Assembly (NCBI RefSeq): GCF_027409185.1
Contig: NC_084463.1
Span: 47,610,907 to 47,674,906 of the forward strand
Direction: 5' to 3'
Length of the DNA stretch: 64,000 nt
From: Cynocephalus volans
Lineage: Eukaryota > Chordata > Mammalia > Dermoptera > Cynocephalidae
The notes beneath the pieces are model-generated. The model saw only the letters and a program-made list of their open reading frames with translations. It was not told the origin of the DNA and made no database searches. The position numbers were made by a program, and so were the translations under genes. Each line of letters starts with the position of its first letter. Position 1 is the first letter of the stretch. Positions 1 through 64,000 of this stretch are shown one piece after another.

Positions 1-359
1 TCAGGAGGCCAGTTCATGGCCTCCACCATCTGGAATGCTTCAGTGATAGGGTTTGGGACACACTACCCCAAATACGCATCTTTGGCATAGGATTATTTTA
101 AGTTGATTATTTGAGGAAATAGCCAACACAGAAGAAACCCTAAAAAGAGAGTAGAAGTTACCCTTTTGTAAGGGAAATTTATATCTATAATGAAAGTCTC
201 CATCTGTAAGGATGGCTCTCTCTTAGCACCAGGAAGAAGGTCACTAACTCACTAGAGACTCTTAGTGAAAACAGCACTGACTGAGCTCTGCATAATGTTT
301 CTTACCTGTCTTTAAGGTGCTTTTCCTGGCCACGTATCCAGAACTAGTCTCCCCTTTCT
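1..359. other. Unassigned intergenic sequence
   Basis: No gene is visible. The text is moderately AT-rich and may be the upstream part of the LTR-like block that ends near 575, but I cannot place a boundary. Confidence 0.4.
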
Positions 360-575
360 TGGTTCAGCGAAAGGTGGTTATGTAAGTCTGAAGTCAGAGC
401 CACTTCTTGGAGATTTACTCTTGGAGATTTTCCTGAGTATCACCCATGTGTACAAAGAGGTATGTGTGTTATTAAACTTCTGTTTTTCTCTTGTTAGTCT
501 GTCTTGTGCCACAGGTAGGCCCAGCTGAGAACTATGAAGGGTCTGGAGAAAATTATTTTTCCTCCCCTTGATATA
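360..575 (+). repeat. Possible 3' part of an ERV1-type LTR (fossil)
   Basis: The tract has the layout common at the R/U5 end of mammalian class I LTRs: a stretch around a Ctt-rich 'cttgttagtctgtctt' motif, then a purine-rich segment and a pyrimidine-rich end before 575. The same layout recurs near 3.65-3.79 kb. The family is not resolved and the 5' limit is unclear. Confidence 0.3.
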
Positions 576-700
576 TGCATATTTTTTTCTTTTTTTAAAT
601 TTCCTTTTGTTTTCTTTTTTAAATTTTAAAATCATCCTTATTTTTTACTTTTTTATTTCTTGTGTTTTTTTTTCCTTTTTTCCCTATTTATTTATTCGAC
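576..700. repeat. T-rich low-complexity tract
   Basis: A run dominated by T with short A/C interruptions. Short reading frames here are composition artefacts. Confidence 0.6.
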
Positions 701-1179
701 CCTCCATCTACTGGTGCCTTGGGAACCTGAGCAATAGGGCTCTGTGGTGATATTTAATGGCATCTGCTCAATCTTGCTATGAACCTAAAAGTGCTCTTAA
801 AAAATAAAGTCTGTAAATTTTTTTTTCTGGTTTGGGAGCCCCACAGACAGTGCATCAGGGAAGGGGAGGCCACAGCAGGGCCTTCTTGGAGGGTCCTGTT
901 GGGGCTGAGGGTGAGGCTGGTGTGTGGTGAGGGTATGGAACTTTCATAGCTAGAACTGCCCATTGACTGGAGCACAGCAGGAAGCTTCTAGAAAGAATCC
1001 TGGAACCCTCCTGTTGGCCTCACCCTCTGACCCTTCTTAAGGGACAGCTCATGGTGACCAGCCAGCCCCCACCATTCCAGCCCCCAGCCACAGGCTTCCC
1101 ACTGGGCATGAGCCGCTCCACTCCCCATGGCCATCCTGCGGTCTTTGCGTGAGATGCAGGTGCACACCTGCCCTGAGCT

Positions 1180-1304
1180 GGGCCACAAGCCCTTGGGCCT
1201 GATAGATAATGTCAGTGCCCAGATCAGAGGGTGGTCACAGAACATCATAATCTAATGAACACACTTGTACGGTGCCTGGCACATGGTGGGTCCCTGTGTT
1301 CACT
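1180..1304 (+). repeat. Possible MIR/L2-type remnant
   Basis: The segment at 1270-1303 contains the 'gtgcctggcacatggtgggt' signature typical of MIR/L2 3' ends. The region 700-1180 before it is moderately GC-rich and otherwise unassigned. Confidence 0.35.
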
Positions 1305-1690
1305 ATCTGTGGTGGGCTGAATTTTGTCCCCTCCAAATTCATATGTTGTAGTCCTAACACCCAGGACCTCAGAATGTGCCTGTATTTGGAGAAAGGGCCT
1401 TTAAAGAGGTGATTAAGATAAAAGGAGGTCATATGGGTGGGTCTTAATCCCATAGGACTGACGTCCTATAAGGAGATTAGGACATAGACAAGCACAGAGG
1501 AATCACCATGTGAGGACACAGGGAGAAGACACTGTCTACAAGCCATGGAGAGAGGTCTTAGGAAACACCAACCCTGCCTACACTTGGATCTCAGACTTCC
1601 AGCTTCCAGGACTGAGAGACAATGAGTTTCTGTTGTTTAAGCCATCCAGTCTGCAGTATTTTCTTATGGCAACATGAGCAAATGAATGTA
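1305..1690 (+). mobile_element. MLT1-type MaLR solo LTR (fossil)
   Basis: An ERVL-MaLR LTR. It starts with the 'gtggctgaattttgtcccc'-type 5' motif, has the internal 'ccatgtgaggacacaggga' motif near 1507, and ends in the 'cttatggcaacatgagcaaa'-like tail. It is a solo LTR with no internal region and is old by divergence. Confidence 0.75.
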
Positions 1691-2680
1691 CGGTCATTAC
1701 AATTAAAATTAGCATGTAGTATTTCTTTCTTTTCCTCCCAGGTTTTGGATTTCAGGAACAAAGAGCATTTCTTGACTGTTGCTCTGGTGGATGAAGCTGG
1801 GAAGGGTGAGAAGGCTACAGAACTGTTGTTTGTGGTGTTTATCGTGTGTGGAGAAAGCCAGATGAATACAGTGGGGGCTGAAAAGAACAGAGGTGGGAGA
1901 CAAAAAGACGGATTAGTCTGGCACTGGGGCCACAATCTTATTTTATCCTGCGGCCCCTGCTTTGTGAGATATCCTAGTAATAACCATGCCATATGCTTGA
2001 AACCAGATTGAATTGTCATTTCTGTTGCTTGTAACCAAGAGTTCTAAGAAACAGAACACAACCTTTAATGTAATAGACAGTGGCTGGATCAGTTTATTCT
2101 AATAACAACTGCAGAAGATAAAGGACTTTAAATGAATGCATTCTAATTCTAGCACACATGGTGAGTCCCAGTGGCCAGTGCCCAGGGTTGTCCCATCAGA
2201 GGAAGGGCAGCAACTGTGCTAGGGGTCCACTCTGACCTCAGGTACATCTGTGCCTATTGGGCAAATATAACAAAAAACAAAATCTCTCCCCAACCCAGAA
2301 AACCCCTCCACAGAGGGAGAAGAGAAAGAAAACCATTTTATTTTTGAGTAAGCATTAAACCAGAACATCATGCGCATCACAGGCAACTCACTAAGAGACT
2401 GAAAAGATGAACAGCAACCTCACCCTTTCATCAAGTTGAGTGGATACCACCCATTCAGTACCTCAGGGAGGTTTTGCAGTTCAGAGCCAGGTGACATCTG
2501 AAGTGAAGCCCATCTCCTTCTAGGCAGCTGGAAGACGGAGTGTTGTCATCACCTCTCGTAGAGTGACTGAGATGCAAAGGATTACTCAGAGCTCACGTAT
2601 GCAGAGAGCACTGAGAGGCCTGAAGTGTCTGTCTGCAGGGAGAACTCCTTCAAGAGAGAAGGGGCCCAGGCACAGCACTG
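1691..2680. other. Unassigned intergenic sequence
   Basis: No coding signal that survives inspection. The overlapping frames on the two strands at 1.6-2.0 kb partly cover the MaLR LTR and show no known domain. Confidence 0.4.
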
Positions 2681-2689
2681 GGTCAGGTT

Positions 2690-3790
2690 TTCTCTCAGCT
2701 TTTATTGTACAGGCAAGAAAGTTACAGAAGAAACACAGGGGGTTAATCAGTCATAGTGAAAACAAACAAACTGGCTACAGGACAATCTTCATTAAAGCAG
2801 GTGTAACTTAAAATAGTCCAAGCAATTTACCATCAAAAGGAATAATAGAACTAAGCTATGTGACATACAGAAACAATGAAATAATCACTATAGCAGTGCT
2901 TAGCTCCCTAAGAAACTCCAAGAAACAGCTGAGGGTAAGATGTGGAACATCCCCCAACCACTAACTAGCAGAATAGCCTTGAAGGTTTTAGTTCACATAC
3001 TTTCTCATTATTTAGGTTTAGCTGCACCAAGGGCAACTGCCCCCAGAGCAATCACTTTTGCTGTGTTTCAATTCTCTTATCTACATTAAAGACTTCAGTC
3101 CTGTGAAAGTTTTTCTGGTTTTTCCCAATCTTAGCATTTCCATGTGTTTTTCTAAAGAGTTGGGCTATGACTTAAACTACAGGACTTTAGTCCTGCTAAA
3201 CTAAGGACTTTGGTCCTACTACGCTATAGGCTATGGCCCTGTGAAATACATGTGTTTATTAACGTCAGTGTCCTCCACAAGGTGCTGTCTTCCTCGATGA
3301 TTATGAAGGAGATCAGAGTGTGCCATCCCAACATATGCTATGAGTACACAGGCATGGGGATTATTTTGAGCTGAAGACAATTGAAGAAACCTTCTTGGAG
3401 CTTCCTTTAACTAAAAGAAACTTTGAGAAATGAGGACTGCCGGAAATCTCCTCTCTAGGGGAGTTTTTATGGCCACGCAGAAGATGGAAATTCTGTACCA
3501 AGAAGAGTCTGCACAAATAATCCTTACTAAACAACCCTTGTCTCCTATGCATGCCCTAGTCACCTTCCCATAATTCATCACCTGTTAAAAATGGTATGTG
3601 AGTGCCTGAGCCTAACAGCATCGTTGGTTTTTCCTTTTTCTCTGAAGCCTCCGTGCATGTAAAATTAAAAACTTAAGATGAAAAGTGCATGCTTTTTCTC
3701 CTGTTAATCTGGCTTTTGTCAGTTTACTTTGTAGGCCCCAGTTACAAACCTAAGAGGGTAGAGGTATTTTTCCTTCTCTACAATTACATT
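2690..3790. mobile_element. Probable ERV LTR-derived sequence (fossil)
   Basis: The right part (about 3590-3790) resembles the end of a class I LTR, with a polyadenylation-type A-rich stretch, a 'gaaaagtgcatgctttttct' motif, and a purine-rich then pyrimidine-rich end. The left part has an inverted poly(A)-signal-like start near 2700. Family and exact ends are unresolved. Small inverted repeats sit at 3180-3220. Confidence 0.3.
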
Positions 3791-3904
3791 TCAGAAATAG
3801 CTCCAACGTCCTTCAGGATATATTCCTGAGGTGTCACACTGGCAAGAGGTTTGTTTAGCCATTAACAAGATTTACATACATTTGAATTTGAAAAAGACAG
3901 AGAA

Positions 3905-3985
3905 TGGGGCTACTGGCTAGCTCAGTTGGTTAGAACACAGTGTTACAGTGCCAAGGTCAAGGGTTTTTATCCCAGTGGCAAAAGA
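3905..3985 (+). repeat. tRNA-Ile-derived SINE monomer (CYN-like)
   Basis: The body follows tRNA-Ile: 'ctggctagctcagttggtta' is the A-box region and 'aaggtcaagggttt' lies in the position of the T-arm/B-box. It is followed by an A-rich tail. It is diverged compared with the copies at 32.7 and 56.5 kb. Confidence 0.8.
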
Positions 3986-4840
3986 AAAAAAGAGAAGGAC
4001 AGAGGATGAAGTTCTGAAAGAAAGGGTTATATTTGCCTTACAGGGTCTCCACCTGTTCCTCGCCCTCCCTCCCCACCCCACCCCCAGGAAAATGTGGATA
4101 TTCAACAAATACTTGCTAAAATACTGCATCAGCCTAGGATTTCAGTATTAATGTTCTGTTTGGGACCCCTGGTTATAGGGCTGAGATGTTATTTTTCCTT
4201 TACGGTAAAACAATTAAAAACAGCCTTAATATCCTGAAAAGGAAACACTATAAAATCATTAAGGAGAATCAGAAAGCTCTTATATATCCTGGTAAGCTGT
4301 TAGGTTTACTAAAAGACAGGTCAGACAACATATATGCACATTTCGGTAAAAAGTCATAATTAGATGATTGTATATGCACCTCTTGAAAAATATACAAGAA
4401 ACTCCATCTGAAGGGAAAATTAAGGGCTGAGAAACCCCCTCCAATTGAAAAAGATTCAATTTTCACTATATAAACCCTTGAAATTCTTAAATCTTATACC
4501 ATTTCTATAGTCTTTTTAAAAATAAATAAAATTTTGAAGTGAAAATGTCAGCCATGTCAATTCGGAAACCAAGTCTAAACAGTTACAAGGCGGCTGTCCC
4601 TTCACTGTGGCGGTCAGTGGCACTCTTTCAGTGTGATGCTGCTCCCTCCAGCCCCATGAAGTTATTAACATTGCAGAGAAGACGAGAGAAAGAACCAGGC
4701 ACTCCTGAAAAATAGTGTGCTCCATTGAACGGAAAGGAAGACGGGCCCCCGGAAACAGGACAGCAGGGTCACGGCATCTGTGTTCAACCCTGACTCCTAG
4801 TCAGGAAAGTCCATCGTGTCGTGTAAAGACAAATCCAGGT

Positions 4841-5202
4841 TGTGACGGACTGAATGTCTGTGTTCCCCTGAATTCCCTATGTTGAAATCCTAACCCCAAG
4901 GTGATGGGGTTAGGAGCTGGGGCTTTGGGAGGTGATTAGATCATGAGGGTGGAGCCCTCATGAGTGGGATTAGTGCCCTAATGAAAGGGACCCTAGAAAG
5001 GGTCCTCACCCCTTCCACCATGTGAGGACACATGAAAAAGCTACCATCTGTGAACCAGGAAATGACCTTGAGAAACTAAATCTGCTGGCACCCCATCTAT
5101 GACTTCCAGCCTTCGGAACTGTGAGAAATAAATTTGTATTGTTTAAAAGCCACCCAGGCTATGGTATTTTGTTATAGCAACCTAAACAGAGTAAGACGAC
5201 AT
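4841..5202 (+). mobile_element. MST/MLT1-type MaLR solo LTR (fossil)
   Basis: A complete TG...CA LTR of the MaLR group. It contains the 'aggtgattagatcatgaggg' block, 'ccatgtgaggacacatg', 'ctgctggcacc', the 'gtgagaaataaat' polyadenylation signal and the 'ggtattttgttatagcaacc' end. No internal region is visible on either side. Confidence 0.85.
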
Positions 5203-6690
5203 AAGACAGATTAACAGTAGAAAAGCATACATATTGCATTTTTATATGTACCAGGGCACCTTCACAGGAAAATGAAGACCCCCAAAGTGGTTCGGCCTAC
5301 GTGTTTACATACCAGGTTGAGCAGAGTAGTGACTTGTAAAAAAGTAACTAAATTATATGAGGCTAAACGAAGATACAAGTTATTTTAACAAGGTGTGTAT
5401 TTTTCTCAGCCTCAAGTCCCCATCTCTGGTGATAAGAATCTTTCTTGTCTCCTGGTATAGGAAGGGCATGTTTCCCATGGGAGTCACGTCCCCTGCTTTC
5501 AGGAAGAAAACAGAAGTGCCTTTTTAAGTGCCTTTAGCTCAAGGTAATCCACATGCCCACCTGGCATATTTGGGGTGGCGTAGTCTTTCCTCTGATGCCC
5601 AGCCCTCTTTTCCTTCCATTGCTTATTTTCAGGGTTTCCGCTGCATTCTGCTGATAAACGCTCCACTCTGAGGCTGTCTCTGTAGCATTCAGGGGCTCAC
5701 AGAATTCAGTAAAAGGGGAACAAATGTCTACACTTCAGCTTACTATTCCCACATGAGTAGGACCGGCAGGACAGCAACAAAGGCCCCAGTCCTAATTATA
5801 ATAGTTTCATAGTTTTATAAAAATGATTCAAATTTTCCAGGTGGGACTAAATTGGTTCTCATGACAAACACTTGAAAGCAATTAACTTAAAAACATTCAA
5901 GCAATTGTTTCCTACCACAGAGGGCAGCATTACTTGTCCTGTATTTAGAAGCTATTTCCTGAGCGACCCCAGTTATATCACAAGGGGGAGAACCTGAGCC
6001 TCTCCTGTCTCAGTGCTCTCTCCTCTTCCAGCTTTTCTCAAGTCATCTTCTCTCTGCACCACCAAGTTGGTGGCATGGTATCTGGAGAGTGAGAAGGCAT
6101 CCCCATGGGGCCCAGTGGGTGCATCCCTGTCCTTGGCCACCCTGCCCAGTTCTCAGCACGTCTCTCCAGCTTTGGGTCCACATGGTTTTGAGTCAAGGAT
6201 TCACATGGGACCTGACATGTATGTTGCCTGCAAACCCCTGGACGCAAAACCCTTGCTGGGCTTTATCAGTCCTGCTGCGCTTCCTGGACAGGTCCATGTC
6301 TTTCTGCTCAGAATTAACACTGCCTAGTGCAGAGCTGTGCCCCTTCCGCACAGTCCTGGGGATGTAACACAAATGTGTGTGTTGGAAAGGCTTCCTTGAG
6401 TACTATATTATTAGTCTGCTTCTCTTTATAACAGTCTCTGCGTACTGTTTTCTGGACAGTCCTTCAAGAATTTGTCATCAGCTTACTTACGTACATTCTA
6501 AAAGTGGAGATTTTAATTGTGTGCGTACTCATTTAGTTGCTATAGCGTTTGAATTGAGTCGGCAGGATATAAGCCGGGCTCAGAGGCTTCCAAATCCCAC
6601 TAATGCATTCTGAGAGCCTCTTACTCACACCCCTTGCTATTCATAAGAGCACTTTTTACTATCATTGCTTCTACATGCAATACAAGCCTC
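5203..6690. other. Unassigned sequence, probably old repeat remnants
   Basis: The part at 5210-5620 looks like a diverged interspersed repeat that I cannot name. Overlapping open frames on both strands at 6.0-6.37 kb carry no recognisable domain and no promoter context. I see no gene. Confidence 0.35.
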
Positions 6691-6810
6691 CTTCACTCAA
6701 CTGTAAGCCCCTGGAAAACCGAGTGGCCAGTGACAGTAGGGAATGGATTTTACTCTGTGTTCTCAGCACCAGACAGTGCCTGGCTACCAGTAATTTAATG
6801 AAGCCTTCAG
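6690..6810 (+). repeat. Possible L2/MIR 3' end
   Basis: The text 'ctgtaagcccctggaaa', then 'ctcagcaccagacagtgcct' and a final AATGAA stretch follow the order seen in L2/MIR 3' ends. Confidence 0.4.
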
Positions 6811-7465
6811 TGAAGAATTGTAATTTGTACCAAAGAAGGAAAATTCTTACATCCGTATCCTTACAGCCATTCTCAAGTTATCCCGACCTAAACTCCACTA
6901 TTGGTTGCCTGGCTAACCACCCTGGTGACAGGATTTCTCCTCAAATTGATTCCTCGACCCTCGTCCCCAGATTATCAGTCTACTTTGCAGGTCTGGGAAG
7001 CCTGTTCCAACGTGCCAGGATGTGGGCCATCCATGCCAGACACTGCTCAGGAAGTTAACTACCGAGTAGAGCACCTCCTTCCACTTACGCTGTTAACATG
7101 TGACTCTGGACTTCTGGCCTAACTGGAGATGGCCTGAAAACACACGCCTCTAACCAGCCCCACAGCACATGGGCCAAGTTAATAAACCCCACTCACTAGT
7201 CTTCCAACCTAATTGGCACTAAGCCGAGTTAGCGCGCGCCTAACTAGGCTGCCTTCTGAACAGATGCTCCAGTTCGTGCAGACAACTAGCGGGGCTCGTA
7301 ACCTAACTGGCATTGGGCTGAGTTACCACAAACACCTCATTAGGTTTATTACCTACCTAATCGATAAGCGAACAGAGGGGACAGAACCGGCACCGGCCGC
7401 CGGAAGAAGCCCCCTGGACGCCCGGAAACCCGCCATGTTACAGCCACTGTTTGTACCAAACGGGT

Positions 7466-7481
7466 GGCTCTGAAAAGAGCC
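7466..7481 (-). terminator. Histone mRNA 3' stem-loop
   Basis: On the minus strand this reads ggctcttttcagagcc followed by ACC: a 6-bp stem with a four-base UUUC loop. This is the SLBP-binding element that replaces poly(A) in replication-dependent histone mRNAs. It lies 39 bases past the H3 stop codon, the normal spacing. Confidence 0.95.
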
Positions 7482-7520
7482 TTTGGAGTGACAGGACCTC
7501 AGGGCGACCGCCCGTGGAGC

Positions 7521-7931
7521 CTAGACCGGCTTCCCGCGGAGGCGGCGCGCCAGGTGCATGTCTCTGAGCATGATGGTGACACGCTTGGCGTGGATGGCGC
7601 ACAGGTTGGTGTCCTCAAACAGCCCCACCAAGTAGGACTCGCAGGCCTCCTGGAGCGCCATCATAGCCGACATCTGAAAGCGCAGGTCGGTCTTGAAATC
7701 CTGCGCGACCTCTCGCACCTGCCGCTGGAACGGCAGTTTGCGGACCAGCAGGGCGCTGGATTTCTGGTAGCGGCGAATCTCGCGCAGCGCCACCGAGCCG
7801 GGCCGATAGCGGTACGGCTTCATCACGCCTCCGGTGGCCGGGGCGCTCTTGCGGGCTACCTTCGCGGCCAGCTGCTTCCGCGGCGCCTTGCCGCCGGTCG
7901 ACTTCCGCGCCCTTTGCTTGGTGCGAGCCAT
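7521..7931 (-). CDS. Divergent histone H3 (H3.1/H3t-like) with Met at the K36 position
   Basis: An intronless reading frame of 136 codons, exactly the H3 length, starting at the ATG at 7931 and ending in TAG at 7521. The protein is nucleosome core histone H3. Residues 1-5, 7-21, K27, K56, K64, K79, C96, C110 and K115 are as in H3.1. V24 and S98 match the testis H3t (H3.4) pattern. About 22 of 135 residues differ from H3.1: T6R, T22A, A24V, K36M, H39Y, T45S, T58S, E59A, I62V, L70Q, I74V, S86M, V89M, A98S, P121L, K122R, I124M, Q125H, I130L, E133K, R134P, A135V. The gene is GC- and CpG-rich in an AT-rich setting and has its own TATA box, CCAAT boxes and stem-loop, so it is not an mRNA retrocopy. 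No other histone gene is nearby. Expression and function are not known from sequence. Confidence 0.95.
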
Positions 7932-7993
7932 GACCACGACGTGGCTCCCGCTGTCTCCGCTCCCGACTGGCACTGAGCAGCTCAGCGCTCTCG

Positions 7994-8002
7994 CTTTTAT
8001 AG
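7994..8002 (-). promoter_or_regulatory. TATA box of the H3 gene
   Basis: CTATAAAAG on the minus strand, about 65-70 bases upstream of the start codon. This predicts a 5'UTR of roughly 35-40 bases, as is usual for histone genes. Confidence 0.9.
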
Positions 8003-8018
8003 AGCCCGCAGCGCTCCC

Positions 8019-8065
8019 ATTGGTTGGCCGCCGGGTGGCGCGACGGCAGGCTATGTTCTGATTGG
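8019..8065 (-). promoter_or_regulatory. Paired CCAAT boxes of the H3 gene
   Basis: CCAAT occurs on the minus strand at 8019-8023 (ccaaccaatggg) and again at 8061-8065 (gccaatcag). Two CCAAT boxes upstream of TATA are typical of replication-dependent histone promoters (NF-Y sites). Confidence 0.85.
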
Positions 8066-8082
8066 CTCTTAAGGCGCTCATG

Positions 8083-8131
8083 CACTGGGTCCCTGGGCAG
8101 GCCCCGAGGTGCTGGCATGATGTGCCTGGTT
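8083..8131 (+). repeat. Single unit-like match to the 78-bp minisatellite at 26.87-27.10 kb
   Basis: The tract 'ctgggtccctgggcaggccc' followed by 'gaggtgctggcatgatgtgc' aligns to the minisatellite in the L1-derived element at 27.0 kb, with roughly four of five bases matching over about 50 bp. It lies directly upstream of the H3 promoter. Confidence 0.5.
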
Positions 8132-8271
8132 TCACCAAAAGAACTTCAATAAGCTTTTATGGCACTGCAATTAGAGGAACATTAACCCATAACATGCAAC
8201 AAAAATGATTTTGCTTTTTGGAACTATTTAACAAATAAATTTGACATTACAATTAACAGCAACATACTGTT

Positions 8272-8445
8272 GTTTTTTTTTTTAAAGATGACTGGTAAGG
8301 GGATCTTAACCCTTGACTTGGTGTTTGTCCTCAGCACCACGCTCTCCCAAGTGAGCTAACCGGCCATCCCTATATAGAGATCCGAAGCTGTGGCCTTGGT
8401 TTTATCAGCACCACACTCTCCCAAGTGAGCCACGGGCTGGCCCCA
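8272..8445 (-). repeat. tRNA-Ile-derived SINE dimer (CYN-like), inverted
   Basis: Read on the minus strand, two tRNA-Ile-like units lie head to tail. The first has 'gtggctcacttgggagagtg' and 'atctctatatagggatgg'; the second has 'gttagctcacttgggagagc' and 'agggttaagatcccct'. They end in an A tail (poly-T at 8272-8284 on +). It is immediately followed by an L1 fragment. Confidence 0.9.
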
Positions 8446-8446
8446 A

Positions 8447-8632
8447 ATTTCTTAAATATTTTATAACCAAGTTTATGTCATTTGCAATCAATGACAGTCC
8501 TACTTCTTTTTCAATTTTCAGAATTTTGCTTATAATTCTTATGTAAGTTTTGCTGGCAAAATTTTTAATTCAATGTTAAATAGAATGGTAATAGTGGACA
8601 TTCATATTTGTCAATGTTTATGTAAATCAGAG
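8447..8632 (-). mobile_element. L1 ORF2 fragment (antisense)
   Basis: The reverse complement follows the part of L1 ORF2 around the reverse transcriptase, including the 'gaataggagtggtgagag'-equivalent region. It is old and truncated at both ends. It marks the left edge of the duplicated segment that follows. Confidence 0.6.
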
Positions 8633-8919
8633 TCATGAATCAGGTAAGCAAACCCTAGAGCCAGTACCCAGCAGAGCCTGATTTTTCCCTATTCTTCTTC
8701 CCACTTTCCTTTTCACACATAGAGAAACTCTGGGATGGGGCCTCTCAGGACAGATTAGAACATCATACTTCTAGAGAAGCTTGTTAGACAGTGCAGGGGT
8801 CCCAGTGAGGAACAAAGTTTTTGTTTAAACCTCCAGTCTAACTGTGAGATGGGCAAATTCAGGAAAGAACCTAAATCCCTGAAAGGGATTATGAAGAGAG
8901 ATCAGGATCCCTGCAGGAG

Positions 8920-9412
8920 TGCCACAACACAGGTTCTTCAGTCACTTTCTTGAAAGAAAGCGAGTCGGGATGCTGGGTACTGTTCAAGCTTTATTAAAGA
9001 AAGAAATCTGGCGGGCTGTATTCAAAATGGAGGACTGCCCAGGGCTGCCCTGAAAATGGGGACAGCACCAGGTGTGGGGGTGGTAGAGATTATACAGTGC
9101 ACCAAGAGCTGGGTGATGTAGTTCCAGGGTGGGGATTGAGTTAGATCATGGGGATGGAGAGTTCTGCACGTGGGGAAATGCCAAACGTTTCATTTTCTCT
9201 GAAACCAAGAGGCTTCTTGTAAAAGAGAAAGGTGGAGGGGAGGGGAGGAGGTGGACGGTGCCATTTTGTACTTGAGCTTGTCTAAAATGGTGCTGGTTAT
9301 GTTGCAGATCTATTACTTCTGAGGTCGGATTATCAGGGCTAAGCCTCTGTGGCAGGGCTGTTCTGCAGCACAGTGCAGACCTGGGAAAGCCTCTGATGAC
9401 CTGCAAAGGACA
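8920..9412 (-). mobile_element. Solo ERV LTR (fossil) inserted in duplication copy A only
   Basis: A TG...CA element on the minus strand with an AATAAA-type signal near 8990. The equivalent place in copy B (near 53.35 kb) runs uninterrupted, so the LTR either arrived after the duplication or was lost in B. Class I is likely; the family is not resolved. Confidence 0.65.
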
Positions 9413-9659
9413 AAGCTCTGGCCTCAGGGGGAAGTCTCCTATCTGATGGAACCTCATGCCTCTGTGGGTGTGAGAATCTATGCCCTTCCTCAGCAGAGCA
9501 CCACCGATGAAATAATTATTTGAGGATCATGTGTAGCTAAGCCTTAGTAATTTTTAATTTCTCAAAGAAAGAAACATAGAAAATATTTTATCCACTTTAA
9601 AATTGAGTAATGGGGAGCAACACCAACTCTTGAGGGTTGTCTCTCCATCCCCATAAATT

Positions 9660-10340
9660 TCAAAAAACCCAGTATATCCTGTTAGAATTAACCTTATCAA
9701 AATTTGCATATTTAGTATTTCCTTCTTAGCCATGCAAATTTATCTTTGATTGCACCTTCGTCATCCTATAGGTTGTAAAAAATAGATCAATTTTTCTACC
9801 TTTGTGACAGGAACATCAAATTCCCAAACACCCGGTGCTAATGATGCCATCCCCACTGTAGCTTTTATTGTTTATATAAAATTTCCACACACTTGGGTCT
9901 ATTTCTGAATTTTTAGCTCCAATGATCTACCAGTCTATTCACCAGTCAACATAGCTCATAAGGGAAACCACCTTTACTTTTTCTTTTTCAGAATTTCTTT
10001 GGCTATTTTTATTTGTTTTAATCTTTAAGATTTTTACAATAACATGCCTAGTTTCAATACCTAATTGATGACAGCCCTATTGAGATCAAATTAAATTCAT
10101 AAAATAGCTTAATGAAAAGTGATGTGTTTATAATATTGAGTTTTTCTACCCAAGAACATAATATGATCTTTCGTTTATGTCTACTTTCATACTGTCAGGA
10201 GTTTTCTATGCTTTTTCTCAAACACACTTCACAGTTTTGTTACATTTATTCCTACGTACTTTTTTATTTTATTTATATTATTTATTTTGTATTTTTGTAA
10301 TTATATCCCACACACAACTGTAACTTGTAAAATATTATTT
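9660..10340 (-). mobile_element. Old L1 (L1M-type) fragment, antisense
   Basis: Antisense L1 ORF2/3' sequence ('gttgagtttttctacccaag'-type text near 10135). It is shared with copy B at 53.69-54.30 kb, so it predates the duplication. Confidence 0.65.
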
Positions 10341-10979
10341 TGTACATATGTGCGTGTATGTTGTGTATAATTCAAAGCTATGTGTTGGGTTCAAATTGAT
10401 TTGTAATATTTTATTATTGAGTTGACCCTTGTACTGCAATGACAAACTGCTGTCCCCCAACTACAGAAACAGCTGTTGGGTCTAGAGTAATCAGGGTGAA
10501 TATAACTCAGAAGTAAATAGAAAATGGTGCTCTAACCCGCACAGTCAGTAACAACAACCTCCACATGAATGAACTAGGTAATTATCTAAAATATTAAATA
10601 CTCAAAAAACATTGATATTTTTCTCATCTCTATGTTAAATGGAAATTATAAGGCAAATGACAAAACAATACCCAACTGATTTTATTTTTCTGTTAAAAAT
10701 GTATATACATTTATGATGAAAGTGTGCATAAACTCAGTGTAAAATGTAAATAGAACAATATATAAAATAAAACATAAAAATATGTGTATGTAAGTCAAAT
10801 GACCATATCTATATTAGATTTCATATTCTACAGTAAAATATGCCAAACTGAAACCTATAAAATGGGGTAATGTTTAAAGTTAGTCATATAATATAAGCCA
10901 GCTGAATAATACACAATACATCAATTAGCATTTACCTACTTTAGCTTAGATGGGACATAAAGGAAACAGAAAGTAAACG

Positions 10980-11110
10980 ATCATGGTGTGGTGACTGCAC
11001 CACGAGTTCCTCACACTGAGAACTGTGCACAGCACACTGGAGGACGCTGTCAGTGGTGGGGACGTCAATCCGTCGCGGACTGAGGCGGGACAGTGAAGAG
11101 CTACAGCCTT
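10980..11110. other. Short GC-richer block in the FRG2 3' flank
   Basis: A CpG-containing stretch ('caatccgtcgcggactgagg') inside AT-rich DNA. I see no counterpart in copy B. Nothing codes here. Confidence 0.3.
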
Positions 11111-11560
11111 TTCTCAATTCACAGAGGATATAAATATATACTCATTTTGCTACACTTTAAAATATTCAAACACACGAATTATTATGCTAATATTTGTTCT
11201 GATTATTAAAAAATGAATGATTGTTATATTTTAAAGATGTCAATGTTTAACATAAAATTTGACATTGGTCTGTAATCTTTGTCCTCGATGAAACCCTGAG
11301 TGCAGCATTCTGAGTGTATTGTGCAACTTCCTTTCCTACGACCGCCCAGGTTCTGTCAATTATTAACACACTGTGTCTAACATCTTCACTGCTCATCACC
11401 TGGAGGAAGCCGACGAGGTCTTCATTAGCAGGTCTTTGTTCTCACTCCCAGAGCTGAGTCCTCTGCTGATCAGGGTCAGGGTGCTCAGCTCAAGCCTAAT
11501 CGGATAAACTGACAGACTCCACTAGCTCCTGTGCAGAGAAGGGGTGGGATCTTCTCCTTC

Positions 11561-13163
11561 CTAGGAGAAACTCTGAGCTTTTCCATCCGGGGATGAATCT
11601 CCAGGACCATGCTCTGGGGCTGGGATGAGCCAGCCCTCAGCAGGGAAGACATAGGCCGCCTGGGTGGCCATGGCATATAAGGTCTGCACTGCAGTGCACA
11701 GAGACCCCCAGAGCTGGGCAAGATCAGAGAACTGCTCCCTGGTCAACGGAGAATGGATTTGCTGGGCCTGTACCTGAGCTATGTCTTGATAAATGACCTC
11801 ACACATAGCACGCAGGAAGGTCACCAGGCTTTTCCGAAGTGGTGGTGGGTGGTGTCTTAGGGACCCAAATCTTCGCTTCTTGCTGTGCCCAGTGTGGGCC
11901 CCCTGCAATTCCCAACTGTGGATGTCATAGGTCTCCTCAATTTTCCTGAAGTTCACAGGGTCAGAGGCCTTTGGTTTCTTTTCTGAAGTCAAGCTGTGCT
12001 CATCTCCTAGACAGTTCCCTGGGGAGGAAGCAAGGGAGTGAGAGACTTGCCAGAAAAGTCTCCACAGACCTCATTCCCAGGATCTCACCGTGCACCTTCA
12101 GGTGAACTCCACTTGTCTCTCCTCCTCCTTCCTGACCTTCTGAGTCTCCATAATGAAATGAGGCTGAGCTCCTCATAGGTACCAAAACACTCTCTGAGTC
12201 CCAGGATCTCTAAGACCCTCTCAGACGCTGAGAAACATCCTTTCTGCCCAAGCCCTGTATAAGTTTCCTGCTGGTCTGCTCTCAGGACAAAAAAGGACCT
12301 ACCTGTTCCATCTTGGCAACTGTCCTTGGAACTGATTTTCCTCTTCCTGGACTTCCTCCCATCTGAGCTGGACTCAGATTCTGTGGATAATTGAGAGTTT
12401 GAGGGAGTGCCTACAGCTGAACACCTTAGCAACCCTGGTCCATCCTGGACACACAAGCAGCTGAGGCTGCACCCAAAACTCAGTGCTCTTTCATTCTCGA
12501 GTCCAGGATCTGTAAGGCCCGGCCTGCCAAGAGCTCCCAATTCCATGCCCAGGGGAAACTGTGTTAACCCATCCCCTGTCCCTTTCCCTCCCTGAGAAAA
12601 TCAAATCTTACCTGATCTGTCAATGCTGTTTCCAGCGTTAAGCTCAGTTTCCTTGGAATTCTCCTCCTCATTCAGATTAAGTTCTGGTCCTAGAGGAAAA
12701 GGGAGCTTAGGTGACTGGCCTCCTCTTAGGTCCTCAGAGCCCCCTAGTCTGTTCCCGATCTGTATTTGTGGGTCATTCTCTCAACCAAGGCTGTTCAGTC
12801 AGTGTCAAGTGTAAATGGGAAGAATATGCTTCCAAGGGATAATTGCCACATTTCTCAAGGCCCCTGGAGAGTGATGACTCCTTTCCCAAGCCCAGTCTCA
12901 AAGTTAAACTCTACCAAAGAAACATCCTCACTGTCCCTGAGTCTACCTTCCTTCCAGCCTCCACATGAACAGCTCGAGTCCGTACCTCGCCTCTGAGTGC
13001 AGTTCTCACTGGAATGTAAAGACAGAGTCTTGTGTTTCTCTTCAGATGGTTTCTCCTCCTCCTCTGAGCCACTTTCTTTAAAGGAGAGTTGTTGGAAAGA
13101 AGGCTGGTCAGTGCAGTGCTGGAGGGAGCAGTGAGGTTCTGCTTCTTCCGTTCCCGACTCCAT
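11561..13163 (-). CDS. FRG2: FRG2-like protein (FSHD region gene 2 family), four exons, intact
   Basis: The coding exons on the minus strand are 13163-12986, 12689-12612, 12380-12303 and 12018-11561. Every intron has GT...AG ends and joins in phase 1. Together they give 792 bases, i.e. 263 codons plus stop; human FRG2 is about 278 residues and extends slightly further at the C terminus. Family matches in order are CTDQPSFQQLSF (exon 1), a Glu/Asn-rich exon 2 (NEEENSKETELNAGNS), RKRKISSKDSCQD (exon 3), then LRKSLVTFLRAM, VYQD-like VIYQDIAQV, QQIHSPLT and ATQAAYVFPAEGWL (exon 4). The start chosen lies 12 residues before the HC pair, as in human. FRG2 is a nuclear protein of unknown biochemical role that is up-regulated in FSHD muscle. 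The paralogue at 55.3-57.0 kb is broken, so this is the likely functional copy. I am confident of the family; the one-to-one relation to human FRG2, FRG2B or FRG2C is not decided. Confidence 0.9.
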
Positions 13164-13400
13164 GCTGAAGTTCAAGTGCAAGGTCCTCTCTCCTGCACGT
13201 ACAGATGCGCAGTGGGGGTCGGCCTCCTGGGCCTGCCTTTGATAAGCCCCTCAGCTGGGCGTGGCTCACTCCTCCTGGCTGAAGACACTCCTTCCTCCTG
13301 CCACGCATCGGCACCTCAATAAGGAATGTTGGGGATTGTGATCGTACTGGGGACCTAGACATGGGTAAAAGGACATTTTTGAAGGGTTCTGTCATAGAGT
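13164..13400 (-). promoter_or_regulatory. FRG2-like 5'UTR/promoter region
   Basis: This block is the best conserved non-coding stretch between the two FRG2 copies (compare 57001-57205). It contains GGGCGTGG (on +, near 13258), an SP/KLF-type site, and 'caataaggaatgtt', which holds a GGAATG TEAD-like core. Assignment as promoter rests on position and conservation only. Confidence 0.5.
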
Positions 13401-13561
13401 CCAAAAGCAGGATAAGTAGCCAGGGGACACAGATACAGGAAGTCAGGAGACAATTTCCATCTGATTTCTGACTCGATTCTCACCCAGAAGTATTTAAGAC
13501 CCTGCACAGATTTCAACATGCAGAGTGACACAAACAGTATATTGACATGTATATATATATA

Positions 13562-13751
13562 CGAGGGGTCTTCAAAAAGTTCATTGACAGAGCTTGTAAA
13601 ACCAAGGTGAAGTGTTCAGATCCCCATACCATCCAACTGCCAAAACCAAACCAAACCAAAACAAAACAAAATGAAACAAAACAAAAACTCATGGAAAGAT
13701 TTGTATTATCTTTTATTTCTACTTTTTCATAAATTTTTTGAAGTACGCTTG
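13562..13751. mobile_element. MITE-like DNA element with terminal inverted repeats, interrupted by a SINE
   Basis: The left end 'cgaggggtcttcaaaaagtt' and the reverse complement of the right end 'caagcgtacttcaaaaaatt' form about 27 bp of imperfect terminal inverted repeats. The outer halves would make an element of about 85 bp. This resembles Tc1/mariner-derived MITEs. It sits in a TATATA tract, so the TA target duplication cannot be read with certainty. Confidence 0.6.
13585..13688 (+). repeat. tRNA-derived SINE (CYN-like monomer) nested in the MITE
   Basis: 'gagcttgtaaaaccaaggtg' and 'gttcagatccccata' follow the 3' half of the tRNA-Ile-type SINE body, followed by a (CAAAA)-rich tail. It is flanked by the short repeat TCAT. 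It splits the left and right inverted-repeat halves of the MITE. Confidence 0.65.
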
Positions 13752-14859
13752 CATATTTTGTACATAAAGAAAATAATGTACAGTTTTAAAATTGTATACA
13801 TGTTCAATTTTCTCTAATGTTTGGAAATGAAAAATACCAAATTATAGGGGTTTTTTTTTTGTATTAGATACACACGTGTGTAATAAAATAAAAATACAGG
13901 AAAAAATACATACGAAATAAAATACTCCTTTCTGTCCTAAAAGGGGTGGAAAAAATTAGATCAAGTGTGATTTCATGGATGTCACTACGTTAGTACCGAT
14001 GCTAACCTAATCAACCTCTGATTTCAGAGGCAACAAAAAGCCCAGCTGGAGAGGAAAACTTTCTCTCTGCCACAGCATTTTCTGGTCATGCTGGGAGCGC
14101 CGCTGTGTTCTGTTGAATCAGCATTTAAAATCTGAGATAGTAAGACAGGTGGATCATGATTCCCATTCTTGTACCTTTGGTGATTTTCTCTTGTTTTCCT
14201 GATTAAAGTTGGTTGTGGATATGACTATTGCATCATCAAATTTCAGACAACTCATGGACCACTTGTCTGTGTCCTGTCCTAAAAAACCAGTAGCTACATA
14301 CAGAAGACCCTTAACCTTTTCAAGCTGCCTGTGATTGATGCTGACTCACTGACCTCCCTCCTCCTCAACCCAAAGAGAATTTGAAAAACCATCAGGCCTT
14401 AGAACACTTAGCAAGGACCAGTAGGTGCCCGTGAACTGCTGGGGTGGGGCCCTTCTCCACAACCCTTGGGCTCTAATAAAGAGAAGAGAAACTTGAAACC
14501 AAGGAAGCTTCAGCAACTCTAGACCTCAGGGTTTTTAACAAGATTAACAGAAGTGAAGCTCACAGACCTTCAGTGCTTCCTTCATTCCAAAACACAAGCA
14601 AAGACTGTGTCCTTGCTTCCCATGACCCAGGTGGGGACAAGAGGTGAGACACATTTAGACACATAACATGGTTGGTTCTGCAGGAAAGAAACACCACAGA
14701 GGAAGATTCCACTGTGGAAGTTTCCCAGGGAACTTCAGCTAAAGCATCAGCAAAACCGAGGGGTAATGAGGGAATCTTACGACTCTCTGATGGTGTTTCC
14801 TCCCTGGTTTTCTGCTAATTGCTCTTTACAAGTCTCCTGATTTGCTTCATGTCTATGCC
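13752..14859. other. Unassigned sequence inside duplication copy A
   Basis: AT-rich from 13750 to 13950, then mixed composition. No gene and no repeat I can name. It belongs to the roughly 3.3 kb absent from copy B. Confidence 0.4.
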
Positions 14860-15312
14860 TGTTTTAGTCTGTTCTCTGTTTCCTATAAGAGAACACCTGG
14901 AACTAGATAATTTATAAAGAAATGAAATGTATTTCTTACAGTTTTGGAAGCTGGGAAGTCCATTGTCCAGGAGGTGCATGTGACAGGACCTTCTTCTCAG
15001 TGGGAACTCTCTACAGTTCCTGTGGTGATACAGGGGAGCACATGAAAATGAAAATGAACATGGCATGAGCAAGAAAGCTAACCTACAATCTCTGGCTCTC
15101 CTTATAAAGCTATGAGAGCCACGCCCATGATAACTCGTTACTTCATGAGTCGATCAACCCACTAGTGTGGGCACAGTCCTCATGATCCAATCACTGCACA
15201 AAGGCCCCACCTTCAAATACTATGATTGGATTTCTCACTCTTTTAACACTGTTACAATGGAGATGAAGTTTCCAATATATAAACTTTTGGGGCACACATT
15301 TGACCTATAGCA
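14860..15312 (-). mobile_element. MaLR-type solo LTR (fossil), inverted
   Basis: The reverse complement starts 'attgctataggtcaaatgtg' and ends with the 'tttataaattatctagttcc' stretch and 'aacagagaacagactaaaac', as in MST/THE1-group LTRs. It is a solo copy. Confidence 0.7.
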
Positions 15313-16767
15313 ATGCCCTTCATATGTAGGTATTAAAGGTCTGGATGACCACAAAGATTTTTCTCATATGTGTACTTTTCTTTGTTTGTTTGTTTGCTAT
15401 TATTTACATGTGTACCAACACCACGGTGCATGTGCTCAGGTGTTATTATCAGATGCCTTCCAGTGTGACAGGGCACAGTCCAGCTGCCTGGCCCCTTTCA
15501 ACAGCAAACCACTCAAAAGTCAACTGTTGTTGGAGTTGGAAGTCAGCTGTTGTCCAGGAATCCCAGTGATCTGAGGAGAGATGTTGGGCTAAACTATCTC
15601 TCCAGCAACCTGAAGGAGAATGACCAGACTGAAGCCATCTCCCTGGTAAACCTGAAGAACAGCCGGACCAACACCATCTGAAAGACTCTCCTTTACTGAG
15701 TTTTTTTATGAGGGGTCTGAGGGAATAGAATTTGAAAAATGAAAAGCAGGAGGGAGGGAAATGTGCAAGGGGCGAAGTGCAAAGTCTCTCCAAGACTCCA
15801 TCTGGCTTCTGCTCCCATCTTTGCTGTTATTTCAGGGTCTGGATAGTTTGTTCCTTCTGGCAAGTCTGCAGCTTCAGGCTGGCTGGAAAACAAACTTTAC
15901 ATTAATGTGAATAATATCATCTTGTCCCATAACCAAGTTTCAAAATGTTAAATAACCACAGGATAAGAGGGAACTCAGAGAAATGCATTCTAAGAAAAAC
16001 ACTATGTCCTTTTAAAATCTTTTAAAGCCCATGATGTTTTAGGTCCCAACATGACTTCAGTCCTGCTCACACCAACACCAGAAAGTAGAATCCTATTTGC
16101 AAGAGCTTTCCTTTTTCAACTCTCAATGTCTTTTTTAGTTCTCGTTCCATAGACCACTGGCTGTTTATACTCCCTACAAGCATGTACAAGATGGTGTGTT
16201 TTTACTGATTGTAACAAACCAACAAACAAAAACAGCATTAGGAAATGTTTTCTTTTTCAAACTGATGTTCACACAAAACACATATATTTTGTAATTTACT
16301 TTTTTCAATCATAAAGTTGAATTGCTTCTTTAAGTAAAATATGATCATTTGTGTTTCTATACTGAGTTTGTTTTTATTCTTCTTTGAGAGGAGTTTCCAA
16401 TATGTTTTATTTTATATCATCTCTCCCACATCACCTTAGCAGGCTGATGCCAGTTTATACATCCAAGAATACACCTGTCTTGGATCTGATCTCACAGGCC
16501 AGCCACCTGTCACGAAACCTGAGATGAGATCCATTTACCTGGCAAAGCCTCAACCAAGTCGTGTACTGGGTTCTCAGCTCAGGGAGAGCTGAAGGATGGG
16601 GGGGTGGATTTGTTGATTGGCCCCATGCTGTACCCAAGCACTTTAGTCAGAACCCAACCCTCATTGCCAGGCTGACAGCCAACAAAACTCATGATGTTCA
16701 CCAGCCTGCCACCAAGACACCTGTCCTGAGCCACCTGTTCTTCAGTCTCTGGCACAAGGCTATGCTG
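15313..16767. other. Unassigned sequence inside duplication copy A
   Basis: Open frames on both strands at 15.35-15.9 kb and 16.45-16.9 kb overlap one another and carry no recognisable domain. A short (GTTT)n lies near 15385. No gene is supported. Confidence 0.4.
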
Positions 16768-17460
16768 ATATGGATGCAAACCCAGCTCTCTGCCTGCCAA
16801 GCATAAATGTGGCCGACTCCACACTGAGCATTCAGGTACCAAGCAACGGGTCTTCCCAGGTTCCCAATCAGACTTTCTAGAATTTCCCAAAGATATTAAG
16901 ACTCTGCCCTTTCAAGACCCCCCCACCCCCCCAAAATTAGAAACAAGACCTGGGAGCCATCCAGACTTTCCTGTCTCCTCCCTAGTAAAAATAGACTTTG
17001 ACCCAACCAGACACCCTAATTGGCCACAGAACACCAGCCCAGATGCTGAGCATTAACCTCCTGTCTCCCCACAGAAGACCTCACCTGAGTCTCATCAAAG
17101 CCTACACTGTTCCCCAAGCTTCACTGTCCAGACATGTTCCAGAACAATCCCTCGGAACTGTCTTTATGAGATGGGACAAGGCATGGTGGGGCTCCAGGTT
17201 CAGAACAGCTGCCTCATCCTCCCTCCTTAGAAGTCTCTACCTACTGGTCAGAATCCTCACATCTTACAGGGCTAAGCCCATGTCCCAGTAAGTGTCCCCT
17301 AAAAGAGCCTTCTGGTGTCCTCCTACTCTGAGGAGAGTGCCCAGGAATAAGAGCCTCTACTGTAGGGAACACTCGGCTTTCACTCTCTCATGACTTGGCT
17401 GCTGCCTGAGGAGGGAAAAGCTATGCAGGGAACAGCCTGTGTCTGACACATCAGAGTTTC
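16768..17460. repeat. Upstream flank shared by both FRG2 copies
   Basis: This stretch aligns along its length with 57246-57910 ('gcaaacccagctctctgcct', 'gatgagatgggacaag'-type matches). It is non-coding as far as I can read. It marks the distal end of the duplication: similarity stops at about 17460 and 57915. Confidence 0.75.
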
Positions 17461-17778
17461 CCCAGATGTGGTGACTGTGCAGACTGTGAAACCCCACATA
17501 ATGCCTGCGAGGGGTAGACACGCAGACATTTCCTAACTAAAGTACATAAATTTAAGTTGAATTTAAATAAAACATTATAATGCCATATAAAATTATTTTT
17601 ATATTAGTTGATTTTATAAGACAACTGAGTTAAAATTTGCAACAGCATTAAAATATAATGTTTATAAGAAGCTATGAAAAACATCTATAATTAGTGTGTA
17701 AATGACTGAATTTTGGGTAACTGTAAAATTCACCTATGGGTGTAAAAGACATCTGTTACGTACTTTACAAGACATCTA

Positions 17779-18101
17779 CAATTGGTCGTCCACATCACTG
17801 GGCACCAGATTTGAGGATTCAACCAACTGCAGATCAAAAATACCCCCAAATCAGTAAAAATTATAATCCACCAATAAAAGTGGTAGAAATTTTTTAAAAA
17901 TACATCTGGCAACTATTTTCATAGAATTTACATTCTACTTGGTATTATATGTAACCTAGAGATGATTTAAAGTATAAGGGAGGATGTGTTTAGGTTATAT
18001 GCAAACACTACCCATTTAATGTACGGTACTTGAGTATCCCTGGATTTTAGTCGCTACAAGGGTCCTGAAACCAATTTCCTGCAGATGCCAAGGAATGACT
18101 G
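17779..18101. mobile_element. Tigger-type DNA transposon (MER2-like), non-autonomous
   Basis: The text follows the MER2/Tigger consensus end to end: 'gaggattcaaccaactgcag', 'acctagagatgatttaaagt', 'aggttatatgcaaacactac', 'gtcctgaaaccaa'. It is flanked by TA on both sides (17777-17778 and 18102-18103). At 323 bp it is a near-complete internally short copy. Confidence 0.85.
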
Positions 18102-18159
18102 TACTGCATATTTTAAGTGCCTTTTCTTCCATGGAGTGCCAGAGTGGTGATAACGTGTT

Positions 18160-19523
18160 AGAAACTCCTGTGTTTTCAAGCATAAGTCCCCATCCTCTGA
18201 GAGTCCTGAGAAAGACAGCAGATTGGTCCTGGAGTCCTCATGAAAGGAGGGGGTGGTTTCATTGGGTGTAGTATGTGCGACTCAAAACCTGGGCGTGGAG
18301 GCAGAGCAATACCAGGCGGGGTGTGTGGGGGGTGTGGGCAATGTCCACCAGAGCTGGAGGATCACGTGGGGGTATGTTGGAGTTTTAAGGGACTTCTGCT
18401 GCTGCAGGTGGAAAAAAAGGCTCCTGGCAGTCATAGAACAGGTTCTAGCTTCATCCAAGAGGCTACAGTTTCATTCTTTCCTTTTTCTTTTCCTCTGGCT
18501 GCTTGAAATATTTCTCATTTCACATTGAGTCTGTGGTCATTAATAATCAACTCATTAATTAATCAGCAGCCACTTCTGCAGCCTGCCTTGTTGCAAACTG
18601 GGTGAGAACACACTGCTGTCTCTGTACAACAGTGATGATCGAATTCTCTCTGAACTCAGTAATTGTAATGCCCGGATTACCAACATCTACTGTGGTGATA
18701 ATCTTGACCTCTCGTGGGTCCAGACAAGGCACGGTCAAAGCTCACTTTAAAAGATTGTCTGCAAAATGGTCATCGATTCCAAAATATTGGCCTTTAGTAT
18801 TCTGATCACCAAAGGTATCACCTGCATCTGTAGGCTTCTCATGTCTGCAAGGACCCTTCTCTTCTCTCTTGCACTTTCCTCTCACCCAGAGGGAGCAAAT
18901 GTGGGGCCAATTCTTTTTTACAGTAGAATGCGGTCCGGGACAGCCTGAGCAGCCTGTCACAGGTGGATGTGGCTTTCCCCAGCACATCAATTGGCTGTGT
19001 TCCATCAATAAGAAATCTCTTCCTTCATATTCTGTGTGTGTTTCTTTTTTATTATTTATTTATTTATTTATTTTATTTATTTACTTACTTACTTACTTAG
19101 AATATTCATGAGATACAAACCTAATTGTCACCCCTCCTGCTCATGATGTGAGGGCCAGATTCATACGCGTTATGTGCGTGGTTCTTTTTGTTGATATTTG
19201 ACTGTGGTATGTCATCTTAAGACAGTTACATCATGAACCTGAGTGAGCAGACCATACTCTAGGCCTAAGAGGCGGATAGGACAGACATTCTTTAATTTAC
19301 TGCAGGTTTGACACACTTCAGTCTTCTAGAAATGCTTGTGGACCCCAGGGCACCAGTGAGACACTGTAAATAGCCTGGGGCTGGCTGTGCTTTCTTTTTT
19401 GTCCTTTTATTTGACTATTAAGATATATGGGTTTTTTCCAAGGCATATCTGTCACAGAATGAGGAAGTTCACATCCTATGAGTTCTGTCTGTTGTGGGTG
19501 TTGGATCCCAGACATGTCACCAC
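18160..19523 (-). pseudogene. RBM22: RBM22 processed pseudogene
   Basis: The reverse complement carries the RBM22 coding sequence without introns. The order is: N terminus near 19523 (LGSNTHNRQN), CLGKNPYI, the cysteine-rich WCPGV...[15 protein letters not shown] segment, [17 protein letters not shown], the C3H1 zinc-finger region ([17 protein letters not shown]...RHEKPTD), the RRM ([20 protein letters not shown]), then the Pro-rich tail. The original start codon reads GTG, and several in-frame stops and frameshifts are present, so it is dead. RBM22 is a spliceosomal zinc-finger/RRM protein encoded elsewhere by a multi-exon gene. A poly(A)-ended insert at about 19033-19168 interrupts it. The open frame of 88 codons at 18742-19008 is a piece of this fossil, not a gene. 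Confidence 0.92.
19033..19168 (-). mobile_element. Short poly(A)-ended retro-insert in the RBM22 pseudogene
   Basis: About 130 bp ending on the minus strand in (AAGT)n(AAAT)n. It splits the RBM22 fossil between the codons for NK and TQNM. Its flanks read aagaaccacgcaca and aagaaacacacaca, a 14-bp direct repeat with two mismatches, as expected for L1-mediated insertion. The body may be a 5'-truncated L1 3' end. Confidence 0.6.
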
Positions 19524-20445
19524 CTTGAGAGTATCCAGAGGCAGTGATAGCTTCTGAGGTGGGAGGTAGGACCACCACAGTCTCGTCAGGCCCAGCCTTT
19601 TCAAAGGAGAAAAATTTATAGTTTACTCTTTTATGGAATCAGGCCCACCCAGAAAGCCCCTGTTTTGACTAATTTAAAATTTTATCTTTGATTACATCAG
19701 CCAAATCCCTTCGAGGCTACACTTAAACTAGCCTTTGGGTGACTGGAACAGGATGTGCCTGACTTCCACTAGGGTAGAGATTCTAAAGAATCTGAACCCC
19801 ACATCCCCAACTGTAAAGTAAGCCTGTCAAGTCTACAAATGCACACCCACGATTCCTGAATGTATTTTCTACTTCACTGACAGTTTCTAATCAAACAGGA
19901 AGCATCAAAACCCCAGCCTCTAGCAGATTTTTTAAATTCTGAAATTAAAATAGTTCAGGCATTAAAAGTCTTCCCCATGGACATAGCAATAGTGTTCTCA
20001 CAGGCCACCCAGCTTTACTATCCTTGGATCCAGACCAAGTGTCCTTACAGAAGTTCACTGGTTGGAGGGGATTGTCTGGGCTGTCCAGGCTTCTGGGCCT
20101 GTGGTCGTGGTGCGAAACTGCCAGCCACATGTGCCTGAACCCACTCCTGCAGGTGACTGACTTGTCAGTGGAGTTCCCATGCCAGTGGGTCCTAGCTGTG
20201 TCCCTCTGTGATTCAACACACAAGTCAGAGATTCTGAGTTGACCCCCCTCCCAGGTGAGAAGGTTCACTTCTGTCCCAGAGGTGAGATAATGGGGACTCT
20301 CCAGTGACCAGCAACTGGTTCTCACAGTGTTCGTATTCTTTGTGAGAAAGCAATATGGTACAATAGGCTAAAGTTCTAGTTATTTTTCCTCTTTTTAGTC
20401 ATTGTAAAATACATATATTTGTTCTTCCCTGTTTCCTGGCACACA
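19524..20445. other. Unassigned intergenic sequence
   Basis: The part near 19524-19600 may be the RBM22 5'UTR remnant. Overlapping open frames on both strands at 19.95-20.33 kb have no recognisable domain. Confidence 0.4.
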
Positions 20446-20449
20446 GCTC

Positions 20450-21150
20450 CTAAAATCCTAGAAATTGTGGGATCTATAAGGTGTCATTTGTATGCTAATG
20501 AGATGATCTGTGGTTGGGGAACCCTAGATTGCTTCAGAATGGGGACCAGAAAGACCAAGGCATGACTAGAGGGTTGGAATGTTCATCCCAACCTCCTGGA
20601 AGGGGAGAGGCTGAAGGTTAAGTTGATCACCAATGGCCTATGATTTAATCAATGATGAATATGCAATGAAGCTCTCATATTAAAAAAACAAAATGAAACT
20701 GGGCTTTGCTAGCTTAGGCATGGCTGGATACGTGGATATTCCTGCAGGGGGTGCACCTGCACCTGCAGAGGGCATGGAAGTGCTAAGCTCCTTCCCTTAT
20801 CCCTCGCACAATTCATGTTTTTCATCTGGCTCTTTATCTTTAACTTTGTAATATTCTTTGTAGTAAAAGACTCAACATATTAAAGTGTATCCCCGAGTCC
20901 CCTGAGCAGCTCTGGCCAATTATTCAATCCTGAGGAGGGGTTGGTTGGACCCCAGGTTTGTATCCAGTCAGTTGGAAAAGCACATGACAACTTACTACTT
21001 GAAACTGGTGTCTGAAGTGGGGGCAGTCTTGTGAGACTGAGCCTTCAATCTGTGTGTCTGAGGCTCTGCCCAGGTGGACAGTATCAGAATTAAATTCTGA
21101 AATTCAATTACAGGTTGCCCAGCAGGTGCCCATCACAGAACTGGTTGTTG
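20450..21150 (+). mobile_element. ERVL-type LTR (MER21-like) fossil
   Basis: Ordered matches to the ERVL/ERV3-class LTR pattern: 'gatcaccaatggcctatgat', 'tgcaatgaagctctcatatt', 'gctctttatctttaactttg', 'gtatccagtcagttgg', 'gtcttgtgagactgagcctt', 'caggtggacagtatcagaat'. The 5' limit is approximate. It is solo as far as I can tell, because the sequence that follows is a tandem array rather than a viral interior. It contains a DUX4-type motif at 20641-20651. Confidence 0.65.
20641..20651 (+). promoter_or_regulatory. DUX4-type homeobox motif inside the LTR
   Basis: TGATTTAATCA matches the published DUX4 core (TAAYYYAATCA and its TGA variant). DUX4 is known to bind ERVL/MaLR LTRs in human cells. 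Use of this site here is inference. Confidence 0.4.
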
Positions 21151-21389
21151 GTGGGTAGAAGTTCCCACACATATATGAATGTGTGTGCCCTCCCCTTTGT
21201 GTTAGAAATGAGAGAACTGTTTGTGATGGAGAGGTTCAGGGGAAGAGACCTGCCCCACCACAGGGTGACAACACTTGGGCAGGGGCTGAAAAAGAGGGGG
21301 TGCCCTGAGGACGGTCCTCAGCCTAGGATCTCCTGGAAGTGGGACACACATGTACACCCGCACACTCAGGGATTTTCATAACTGTATCA

Positions 21390-24300
21390 AGTGGGCACAT
21401 GCAGATTTCACACTACAGTCTAGGTGTAAAGTCCACTTGTTCCCTTGGTCAGCTCCTGCTTGTGTGCCTGGAGACAGGAGGTCTACACTGCTATAGGGGG
21501 AGTGGCCACTTGTGGCTTGGATTATTGGGTCACCCTTGTGCCTGTTGGGTCCCTGCAGTGGATGCTGTAGCCTGAGTGCATAGGGAGCCTGTTCCTTCAG
21601 GTTAGAGGAGTTAGGGGTTGAGGTTTCTGCCACCATGGTCATTCCAGGGTACGTTCATGGGCCGCCAATGCTGTATTGGGGAGCCAGAGGGGTAGGAGGT
21701 GTTTAACAGGAGCTCTGCTTTTGTTCTTGGCCTCAGGACAGAAGTGGCTGGCTGGTTCTGGGTGGTGGGGGCTGCAAAGCCCCTCAGGACCCTCTATTTT
21801 CAGGGGGTCTTTTCCTCGAGTCCTATCCAGTCTTGACCCACCTGAGCTTATGAGAACAGAGGAGATGGGGCTCCTTCAGATTGTCATGGCCATAGAGGTT
21901 GGGATGCTGGCATCAAAAGCCACCGAGCCTGCTCACTCAGGTGTGTGCAGTAGCTGTCCCTCTGCTGGGACTCTGCTGGCCCCACCCCCAGTGTCTGCAA
22001 TTCAGGGCACCTTGAGCTCACTCCCCATGCCCGAGATGGGATGCTGAGATCCAGAGAGATCTGTCCAGATCCGTCTTGCACAGGAGTTTTTAGCCTTCAG
22101 CATCCTGGGCCCTCAGAAGCCCCCTGTGATTCTCAGATTTGCCCGGCCTGGGCTCTGGCTGCTTCTCCATTCTGGGCCCATCTTGACCATGTTCCTACCG
22201 CCACCATTGCATCCCAGAGTGCCCACATGGTCCTTCTTCCTTCTGCAGAAAGTTCTCCTCCACCCACCCAGGATGGAACCAGACCGTGTGTGCCCCCTTA
22301 GGTGCTAGAAAGAAAAGAACTCTGTCTGAGGAGGAGGCTTGGGTGAAGAGGGCAGCGTTCCTGCCACCCAGTGATGATACTTAAGCTGGTCCTGCACAGG
22401 AGGGCACTGCCTTCATCTGGAATTTGACCCAGAGGCTCCTGAAATGCCAATGAATGTCTCCATGTGGCATTTCCTTGCCTTCTTGGCAGCCAGCTGTGGG
22501 GTACAGCTCCACAGATTTCACAGTGTAGTCTGGGTGTAAGGGCTGTTTGTTCCTTGGTCAGTCCCTCTCATGTAAATCTGGGGAAAAGGAGGTCTACACT
22601 GCCACGAGTGAGGTGGCAGCCAGTGGTACGGAGCTTTGGGGTGCACTTGTGAATATTGGGGCCACAGAGTGGCTGGTAGAGGCCAAGGATATAGGGAGAC
22701 TTTTCTTCATGGTGCCAGGTGTCCTGGCATTCTGGTCATTCCAGGGTGTGCGGACCTCTAGTGCTCAGGGCTGATATATTGCTGCCTACCTGTGAGATAC
22801 AGGGGGAGCTTTGGGGGAAGAGGAAAGTTTTCCTACCACCCAATGATTACCCTTGGGCTGGGCCTGGACAAAAGCACACAGCCCTGGTCTGACATTCAGC
22901 TGAGGGGCTCCTGGACGTGGTAGGGATGATCTCCTGACATCCATTCCCTGGTCCATTCCCTGACAGTCACTGGCAGAAGGGCTGGTTGGTTCCTGCAATG
23001 GATGTGTGTGTATATGTGTGTTTGGGGGGATATAAATATAAATATATACACACAGAGGACTTTCCCTAAATACATATACATGCATATATTTATAGATAAA
23101 GAGAAAGTCATTGCTGCACCTGTCTCTGAGTGAAGTACCCAGGACTGGTCGACAGGACCGTGCTGTGTTTGGAGCAGTGGCGATGAACAGGCACCAAGGC
23201 CTGAGACCTTGAGGGGCCTTGGTCTCTGCAGTCTAGTGCACAGTGGACTCCTTTTTTCTCTTGGTCAGTTTCTGTAAAGCAAGTGTAAGGAAAGAAGGTC
23301 TACTGTGCCACAGGGGAAGTGACACTCAGTGGTTTGGACTTCTGGGGCACACGTCTACATTTTGGGGACCTGGGGTAGCTGGTAGAGGCCAAGAAAGCAG
23401 GGGGACTTTTCCTCCTGGTTCAGGGTGTCAGGGTGTGGGGTCCTGATGCTCTGGTCACTCCAGGGTATGGGGGCCTCCAGTGCTCAGGGTGAGGATTCTG
23501 CTGCTGCTGCATGGTACCAGCTGCCAAGCAGGTGCTGGTGCACAGGCTGCACTGTGCAGTGGTGGGGAAGCAGAAAGTAGACAGTGCTTGGAAGGAGCCA
23601 CGCTACTGCTCATGGCAGTAGGAGAGAGAAGGGGCTGGCTGGTTCTGGATGGAGGGGGTGCCCAAAGCCACAAGGACCTGGTATTATCAGATGGTCTACA
23701 TTCAAGTCTTCACCTATCTTGATCCACCTGAGCTTTAAGGAAGAGAATAAATGGGGCTCTTTTTGGCTGACCAGCCCTAGAGGCCCACAACCTCGCAGGG
23801 AAGAACCAAACTGGCCCTGAATCTCTGAGCTGCTGTAGGCTCAGGGCTGGAAACCTGGCCTGTGGCCTTGAGCTCTCAGCAGCCTCCTGGCAAACACATG
23901 TGCAGTTTGCATCCCCAGCTCCAGACTTTGCAGTCCCAGCCCCACTCCACCTGCTGGTCTCAGGGGCAGTCCTGTTCACAGGGCCATCCAGTTGGGGAAG
24001 CCAAACCTCAGGATTCTGCTTCTTGCCTAGTTCCCTTCCTCTGTCAAATGTATCAATGGCCAAATGTGTTTGTCAAGGTTGGCCCCCTTCCGAGGTGCAG
24101 CTCAATTAGGAAAAAGAGGCTTCTTTTACCTGGCACCCCAGGTATCTCCAATTCAGTGACTCATCTGACCCTCCCACCAGGGCTTCAGAGATTCACCTAG
24201 ATCTGGCCAAATCTGCTTGCTCAGGGGTGCGTAGCCATCAGTGTCCTTGGCCCCACTACTCCAGAATCCTCAGGCCCTGGCTGCTCCTCTATCTGGATCT

Positions 24301-24450
24301 CACCTTCTCCCTCCCACACTCCCACTGCCACCAGTGCACCCAGAGGGCTTTGACCTAGCCCTTCCCCCTTTCCTAGGACAGTCCCTGCTCAACTCATCCA
24401 GGACCAGGACTTGATCTTGTGGGCCCTTTTCCAGTGCTCAAAGGGACAGA
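21390..24450. repeat. Three diverged tandem units of about 0.7-1.1 kb
   Basis: The same ordered landmarks recur from about 21405, 22512 and 23225. They are 'cagatttcaca' with 'tcttggtcag', then 'ggaggtctacactgc' (or 'gaaggtctactgtgcc'), 'ctggtagaggccaag' (units 2 and 3), a 'ctggctggttctgg' segment (units 1 and 3), 'ccacctgagctt', and a 'ggccctggctgcttctc'-type segment (units 1 and 3). Unit 2 is the shortest. The units are GC-rich, diverged, and carry no consistent open frame. The family is unknown. Confidence 0.65.
22985..23105. repeat. Degenerate (TG)n/(TA)n microsatellite
   Basis: 'gtgtgtgtatatgtgtgt' followed by 'atataaatataaatatata' and a further TA-rich run. It lies inside tandem unit 2. 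Confidence 0.8.
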
Positions 24451-24999
24451 ACTATTTCTTTAAAAAAAAAAAAAAACATGACATATAATTTATTTTTTAT
24501 AAAATTGGCAGCTTTATGGGTAGATAGGTATGTACATATATGTAAAAATGCTATCATTGTGGGAGGATTAGCTTTCATAGGCTTATGTTCAATGATTTCA
24601 TCAAGTTGCTATTTTAACTTTTTCAGTCTTTTTTCATTACTTATTTACTACACATCCAACTGCCTTCAAATTTGCTAGAAAGGACAGGAGTGTAGACGTG
24701 ATCCCCTTAGACCTACTCTTGATTCAGTGGGTTCCAGCTTGTGCACTGTCCGGATTGCCAGGGAGGTCATGCTTGTGATGATAATGCTTTAGGTCACCAG
24801 AATTCACCAAAGGCATCCACTGCCTGGTGCCCGGTGCCCCCAGAGGCTGTATGGAGCTTGGAAACAATCATTTAAGCCATTAAGTGAGAACAGAAGTTAA
24901 GTGATGCCCACAGGACAGAGAAAAAAGTTCCTTTTTGGTTTCCACATGGTTGGTACTTACTCTTGTGTTAGTCTGGCTTCCAAACAGGATGTGTTCCTT
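24451..24999. other. Unassigned; A tract then AT-rich sequence, 3' flank of the DUX fossil
   Basis: An A14 run at 24462-24476 is followed by AT-rich sequence and, from 24700, mixed sequence that would be the 3' flank or 3'UTR of the DUX pseudogene. No poly(A) tail in DUX orientation is visible. Confidence 0.4.
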
Positions 25000-26334
25000 C
25001 TACATTGTCCTCTTTTGCATCACACTGATTCTGCCCCCATGGGAAGGAGGCCTGGATTGCAGTGGTGAGGAGGACCCCATCCTTTCTTCCAGCTGCTGCC
25101 CTGGTGAGCTCTGCAGCGTGTCGAGCAGAGCCCGAAATTCTTCCTCACTGAGCGGTGGTTCGGGTGGTAGAGGGGCTTCCTGCTGTGGATCCAGATTCAC
25201 TACAGGACACTGTGTGGGCGCAAGGGGCCATCTCAAAGCTTGAGGTTTGTGCATGATGCTGGTCTGCCTGCTCACGAGATGAGATGGCTTCTTAGCTGGT
25301 ACTGGCTGCTGCCACCACACGGGTGACTGGGTGTGTGCGGGCTGCTGAGGTGCCTTTTCTCCAGATTCCTGCTGGACCATCATGTCCTGGGCTCCTCACT
25401 GCACCACTGCATGAGGTGGGATGTGCTGAGCCAGGCCCTGTGAGTGTTCCTCAGTGTTATCTGTTTGAGGCTGCCCCTTTATGGGCAGAACTGCCCGGCC
25501 AGTGTGCCCATTGTCCTTGTCATCCCGGCACTTTCCTTGGTATGCACACCAGAAAGGAGTCTGAGTATGTGACAGCCCCCTCCTAGAGCTGGTGCCAATG
25601 ACGTGTGACTCATAAGTGTCAGAACAGGTTGAGAGAGTTCTCCTGGCATAGCCTGGGTGAGCTGGAGCATCATGAGCCTCAGTGCCTGCTCATTCAGCCC
25701 CCAGAGGGATCCCAAAGACCAAAGGACATGTGGGATGGAGGAAGAGCTGGCACAAATGACTTCTTGCTGCTGAAAGAAGTGGAAGGAAGAAGATGATGGT
25801 CGCTGCTTGGGGCAGTGCACAAGCCGCTTTACTGCAGCTGAAAAGTCAGGCGAGGTCTCTGCTGTGGACCTTCTGCCAGGGAATTCATGGGTCCACTTCT
25901 GCTCTGGCCTGGGTGCCAAACTCCTTGGTTCTAAAACTAGACATGAATTCTTGATTCTGGAAAGCCTGTTTCTTTAGCCAGTTCCTCCTTAGTGGCAATT
26001 CCAGGGAACTTGGTTTTTTTTCTTTCCAAAAGGTCGAAGCAGGATACTGTTTTGTGCTCTTGTAATGGATGTCCACTGTCATCTGCCTTCTCTGGGTAAG
26101 GTTTCCTGAGTCCAAGGCCGAGGTGGCTCCTGCTGAGGAAGTTGCTCTCCTCTCGAGGAGCCTGCAGACCCCGACTGGCTCTGCCTGAGGCGTCGTCCTC
26201 TCTGGTTTTGAAACAAATCTCTTTTCTGACTCAGGAACACCAATTTCTTTGGCCACTTTTTACCAGGGTAGGGGCTCTGTTCAAGCAATGCCTGCAGGGC
26301 ATCCGTTTGACTTGGGGTCAGAGCCATCGTCTTT

Positions 26335-27947
26335 ATTTCTTTTTTTTAAAAATTAATTTTTATTGAGTCAAAATTGATTATTCTTTTTGGGGGGTTCAAC
26401 ATTGATATATGTTGATCAAATCAATATTACTAGCATATATATTGTTACAAATCATAATTATTCTTTTTGCCCCTTGTCCAATCTCTCCCCATCCCTCTCT
26501 CCTTCCTCCCTCCCCCTCTAACTACCCTAGATTTCTTCTCTCCTTCTGAAAGAATAATGGTTACTCTGTTGATTTGTTGCCTAGATGATCCGTCCAATGC
26601 TGAGAGGTGTGATCAGGTCCCCCAATGTGATCATAGAGCAGATGCTTCTTCTGTCACTTTGAAATGGGCTTTTTGGAGAGAGACATCCTCCTTCTTTCTT
26701 CATCTCTGCTGGTGACTCTCCTTGTGTCAATACACTCCAGTGGCTGGTGGACCACCTGCATGGTGGTTGTGGTGTTAGCTGTTTTTGTGGCAGCCATGGT
26801 TATTGTGGTGGCTGTGGTGGGCCATCCACATGGAGGTGATGTTTTTGGCATGCTCCTTGGTGCTGGTGGTGTGCCTGGTTGTGGGGAGTGTCTGGTCACT
26901 GGCTCCATACCTTGGGTCCCCGGGTGGGCCCCGAGGTGCAGCGTGGTGTTCCTGGTTGTGGGAGAGGGGTCCAGTCCCCTTCTGCATGACTTGGGTCCCC
27001 AGGCAGGCCCTGAGGCACTGGGATGGTGTGCCTGGTTGTGGAAGGGAGGGTCCAGTCCCTGGTCCATGCCTCATGTCCCCTGGTAGGTCCCAAGACACTG
27101 GTGGTGTGCCTGGGCTGGAACTAATTTTTTGTCTTTTGCTTACTTCTAAAATGGGGGAATTCCTGTGGGAACCAGTACTTGAGCTCTGTGGTTGAGCTAA
27201 ATTGCTGCTTTGCAGCTGTTTCCCCAGGAAAGGCTTTTTGTGCAGCTCAGGGTTTAACGGTTGACCTTAAAGGTGCTTCCATCTCTCCAGAGACCCAGTG
27301 CACCAGGATTGTATAGAAACTCTGGTCTGGGCCTGAGATTTTCATCAAACTGCACCCCATGCAATTCTATATTCCTGACCAGTCTCCTCTGGCTGGTCCT
27401 GTGCTGATTGGGGGGCAGATCAGCTGTCCTTGCTGTGTCCCAGTGTCCTCCTGGTGGGCACATCTCCTCCAACATCCGTGCTGCAAATGCTTCCCATGGG
27501 ATTGGCCCTGCACTGTTCCCTTGTGATGACTCACCAGCCTCTGAGTGGCTTCTTTTTTTTCAGCTGTTCTGGCTCCTCACTCCTGCGTGGGTCCATGGGA
27601 ACCCTATTAGTGTTCTTGCTGTCCTGGGGCCACAAGGCCCTCTTCTCTCCTGCTGCTTCCAAGCATCTCCATCTGAAGGGCACAGCTGCAGCTTCTGCTG
27701 GTTCCTGCTCCATGCGCTCAGCAGTTCCAGCCTTAAAGCGGCAGCAGCCCAAACACTCAGAACTGTTTTTTCTTTCTCTCATCGTGGTTTCTCCCACCTT
27801 CATGTACTCTGTAGGTCTCTCCTCCTCTTCCCCTGAGCTCGAGCAGCCCCAGCTTGGCTGATGTTACATTTTTATGGTTGTAAATTGGTTGATTTGTGGA
27901 AGAGTGACACTGGGGACCATCTATTCCACCATCTTGACCAGAACTCT
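26335..27947 (-). mobile_element. L1-derived composite element: 5'UTR, minisatellite, endonuclease fragment, 3'UTR
   Basis: Minus-strand order: 5' end 'gagagttctggtcaagatgg' (27947 downward), about 0.8 kb of GC-rich 5'UTR, a 78-bp minisatellite (27.10-26.87 kb), a GTG/CAC-rich stretch, about 90 bp matching L1 ORF2 endonuclease (near 26.56-26.65 kb), a G-rich then AT-rich 3'UTR, and a poly(A) end at about 26340. Almost all of ORF1 and ORF2 is missing although both termini are present. Flanks agccatcgtc and agccgtcctc look like a degenerate target duplication of DUX codons for R-T-A-L. Whether the deletion predates insertion is unknown. Confidence 0.75.
26868..27115. repeat. Minisatellite, about 78-bp unit, three copies plus a partial
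   Basis: Units start with 'ggtgtgcctggttgtgg' (or 'ggtgttcctggttgtgg') at about 26868, 26944 and 27024, with a partial one at 27102. Each holds 'tgggtcccc', 'aggccc' and a closing 'ctggt/gat' segment. Open frames through here on both strands are an effect of the repeat. Confidence 0.85.
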
Positions 27948-28029
27948 CAAAGCCGTCCTCCTCCTCCAGGATTCCCTAGGGAGAGAGGTGCTTGAAGTGC
28001 TCACCAAGTCCATAGCAGAATGACTCATA

Positions 28030-28611
28030 TTATCCATTGGTAAATAATGATTACAAGCTCCATTTGTTTGCACCAGACAGACCTATGATCACTTATCACA
28101 CATTCACCTGTAAGTCATGAGGCATGAGTGACTGCCGCCGTTCTCATCCAAACACCATGAAGTGTTATAGGAGCCAGAGCCTTAATAATTGCTTGAGGCC
28201 TCACATCATAAACACTGCTCTGTCTCAAAAACCCAACTATGAATCAATCCATACCCCAACTATACTATTATCTCTCAGACTAGACATTACTTCCCCTAAT
28301 AGTAACATGAGGAACACTGGCTAGCTTAACCAACCTAACTTTACCACCAACTAGTAACCTAATTGGAGAAATATTTGAGGTTCTAGCATTAGTTTTATGA
28401 TCGAATTTTACAATTACCCTAATAGGACTTAATATAGTAAGAAGAGCTCTGTATTCCTTCTACATATTCTTCACAACACAATGAGGCAACTTACATATCA
28501 CATTAACAACATTAAACAATCACTCACACACAAAGAAACTCTTATATTTATATATCTTCTACCTCTATTACTCCTCACTTAATCACAACATTATTGTAAA
28601 AGCCATATACT
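28030..28611 (+). pseudogene. ND4: ND4 3' part (NUMT)
   Basis: In the mitochondrial code the text gives MITSSICLHQTDL near 28045, then VLIQTPWS near 28145, and later LIGEIFEVLALVLWSNFTIT with a YSFYMFFTTQWG segment. These are the C-terminal helices of NADH dehydrogenase subunit 4. Several frame breaks; not functional. Confidence 0.85.
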
Positions 28612-28675
28612 GTAAATATAGTTTAAATATTAGTTTGTAAATCTACTAATAGAAGCTTAAAATGTTTTATTTACT
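28612..28675 (+). pseudogene. tRNA-His remnant (NUMT)
   Basis: Starts 'gtaaatatagtttaaatatt', with GTG at the anticodon position degraded to GTA in 'tttgtaaat'. It sits between ND4 and tRNA-Ser as in mtDNA. Confidence 0.8.
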
Positions 28676-28734
28676 GAGAAAATATGCAAGAACTGCTAAA
28701 TCATGCCTCCATGAATGACAACATGGCTTGTTCA
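28676..28734 (+). pseudogene. tRNA-Ser(AGY) remnant (NUMT)
   Basis: 'caagaactgctaaatcatgc' and 'acaacatggcttgttca' match the D-armless mitochondrial tRNA-Ser(AGY). The tRNA is followed directly by tRNA-Leu. Confidence 0.8.
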
Positions 28735-28804
28735 ACTTGCAAAGGGTACAAGTAACCCATTGATCTTTGGAGCCAAAAAATTGGAGCAACTCCAAATAAA
28801 AGTA
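28735..28804 (+). pseudogene. tRNA-Leu(CUN) remnant (NUMT)
   Basis: 'acttgcaaagggtacaagta' and 'ggagcaactccaaataaaag' match mitochondrial tRNA-Leu(CUN), ending at the ND5 start. Confidence 0.85.
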
Positions 28805-30317
28805 ATAAATATCTTCTCTTTTTAATTATAATTTTACTCACAATACTAATTTTACTAATTACCATAACCATTACTAACATTTATAAAAATATCTTCTACA
28901 CTTCTATGTAGAAACATCAATTTCATATGCTTTTATAATCTGCCTAAATTTAACCCTGATATTTATTTATTCATACCAAGAAATAACCACCTCAAACTGA
29001 TATCGAATGACTATTTAATTCTTAAATCTTACACTTGGCTTCAAGTTAGATTATTCCTCAATAATATTTGTGCTCATAGCACTTTCTTGTCATAATGATT
29101 GATCATATAATTTTTAATAAAATATATACATTCAGATCCAAACATCAAACCATCCAAATGAGTTCTTTAAATATTTACTTATGTTTTTCATCCCCGTACT
29201 AATTTTATCTACTGCTAACAGCTTCTTCCAACTCTTCATTAGGTGAAAAGTAGTAGAAATTATATTATTTTTACTTATCAAAGAATAATATGGCCAATTA
29301 GATACAAATATAACAGCAACTTTATATAATCCTATTGGAGATATTGGACTTGTTCTATCAATGCCATGATTTGAATTACACTCAAACACTTGAGAATTTT
29401 AACAGATTTTCGTGCTCAACCCTACCCTGATATTCTCCAATTAATCAGCCTTTTTCTGGCAGCAATGAGTGAATCTACCCAACCTGGCCTTCACCCGTGT
29501 CTACATTCAACAGAAGGAGGCCCTGCATCAGCCTCAGCCCCAGTCCACTACAGCACAGAAGTTGTAGCAGGAATTTTCTTATTCATTTGCTGTTACTCAT
29601 TAACAGAAACAACAAAACAAACACTAATGGTATGCCTAGCTGCTATTGCCACTTTATTCAAAGAAACCTGTGTCCTAACACAAATGACATCATAAAATTA
29701 TTTTGCATTTTTTGTCAAGTCAAGCAGGTCTCATGATAATTGCTATCATCATCAATCCACTACATCTAGACACTCCTTACATTGCACATGCATTCTTTCA
29801 AGCTCTGCTGCTCATACGCTTTGGATCAATTATTTATAACCTTAATCACAAACAAGCTATTTGAAAAACAGGAGGCCAGTTCAAAGCTGTACCTGTCACC
29901 ACTTCAGTCAGTGTCTGAAGCCTGGCACTTACGGCTGTGCCCCTTCTTACACGCTTCTGCTCCAAAGACTCAAATACTGAAACCACAAACATGTCCTATA
30001 CTAATGCCCAAGTCCTGGTAATCAGACTTAATGCCACCTCCCTAACAACTCTCTGTGGTACTCTAGTTATTTTCTTTGCACTTCTAGAACAACCTCAGTT
30101 TTCAACTCTAATTCATGTCAATGAAAACAGCCCCCTTTTAATTAATTCAATTGAGTATCTAATGATTGGTAGTATTTTTGCTAGATTTGCTATCTCTAAC
30201 AACATTACTCCTATAAATATTTCACAAATGGCTATGCCACCCTACCTAAAGCTCTCAGCTCTTGCCATAAGTATCTTAGGCCTTAATATAGCATTAGAAT
30301 TTAGCCTAATAACATAT

Positions 30318-30740
30318 TGGATTAGTCCATTTTGATGCATATAAAAAAATACCTGGAACTGGGTGATTTATAAAGAAAAATGACAGTTATTGTTTACAGT
30401 TTCTGAGGCTGGGAAGTCCAAAGTCCATCTGGTGATGACGACACTGACCCAGGGGTCTCACACTGCAAGATGGTGGAAGCAGAGAGAGCAAATGAGAGAC
30501 AGACAGATTCTTCTCTTAAAGCCCTCAGAACCACTCCCTTGACCACAATGTTTAATCAATTCACTACTGCATGGCCCTATAATCCAATCACGGCTTCAAG
30601 GCTCCACCTTTCAATTACCATAATAGGATTTCCCACCCTCTTAACAGTCACAGTGGGGGCTAAGTTTCTAAAACATAATACTTGGGGGAAATAATTCAAG
30701 CTTCAATGAATTTTGGGGGGACAAAATTCAATCTACTACA
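30318..30740 (-). mobile_element. MaLR-type solo LTR (fossil) inserted in the NUMT
   Basis: A TG...CA element on the minus strand, running from 'tgtagtagattgaattttgt' to 'aaaatggactaatcca'. The same subfamily occurs at 48792-49212 on the plus strand (421 bp). Mitochondrial ND5 sequence continues on both sides, so it arrived after the NUMT. Confidence 0.85.
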
Positions 30741-30797
30741 CACTTAATCTCAGATTTGAATCCTACTCATACAAACATACATTTTTCAACCTCCTAG

Positions 30798-31329
30798 TGT
30801 TGTGAGGAACCTTCCCACAAGAAGTGCACTTACACGCCACTTGTGCAGAATAGGGCAGTTTATTCACTCCAGCTGGCCAGTGTCCATCTTCCAAGGAGCA
30901 AGCAAGGAAGAGCAGCCTTGGGCCTTGGTCTTGTGGGATTTTTAAAGGCAAAAACTACATCCTGTTGGCACACGGGTTTGTCCAGGTGCACAAAGCAAGC
31001 CAGGGAGCTAGGTCACAGAAGCCAAGAATGAGCCGTTAGAGCAATCAAGCGTACAACTTTTCATTGTGTATGTTCCTATGCAATAGTTCACTGTGCATGG
31101 TTCCTGTTACCATGTAATACTTTACTGCGTATGGTTCCTGTTTCTATGCAACGGCTTTTGTTTCTATGAGAAGGTCAACAGTATCTCATGCAGAAGCGGG
31201 TGGGAGTAGTGTGCAGGTCAGACAGGGGGTAAAATGGAGTTACTTAGGTTAAGCAAGCAACTCTACAGAAGCAGAGAGCGTACATTATGAGGGTGTAGGG
31301 GGCTCTATTTCACTAGGTTTCTTCCAACA
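30798..31329 (-). mobile_element. ERV1-type solo LTR (fossil) inserted in the NUMT
   Basis: On the minus strand it runs from 'tgttggaagaaacctagtga' to 'ggaaggttcctcacaaca', 532 bp. It has a gammaretrovirus-like layout: a 'taactccattttacccc' U3 motif, a TTTAAAAA box, and AATAAA near the R/U5 end. ND5 sequence lies on both sides. Confidence 0.8.
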
Positions 31330-31529
31330 TTTGTCACCATGTATAAACCTATCAAAAAGCCAAAACAGAACATCATTTTTATTAGACTTAACCTGACTAG
31401 AAAAAGTAACTCCAAAAAATATCTCTCATTTCCAAAAGATAACTTCAACATTCATTTCCAACCAAAAGAGCCTAATTTAATTATATTTTATCTCCTTTCT
31501 TTTTTCACTTTTCTAGCCATGCTTCTAAC

Positions 31530-32048
31530 CACCTAACGTTTTTGGGTAATTTCAATAACAATGAAAATACTAACAAAGATTGACCAGACACAGCTATTAA
31601 TCGGCTTTCGTAAGAATAGAAGAACATGGTTACATTCATAGAATCTTCACTAAGATGCCCAATCTCTTCATCTTCAGAAATTAACCAGTTCTCTAGGTTT
31701 TTAAAATCACTAAAAATCTCCACTCATCATAGCCTATCATTTGTATAATCATAAATAACTCTATTAATAAACCTCGTAGTAAAACTCCCCAGATGACAAT
31801 ACTAAAGCCTCAAGTCTCAGGTTAATCTTAAGTAGCCATTTCTGTAGTACACCCAAACACGACCACCATCTCTCTAAATATGTCAAAAATATTATTAATT
31901 CTGAATAGACCCCTTAAATTTATTACAATTTGATAACTAAAACCACCACTGATAATTAATTCTAAACTACTATAATTAGGCAAAGGTTTTAAAGAAAACC
32001 CTATAAAACCTACAAAAAAATAGTACTTATTGAAAATACAGAATACGT
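31530..32048 (-). pseudogene. ND6: ND6 (NUMT)
   Basis: Position and strand match mammalian ND6, between the ND5 stop and tRNA-Glu on the opposite strand. The A/C-rich plus-strand text is typical. Heavily decayed, so single segments are hard to read. Confidence 0.65.
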
Positions 32049-32051
32049 CAT

Positions 32052-32119
32052 AATTCTCACACAGAATCTAAACACAACTAATGAAATGAGAAATTATTGT
32101 ATTTCAGCTATAAGTACTT
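32052..32119 (-). pseudogene. tRNA-Glu remnant (NUMT)
   Basis: Plus-strand text 'taattctcacacagaatcta' to 'gtatttcagctataagtact' is the complement of mitochondrial tRNA-Glu. It lies between ND6 and CYTB as expected. Confidence 0.85.
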
Positions 32120-32121
32120 AA

Positions 32122-32166
32122 ATGACCAACATTTGAAAATCTTACGCTGTAATCAAAATTATTAGC
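32122..32166 (+). pseudogene. CYTB: CYTB first codons (NUMT), cut off
   Basis: ATG ACC AAC ATT TGA AAA TCT (MTNIWKS) followed by VIKII, the standard cytochrome b start. Similarity to CYTB stops after about 15 codons. Confidence 0.8.
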
Positions 32167-32450
32167 ACCAAACCAACAAAATAATTATACTTATTTTAGA
32201 CCCAAACATCTGAACACCAAGAAGTATAAAAGATAATTTTTTTTTGCACAGTAGAAGAATTACCGTAAGAGAAAGATAAAAGAACAATTTAAAGTACAAG
32301 AAAGTAAAGCAAACCTCTTATACCTTTTGCATAATAAGTTAACTTAGAACAATGTCACAAAACGAAGTTTAACTAAAAACCCCCAAATCAGATGAGTTAC
32401 TCACGGACAAATGCAAGAACAGTCTTCTCCGCGAAATAACCGTAACATAG
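32167..32450 (+). pseudogene. Mitochondrial 16S rRNA 5' segment (NUMT)
   Basis: 'gaattaccgtaagagaaaga', 'cctcttataccttttgcata', 'aagttaactt' and 'aatcagatgagttactcacg' follow the 5' third of mitochondrial 16S rRNA, in order. In mtDNA this lies about 5 kb of circle away from the CYTB start (rest of CYTB, control region and 12S between). Confidence 0.8.
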
Positions 32451-32456
32451 ATTATG

Positions 32457-32476
32457 GTTGGGGTTAGGGATTAGGG
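32457..32476 (+). repeat. Short telomere-like repeat at the NUMT end
   Basis: TTGGGG, TTAGGG and A-TTAGGG lie in a row: two perfect TTAGGG hexamers and one variant. Too short to be sure it is not chance. Confidence 0.35.
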
Positions 32477-32607
32477 CTGTCTAGACACATCACAACTCAC
32501 CAGTTCTTACGTTCCTTCTGAGTACGTAGATTAAATACTTAGAACCTCAAAGCAATCAGATGAAGCCAGCAGAAGTCACATTTGACAAGCGAGCCAGAAA
32601 AAAAAAA

Positions 32608-32716
32608 AAGGAAGGAAGGAAGGAAGGAAGGAAGGAAGGAAGGAAGGAAGGAAGGAAGGAAGGAAGGAAGGAAGGAAGGAAGGAAAGAAAGAAAGAAAGA
32701 AAGAAAAAAAAAAAAG
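32608..32716 (+). repeat. (GGAA)n then (GAAA)n microsatellite
   Basis: About 19 GGAA units, then four GAAA units and an A run. Open frames on both strands here are repeat artefacts. Confidence 0.97.
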
Positions 32717-32725
32717 AGTGGGGCA

Positions 32726-32904
32726 GGGCCAGCCCGTGGCTCACTCGGGAGAGTGCGGTGCTGATAACACCAAGGCCCTGGGTTCGGATCCCATATAGGG
32801 ATGACCTGTTAGCTCACTGGCTGAGCATGGTGCTGACAGCACCAAGTCGAGGGTTAAGATCCCCTTAAGGGTCATCTTAAAAAAAAAAGAAAAGAAAAGA
32901 AAAG
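32726..32904 (+). repeat. tRNA-Ile-derived SINE dimer (CYN-like), well preserved
   Basis: Two units: 'gggccagcccgtggctcact'/'gggttcggatcccatatagg' and 'gttagctcactggctgagca'/'agggttaagatccccttaag', then an AAAAG-rich tail. Target duplication aaaagagtgSggca (32712-32725 and 32905-32918) has one mismatch, so insertion is fairly recent. Confidence 0.93.
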
Positions 32905-32918
32905 AAAAGAGTGCGGCA

Positions 32919-33601
32919 CTTGAGGGGGATGCATCAAAGGCCACTTATTAAGATAAATATAAATAGAAATAATTCCATATTTTAAAAAATCAGAAGCAAT
33001 TCAAAAAAGTTACAAAGAAAAATGATCAAAATTTCAAATAAAGGTAGGATCTGTAAAAAAAGAAAAGGTGTGTGTGGGAGAGGTGGATACCAGTTTTGTG
33101 AGGCTTGAAACATAAAAAAGGGAGGGTGCTTCTTTAACAAAAAAATACAAAATTATAAGTAAATTAGGCCATAAAAGAAATATTTCCTTAGAAAGAGAAA
33201 ATAAATAATGAGTACACACTTTAACACCTGACATTCACCACAAACATTGCAAAATCCAGAAAACGTATTGTTTTGGTTAATTCCCTGAAATGCTTCTATA
33301 ATACATTTTTTCCTCACGAATTTAGAGAAAAAATTGGGAAACTGAAATCAAGTTTTCTTCAGCTATCAGCTATAAAAGACGTGCGTGCTGCTTGTAGATT
33401 TGCATAGGTTTGCAGCAACTGGCAATGTGTTAAAAGTTATTATTAGGGAGGCCGTTAGGCGGAGTCCTTTCGTGCCTGGCTTATTTCATTTAATGTGACA
33501 TCTGCGAGGTTTACCCTGTTGCAGCATGTGTCAGAATGTCCCCCTCCCCCCTTTAAGGCTGATATTTTACCACAATTTTGAATTTAAAATAAAAAGACTT
33601 G
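32919..33601. other. Unassigned AT-rich sequence with a possible L1 3' fragment
   Basis: 33.46-33.55 kb ('tcgtgcctggcttatttcat', 'ttgcagcatgtgtcagaatg') resembles antisense L1 3' sequence. No gene is seen. Confidence 0.4.
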
Positions 33602-34020
33602 TGATAGAGTTTGGATGTTTTGTCCCCCAAAGCTCATGTCAAAATCGATCACAAATTTGGGATCGTTTGGGAGGTGTTTGGGTCATGGGGCAGATTCCAA
33701 TGCTTGGCTGTGGTTATTGTCTTTGAGGGTGTTTTTTCCCCAAGGGAATCCCACCAACCACAGATTCCATGGTGCAGCGACCCTGTCCATCACACAGTCA
33801 TTACGTCTGACACAACCCACCTACTAATCCCGTGACAACCCCTGTCACTACCTCACTGCACTCACCTGCATTCCTTCCCTCCCTTTAAAAACTCTAAACT
33901 TTAGTAAGTCCAGGAGGTGGGCTGACACTTTTCTCTTGTTTTCTCAGCCATAATAACATTCTTCTCCCCAACACTACTTTTGTCTCACTTATTGGCTCTC
34001 AGTGCGACAAGTAACCGAAC
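33602..34020 (+). mobile_element. MaLR/MST-group LTR (fossil)
   Basis: 'agagtttggatgttttgtcc', 'gggaggtgtttgggtcatgg' and 'ctcagccataataaca'-type text follow the MST/THE1-group LTR order. Diverged; the 3' limit is approximate. Confidence 0.5.
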
Positions 34021-34930
34021 TTAATTAGATCTTTACTGCTCAGTTTACAGTAACAAAGATGTATACAGTGACAACAGGAAGTCAGAAAAAAGTTCCACAG
34101 ACTTGTGCCCTATAAGAAGTTTTCTGGTGCAGACTTTAGGCAAAGAGGTCCAGAAGAACCAGTTCAGTTTGAGGAAGGTCCTTTTGGTTAGGGCGACTCT
34201 AAAAGACCCTCATATAGTTGCTGTAACAGGGAAAATGGGTGCGAAGGCAAGAAGTGGAGGAAGGAGAAGATACACTTCGATTCAAAGGGAGCGGACTATC
34301 ACCCACAACACTAATGACGCAGGTCAGATGGGAGAACGCTGTAAACGGTCCGAATAAAATCCAAATCTGGGTGCCAGATCCCAGAACTACCTTTCATTGC
34401 AGGACAAAGAAAGAATAGAAGACTCTACTTTGAGCTATTTGGTTGTTTTTATAGAGTGGGTTGCGGTAGTACTTCTTTCACCTTTCAGCGTAGAACATAC
34501 TTCCTCACACATGAAATGAAGACCACTTACTTTTGAGTGACACTAGTAGCTTGCGGTTAATATTTTATGTAAGAAAGACTATGGGAAAAACAAACAAACA
34601 AACAAAACAATGAAAAAACACTGCTTGTAAACAAAGTTACCCCAACTACGACAAGTAGAAGGATGTGGGATGTTCACATATTTCCACTGTAATGCCAAAT
34701 GAAGTCTGCCCCTACTGTTCTTCGTTTTAATTGAGAGTGGAGAAAGGAAATGCTTGTTTAGTTCAACTATTTGTTTCAAATAAAGGCATTTATACACACA
34801 CGAAAAAAGTGCTATTGCTATTGCCATGGGAAAGACCCTTAATGCTCAAACAATTTTAATGCAGAAAGTAAAGAATCTGCTGATACCCCTTGTAATTTTG
34901 GGGGATATGAGGTCCAATGCAGAGCGTGTT
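34021..34930. other. Unassigned intergenic sequence
   Basis: No gene or nameable repeat. A (CAAA)n tract lies at 34590-34615. Short frames carry no recognisable domain. Confidence 0.4.
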
Positions 34931-34940
34931 CCAGGGAATT

Positions 34941-34988
34941 CTGGGAATTGTAGTTTCCTCTTACTTTGCGCATGCGCACTTCCCATCT
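34941..34988 (+). promoter_or_regulatory. Promoter-like block with ZNF143 and NRF1 motifs
   Basis: 'ctgggaattgtagtt' (34941-34955) is the reverse complement of the ZNF143/SBS core ACTACAATTCCCAG. 'tgcgcatgcgca' (34977-34988) is a perfect NRF1 palindrome. Both are hallmarks of TATA-less housekeeping promoters. They lie about 40-90 bases upstream of an ATG with a short frame. Confidence 0.65.
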
Positions 34989-35027
34989 AGGCATGGCCAG
35001 AGGCTGATGTAGAATCTGAGGAGGGAC

Positions 35028-35228
35028 ATGAGTTTGGAGCGTGGGGCTGCAGAAGCTGGGGCCTCACAGCTGCTGCTTCTCCCTGCTGAAATCCTGGCCG
35101 AAATATTGGTCAGAGATCTGCACTCACAAAACCAGAGGCCGGGAAGGTTACGAAATCGGAAATTTAAAAATATCATTATAACGTTTCCATTTTTAAATAA
35201 CATATATGTAAGTATATATTATTTGTAA
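35028..35228 (+). CDS. Short candidate first-exon frame (function unknown)
   Basis: An ATG 40 bases past the NRF1 motif opens a 66-codon frame. Only the first third is GC-rich and gene-like; the end runs into AT-rich sequence. Residues 18-30 (LLPAEILAEILVR) resemble the start of an F-box (LPxEILxxIL). A weak splice donor-like gttacg lies near 35146. This may be the first exon of a lost or distant gene. I cannot name it. Confidence 0.25.
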   Translation: MSLERGAAEAGASQLLLLPAEILAEILVRDLHSQNQRPGRLRNRKFKNIIITFPFLNNIYVSIYYL

Positions 35229-35389
35229 GTGGATATAACCTTCTATACAAGGTTAAATACAAATATGCCCTCTGGCAGGGTAAGGTCCTAGAGCAGGGAG
35301 GAAGCCTTGCCTGAAAAGGGTTGCAGCCTAAAGTCTGTGATTCGGGCCTCATCCAGCAGCGTGTCACACTCCCATCTCCTGTCACTCGG

Positions 35390-35960
35390 GGCCTGAGGGA
35401 GGCGGGGCCTGGAGCTCTGTCCAATCAGGTGCGCAGCCGGGGAGGAGGGGGCGGCCTTCCACAATCTCGCGGGATCTTTGTGTCTGGCGCCCACTGAGTT
35501 TAGTCCAGTCCCCACAGCTGTGTCTTCTTCTCTGAGTGGCCCAGGTGGCTCCTTCCTGGCCTCTGTCGCCTGTGACTTGCAGGTCCTGGGAGCTCCTTAG
35601 GGAGGACGGGGGACCCGCTGGAAGCCAGGAAATGGTGAGTGTGCGGGGCAAGGAGTCCTAAGATGCGGAGGGGGCGCGGATGGAAACGCTGGGCCGGGCG
35701 GGGAGACCCGGGCCTCCCCGCGGTCAGCTCTGGGGTCTGTCTGCGGCCGAGTCTTCCGCTGGCGCCGCTCGGCCCTCGGTCCCCTGAGGCCGTTGGGTGG
35801 GCACTGGGCGGCAGCCGAGGCCCCGGGCGTCCTGTCCCGACCCTGAACGGTGACTTCGGCGGCTCGGATCCCGCTCTGGGCAGCTCCGTGCCGCAGCCCC
35901 GCGTCTCCCCAGATCGTGCTGTGACGGCGGGAGGGTCGTCGGGAGAATCCCCACCCGGTG
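35390..35960. promoter_or_regulatory. CpG island with KRAB zinc-finger gene promoter
   Basis: CpG-dense, GC-rich block in AT-rich surroundings. It contains a CCAAT box near 35422, the element TCTCGCGGGA near 35465 (close to the TCTCGCGAGA promoter element), and the KRAB-ZNF first exon. Long frames on both strands through it are a GC effect. Confidence 0.75.
35466..35634 (+). CDS. Orphan first exon of a KRAB C2H2 zinc-finger gene
   Basis: The exon matches the 5'UTR plus ATG exon common to KRAB-ZNF genes of the ZNF91-like group: 'gctgtgtcttcttctctgag', 'ggctccttcctggcctctgt', 'gcctgtgacttgcaggtcct', and the end 'ctggaagccaggaaatg' followed at once by the donor gtgagtgtgc. Only the initiator Met (35632-35634) is coded here, in phase 0, as in the family. 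No KRAB or zinc-finger exon is seen nearby; a possible eroded KRAB-A exon is 17 kb downstream. The gene is probably dead, or its coding part is outside the window. Exon start is approximate. Confidence 0.7.
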
Positions 35961-36034
35961 TGTGGGGCTCAGGCATGGGAGGAACTGCGGTGCGTGGGGT
36001 CCCCAGTCCCTCCTTTCTCCTGTTAAAAATGGAA

Positions 36035-36400
36035 CTGAGGCGCCAGTTAAAATATTAGAGAGTTTATTTGAGCAAACAACCACTCGTGAATGAAAAGCAC
36101 CAGCCATGGTGTGTGGTTTGGGGTCCACCAGAGGGGCTTGAAAGAAAGGCCTTTATAAGGTTCTGGTGAAGCAAACCAAAGTAAATCTTACAAGTCACTG
36201 ATTGCAGTTATCCGTCGCCTGTTTGGACTGCCTGGGGGGACATTTCCTGGTTGTGTAATCACAGCTTAGTTGGAGGATTCTGGTTGCTTAAGCCTAAATT
36301 TCTTTCGTTTTCTCTAAGTAATTTATGAGAAATGCATTTGAGTTAGATTTCCTTTTCCTTAGGGAGGAACCCAGGGCAGGACAGCCACTTCATTCTAACT
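36035..36400 (-). mobile_element. Possible ERV LTR remnant (fossil), inverted
   Basis: 'tagagagtttatttgagcaa' on + is an inverted poly(A)-signal end like those of some ERV LTRs, followed by 'ccactcgtgaatgaaaagca'. The family is unresolved. It starts just past the CpG island. Confidence 0.35.
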
Positions 36401-37619
36401 GCCTACTATTTAACACTCCAAAGGGGTGCTGGTCTCCGTCTGCCTTTTCCAAATATATGGGAGGCAGGGTCTCCAATCCACCACCCTGTGCCTCATTCTA
36501 CACTTTTCTAGGGCTTGCAGTAATATCCTAAATTTCCATTTCCTTCTCCGCATTCCCAGTTCTCCAACGTCCCCTCTCCAATTCAGAACATTGTCAACTA
36601 TTTGTTCTTTATCGTACATTTCAAACAGACACAGTATTTTAATTGTTCATCATATTTTCACACAGCAATTGATGGCTCATTTTAAAATATTTGTTTTTGC
36701 TTTTTTAATATTTCACATGACAGGAAAGCATAGAATAATTACCTCACACTCTGCTATATATAAAAAAAATCTTTGCTCCTCCTCTCCTCTTATCTTCCTT
36801 AGGCACAGACGCCTTATCAGAATGCCTTTGGGTTGAGGTTCCCCTTTGGAAACTTGACAGGATGATGTGTCCTCAGCCACCCTCCTATTCTCGGTGTCAA
36901 AGCTGTGTGGGGTTGAGACAAGATGCCCACAGCAGCCGTATCTCTTGGAGTGTGTGGTGAACATCAGCCCCTGGTACATCTCCCAGAGGACAGCCTGAGG
37001 TATGGGCCTGGATGGAGCCTCTCAGGGAGCAACTGGATGTGTTGGGTCTGGTGGGAAATCTGGTCTGCCTTTCACCTAAAAAGCTAACCCCTTGGACATT
37101 GAGATTTTCTTTCCCTATCCCCACTTTTTATTCCTTCATGATCAGCCAATCAGATGCTGGTACTGAGAGGAAAAGACAAATTATTTCTGCCTTCTGGAGA
37201 TTCTCAGGTTTGTGAAGGAAGAAAAACTATTCCAAAGGATAAGGGAAACCCACCCCAGCAAGGTGGTACAGGAACTTTGGGCACAGGGTGAGGATTGGTG
37301 GACAGAGCAGAGTGTCTCCTGGGAGGGTGGTTATTAGGGACTTTAATGAGCCAGATGCGGGGGAGAGGATGCTCCAAGTGATAGGATGGCCTGTCTTGAC
37401 ACTTGTGTTTGCTGTTCTTGTTTGTTGAGGGCTGTAGCTGTCCATTTTCTTAGTGGCTTTTCCAGGGTATTTCTGCAGAGACCGTATTACTTGGTGTGTG
37501 CAGTCACTGCAGTCTTTGTTTTCTTGGCATGTGTTCAGCCAATGTTTTTCACAGAGATTTTCTTGAATACCAGGTGTTAAAAAAAGAAAAAGAAAAAGAA
37601 AAAAGAAAGGAGAAAAAAC
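36401..37619. other. Unassigned sequence
   Basis: Open frames on both strands at 36.4-37.6 kb overlap one another and have no recognisable domain. An AAAAG-rich tract lies at 37579-37620. Probably diverged repeats. Confidence 0.35.
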
Positions 37620-39110
37620 AAAAAGCCTCACCTCTTTTATTGTGGATGTCTCTGAGCTGGGGCATTTCTTTTAGACAGGCTGCTTAAAACTCAGCTTCAT
37701 TCAGCCTTTACTTCCTGCTTAACTGAATCTAGCGATTAGCCAGTGCTTAAAATGAGGGTCTTTTCTGAAAATGTGTTTTTTCCTGGGCATGCAACAGGGC
37801 TTTCTCAGTATCACAGTGTATCTGGATTGCTATGAATATTCTAATTTTTGAAAGAAACTTTCACTGCAGCTTTAGGCGGTCTAGTGTATGTGTCAACTGT
37901 AATTTATTGTTCCAGACTGCTGCAGGCTTTTTGTTTACTTAGCAGCATTTTCAAGCCATTCCTGCTAATTATTTAAACCGATTGCCTTCTGACTTAGACA
38001 AAACAGAAATTGAAGCTTTTTTCAGATCTTTGGGTTGCCCCCAGACAGACTGTAATACATAAACACAATGATTTGCAAATAAGATCTACACTGCTCTTTC
38101 TGGAATCAGTGACCAGAGGGACTAGGAACTAGGAATCTTGTTTTGAAGACTGGCGCCAAATCAGGGAGGGATTGGGGCAAGGACAAGTGAAAACCCCAGA
38201 AGGCTTTCCTACCATTTCTCACTTTTTAAAAAAAAATTTTGCATCCACATCGTTGCTATAGACCTTCAGTCTTTTTCAAGAGTTTAGAAAATCTTGTTTC
38301 TGGTAGTTCTTGTTTTTCCATGTTTCTGTCAGGAAACAGGTGTTTGGAGCAGCTCACTCTGCCATTCTGCTGACCTCACTGTCCCTGGACTTTGTGGTAT
38401 TTGATTATCTAAATGAGTTTTCTTGTGCCATTACTATACTATCTTGATTACTGTTGGTTTGAAGCAGGTTTTAAAATTATGAATTGTGAGACCTAGTTTG
38501 CTCTTTTTCATGTTGTATTCTGAGTCCCTTGTGATTTCATATGAATTTCAGCATCAACTTTTCAGTTTCTATAGAATAGTCACTGCGATTCTGATAAAGA
38601 TTGCATTGAATCTGTACATTGTTGTGGGGTGTATTGCCGTCTTAATAATATTAAGCCTACTGATCCATGAACATGAGATGGTTTTCCATTTATTTAGATC
38701 TTTAGCTTTTTCCGACAAGGTTTGTAGTGTTCAGAGTATGAATTTTGTACTTTTGTTAAAATTTTTCCTATGTATTTTTTGGGTGCTATCACAAATTGTT
38801 TTTTTCCCTTAATTTCATTTTCAGATATTTTATTGCAAATGTGTAGAAGTACAGTTTGTTTTTGTATATTAACTTTGCACCTCTGACCTTGGTGAACACA
38901 CCTTCATCTTGGTTGCTTCCAAGTTATGAAAATTATGAACAATGCTGCTATCAACATCCTTGTGCAGGTTTTTGTGTGGACCTCCATTTTCAACTCATTT
39001 GTATAAACCCACCTTTGGGGATTGGTTTGGGGTCCAGGAGACACCTCATCCCCATGGGATGGGGATGAAAACAATTCACTCCATGAAAATTAAGTTGATA
39101 TGGGTTTATG
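37620..39110 (-). mobile_element. Old L1 (L1M-type) sequence, antisense
   Basis: 38.4-39.0 kb is antisense ORF2 and 3' text ('attgcattgaatctgtacat', 'gaacatgagatggttttcca', 'atgaacaatgctgctatcaa'). 37.6-38.4 kb is probably from the same family. Diverged and fragmented. Confidence 0.6.
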
Positions 39111-39124
39111 ATGAGGTTTGTGTA

Positions 39125-39130
<6 letters not shown>

Positions 39131-39162
<32 letters not shown>

Positions 39163-39177
39163 TTGTGTGTGTGTGTT
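39131..39177 (+). repeat. (TG)n microsatellite
   Basis: About 17 TG dinucleotides with one interruption. Confidence 0.95.
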
Positions 39178-39539
39178 GGAACCCAGTGATTTATCACAAG
39201 TGTTACTCTTCTGTGTGACAGGCCGTCTACTAGGTGCTGTAGTGAATAAAACTGAACAAATATCCCTGTTCACTTCAAGCTGGCATAGGAAACAAGAGAG
39301 AGGGGTAGAAGTAAAATATACAGTGTATCAGATGGTGATTACTGCTAAAGAGGGAGGGAAAGTTGCAGAAGAGTTCAGAGGCCGGAGCTGTGTGTGTGTC
39401 TATCAGAGCATTTCTTGAGGTCCTTAGGTTGTTATCTCTGAGGGTCAGTGAACTTTTGTGTTTGTGTGGGTGCACCCACCTGTATGTGCAGAGACATAGT
39501 CTGTGAGATTTTGTATGTCTTTCTGGGTGGCTGTGTGTG

Positions 39540-41800
39540 TATGCTCTTTAAAATCTGGATTACTTTTCTTTGTTCCTATTTTCCCTGGTAGCACCTTTCT
39601 TTCCATGTTAAGTAGAAGTGGTGAGAGCAGACATTGTTGTCTTTTTTCTAGTATTAGGGAGACAGCATTCAGTCTCTCAGCATCTAGTGAGATGTTGGTT
39701 GTGGAGGTTTTCATAGATGCCTTGTCGTATCTTGAGGAAGTTACCTTCTGTTTCTAGTTTATTTTTTTCATTGTGAAAGGGTGTTGAACTTTGTCAAATG
39801 CTTTTTTTCTTTGTGCATTCTAGATATTAACATCTTGCCAAATATGTGATTTAAAATATCCTCTACAATTCCATGGGTTATCTTTTCACTCTTTGATAGT
39901 GTCCCCTGAGGAACAAAAGTTTTTAACAAAATCAAATTTGTCTGGTTTTTTTTTTTTTTTTTTTTTTTTTTTAATGTTGCTGACAGAGCTTGTGGTGTCC
40001 TGTCTGAGAAATAATTACCATGTCCAACGTGGGGAAATTTTTGCCCTATATTTTCTTCTAAGTGTTTAGTTTTAGCTCTTACTTTTAGGTCTTTGATTCA
40101 TTTTGATTTTATTTTTGTATGTGGTAGAAGATAAGGGTACAAATGTGTATTTCTACATGTGAATATTAGGTTTTTCCAGCACCATTTTTTCCATAGACTT
40201 CTTTTCCCACTGAATGATCCTGGAATTTGAAAATCATTTTATTGTCTACATGAGGGTATGTTTCTGGGCTCCCTATTCTGTTCCATTGGTGAATATGTAT
40301 GTCTTTATGCCAGCACCACAGGGTTTTGATTGCTGTACCTTTGAATAAGTTTTGAAATGAGGAAGAGTGATACTTTCAACTTTGATTTTCTTTTTCTGTT
40401 GTTTTGGTTATTTAGGGTTCTTTGAGATTTCACATTTATTTTAGGATGTTGCTTTCTGTTTCTCTTTTTTTAAAAAAAATGTTATTGGTATTGTGATAGG
40501 GATTACATCAAATTTGTACGTCACTTTGGATAGGATAGTATTGACATCATAATAGTCAGTCTTCTATACCATGAGCAGGAGATGTCTTTCTATTTATTTG
40601 TATTTTCTTTAATTTTTTTCAGCAACATTTTGTAGTTTTCAATGTATATGTCTTTTGTTTTCTTGGTTAAGTTAATTCCTAAGTATTTTATATTTTTCAA
40701 TGCTATTGTTCCTGGTATTGTTTTCTTAATTTTCTTTTTATATTGTTCATAGTTAGCATATATAAATACAACTAATGTTTGCACATTGATTTGGTATCCT
40801 ACAAGTTTGCTGATTTCATTCATTCCAATTGTTTGGGGGTGTTTTTTATTGTTTATTTGTTTTGTTATTGTTTTTAATTTCTATGTGTGCTTTCTTTAGG
40901 ATTTTCTACAAATAAGTTGATTTCATCTGTAAACAGATATAACTTTACTTTGTCATTTCAAATTTGGATGCATTTCTCTTTTCCTAATTGCTCTGGCTGG
41001 GATTTTTAAAACAGTATTGAGTGGAAGTGGTGAAAGCAGGTGTCCTGTCTTTTCCCTGATCTTAGAGGAAAGGCTTTTTGAATTTCACTATTGATTATGA
41101 TGTTTCTGTGTGTTTTATATATGGTCTTTATTATACTGAGGCAGTTTTTTTCTAGTCCTAGTTTCTTGTGTGTTCTTATCATAAGTGGTTTTTGCATTTG
41201 TCAAATGCTCTTCTGCATCAACTGAGACACTTGCAGTGTTCCATTCATTTTGCTAACGTGGTGTATTACATTGATTGATTTTCATGTGTTGAGTCATCCT
41301 TGTGTTTCAGGGATAAATGTCACTTGGTCATGGTATATAATACTCTTAATATCTGACAAATGTTGTTTGCTAGTATATATTTGAAAATTATTGCATTTAT
41401 ATTCATAAAGGACATTTGTCTGCAGTTTTCTTTTTTCTAGTGTCTTTTGCTTTTGGTGTCAGCATAATTTTCGCTTCACAGAATGAGTCCTTTTTAGCTT
41501 TTTGGAAGAGTTTGAGGAGGATTGGTATTAATTTTATTTTTTAATGTTTAGTAGATATCAGGAGTGAAAGTATTTCATCCTTGGTTTTTATTTGTTGGGG
41601 GGGGTTTAATTTCTACATTAATCTACAACTGTAGGTCTGTTCAGATTTTCTATTTCTTCATGACTCAGTCTAAGTACATTGTGTGTTTCTTGACATTGTC
41701 CACTCCACCAGTGTTATCCATTTGCTGGCATACCGTGAGAGACTTCTTCCATCAGGTCTGAGGCGTACAGATTTTGTAGTTGTGCTCTGCTGTTATTATG
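39540..41800 (-). mobile_element. L1 ORF2 and flanks (L1M-type), antisense, broken
   Basis: The reverse complement carries L1 ORF2 segments: LGINLTKKTKDIY with ENYKMLLKKIKE near 40.6 kb, and a KAFPLRSGKRQ segment near 41.05 kb (reverse transcriptase region). Interrupted by frame breaks and by a poly-T run at 39942-39973. Pieces at 39.55-39.8 kb and 41.02-41.08 kb cover the same part of ORF2, so at least two insertions are present. Confidence 0.75.
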
Positions 41801-42685
41801 CATGAGTTCTGCTGCTATTGATGTGTTGGTAAGGAGAAACATCGCACAGACCTATGATTAAGCTTCATTTTTAGGAAGCCTGCATCTCCCTGGGGTATGA
41901 CATGCCTAAGTACTTATCGGTCCTTGCCTCTATTTTTTATTGAGGCAGGAAGTTTAGAGGGGGATGGAAGTGGGCATTTCCCTTACCCCAGAAAGTTTGG
42001 CCCTGGTAAAATCTGTTTGTTAGTCATTTGAGAAATAGTTTTTTTTGAAGGCAGAACTTGTTAAGAAGAACGGGATTCTCTGAGCATTTTGGGAAATAGC
42101 TACTTTTCTTCTCTCTGTGCTGAAGGCAGGAAGACACCTCTTTCTAAGATCTTCACTGTAAGAGCCTGGCAATATTTCTGGAGGTAAAACTTATCAACTT
42201 GTGGGAACTCCGGTGTTGGGAACCCTGAAGACATTGACTCTCAAACAATTCACCAGTTACACTTAAGGTTTTCCTACACCTGTACTCTTCCCCGAGAGGT
42301 TTCTTATGGTTTGTGATCACATAAGTTATGATTCTCTGGATGTGCATTTGTGTCTCCAATTTGGGGCAGTGATTTGACCTGAGAACTCAATTCTAATGGA
42401 TCTAAGAAGAGTTTGAGAAAGATAGGCAAGGTTCTAGAAAATGTTACTTGTTTGGAGGGGGTTTGTCCAAGAATAGAATTACAGTAAATTTAGATATAGA
42501 TCTCAGTTGAATTTATTGTGATTCTAGAATTGGGCAACAAGTCCATAAAGTAGAATTAAGTGTTCTGATGAGCTGAGCCACAAAGGATATTGATTTTATA
42601 GACAGAAAAAGTCTGAAGAAAGTGAACACAACAAAAAAAAAGTGGATTGGTTATTTCACATTTACTTTCCTTATAAGGTGATGTG
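41801..42685. other. Unassigned sequence
   Basis: No gene and no repeat I can name with confidence. Confidence 0.4.
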
Positions 42686-42689
42686 AGGC

Positions 42690-43470
42690 TGTTGAATGGA
42701 AAAGGAACCAGAACACCCAATCGAAAGTTTAAAAAGGGGATCTTTATTAGCCAGCCGGCAACTGTCTCTCCAGATATTCTGGTAAGAGAGCAGCCCCAAC
42801 TCTATGTTTAAGGGGCCTTTTGAAGGCAAAAAGTTACATGGTCACACACTTAAAGTTATCATATAGTCACTACACATTTCCTCCTGGCGTGAGAGGGAGG
42901 GGGTTTGGTGAGGCCTAGTGCAAGCTGGTTACAGAAGCCAAGATAAGCCAGTTAATCACTCAGGAACAGCAGGAAGTTCCCCAGGGCAGTTTCCTCACTA
43001 AGTTATCTGGATACATCTGGATACAGATCTTGGTTTTATCAGCCAGAAATAGCATAGGCGGGAAACAGCAAAGGCAGGCAGAATTTAAAATTTTTCTAAG
43101 TACAGGATAATTTTTAACTTCTAATCTCTACTAGGGGTGCTGGCGGGGGGGGGGGGGGGGGTGGTTCAAACAAAAAAACTCTTTTCAAACAGTAAAAATG
43201 GCATAAGCTAAATCAATCTGCCTTGTCACAGTGAGAATAGGAAGACAGAATACTAGAAATAGAGCTATTCCTTTTGTGTAAGAATTAAAAGAGAGGGAAC
43301 TTCATCATCATTTCTATTGAAGATTTAAACTAGCCTGTTTGGGAAATTGGCTGTTATCTCTTTCTCATGATTTCAACCTAAGTGACCTGGAACTTAGCAG
43401 GGCTGACTCCATTTTGAGTTCTAGTCTGTTTTTGTTGGGCCTAGTACAGAAACAGCCCAAAACAATGGCC
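42690..43470 (-). mobile_element. ERV1-type LTR (fossil), inverted
   Basis: On the minus strand the U3-like part holds 'aactcaaaatggagtcagcc' and the R/U5-like end holds ctaataaagatccc near 42740. A G-run of about 20 bases at 43144-43163 lies inside. Solo as far as visible; ends approximate. Confidence 0.65.
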
Positions 43471-44245
43471 TCCTAAGTGTTTTATTTAATATAGTTGAGA
43501 GGGTGGTCTGGCATGGAGAAATAACCTGTCATACCTGAGAAGATCTGTCTGCAGTGCTCTTTAAACACACTCTTATTCCTTTAATCTTCCCTTAATTTTT
43601 CCAGTGTCTAAGGTCTCTCAAACCTAGTCTATCATGAAATTTGGCATCTAGGAATGTGCTGATGCTCCCACTAGACTGATAGTTCTTTCTGGTCGTTCAG
43701 AAAGGGTTTGTCAAGGTATATCTATATTAAAAGAAAGATGTAAAAAATTGGATTTGAGGAAACATGACTTGCCCAGGGTGTTGTGAGTTGTTGGTGTCTG
43801 ACATCCTGTCTTTTGGCTAGTGTTATTCATTTTGCCACACTTAAGTCAAAGCAAGTGTTATGTTTGAGATTATTTTTGTGACACTAAAGTCAACTTGGAT
43901 CAAACATCGCTTTAATATAGCTTGCCTTAAACATCACTTTTTTTTAATCCCCAGCAATCTCTGTGGATCATGTGACCTCAAAGGGTCAAATAAACAAGTT
44001 TTTTCCATTTAATGTCAGTACTCTGTTCTTAAAAATCATGAATTCTGCAGGAATATAATGCAAGTCTATTTAACAGTATTTAAAATGGGAAAATTAGGCT
44101 GCATCACACTTCTACTCCAAACTGATGTCTTAAAATGCAATAATCATACAGTGCAATATTCACTTATAAGTAACAAGCCCTTTTTATGTTTCACATTTTT
44201 TAAAGTAAACAGATTTTTTAAGATGTTAAGAAAAATAAGAATGTG
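43471..44245. other. Unassigned sequence
   Basis: No gene is seen. The frame at 44058-44360 runs into the SINE that follows and has no known domain. Confidence 0.4.
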
Positions 44246-44252
44246 TATTTGG

Positions 44253-44345
44253 CAGCTAACTCAGCAGTTAGTGCAAGATATCATAACACCTAGGACAAGG
44301 GTTTGGATCGCTGTACCAGACAGCTGCTTAAAAAAACAAACCAAA
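44253..44345 (+). repeat. tRNA-derived SINE monomer (CYN-like), diverged
   Basis: 'ggcagctaactcagcagtta' (A-box region) and 'gacaagggtttggatcgctg' (B-box region), followed by an A-rich tail. The closest relative in the window is the monomer at 3.9 kb. Confidence 0.7.
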
Positions 44346-45415
44346 AAACTTACAATGTAGTTTACTGGTGTGCAAACAGTTGCTTTTTATGATTCACATG
44401 ACTTCCGTCAGTGCCAGCAACCTCATTAAAGTCCATCCAGTTGTCATTCATTGTGATTTTCAAAACTTGTATGTGTGGTTGTGAAGTTCTGTTGATTGTA
44501 TTTGACACTTAGTTTGACAGTCTCTCTCATATATTTCTGTTAATATTGAGTTCTGGGGGCTTGTATGCATTAGCTAGCATTTGCTAGGTAAGAAACTAAC
44601 CAAAATTCAGTAGCTTAAAAAAATTTGCTACAAGTTCTGTGGATACACATTTTGATGTGCATCCAGCTGGGCTTTTTCTATGCTAGAGTTGCCTGGATTA
44701 CAAAAGAGACTTTAGTCACCTGGTGTCTTTACTGAGACTGGTTCGTTCAAGATGGCTTCATTCACATGTCCTATGGTTTGTGCTGACTCTTGGCTAGACC
44801 CTGTGTCTCCAACAGGATAGCTCCTGGTGGCTTCCTTATGATATGACTCTGTTTAAGAAGGCAAGCACCAGTAGCAAGTACCTTTCAAACCTATGTTTGC
44901 ACCACATTTTTAAACGTCCCATTGGCCAAAGCAAGTCAAATGGCAAAGCACAAAGTTGACTGTAGAAACATACTGTGGGAAGACTTGGATACATGGAGAC
45001 TTGTCACTGGGAAACATTACAGAAGAGTGTACCACAAGAAATATACATTATATACATTTTTGAGTACATATATATGATCATACATAGAAAATGTTGGGTT
45101 GCACAGTTTCCTGATGTTTAGGTATATAAAAGCTAGATGTGTTTTAGTGGGAACACTCATTTGTTTATTTGTTTTTACTTAAATGATTACATTTTTAGGT
45201 AAAATTAGTTGTTGCTAAAGCAGTAGGTATTTTTTTCTTCACTTCTTGAAGTGCTATATTGTTCTTTTGCCAATACGTGTAGTATTTTTCAATAGACTGA
45301 TATTTCTTCATTACACTTACTTTTTAAGTCATTTAAAATGTACATTTTATGTATTTTATCTGATCATTCCAATAATTGTCTTCTGAATTTAAATTTACTG
45401 TGCCTTCATTTCATC
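44346..45415. other. Unassigned; probable ancient interspersed repeat at 44.56-45.03 kb
   Basis: 44.6-45.0 kb ('attcagtagcttaaaa', 'caagatggcttcattcacat', 'cccattggccaaagcaagtc') has the look of a widespread old mammalian repeat, but I cannot fix the family. The rest is AT-rich. Confidence 0.35.
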
Positions 45416-45419
45416 ACAA

Positions 45420-48350
45420 ATAGAGCTGCCTTGTCCTACCTCCTTATGGTCACACAGATCTTCCCCCACCCCCTCCCTGAAGTCTCTAAGCTTTGACAAA
45501 CACTAATCTGTTTTCCATCTTTATATTTATGTCATTTAAAAAATATTATATAAATTTAATTGTGTAGTAAAGTGACCTTTTGAGATTATTTTTCACTTAG
45601 CATTATACCCTTTGAGATTCATCGAAGTTGTTGTGTCCATCAATAGTATGCTCCTTGTTATTGCTGAGTAGTGTTTTGTGCTACGATGTACTGTGGTTGG
45701 TTTATTCATCTGTTGAAGGATATCTGGACTCTTTCGTGTTCTGGCTTTTACAAATAAAGCTGATACGAACAATCGTGTACAGATTTTTGTGCACATGTGA
45801 ATATTCTTTTTTTTTTTTTCAAAAATGTTCAGAAGGGTAATTGCTGGGTTATATGCTAAATGTATATTTAGTATTTTTAAAGAAACTGCCAAATTATTTT
45901 CCAGAGTGGTGGAACGATTTTACATTCCCAACAACAGTTGTTCCATATCCTTGCCAGAATTTGGTATTCAAATTTTTAAAATTGTTGGTTGTTTTAATAA
46001 ACATTCATATCTCATTAAGGTTTTAATTTCTATTTCCCTAATGACTAGTATTGTTGAACATCTTTTCACGTGATTATTTGCTACTTTCATGTCTTCTTTT
46101 GTTAAATCCCACCTCGTATCATTTGTATCTTTTCTAATTGGATTACTTATTTGCTTATGATTGAGTTTTGAGAGTCCTTTCATTATATATTATAGATTCT
46201 TTCAGCACATATGTGGTTGGCAAAAATTTTCTCCAATTTTAGCTTTTTAAAAATTTTTTTTAACTATATCTTTAAAAGCAAATGTCTTTAATTGCCATAT
46301 TTTTGAAGTTTTAGGAAGTATTTTGAAGTATTATGATTTTCTCTCTGATTTTTATTTCTCCGTTTTCTTCTTACTGCCTTTCTTTGGTCTACTTCAACAT
46401 TTTTTTAAACTTCTCTTTGGATTAATCTCTAGGGATTTTAGTGCATTTCTTTGTATAACATTTTTTAGAGTTTGCTCTAAGTATTTCATTTTATATACAA
46501 TACTTTACAAAATCTGCTTGTGCCAATGGTTGACCAGTTGGGGTAAAATGTCAATGTCATATCTCCCTTATGTCCTTTCACCCTCCTGCTCTTACCTACA
46601 TGCATTGGTAACCACTTTAGACATTGTCTTCATTTTTGCTTCAAACATAATTAAGAAAACTCGAGTTAAAGGAAAATCTATTATATTTATCAGTAATTTT
46701 ACTGTCTCCATTTTCTTTCCTTCTTTCTAATATCCAAAAATTCCTTCTGTTATTATTATTTTTGTTTTTTATTTAGAGAATATTTTTAGTAATTCGTTTA
46801 TGGTAGTGTGCTGGTGGCAAATAACCTTGGTTTTCCTTCATTTGAAAATGTCTTGCTTTCCGCTTTGTTACTGAACAATATTATCACTCGATATAGACTC
46901 TTGGGTTGACGCTTTTTTTCTTTCAACATTTAAAGAATGTTGTGCCACTTCTTACAAATCTCCCTGTTTTCTGATGAGAAATCATTTCATCTAAAGTGGT
47001 TTTTTCCCTATAGGTAATATCTTCTTTCTCTCTGGCTGCTTTCACAGATTTTTGTCTTTAATTTTCAATAGTTTCACTATGATATATATTGATGTGGATT
47101 TCTTTGAGTTTATCCTGTCTGGGTTTCACTGACTTTCTTAAATTTGTAAGTTTATATATATTTGGTATTGTTGAATGTGTTCTGCTTTTTGTTTTGTTTG
47201 CTAAATTTTGGGAGTTTTCAGCCATAAATTATTCAAAACCTTTTTAAGTCTTACCCTATTTTTCTCAATTTATGTTACTCTGGTAACACAAATGTTTGAT
47301 ATTTCGTTGTAGTACACATGTCCCCGAGGCTATGTGTAATTTTGTTTTCCGGTCTATTTTTTCTCTGTTGTTCAGATTGGGTAATGTCTATTCATCTGTC
47401 TGCAAGTTCAGAAAGTCTTTCCTCTGACCTCTCCACTCTGGTAATGAACTTATCAGTTGAGTTGTATTTCAATTATTGTATTTTTTTTTTTTTAGTTCTA
47501 TAATTTCCATAAAGTTCTTCATTATATTTTCTAGGGCTTTTCTAAAACATTCTATTTTTTACTTGTATCAAGCATGTTTACAGTTCTCTTTGGAGAATTT
47601 TATGGTAGCCATTTAAAAATACTGATGAGGTAATTCAAACACCTAATTTATCTCAGTGCTGACTTGTGTTGATGATGCGTTTCATTCAGTTTAAGATCGT
47701 CCTGGGAATCGATATAATGAGTGTTTGCCAGTTATAACCTAAACATTTTGCAATTTGTATTGTAATACTATAGATTTTTAAAAATCTTGTCCTTACCACA
47801 GGACATCGCTCTAATGGGTGAAGAGGGCACCACGTCATTATTTCCAGGTTGAGTTTTAGGTCCACGTTCTCTACTCAGCCTCTTGGAAGATGAAGCACGG
47901 GAAGGTGAGGGCCACTTTGTTACTGCCGGGTAGGGGTGAAGCGGAACTTCAGGCCCTCTGTTAGATCTCTGCCAGGCCTACAGCGTTGTGCCCAGAAGGA
48001 ATGGAGGCGAGGCATCACTGCTCACCACCTAATTTCCACAGACATCTTGGAAGAGGAGCCTTATTAACACCACGTGGTGATGAAAATCCTGACCCTCCAC
48101 AAGTTCTCCTCTGATACCGTCCTAGTGGGGTGGGAGTGGAGTGCCTTTTTACCCCTCCTTGGGGCTAGAAATCCAGGCTCCCCACTGATGGGGATTGGCC
48201 CGAGGTCGGAGAATGGATCGGTTATTGCCGCACTGGGATGGAGTTCTAGGCTTCTCCTTGGTCTTCTGACACCATCACAGTGGGTCCTCTGTACAGCCTG
48301 GCAAGGATAAACGTTGGGATGCATTTGCTAGCAGAAATGAGAGTGGAGCT
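45420..48350 (-). mobile_element. Old L1 (L1M-type) 3' region, antisense
   Basis: 'ctgttgaaggatatctggac', 'tacattcccaacaacagttg' and 'caaaaattttctccaatttt' are antisense L1M 3' text at 45.4-46.3 kb. 46.7-47.6 kb is further antisense L1M sequence. The assignment of 47.7-48.35 kb is weaker. Confidence 0.6.
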
Positions 48351-48684
48351 ATAGGTTTTTCCCATTGTGTATAATATGTGTGAAATATATTATTTATGGC
48401 TGAAAAATTTTTGTCTGTTTATTGTCTAAAGGTTTCCTGTCTTGTTAGACTGCCCAGTTCCTGATTTGGGGCTACAGAGACAGGCTGTTCTTGGGGATTT
48501 TTTTCTCTGCCTGTTGGCATTACTAGGTTGCTGACTTCTCCATAATCCAATCTGGGATATATCAGGCAAAAAGAAAACTCAGAGAACCTACCACTGTGTC
48601 ATTACTTGGATCCTGAGGTCCCTAACCAGTCTGGGTGCTTGCTTTACATTAATGTTTTCCTATGTTTATGAAAATACATAATAT

Positions 48685-48791
48685 ATATTTATCTAATATG
48701 TAATTTCACATTTCCATCTTATGTTATATTTTATATATAATATATTTTACATATTATATATTTATATATTTTATATATATTTACGTCATAT
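48685..48791. repeat. AT-rich low-complexity tract
   Basis: Long TATATTT-type runs directly before the LTR. Confidence 0.85.
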
Positions 48792-49212
48792 TGTACTGGA
48801 TTGAATTATGTTCCCCCCAAACTCTCTGAAGCTTGAATTGCATTCCCCAAGTTTTATGTATTAGAAAACTTAGCCCCCACTGTGACTGTTAAGAGGGTGG
48901 GAAATCCTATTATGGAAATTGAAAGGCAGAGCCTTGAGGAGGTGATTGGATTGTAGGACCATGCAGTAGTGAATGGATTAAAAATGGTGGTCGGGGCATG
49001 GTTCTGAGGGCTTTAAAAGAAGAGGAGAGTCTGTTTCTGTCTCTCTCTGCTTCCACCATCTTGCAATGTGAGGCCCCTGGGTCACTGTCGCCACCACCAG
49101 ATGGACTTTGGACATCCCAGCCTCAGAAACTGTAAGCGATAAATGTCATTATTCTTTATAAGTCACTCTGTTTCAGGTATTTTGTTTTAAGCAACATAAA
49201 TGGACTAATACA
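48792..49212 (+). mobile_element. MaLR-type solo LTR (fossil)
   Basis: A TG...CA LTR of 421 bp, same subfamily as the inverted copy at 30318-30740. It has 'actgtgactgttaagagggt', 'ccaccatcttgcaatgtgag' and the 'tttataagtcactctgtttc' end. A (TA)n tract follows at 49213-49275. Confidence 0.85.
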
Positions 49213-49275
49213 TATATATTTATATTACAATATTATAAATATATATATACATATATACATATATATATATATAAT

Positions 49276-50300
49276 GAATTTTTTAGTTGTGATTAAGTGA
49301 AGAAATGGAGAAGAATAGATTTACTCCATCTTCCTAAAATAATTCTGGCTGCATTTTTAAACTAGTTAAAAACAGTTAAAAGATCTGACCGTTTCCCAGC
49401 CCCTCCACCACCTCAATTGAATGTCTCCAACCTGCACTTCTGCAACTGCTTGCTTCTGGCAACTTATTATTATTATTATTATAAGCATATTATTATTAAT
49501 ACAAATCATGATTTTTCTTTGCCATTCACCCAACCTATCTCCCCCCAATTCCCCTGCAATTCTTGCTCCTGCTCACGAACACTCCCGTCCATAGCAGCAG
49601 CTGTCCTATGAAAAGTCGGTTCCTATCACCCTCTTCTCAACACTTTCTAATGGTTTTCCAGAGTACTCAGAATTAAATATTAGGTCCTTTTCATGGCCCA
49701 TAGGTCCTCTGAAACCTGGCTCTCTCCTGCTCTTCTCACTTCACTTACTACTTGTTTTCATGGTTCAATCCACACTGGCTTCTGGAGTCTGTTTCTGTTC
49801 TTAGAACACTCTACTTTTGTTTCTTCCTAAATGAATTTCCCTTGCTCATCTTTCTCCTGCAACACAAATTCTTCAATTTTTCGCTCACTCCCTTATTGAA
49901 TTTACATTTCTCCTAAAATGAAATCTCCCAGAGAGGCTTCTTATCAATCTGTGTAGAATAGTGCTATCATTCTGGTCACTTCCTATTACTTTATCTTGTT
50001 TTACTTTTTAGTGGAAATAGTAAAATATTAGTCAATCAATAAATGTTAGTTGAATTAAATTATTTAAAATAAATAAATTCAAACAAAAAAACATACACGT
50101 GGTAAGTTTTATCTTATATTCTCCCTTACCAGTTTGCTGAAAATTCCTTTTAAAATACCTGGTAGCAAGATAAATGCCTAAGAGTACATTATTTTACTTT
50201 TTGACAAAGAGAATTCACATTTTCAAATGTAGACATATGAGGTCTTTGGATTGGAAAAAGCTAAGCCCCTCTCCGCACACTAATTTAAATAATCTTTTGG
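49276..50300. other. Unassigned sequence with (TAT)n
   Basis: A (TTA)n run lies at 49465-49497. No gene is seen. The left part looks like non-repeat intergenic DNA. Confidence 0.4.
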
Positions 50301-50304
50301 TATC

Positions 50305-52090
50305 ATTTTGAAATATTATAAATTTTCAGTTAATTCTCCAGTTTGGAATTATATTTTTGGATATTATATTTTTGGTGAGAGGTATGGGTCTAGTTTCATT
50401 CTCCTGCATATGGATATCCAGTTATCCCAGCACCATTTGCTGAAGAGGCAGTCTCTTCCCCAGTTTATAGGCTTGGTCCTTTGTCAAAGATCAGATGGCT
50501 GTAGTTGTGTGGGTTGATTTCTGGATTCTCTATTCTATTCCATTGATGAGTGTGTCTGTTTTTATGCCAGTACCATGCTGTTTTGGTTATTATAGCTTTG
50601 TAGTACAGTTTAAAGTCAGGTAGTGTTATGCCTCCAGCTTTATTCTTTTTGCTCCGAATTGCTTTGGTTATGCATGATCTTCTGTTATTCTATATAAATG
50701 TCTGTATAGTTTTTTCCATTTCTTAGAAAAACATCATTGGAATTTTGGTGGGGATTGCATTGAATTTGTAGATCACTTTGGGCAGTATGGGCATTTTCAC
50801 AGTGTTGAGTCTTCCAATCCAAAATCATGGGATATCTTTCCATCTTCTTGTGTCCTCTTTAATTTCTCTCAACAGTGGTTTGTAGTTCTCATTATAGAGA
50901 TTTTTCACATCCTTGGTTAACTGAATTCCTCAGTATTTTATTTTTTTGGTGGCTATTGTAAATGGGAAAGCTTTCTTGATTTCCCTTTCTGCATATTCAC
51001 TATTGGAGAATAGAAGTGCTACTGATTTTTGTGTATTGATTTTGTATCTTGCTACTTTGCTGAAATCATTTATCAACTCCAAGAGTTTTTTTGTAGAGGC
51101 TTTAGGCTGTTTGATATATAGGATCATGTCATCTGCAAAGAGGGACAGTTTGATTTCATCTTTTCCAATCTGGATGCCCTTTATTTCCTTCTCTTCTCTG
51201 ATTGCTCTGGCTAGTACTTCCAACACTATATTGAACAGGAGTGGTGAGAGTGGGCATCCCAGTCTAGTTCCTGTTCTTAAAGGAAAAGCTTTCAGCTTTT
51301 CCCCATTCAAGATGATATTGGCAGTGGGTTTATCATATATGGCTTTAATTATGTTGAGATACTTTCCATCTATACCTAACTTATAGAGAGTCTTTATCAT
51401 GAATGAGTGTTGAATTTTATCAAATGCTTTTTCAGCTTCTATAGAGATGATCATATGGTCCTTGTGTTTGCTTTTATTGATATGGTGTATCACATTTATT
51501 GATTTGCATATGTGGAACCAACCTTGCATCCCTGGGATGAATACCACTTGATCACGGTGTATAATTTTGCATATGTGTTACTGCATTCTGTTAGCTATTA
51601 TTTTATTGAGGATTTTTGCATCTACATTTATCAAAGACATTGGCCTGTAGTTTTCTTTTTTAGTTGTATCTTTACCTGGCTTTGGTATCAGGGTGATTTT
51701 TGCTTCATAGAATGTGTTTGGAAAAGTTGCCTCTGTTTCAATCTTTTGGAATGGTTTGTAGAGAATTGGTGTCAATTCCTCTTTGAATGTTTGGTAGAAT
51801 TCTGCTGTGAACCCATCGGGTCTGGGCTTTTCTTTGTTGGGAACCTTCTGATAACAGCTTCAATCTCTTTTATTGTTATTGGTTTGTTCAGATTTTCTAC
51901 ATCTTCTTGGCTCAGTTTTGGTAGCTTGTGTGTGCCCAGAAATTTATCCATTTCCTCCAGATTTTCAAATTTGTTGGCATTATAGTTGTTTGTAGTAGTC
52001 TTGAATGATTCCTTGTATTTCAGATGTATCAGTTGTAATATCACCTTTTCATTTCTAATTTTTGTTATTTGGATCTTCTCTCTTCTTTAC
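50305..52090 (-). mobile_element. L1 ORF2 internal fragment with reverse transcriptase, antisense
   Basis: The youngest-looking L1 in the window. Frames of 205, 65 and 90 codons on the minus strand read ORF2: [58 protein letters not shown] and the catalytic FADDMILY motif. ORF2 continues to 50.3 kb with frame breaks. Both the ORF1/endonuclease side and the 3'UTR are missing. Confidence 0.9.
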
Positions 52091-52781
52091 CTGCTTTTGT
52101 ATTTTTCTCTGATCCAGAGCTCTTATGTCCTCTACTTGCATCCATAAATTCACCTAACTTATTAGCTTGAATCAGTCTAATTAATTAGCTTTCAATCCCA
52201 CTTTCTAAAGATAAGGATGGGCTTAGTTGTGCATGTGGAGGATAAACATGGGACAGTAAAGTGATCAGTATAAAATGTGAATGAATGACAGAGTGAATCA
52301 GCAGGTGGGCACTGCATGAGTTGAAGGGGAAGAACTGAGAGGCCTCAACAGCAAAGCAGACCAGAAAAGACTTTAGAAGAAAAGGGGACATAATTTTACA
52401 GGGAAGACTAACCTGAGGACAGTAGAGATCTTGAGTTTAAATCCATGGAAATTAGAAAACATTCCTCAGAACATTTATGACTACTATGGCCATGGATTGG
52501 GAGGAATCAGATTGAGATTTCTAATGGGTGAAACTATACACAGGTGATATTTGGGTTACATGTGAAATGACATATGTGAAAGAACTACAGAGTTAATCCA
52601 AAGTGCAGGTACGACACAATGAGAGCATGGAGGTGGGAGGTAGGAGGCCCAGAGAAGAGTTGGAGATCATGTTGGGCCTGGACATTTTACACTGCTAGTA
52701 TCAGTTAAGTCAGATAGTAGGTCAGAAGCCATGGGTCCTCTTCTCCTTTTGGTCCCTTACCTCATTCTTAAAGGTCTTTTG
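52091..52781. other. Unassigned sequence
   Basis: No gene or nameable repeat is seen. Confidence 0.4.
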
Positions 52782-52893
52782 GGAACTGTTCCATTTCTGT
52801 GTGATGTAGCCATAGAATTCTAGTGAGGACTGTGAACACTGAGAGTCCAGCTGTCTGAGGTCACAGTTGCTTCAGATGATGGAGAACGATTGC
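52782..52893 (+). pseudogene. Possible eroded KRAB-A box exon
   Basis: The first 50 bases match the start of KRAB-A exons: 'ggaactgtt', 'catttctgtgtgatgt', 'agccatagaattct' and 'gaggac' line up with codons for G-L-L-T-F-R-D-V-A-I-E-F-S and E-E. The preceding splice acceptor AG is missing, in-frame stops are present, and the match fades in the second half. It may belong with the KRAB-ZNF first exon at 35.5 kb on the same strand. Confidence 0.35.
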
Positions 52894-53689
52894 TTTTTTT
52901 TCTTTTCTTTAGAGACTTAGCACCTTTTGGCTGAGCCTAAGCAGGATTTCATGCAACACTGATTTTGTTTTTTACTTTGTGTGTAAGCTGGAGCCTCTTA
53001 TTCTGTTTTTATAAATCAGAGACATAAATCAGGGAAGGAAACCTGAGACCCAGCTCCCAGCACACCCTGACTCTTGACTGTTTCTCATCCTGCTTTGCTA
53101 AAGCAATTATGTTGACACTGATAAATATCCTGAGATGATATTTTCAGGAGAGATTAGAACATCATACTTCTAGAAAAGGTGGTGGTACAGGGCACGGGTC
53201 CCAGTGAAGATCAAAACTCTGTCCAAACAAACCTGTCTGTGTCAGGTAGACAGATCACAAAAAAAAAAAAAAAAAAAAAAAAGAAAAGAAAAAATTCCTA
53301 CAGCCCAGGAGGGAATTATTAAGAGATGAAAGTAGGAGGTCAAAGATCAGAGAAGCTCTGGCCTCAGGGTGAAATCTATCTGAAGGAACATCATGCTTCT
53401 GTGGGTCTGAAGTTCACTGCCTTTCCTCAGCAAAGAGCCACTGACTCCAACTAAATAATTGTCTGAAGATCATGTGTGGGTAGATCTTTCTCATTTTGAA
53501 TTTCTCAGGGAAATAGAGAAAACATTTTTATCCACTTTCAAATTAAGTAAGGGTGAGTAACATCAGTAAAAATGTCAGAGTAGGGAATGTTGAAGAAATG
53601 TCTGTCCATCCCCATAAACCTCAAAAAACCTGGGGTAACCTGTCAGAATTAACCTTATTAAAATGAGTGTATTTTAGGACGTATGTGTT

Positions 53690-54300
53690 TTCTGTTTGTT
53701 TTATTTGGGTTTTTTTTTCCATGTAAACTTATCTTTCATTACACCTTTGTTTTTCTATAGGTTAAGAATAAGTTGGTTTTTCTACCTTTGTGATAGGAAT
53801 ATCAAATTCCCATCAAATATTAGTGATGTCATCCCCACTGTACCTTTTAGCTTATTAACTTTTCCCTGCACTTTGGTCTAGTTATGAATGTTTAGCTCCA
53901 CTTATCTATCAGTCTATTCTTCAATCAACATATCTCATAAGACTAACCACCTTTATTTTTTTTCATGTTCAGAGTTTTCTTGGCCATTTTTATTTGTGGG
54001 TTGTTGGGTTTTTTTTTTTTTTTTTTTTGTATAAGATTTTTACAAGAACATGCCTAGCTCTAACACCTAACTGATGGTATCTGTGTTGAGACCAAATTCA
54101 ATTTATAAATTTGTTTAGGAAGAATTGTTGCTTTTATAATGTTGAGTTTTTCTACCCAAGAGCATGGTGTGGCTTTCCATTTGTTTTTGTCTATTTTCAT
54201 ACTGTCAGAAATGTTCTATGCTTTTCCTTAAATACATTTTATGTATTTTTATTGGATTTATTCCTTAGTTTAATTATTGAGTTTTTTTTTTTTTTTGTAA
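53690..54300 (-). mobile_element. Old L1 (L1M-type) fragment, antisense, shared with copy A
   Basis: Aligns with 9.66-10.34 kb ('ttgagtttttctacccaaga', 'tttcatactgtcag'). It predates the duplication. Confidence 0.65.
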
Positions 54301-54719
54301 ATGCACACCAAACACATCTGTAACTTGTAGAATATTATTTTATACATACAGAGGCACTTTTTGTATGTAATTTGAAGATACATCTTGGGTTAAATTTGTA
54401 ATATATTGCTGTTCAGTTGCCCCATGTACTGGAATGATAAACTGCTCTCCCGTCTCTGCAACAAGAGCTGCTGTGTTAGAGTGGTCAGGGCAGAGATGAA
54501 CCAGGAGTGAAGGGAAAGCGGCACTCTAACCTGCACATAAGTAAGACAACCTGCACATGATCGAACTATATAATATCTAATATATAAATACATGACACTC
54601 AAAAAATTAATATTTATCTCATTACTATGTCATATGAAAATTACAAGGCAAAGGACAAAAACCCAAATATTTTTATTTTTACATAAAATTTATATACATT
54701 TATATGATAAAATTGTATG

Positions 54720-54770
54720 ACCTTCCTTCCTTCCTTCCTTCCTTCCTTCCTTCCTTCCTTCCTTCCTAGC
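54720..54770 (+). repeat. (CCTT)n microsatellite
   Basis: About 12 CCTT units. The minus-strand frame across it is an artefact. An antisense L1 3' piece (54771-54900) follows. Confidence 0.95.
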
Positions 54771-55263
54771 ACATAGCTATGAGTGAGAACACGTGATATT
54801 TCTCTTTCCTTGTCTGGATTATTTTGCTTAACATAATTTTCTCCAGACTCATCCATGTTGCTGCAAAACTCATGATTTGTAAGAATGAATATGCTAATAA
54901 TAAATAAAAAAATGTAAAAATAAAAAAGATGAGAAAAATTGCAAGATCTCAGTGTAAAATGCAAATAAAATATATATAAAATACAATCTTAGCTCTCAAT
55001 GAAACCCAGAGTTGAACATTCTGAATATACTGTTCAAGTTCCTTTCCTATGACCACCCAAGCTTTCATCAGTTATCAGCACACTGTGTCTAATATCTTCA
55101 CTGCTCATCATCTGGAAGAATGTGAGACTTAGCAGGTCTTTGTTCTCACTCCCAGATTTGAGTTTTCTGCTGATTAGGGTCAGGGTGTCCCAGATCAAGC
55201 CTAATCTGATCCACTGACAGCTCAGTTGTCGCCTGTCTAGGGAAGGGGTGGCACACCTCCCTC

Positions 55264-57000
55264 CTAGAAGAAGCTCTGATTTCTTCATCCAGGGCCGGAT
55301 CCTTGGGCCAGGCAGTAGGGATGGTTCAAGCCAGCCTTCAATAGGGAAGACACTCACTGACTGGTTGGCTCTGGCATAAAAGGTCTGCACTGTGGTGCAC
55401 AGAGGCCTCTTAAGCTGGGTGATCCCAAAAAGTTGCTCCCAGGTCAGCAAAGAATGGACCTGCTGGGCCAAACCTGGGCTATGTCTTGATAAATGGCCTC
55501 AGACATAGAGCACAGGAAGGTCACCAGGTGTTTCTGAAGTGGTGGCAGATTATTTCCTGGGGACCAGGATCTGGGCCACTTTGCTCTTCACAGTCAACCT
55601 CCAGGGATCCCCTACAATGGGTATCATGAGTCTCCTCAGTTTCACTGCTGTGTACAGAATCAGAGACCTTTAATTTTTTAATCCAAAGTGAAGCTGCCCA
55701 CATCTCCTGGACAGTTCCCTGTGGAGGAAGCAAGTGAGTGGGAGACTCACCAGGACAGTTCCCCTGGATCCTCATTCCCAGGACCTCACCATGCACCTTC
55801 AGGTGAACCCCGCTTATGTCTTTACCTCCTTCCTGACCCCCTCATCCTCTGTAATGAAGCAAGGCCGACCCGTCCTTAGTCCACAAATGCTCCCTGGATC
55901 CAGAATCTCTAAAACCTTCTTATCCATGGAGAAACCCCCTTCCTGCCCAGCTCTGTATAAGTTACCAGCTTGTCTGCCCTTGGGACAAAATAAAAGCAAG
56001 AACCTACCAGTTCTATCCTGGCAGCTGTCACTGGAACTGATTTTTCTCTTCCTGAACTCTCTTCCATCTGAGCTGGACTCTCATTTTGTGGGTAAAATGA
56101 GTCTGAGTACTTCTAAACCAACACTTTAGAAAACTGAGTCAATCCTGGACTCAAACAGCTGAGGTTGCAGCTAAAACTTGGTTCTTCTCTGTTCTCCAGA
56201 GTTCAGGATCTGGAAGGTTCTGGATGCTTAAGAGCTCCCAGTTCCCTGCCCAGGGCAGACTGTGTTAACCCATCTCCTATCCCCCTTCTTCTTAGAAGAG
56301 TCACATCTTACCTGATATGTCAATGCTGTTTTGGGCTTTGAGCTGTTTCCTCGGAATTCTCTTTTGGATTGGGCTCTGATTCTAGAGCAAAGGGAGGTCA
56401 GATGACTCACATTGTCCTTGTCTACCCTGACTCATATTTGTGGGTCATTCTCTCAACTGGGGCTGCTCAGCAAGCATCAAGAGTGAGCAGGAAGGGCCGA
56501 GCCCGTGGCGCGCTCGGGAGAGTGCGGCGCTGGGAGCGCAGCGACGCTCCCGCCGCGGGTTCGGATCCTATATAGGGATGGCCGGTGCGCTCACTGGCTG
56601 AGTGCCGGTCACGAAAAAGACAAAAAAAAAAAAAAAAAAGAGTGAGCAGGAAGAATATGGTTTTAGTAGATCATTGCCACATTTCTCAAAGCCCTCTGAG
56701 GGCTATTATCCACTCACCACCTCCAGTCTAAAAATCAAACCCTCCCAAAGATGCACAACTCAGTACTCCTAACTCTACCCCTCCTCTTAGTCTCTGTATA
56801 AATAGCCCAAGTCCCTACCTTGTCACCGAAATGGGTACAGTTCTTAATGAAATGGGAAGACAGTGTCTTGCCTTTTTCTTCAGATGGCTTCTCCTCCTCA
56901 TGTGATCCTCTTTCTTTAATTATCTGCAGGAAGGAGGGCTGGTCAGTGGGGTGTTGGATGGAGGGGAAGTGAGAATCTGGTTCTCAGTTCCTAATTCCAT
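55264..57000 (-). pseudogene. FRG2: FRG2-like pseudogene
   Basis: All four exon equivalents of the gene at 11.6-13.2 kb are recognisable on the minus strand: 57000-56819, 56381-56312, 56085-56008 and 55718-55264. An ATG is kept at 57000. Exon 1 is frameshifted, so the frame stops early although TDQPSF and EEEKPSEEK segments can still be read. Exon 2 is 8 bases shorter. The exon 3 acceptor AG has become AA. Exon 4 is frameshifted; its best remaining frame (55034-55471) keeps CTTVQTFYARANQSVSVF and PIEGWL. The copy cannot make the full protein. A SINE sits in its first intron. Confidence 0.9.
56495..56638 (+). repeat. tRNA-Ile-derived SINE (CYN-like) with perfect target duplication
   Basis: Body 'ggccgagcccgtggcgcgct', 'gggttcggatcctatatagg', 'gtgcgctcactggctgagtg', then A18. 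The flanks agagtgagcaggaag at 56480-56494 and 56639-56653 are identical, 15 bp. The CpG-rich body with few changes points to a recent insertion. Copy A has the empty site near 12.82 kb. Confidence 0.95.
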
Positions 57001-57245
57001 GTTGAGGGCCAAGTGAAATGTCCTCTTTCCTGCACATTCAGATTCAGGGCACAGTGTCACCTGCAGGACGTGCCTTTTGTAAGCCTCTCAGCTGGGCGTG
57101 GCTCCTTCCTATTGGCTGAAAAGATGCCTCCCTCCTGCCACTCATCAGCATCTCAATAAGGAATGTTGTGGGTTGTGGTTGTGCTGGGGACGTAGACATT
57201 TATTATTCGGGGAGACTTATACAGGGTCCTTTCACAGCATCAAAA

Positions 57246-57915
57246 AGCAGGAATGCAAACCCAGCTCTCTGCCTGCTAAACGTAAATGTGGCCAGGATGC
57301 CACACTGAGCATTCTGGCACCAGGCAAGAGGTCTTCCCAGGTTTTCAACCAGACTTTCTAGCATTTCCCCCAAATACTGACCCTTCCAGAATCCACCCCC
57401 CAGACAATTAGAAATGGGATCTAGGAGCCATCCAGATTGCTTTGCCTCCTCCCCGGTAAAAAATAGACCTGGACCCAACCAGCCAAATCAAGTGACCACA
57501 GGATGCCAGCCCAGAAGCTGAGCATTAACATCCTGCCTCTGCACAACAGACCTCACAAGAGTACCATTAAAACCTACTCTGTCCTTCAACATTCAATGCC
57601 AGATATGTTCCAGAGCAGCCTCTCAGAACTACCCGGATGAGATGGGACAAGAGGTGGTGGGGCCCCAGATTCAGAATGGGTTACTCGTTCCTCCCTCTTG
57701 AGAAGTCCCTTCCCACTGGTCAGAGCACCCACATATTAGAGACTAAGCCCATGTCCCAGTCAGCGTCCTGTAAGAGGACCTTGTCTTCTGGCCCCTCCTC
57801 CCTGACGAGAAGGCTCAGGAATGAGACTGAGCCTCCACTCTTCCATGACTTGCATGACTGATGAACAGCTGCCCTAAGGAGGGGACAGATGCAGGGAACA
57901 GATAGGGTCTAGCGA
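57246..57915. repeat. Upstream flank of FRG2, copy B
   Basis: Counterpart of 16768-17460. Non-coding; similarity ends near 57915. Confidence 0.7.
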
Positions 57916-57920
57916 TTCAG

Positions 57921-58630
57921 TGTTTCATGAATTGTGTTAATTTGGCTACCAAACTCATTAAATTATGCTTGGATAATTTATTTCATTTTGACAAAGTGCT
58001 CCTACAAATGACAAATCGCACAGGTCTTCTGACTTGTCCTTGTCACCTCAGGTCAACTTCAAAAATCTTTCTTCATCAAATTTTGTTTGCTTAGATAAAA
58101 AGAGACCTTGTAGTTACCATGTGCTCCAATTATCTATACGTTATTAGAAATACAGGTTCTGGATTGAAAAAAATATATTTCTAGGTGATTCATATGCACA
58201 TTAATAATTAAGTGGGATAGATTGGTTCCCAGGTTCACTGCAAACAGGAATCACTTTAGATACAGATGTTTGTGTTTCTGTCTCAGGCATATCAGTTTAC
58301 TGGGTCTTGTGTGAGGCCTGGGCATGGGGCGTGCTAAGCACTTTCCCCTCATTTCTAACACATGTAAGAACCACTGGGGGACAAGTGCAAAGTCAGTGCT
58401 TCAGTAGCTGTTTCCTCCCTTCTCTAACTTGGGAGAAAACTCAGACCTGGAAGAAGAAAGTGCAGAAAGCTCTGCAGGGAATGGGATTGTACAGGGAGAA
58501 GGAAATGAGTAGCCCCAGCCTCCTCAGGGAGCTCCTGTTGCAGAAGAGCTTCTCCACCTCTCCAGGCTTCTTCCCTGTGAGTAGTGTTACTTAGCTTGAC
58601 TCAGTAGCTCCACAATGCATGCGTGTATGT
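57921..58630. other. Unassigned sequence
   Basis: The frame of 95 codons at 58307-58594 has no recognisable domain. No gene is supported. Confidence 0.4.
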
Positions 58631-58635
58631 AGGTG

Positions 58636-58706
<71 letters not shown>
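58636..58706 (+). repeat. (GT)n microsatellite
   Basis: About 35 uninterrupted GT units, the purest long simple repeat in the window. Confidence 0.98.
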
Positions 58707-58707
<1 letters not shown>

Positions 58708-60543
58708 CACATTACACCCCATAAATACAGACAATGATTATTTTTCAATTAAAAATAAAATAGTGAGGGGTCAGTTGCAAGGATGTTTCCAATTGAGTTC
58801 TCATAAGCCATAAAATGTATGGAATATGTAAAGAATATCAGAATGCCCAAGGGGAAATGCCCACATCTACTTTAACATAAAATAGTTGTTTGAAATTAGT
58901 GTTGCCCTTCAGGGTTTCTTTGAAACCAGTTAACTCCCCAAGGACATCCACCAAGAAGCTCTGGATAGGAACAGGATGGGAGCCTTAATCTGCAGGCGTA
59001 GGTGATTCCTCCTAGATCTCCAGTCCTCAGCCTTGCATAGCAAGTTGAAGACTCCTTACAGCAGTTGGTATCGTGCTCCTGTGGACATAAGACTTTTGAG
59101 AAATGCTTCTTATTAATGCAGACCTCAGATTTCACCCCTCTCAAAAAAAAGTTACAATAGGTTGGCTTGGCTCAGATCTAGAAATTGTAAATTTAACACA
59201 TATCTGAGATGTTTCCGAAGCAGATCTGGGGATGTTTTCTGAGCAACACCCACACGGGAATCTCAAGCCGAAGACCCCCTCTGGTGAGTGGGGCACTGTC
59301 TGCAGCATGCGCCTTTCTCTGCCTGCATGTTCTTCCACCCAGTCATCCAGCCGGGTCAATGCAACACACCAGCCAGAAGACTTATCCAAGAACGTATTCT
59401 TTCCCATGTTCTGTGTATATTTTAAAATATTTCTATGTTAGAGTAAATTGTACATCCACATGTTCATTTGCTGTTTTCCACACTATGGCTAAGCACAGAA
59501 TTTATGGAAGTTCAATTGTGTGTCTATTTACAACATGGTGAAAATACTAGCCCATGCTGGGAGCACGTGGTGAATGTTTAGGGCTAGAATTGTTTTTCTT
59601 CTACATTATCTCATTCCATCCTCCTAGCAGCCTCTTTCCCTTGGTATAGACATGGGAATGCTGAGAGTCAGAAGAGGAAAGCCCCGAAGTAATGGCCATC
59701 CAGGACTTTGGGGTCACAGGGCCCCTCGTAAGCCAACTCTTGCTTCTACACTTTGTGGTTTTAAGCCCATGAGAGCATGGCTTCCACTGGATGTGGGTAT
59801 AAACCACTGCTGGAAGGGTTTCTGGGCTCAAACACAAGTAAGTAAGCATCACAGAACTGACCAATACAAAGTCTACTAAGCATTCACTTTTAGAAGCCAT
59901 GTCTGACTTCGTCATCTGTAAGCTCTTGGGTAGCATAATCTGCTGCCCAATTTGTCTTTTTCTTAGAAATTCCCACGTCGATATGTTTAACATTTCCTTT
60001 TAGAATTTGTATCTATATTTCACACATATGCTTGGCTTTGTTGTTTAATAAAAAAGTAATAATATCCTCCATCCCCGAAGGCCCAGCTCTTGTGGCTTCT
60101 CCTGATTTTTCCATCCACCTTGAACCCCATTTACAAGGTTTTCTGTGCCTGGCAGGCATATTCTAAGTAAGAGAAATAGAGAGAGGCAAAAGAGCTAGCA
60201 GACTTCCAAAGTATGGATGGGATACTAACATCAGAAGCCAGCAGGGTGAGAGTGATGGGTCTTACTCTTGCTGAATCTGGTGTTGGGAGGACCAAGGAAT
60301 CCAGGTGGGGCAAGTGTTCAGCCCCACAATAGTCAAGCTGACTCAAGGGAGACATGAACAACACGCTCCTACCAAAATCCCGAGGGCCGTACCAGCTGGA
60401 GGCATTTTATGTGCTTCTGAGTCTGCTCTGACAATGTCTCAAGAACCTCGATTTGCCATTCTCTCCATGTTGATGGCAGGTGTAGGGACTTTGGAGGGGT
60501 TTACCTCTCAGATGCTTAGACCAGATGGAACTGAGGGAGGTAA
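58707..60543. other. Unassigned sequence with a possible MIR-like remnant
   Basis: 59.60-59.70 kb ('attatctcattccatcctcc', 'gggaatgctgagagtcagaa') has the order of a MIR element but is very diverged. Several overlapping frames on both strands have no known domain. Confidence 0.35.
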
Positions 60544-60800
60544 GTCTGTGACTCTTCATGTGACTCTTCATGTGACTCTTCAGAAATTTCAGAAATCCCT
60601 TTATGGCGAGAGGACAGGACGCTATGTGAATGGGTATAAAATGCCTGTCTGGAGATGTGGTTTATTAGAGCTCTTGGGAAGTGGTTCCTGGTTCTCATTC
60701 CTTTACTGAAAGGTGTGGGAGAGGAAACTTGTGTCTGACTGGAGCACTGGGGTCACTGGGAGCACTGGGGTCACTGGGAGCACTGGGAGCACTGGGAGTC
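60544..60800. repeat. Two short minisatellites
   Basis: 'tgactcttcatg' is repeated three times at 60550-60583. A (GGAGCACTGGGGTCACT)-like 9/18-bp repeat runs from about 60739 to 60799. Local frames are shaped by these repeats. Confidence 0.85.
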
Positions 60801-60944
60801 TGTTGCCTGAGCAGAGAGAGACTGGGCTGGCCTGGCTGTGCAGGGGGTCATCGTCCTGCTCCACTGCTGCCAACTTCATTTGACTTGTCATTTCTCCTCT
60901 CTCTCTTCACTAGGGGGAACCTGGACCTTCTATTGTTTATGAAT

Positions 60945-61200
60945 AATGTATAAAAATATATCGGATGTTTGTGTGCTGATCTCGTATCCTGTAAACTTAT
61001 TAAACTCACTTATTAGTCTTAATAGTTTTTTTGTAAATTCTGTCAAATTTTAAAAACGTATTTACATATTTATTTTTTAAGTTGAGAAATAAAAATTGTA
61101 TATATTTATTGTGCACAACATGATGTTTTGAAGTATGCATACATTGTGGAATGGATGACTTGAGATAATTAAGAAATAAATTACCTATAAATAGGGCAGG
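60945..61200 (-). mobile_element. L1 3' fragments, antisense and 3'UTR-like
   Basis: 'tgtgtgctgatctcgtatcc' resembles antisense ORF2. 'gtgcacaacatgatgttttg' resembles an L1M 3'UTR. Short and old. Confidence 0.5.
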
Positions 61201-62125
61201 TTGTAATACCTAGAAGAATTAGACACTAAAATTTCTCTCTGACCCATATGAACAAATGGAATGGGAAAAACTGACCAACCCATTTATATTTACTCAAGAT
61301 GGTGCTGAATATTGACATTAGTAGATGTTTAGCTCCTTAATAGATGGGATCCATGCTTTTTGCACTATAGAATTCTGAGTCTGGAGTTCAAAATTACAGA
61401 ATTATAAATTTTAGTAAAATTAAACAATATACCGAATTTAGGATAAATGTCCAGTTCTCTTTGAACATAAAGTTGTGAATTTTCTCTAACAGGAAAGACA
61501 TGAGGTAGAAAGTGGATGAGTGTCAGATATCCAGCAAAGGTTATTCTATGTTACAGAGAATTCAAGTGGAGCCGATAAAATACCATCATGGTCATTTATT
61601 AAAACCCTATTATTTTAAAGAACAAAGAAATTACATTTTCTCCTTATGTTTTCTCATATTGTTCTGCTTGTTTTGTTTTCTCCCAAACAATTTTAGGGTG
61701 TTTTGGTTACTCTAAGTACTGTGAATTAGTTCAGAGTGTCAGCAACAACACAAGCGGTTTATTAGAGAATTGTTTAAGAAATGCGGACTTTCATGTGAAA
61801 AAATTAATTATGTTAGATAATATTGTATAAGTACAGTACTTAATGTTCTAAGAAAACCAGAGAAACTGTGCCAAGAGTCTGACGAGCAGCCCTTTCGGGT
61901 ACTAAATAGCGGATTATTCCAGGACCCTTTGTCTGGAATCCAAACTACCTTGAACCTTGTTCCAAACTGTCTCCTTTCTTTGTGTATTTAAAGTATGGTG
62001 TCTTCCCATATTTCCAAATCTAAGACAAATGAAAAAGCCATAAAAAAAAAACAAAACAAAAACCAGAGACTTTAGGTATTATATTTCATATAAATAAAAT
62101 GATAGCATGTATGTAGAATTTTATG
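61201..62125. other. Unassigned AT-rich sequence
   Basis: No gene is seen. An A9 tract lies near 62042. Confidence 0.4.
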
Positions 62126-62129
62126 CCTC

Positions 62130-63420
62130 ATTCTGTTAATTAATTATAATGTTTTGAGGACCATTTAAGTTGTGCATATTAGCAATTCACTACTTGTTAT
62201 TGCTGAGAAATATTCCACTGCATCCATACACCAAAACTATAGTTAGTCTTTCAACAGCTGATGAACTTTAGTCATTATTTTTTGTCAGGTTGTGTGTGTT
62301 CTATTAATGATGTTTACAAGATTTCGATATACTCTGAACACCAATCTGTCAAATACATGTATTTCAAAAATTTGTCCCAAGCTATTGATGCCTGTTCATT
62401 TTCTTAACAGTGTTTTACAATGACCAAAATTTTATTTATTTTGTTAACTTATGCTTTGTGTACCCCATGCTGGCCATCTCTCAGTCACACAATTTTATTC
62501 CATGCTTTTCTTACAGAAGATACAGAATTTCAGCATTTACATTTAGATCTATAATCTATTTAATGGTAATTTTTCAAGTATTATGATAAAAACCCAATGC
62601 ATAATTACTTTTTTCTTTTTTGGCGTATGGATATACAATTCTTCCAAGAATGATTATTAGAATGATTATTTCTTTTCCCTTTGAATTGTCTTGGTAAATT
62701 TCTTGGTATGCAGCTGACCATATATGTGAAAGTATGTTTCTGAAGTTCGTATACCATTCAAATTATTTATAATTATTTTCTTAAACAACAACACACTGTC
62801 TTGAGTACTGTGGTTTTACTGTGAGTCTTAATTTTAGGTACTTTAAGTCTGTAATGTTTTATTTTTTTTTCAGTGTTCTTTTAAATAATGTATTTTTGTG
62901 TTTTCAATTAAATTTTATAATCAGCTTATCCCACTTTACAAACACTTTGGTGACACTTGCACTGAAGTGGCATTGACTTTATACATCAATTTAGAGAAAA
63001 TTTACATCTTAGCTTTATTGAATCTTTTAATTCATGAACACCCCCATGAACCGTTCTACTTATTCAGGTTTCTTTAATTTCTCTCAGCACTTTTTGACAT
63101 TTTTCAATGTATTGATTATACTTGATTATGTTTCATAAGTATTTCATGCTGTTGGAATGATTTTGAAATTTGTTTTAATTTTAATTGGCATTCTTAAAAA
63201 AGCACAGTTAATTTTTACACATTTAGCTTATATCCTGTGACTTGCAGAATTCAACTGTTTCAGTGTATTTACTACAAAGAAGATTATATTATCCACTGAG
63301 AGACAGAGAGAAATTTATTCCTTTTTACTCTATGCATTTTGATTATTTGAAATGTCTTTTTGCATTGGCCTACAATTTACATGAATACTCAACAATCTAC
63401 AATAATACATTTGAAAAACA
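62130..63420 (-). mobile_element. Old L1 (L1M-type), antisense
   Basis: 'ctgagaaatattccactgca', 'ttaacagtgttttacaatga' and 'tttctttaatttctctcagc' lie in the order of an antisense L1M 3' half. Heavily diverged. Confidence 0.6.
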
Positions 63421-64000
63421 ATAAAATATAGTTATGTAAATTTATAAATAACATATGTAATTATGTAACTTATATGTAATTTATAAAAACATGAATTACT
63501 TAAATTGAAGCATGAATACATTTAAAAACTAAGAAGAACTGAACAGACTGAGTTCATTAGTGACATACCACTTCCATAGGATTTAAAGGGTGTTTATAAT
63601 TAGGCTTAAGACACAGATATTATTACTGCTAGTGTAATCATTTCATATTATAAAAAATGTCTTCTCTGTACTTATATAAAAATTATTATATTTTAATAAC
63701 AACAAATGATGACAGCATGTCAAAGAATTTTAAATAGTACTTTTAGTTAAAAATGAAGTTATAGAGTTATATCAGCAAGATAACAGTAGGTCCCCCAGGC
63801 ATTTTTCTCCCCAATGGAGAAATAACAAAAACAATGTGCAGACCAAATGGCCTTTGAGAGAAATCTAGAAGAAATTTAAGAAGCTGCAGTACCTGGCCAA
63901 GCTCAATGTTCAGATGAGATGCATTGAAGCTGGTAGAAAAATGTGTGGCATTTTATCCACCCTAAACAGTGTCCTCCCTATCTGTCTTAGACTTTCTGGC
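63421..64000. other. Unassigned AT-rich sequence to window end
   Basis: No gene or clear repeat. The last 220 bases are less AT-rich and may lead into another element beyond the window. Confidence 0.4.

Follow-up and report, generated by a model that had tools for sequence, protein, structure and literature searches.

A family of H3.4-type histone genes with methionine at position 36 in the colugo Cynocephalus volans

The histone H3 gene of the window

The window, by which we mean the whole analyzed stretch of 64,000 nucleotides, corresponds to C4:47,610,907-47,674,906 in the Cynocephalus volans assembly. Its minus strand contains, at 7521-7931, an intact H3-4-like coding sequence, an unbroken frame of 136 residues followed by a stop codon. 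The encoded protein (P0001) matches Pfam PF00125 with 141.8 bits at a cut-off of 26.4, which is also exceeded by the related copies L022 (121.5 bits) and L024 (116.7 bits) discussed below. In the PDB search it was aligned with H3 chains across residues 1-134, as expected of a core histone H3, and the top match was the H3t chain 5b1l_A. Codon 36, in the numbering with Ala as residue 1, is ATG (7821-7823 on the minus strand, read 7823-7821) and encodes Met in place of the Lys of H3. Compared with H3.1 of the same genome (L034), the protein has 22 residue differences: T6R, T22A, A24V, K36M, H39Y, T45S, T58S, E59A, I62V, L70Q, I74V, S86M, V89M, A98S, P121L, K122R, I124M, Q125H, I130L, E133K, R134P, and A135V.

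The gene is equipped with control elements at both ends, all on the minus strand. Upstream are a TATA box (TATAAAA) at 7995-8001, a proximal CCAAT box at 8019-8023, and a distal CCAAT box at 8061-8065. Downstream, the 16-nt histone mRNA stem-loop GGCTCTTTTCAGAGCC at 7466-7481 lies within a match to Rfam Histone3 (RF00032) at 7440-7486, which scores 36.2 bits with the gathering score being 34. Thus, the window copy has all the features of a replication-dependent histone gene, that is, an uninterrupted frame, a 3′ stem-loop, and CCAAT and TATA boxes. In these respects the sequence-only reading was accurate: it had claimed ATG at codon 36, a fully open frame with about 22 changes from H3.1, several of them named and all found in the list above, and an intact promoter, start, stop, and stem-loop.

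Two FRG2-like units, at 11274-13362 and 54985-57199, are also present in the window and are approximately 74-76% alike; the first one is linked to H3 copies of the subfamily called A below. Its exon (PF15315, 167.2 bits, cut-off 27) at 11561-11992 is likewise on the minus strand, upstream of the window H3 gene. Seven of the 12 matches of this exon are full-length, 94-99% identical, and located on C4, and each full-length exon lies upstream of one A copy, the distance being 3.6 kb in the case of L009 and the window copy and 21-25 kb in that of L010-L014. In humans, FRG2 adjoins the DUX4 repeats, and H3.Y is a DUX4 target. Against this background, it is curious that FRG2 and H3 occur together here. 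A separate open frame at 29937-30335 on the plus strand contains the ND5 C-terminal domain (PF06455) and looks like a nuclear mitochondrial insert.

The gene family on C4 and its origin

A genome-wide H3 search, in which 140 of 140 candidates were scored and 121 matches reported, places the window gene within a family. On C4, 25 nearly full-length H3 matches are found between 39.9 and 50.9 Mb, none of them with an inner stop; partial or broken H3 matches in this interval are absent among the matches listed. All 25 sequences are open frames and carry neither a stop nor a frameshift of the kind that marks a pseudogene. Codon 36 is ATG in 24 of them and AAG in L018 only. The copies encode 24 distinct proteins, 23 among the M36 copies. 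The family thus consists of an H3.4-type gene in 25 copies, 24 with M36 and one with K36, spread over about 11 Mb, with open frames, CCAAT and TATA boxes, and, in most cases, the stem-loop. The sequence-only reading had presented a single germline M36 gene; the gene is real, but it is one of 24 M36 copies of the H3-4 (H3.4/H3t) lineage, as indicated by V24, C96, and S98, apparently derived from HIST3 and accompanied by one surviving K36 copy. The same reading had named a frame break and AAG at codon 36 as observations that would speak against it. Examined in the paralogs, the 25 copies show no break, and AAG is confined to L018.

Because the same ATG is found at 24 separate places, M36 is not a single-base error. 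Duplicated regions are generally error-prone, and an assembly or base-calling artefact was considered for this reason; it is extremely improbable, as the codon recurs at these 24 places in 23 distinct proteins and the H3.1/H3.2 genes L033, L034, and L036 of the same assembly are normal. All four other H3 genes fetched (L033-L036) encode K36, with L035 shortened to 133 codons. A pattern scan of 132 proteins, which altered motifs would escape, detected the Met36 motif only in P0001, P0042, and P0123. The latter two, annotated as Cynocephalus volans proteins (P0042 as 'histone H3.1-like'), are database predictions that carry M36 and, being the same kind of data, provide no independent proof against an artefact. 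P0042 was also considered as cross-species support from a second colugo and rejected, since it is identical to the protein of L010 from C4. Among the matches listed, which are cluster representatives only, no Galeopterus protein is named.

Four subfamilies of the M36 copies, assigned by eye, can be described. Subfamily A consists of eight copies including the window gene, and subfamily B of five copies with the start MVRTKP. Subfamily C (L024, L027, L029, L030, and L032) starts with MDHTKQ or MDHSKQ; its five copies have lost in frame seven residues, 107-113 of H3 helix 2, including C110 and H113, a deletion that should disturb the H3-H3 interface. Subfamily D (L022, L023, L025, L026, L028, and L031) starts with MDHTKE, and its K9 and K27 are replaced by N9 and Q27, respectively. 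The D copies thus begin with Met-Asp; R2, R8, K9, R26, K27, and K36 are gone, and K4, K14, K18, and K23 are kept. In the A and B copies, K4, K9, K14, K23, K27, K37, K56, K64, and K79 are each conserved in 13 of 13, K18 in 11 of 13, and K36 is replaced in all 13. In 22 of the 24 M36 copies, including all 13 A and B copies, the segment G33-G34-V35-M36-K37-P38 (GGVMKP) is unaltered, the exceptions being L031 and L032; like the K36M oncohistone, these 22 copies combine Met at 36 with intact G33-P38. H39Y is common to all 24.

The residues V24, C96, and S98 point to the origin of the family. V24 has been named as the distinctive residue of H3.4, the gene of which lies in the HIST3 cluster together with H2A and two H2B genes (PMC13396413); TRIM11 and TRIM17 adjoin this cluster. 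V24 is present in the window copy, in L018, in 10 of 13 A and B copies (window copy included), and in four of five C copies, and is absent from all six D copies. C96 and S98 are found in the window copy, in L018, and in all 13 A and B and all six D copies; of the five C copies, two have C96 and all have S98. Two H2B genes are located 27 and 31 kb from L018 (C4:50,874,339). This spacing is repeated by the D copies L025, with H2B at 40,095,364 and 40,099,980, and L028, with H2B at 44,129,424 and 44,134,046. Inside the 64-kb window, no H2B gene occurs among the matches listed in the H2B genome search. Given the three residues, the H2B neighbors, and the repeated spacing, L018 is in all likelihood orthologous to H3-4, and duplication involved HIST3 units. 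The single K36 copy thus probably represents H3-4 of HIST3 (the testis histone H3.4/H3t), the ancestral gene, and the M36 copies are its probable duplication products.

Elsewhere in the genome, C30:113,940,311-114,596,382 contains at least 41 H2B-like matches and at least one partial match in tandem, mostly with 16-kb spacing. They are open frames of 144 aa, 45-51% identical to canonical H2B, and the array looks like H2B.W. Since H2B.W is X-linked in other mammals, C30 may be the X chromosome.

The H3-4 gene (HIST3H3), a eutherian testis histone, resembles the colugo genes in V24, C96, and S98 and in being a stem-loop gene, and the H2B genes 27-31 kb from L018 are as would be expected of a HIST3 cluster. 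The window copy differs in M36 and 21 other changes from H3.1. A further difference is the number of copies: according to a survey covering more than 100 eutherian genomes, H3.4 is encoded by one gene only, with dn/ds of 0.024 (PMC13396413), whereas 24 extra copies, and thus 25 related genes, are present here. Two other origins were rejected. H3.Y has R122, M124, and L130 in common with the window copy, but V24, C96, and S98 indicate H3-4. A retrocopy origin does not agree with the promoter and several kb of flank that the copies have in common. Primate H3.Y/H3.X and H3.5 and mouse H3mm are likewise lineage-specific H3 variants born by duplication; unlike the colugo family, they are mostly derived from H3.3.

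Duplication history and selection

A tree of all 25 copies, in which H3.1 and H3.2 served as outgroup and codon 36 was omitted, unites the 24 M36 copies in one group with support 98/94. The K36/M36 label changes once on this tree, and the L018 branch is very short. As the M36 copies are one clade even without codon 36, K36M had a single origin at the base of the copies. Site patterns in 15 tested copies show 13-30 sites changed in the copy alone vs. 1-3 in L018 alone. L018 has changed little since the duplications, yet it differs from H3.1 at 12 positions, and hence much of the change predates the duplications.

The 3′ flank divergence between L018 and four M36 copies is 0.052-0.058. With mammalian rates of 2.2-4.5e-9 (PMC4198772) this gives an age of approximately 6-13 million years. 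The split between Cynocephalus and Galeopterus is older, at 18.3 million years (PMC4198772); M36 would accordingly postdate it, with K36 expected in Galeopterus. Gene conversion could make this flank age look too young. The duplicated stretches are long: 2695-12607 on the minus strand of the window is 99% alike with the nearest copy, L009, and about 2.7-8.6 kb of it is 96-97% alike with the other A and B copies. Matches to the A and B copies extend up to 8609, and those to C, D, and L018 end at 8083. When seven of the C and D copies, 10 kb each, were compared with L018, identity was 95% upstream and in the gene and 88-94% further down; L027 matched over 5.8 kb only.

The gene itself is embedded in a region of elevated divergence. 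At non-CpG sites, the M36 subfamilies differ by 5-10% from -150 to approximately +1150 and by 1.4-2.3% past +1150 (four pairs); for the window copy and L018 the respective values are 6-9% and about 5%. CpG decay alone was rejected as the cause. Within the window the fast region corresponds to 6780-8083, the gene and the first 700 bp of the 3′ flank; here and in the same stretch of the copies, divergence falls sharply to about 2% outside, and transversions are relatively more frequent inside. Either the gene part is older and its flank has been homogenized, or mutation or diversification proceeds faster in the gene part itself.

The reading frames have remained intact. In 21 of the 25 copies, those with long context, the coding part contains two distinct indels, of 3 and 21 bp, both in frame, whereas 974 bp of adjoining non-coding DNA, used as the reference, contain 29 frame-breaking indels. 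The coding count of zero compares with 12.2 expected (Fisher 3e-5), and the subsets behave similarly, with zero vs. 6.3 in the 13 A and B copies (Fisher 0.005) and zero vs. 6.8 in seven C and D copies (Fisher 0.003). In neutral simulations along the tree, on average 12-14 of 24 copies gained a stop, and only 4 of 900 and 6 of 1600 runs were stop-free. For the subsets taken separately, 22-58 of 400 neutral runs (6-15%) for A and B and 19-38 of 400 for C and D were stop-free, so the stop test is strong for the whole set only.

The control elements are conserved as well. The TATA box is present in all 25 copies, with 4 of 21 sites variable in its region; 1 of 22 sites varies around the proximal CCAAT box (-98 to -76), 2 of 16 around the distal one (-138 to -122), and 2 of 16 in the stem-loop. 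For comparison, 118 of 408 sites vary in the coding part, 31 of 55 in the 5′ UTR, and 28 of 55 in the 3′ flank. The CCAAT boxes, the stem-loop, and the TATA box, with variable fractions of 0.05-0.19 vs. 0.56 in the 5′ UTR and 0.51 in the 3′ flank, are the least variable stretches. The 16-nt stem-loop is exact in 18 of 25 copies, and five others have a UUUA loop; 14 of 18 copies scanned reach the Rfam gathering score, the ones below it being L009, L011, L022, and L031.

Protein-level constraint is much less evident. The sequence-only reading had suggested dN/dS as a check of purifying selection, and the outcome was divided. Likelihood omega under four free settings is below 1 (family 0.32-0.57, A and B 0.22-0.40, C and D 0.49-0.83), and relative to omega 1 the doubled log-likelihood gain under F3X4 amounts to approximately 45, 36, and 7, respectively, with kappa fixed at 2.5 in the omega-1 runs. 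The counted pN/pS of the 24 M36 copies, 0.81, falls within the neutral simulations (0.83-0.95). The A and B copies have 0.54 (P 0.015-0.10, depending on the mutation model), and the C and D copies 0.85 (P 0.34-0.58). Variable sites are about equally distributed over codon positions 1, 2, and 3 (39, 36, and 43 of 136). The family dN/dS overlaps the published value of 0.46 for H3-4 pseudogenes and is far above the 0.024 of coding H3-4 (PMC13396413). Amino acid replacements accumulate at about the rate of silent changes, and evolution is far faster in the tested copies than in L018.

Two explanations compete for this combination. The M36 copies could be young functionless duplicates, HIST3 units carried in segmental duplications, silent or harmless, in which protein constraint was lost and K36M is a passenger. 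The counted pN/pS of the M36 set, and that of C and D taken separately, would be as expected under neutrality, as would the omega of C and D and the overlap with H3-4 pseudogenes; the 13-30 changed sites vs. 1-3 in L018 are fitted by relaxed constraint equally well. The loss of K9 and K27 in D and of seven helix 2 residues in C agrees with this explanation, and L018 could carry the old function alone. It accounts poorly for the zero stops in 24 copies against a neutral mean of 12-14, for the zero frame breaks against about 12 expected, and for the conserved promoter and stem-loop footprints. We regard it as a realistic possibility, though rather less than probable. The other explanation is retained function, in which the frames and control elements appear to be maintained by selection even as the sequence drifts or adapts. 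Overall, the pattern agrees with a rapidly evolving variant or with genes that are still young and under relaxed constraint, and not with old dead copies.

Possible role of the M36 histones

The reading that we prefer, tentatively and with somewhat less than even confidence, is that the copies are a recent H3.4-derived germline family with frames kept, the products of which would form nucleosomes unmethylatable at K36. The products of at least the 13 A and B copies would be synthesized during S phase in male germ cells and incorporated into chromatin like H3.4. The stem-loop and promoter would provide S-phase, replication-coupled supply, and M90, a CAF-1-type residue, points the same way. The altered stem-loop loop of L009 and L011 counts against this reading. 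The C and D copies have diverged further, C by the seven-residue deletion and D by losing K9 and K27, and may be following a separate course or degenerating. Differentiating spermatogonia of the mouse have H3.4 as their main H3 (PMC13396413).

Since Met36 cannot be methylated, an effect in cis would follow if the protein is made. The M36 nucleosomes could not accept K36 methylation from NSD1/2, SETD2, or PRDM9, and would shift the balance of K36 and K27 methylation and of DNA methylation in cis. Expression of such a protein has a known price: in mouse oocytes, H3.3K36M lowers H3K36me2, and embryos are lost around implantation (PMC9349174). A colugo making M36 protein must therefore limit its time, tissue, or amount, free expression being costly.

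Dominant inhibition in trans is possible as well and lies outside the preferred reading. In its full form, the amplified germline histone would be a natural K36M inhibitor, abundant in spermatogenesis in amounts that block NSD and SETD2 on other H3, as EZHIP blocks PRC2 via its K27M-like motif; H3K36 methylation would be lowered genome-wide, and PRC2, DNA methylation, or PRDM9-marked recombination would be reshaped. The intact G33-P38 of 22 of the 24 copies, including all 13 of A and B, would suit such an inhibitor. K36M blocks SETD2 by occupying its lysine channel, and G33, G34, V35, and P38 give the strongest specificity (PMC7495481); on the nucleosome, K36M is held in the NSD2 cleft (PMC8593083), and its effect is dominant (PMC5335568). 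Many copies could supply the dose, and placental mammals possess a K-to-M mimic in the germline, EZHIP (PMC12713659). Against inhibition in trans are H39Y in all 24 M36 copies, which may affect it, and the death of mouse embryos caused by K36M in oocytes (PMC9349174). In one SETD2 structure with Asn at position 39, no specific side-chain contact was inferred for this residue (PMC7495481). On balance, we consider this scenario unlikely, both as a mechanism and as a K36 counterpart to EZHIP.

The two known systems differ from the colugo genes in other respects. The H3 K36M oncohistone agrees in the residue change and in the retained G33-P38 of its H3 tail, whereas the colugo genes are inherited, multicopy, and built on an H3.4 backbone with H39Y. 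EZHIP (CATACOMB) is also a placental germline protein that mimics an H3 site by a K-to-M change and is subject to fast evolution and duplication (PMC12713659); it is a non-histone protein targeting PRC2 and K27 rather than K36, and the comparison concerns only the way it works.

No report of a colugo H3 or of an inherited multicopy K36M histone was found among the papers listed in the literature searches, and colugo, Galeopterus, Cynocephalus, and K36M are all absent from the main text of the H3.4 survey (PMC13396413). Camel H3.4 is only 86% identical to the human protein (PMC13396413), and fast change of H3-4 is thus not unique to the colugo lineage; the new parts here are M36 and the copy number. 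This genome deviates from the published view of H3.4 in eutherians as one gene under constraint (PMC13396413). K36M has been known as a cancer mutation, and here two dozen inherited open copies are present in a living mammal. If they are used, they would be a natural experiment in how a germline tolerates, or exploits, the loss of K36 methylation.
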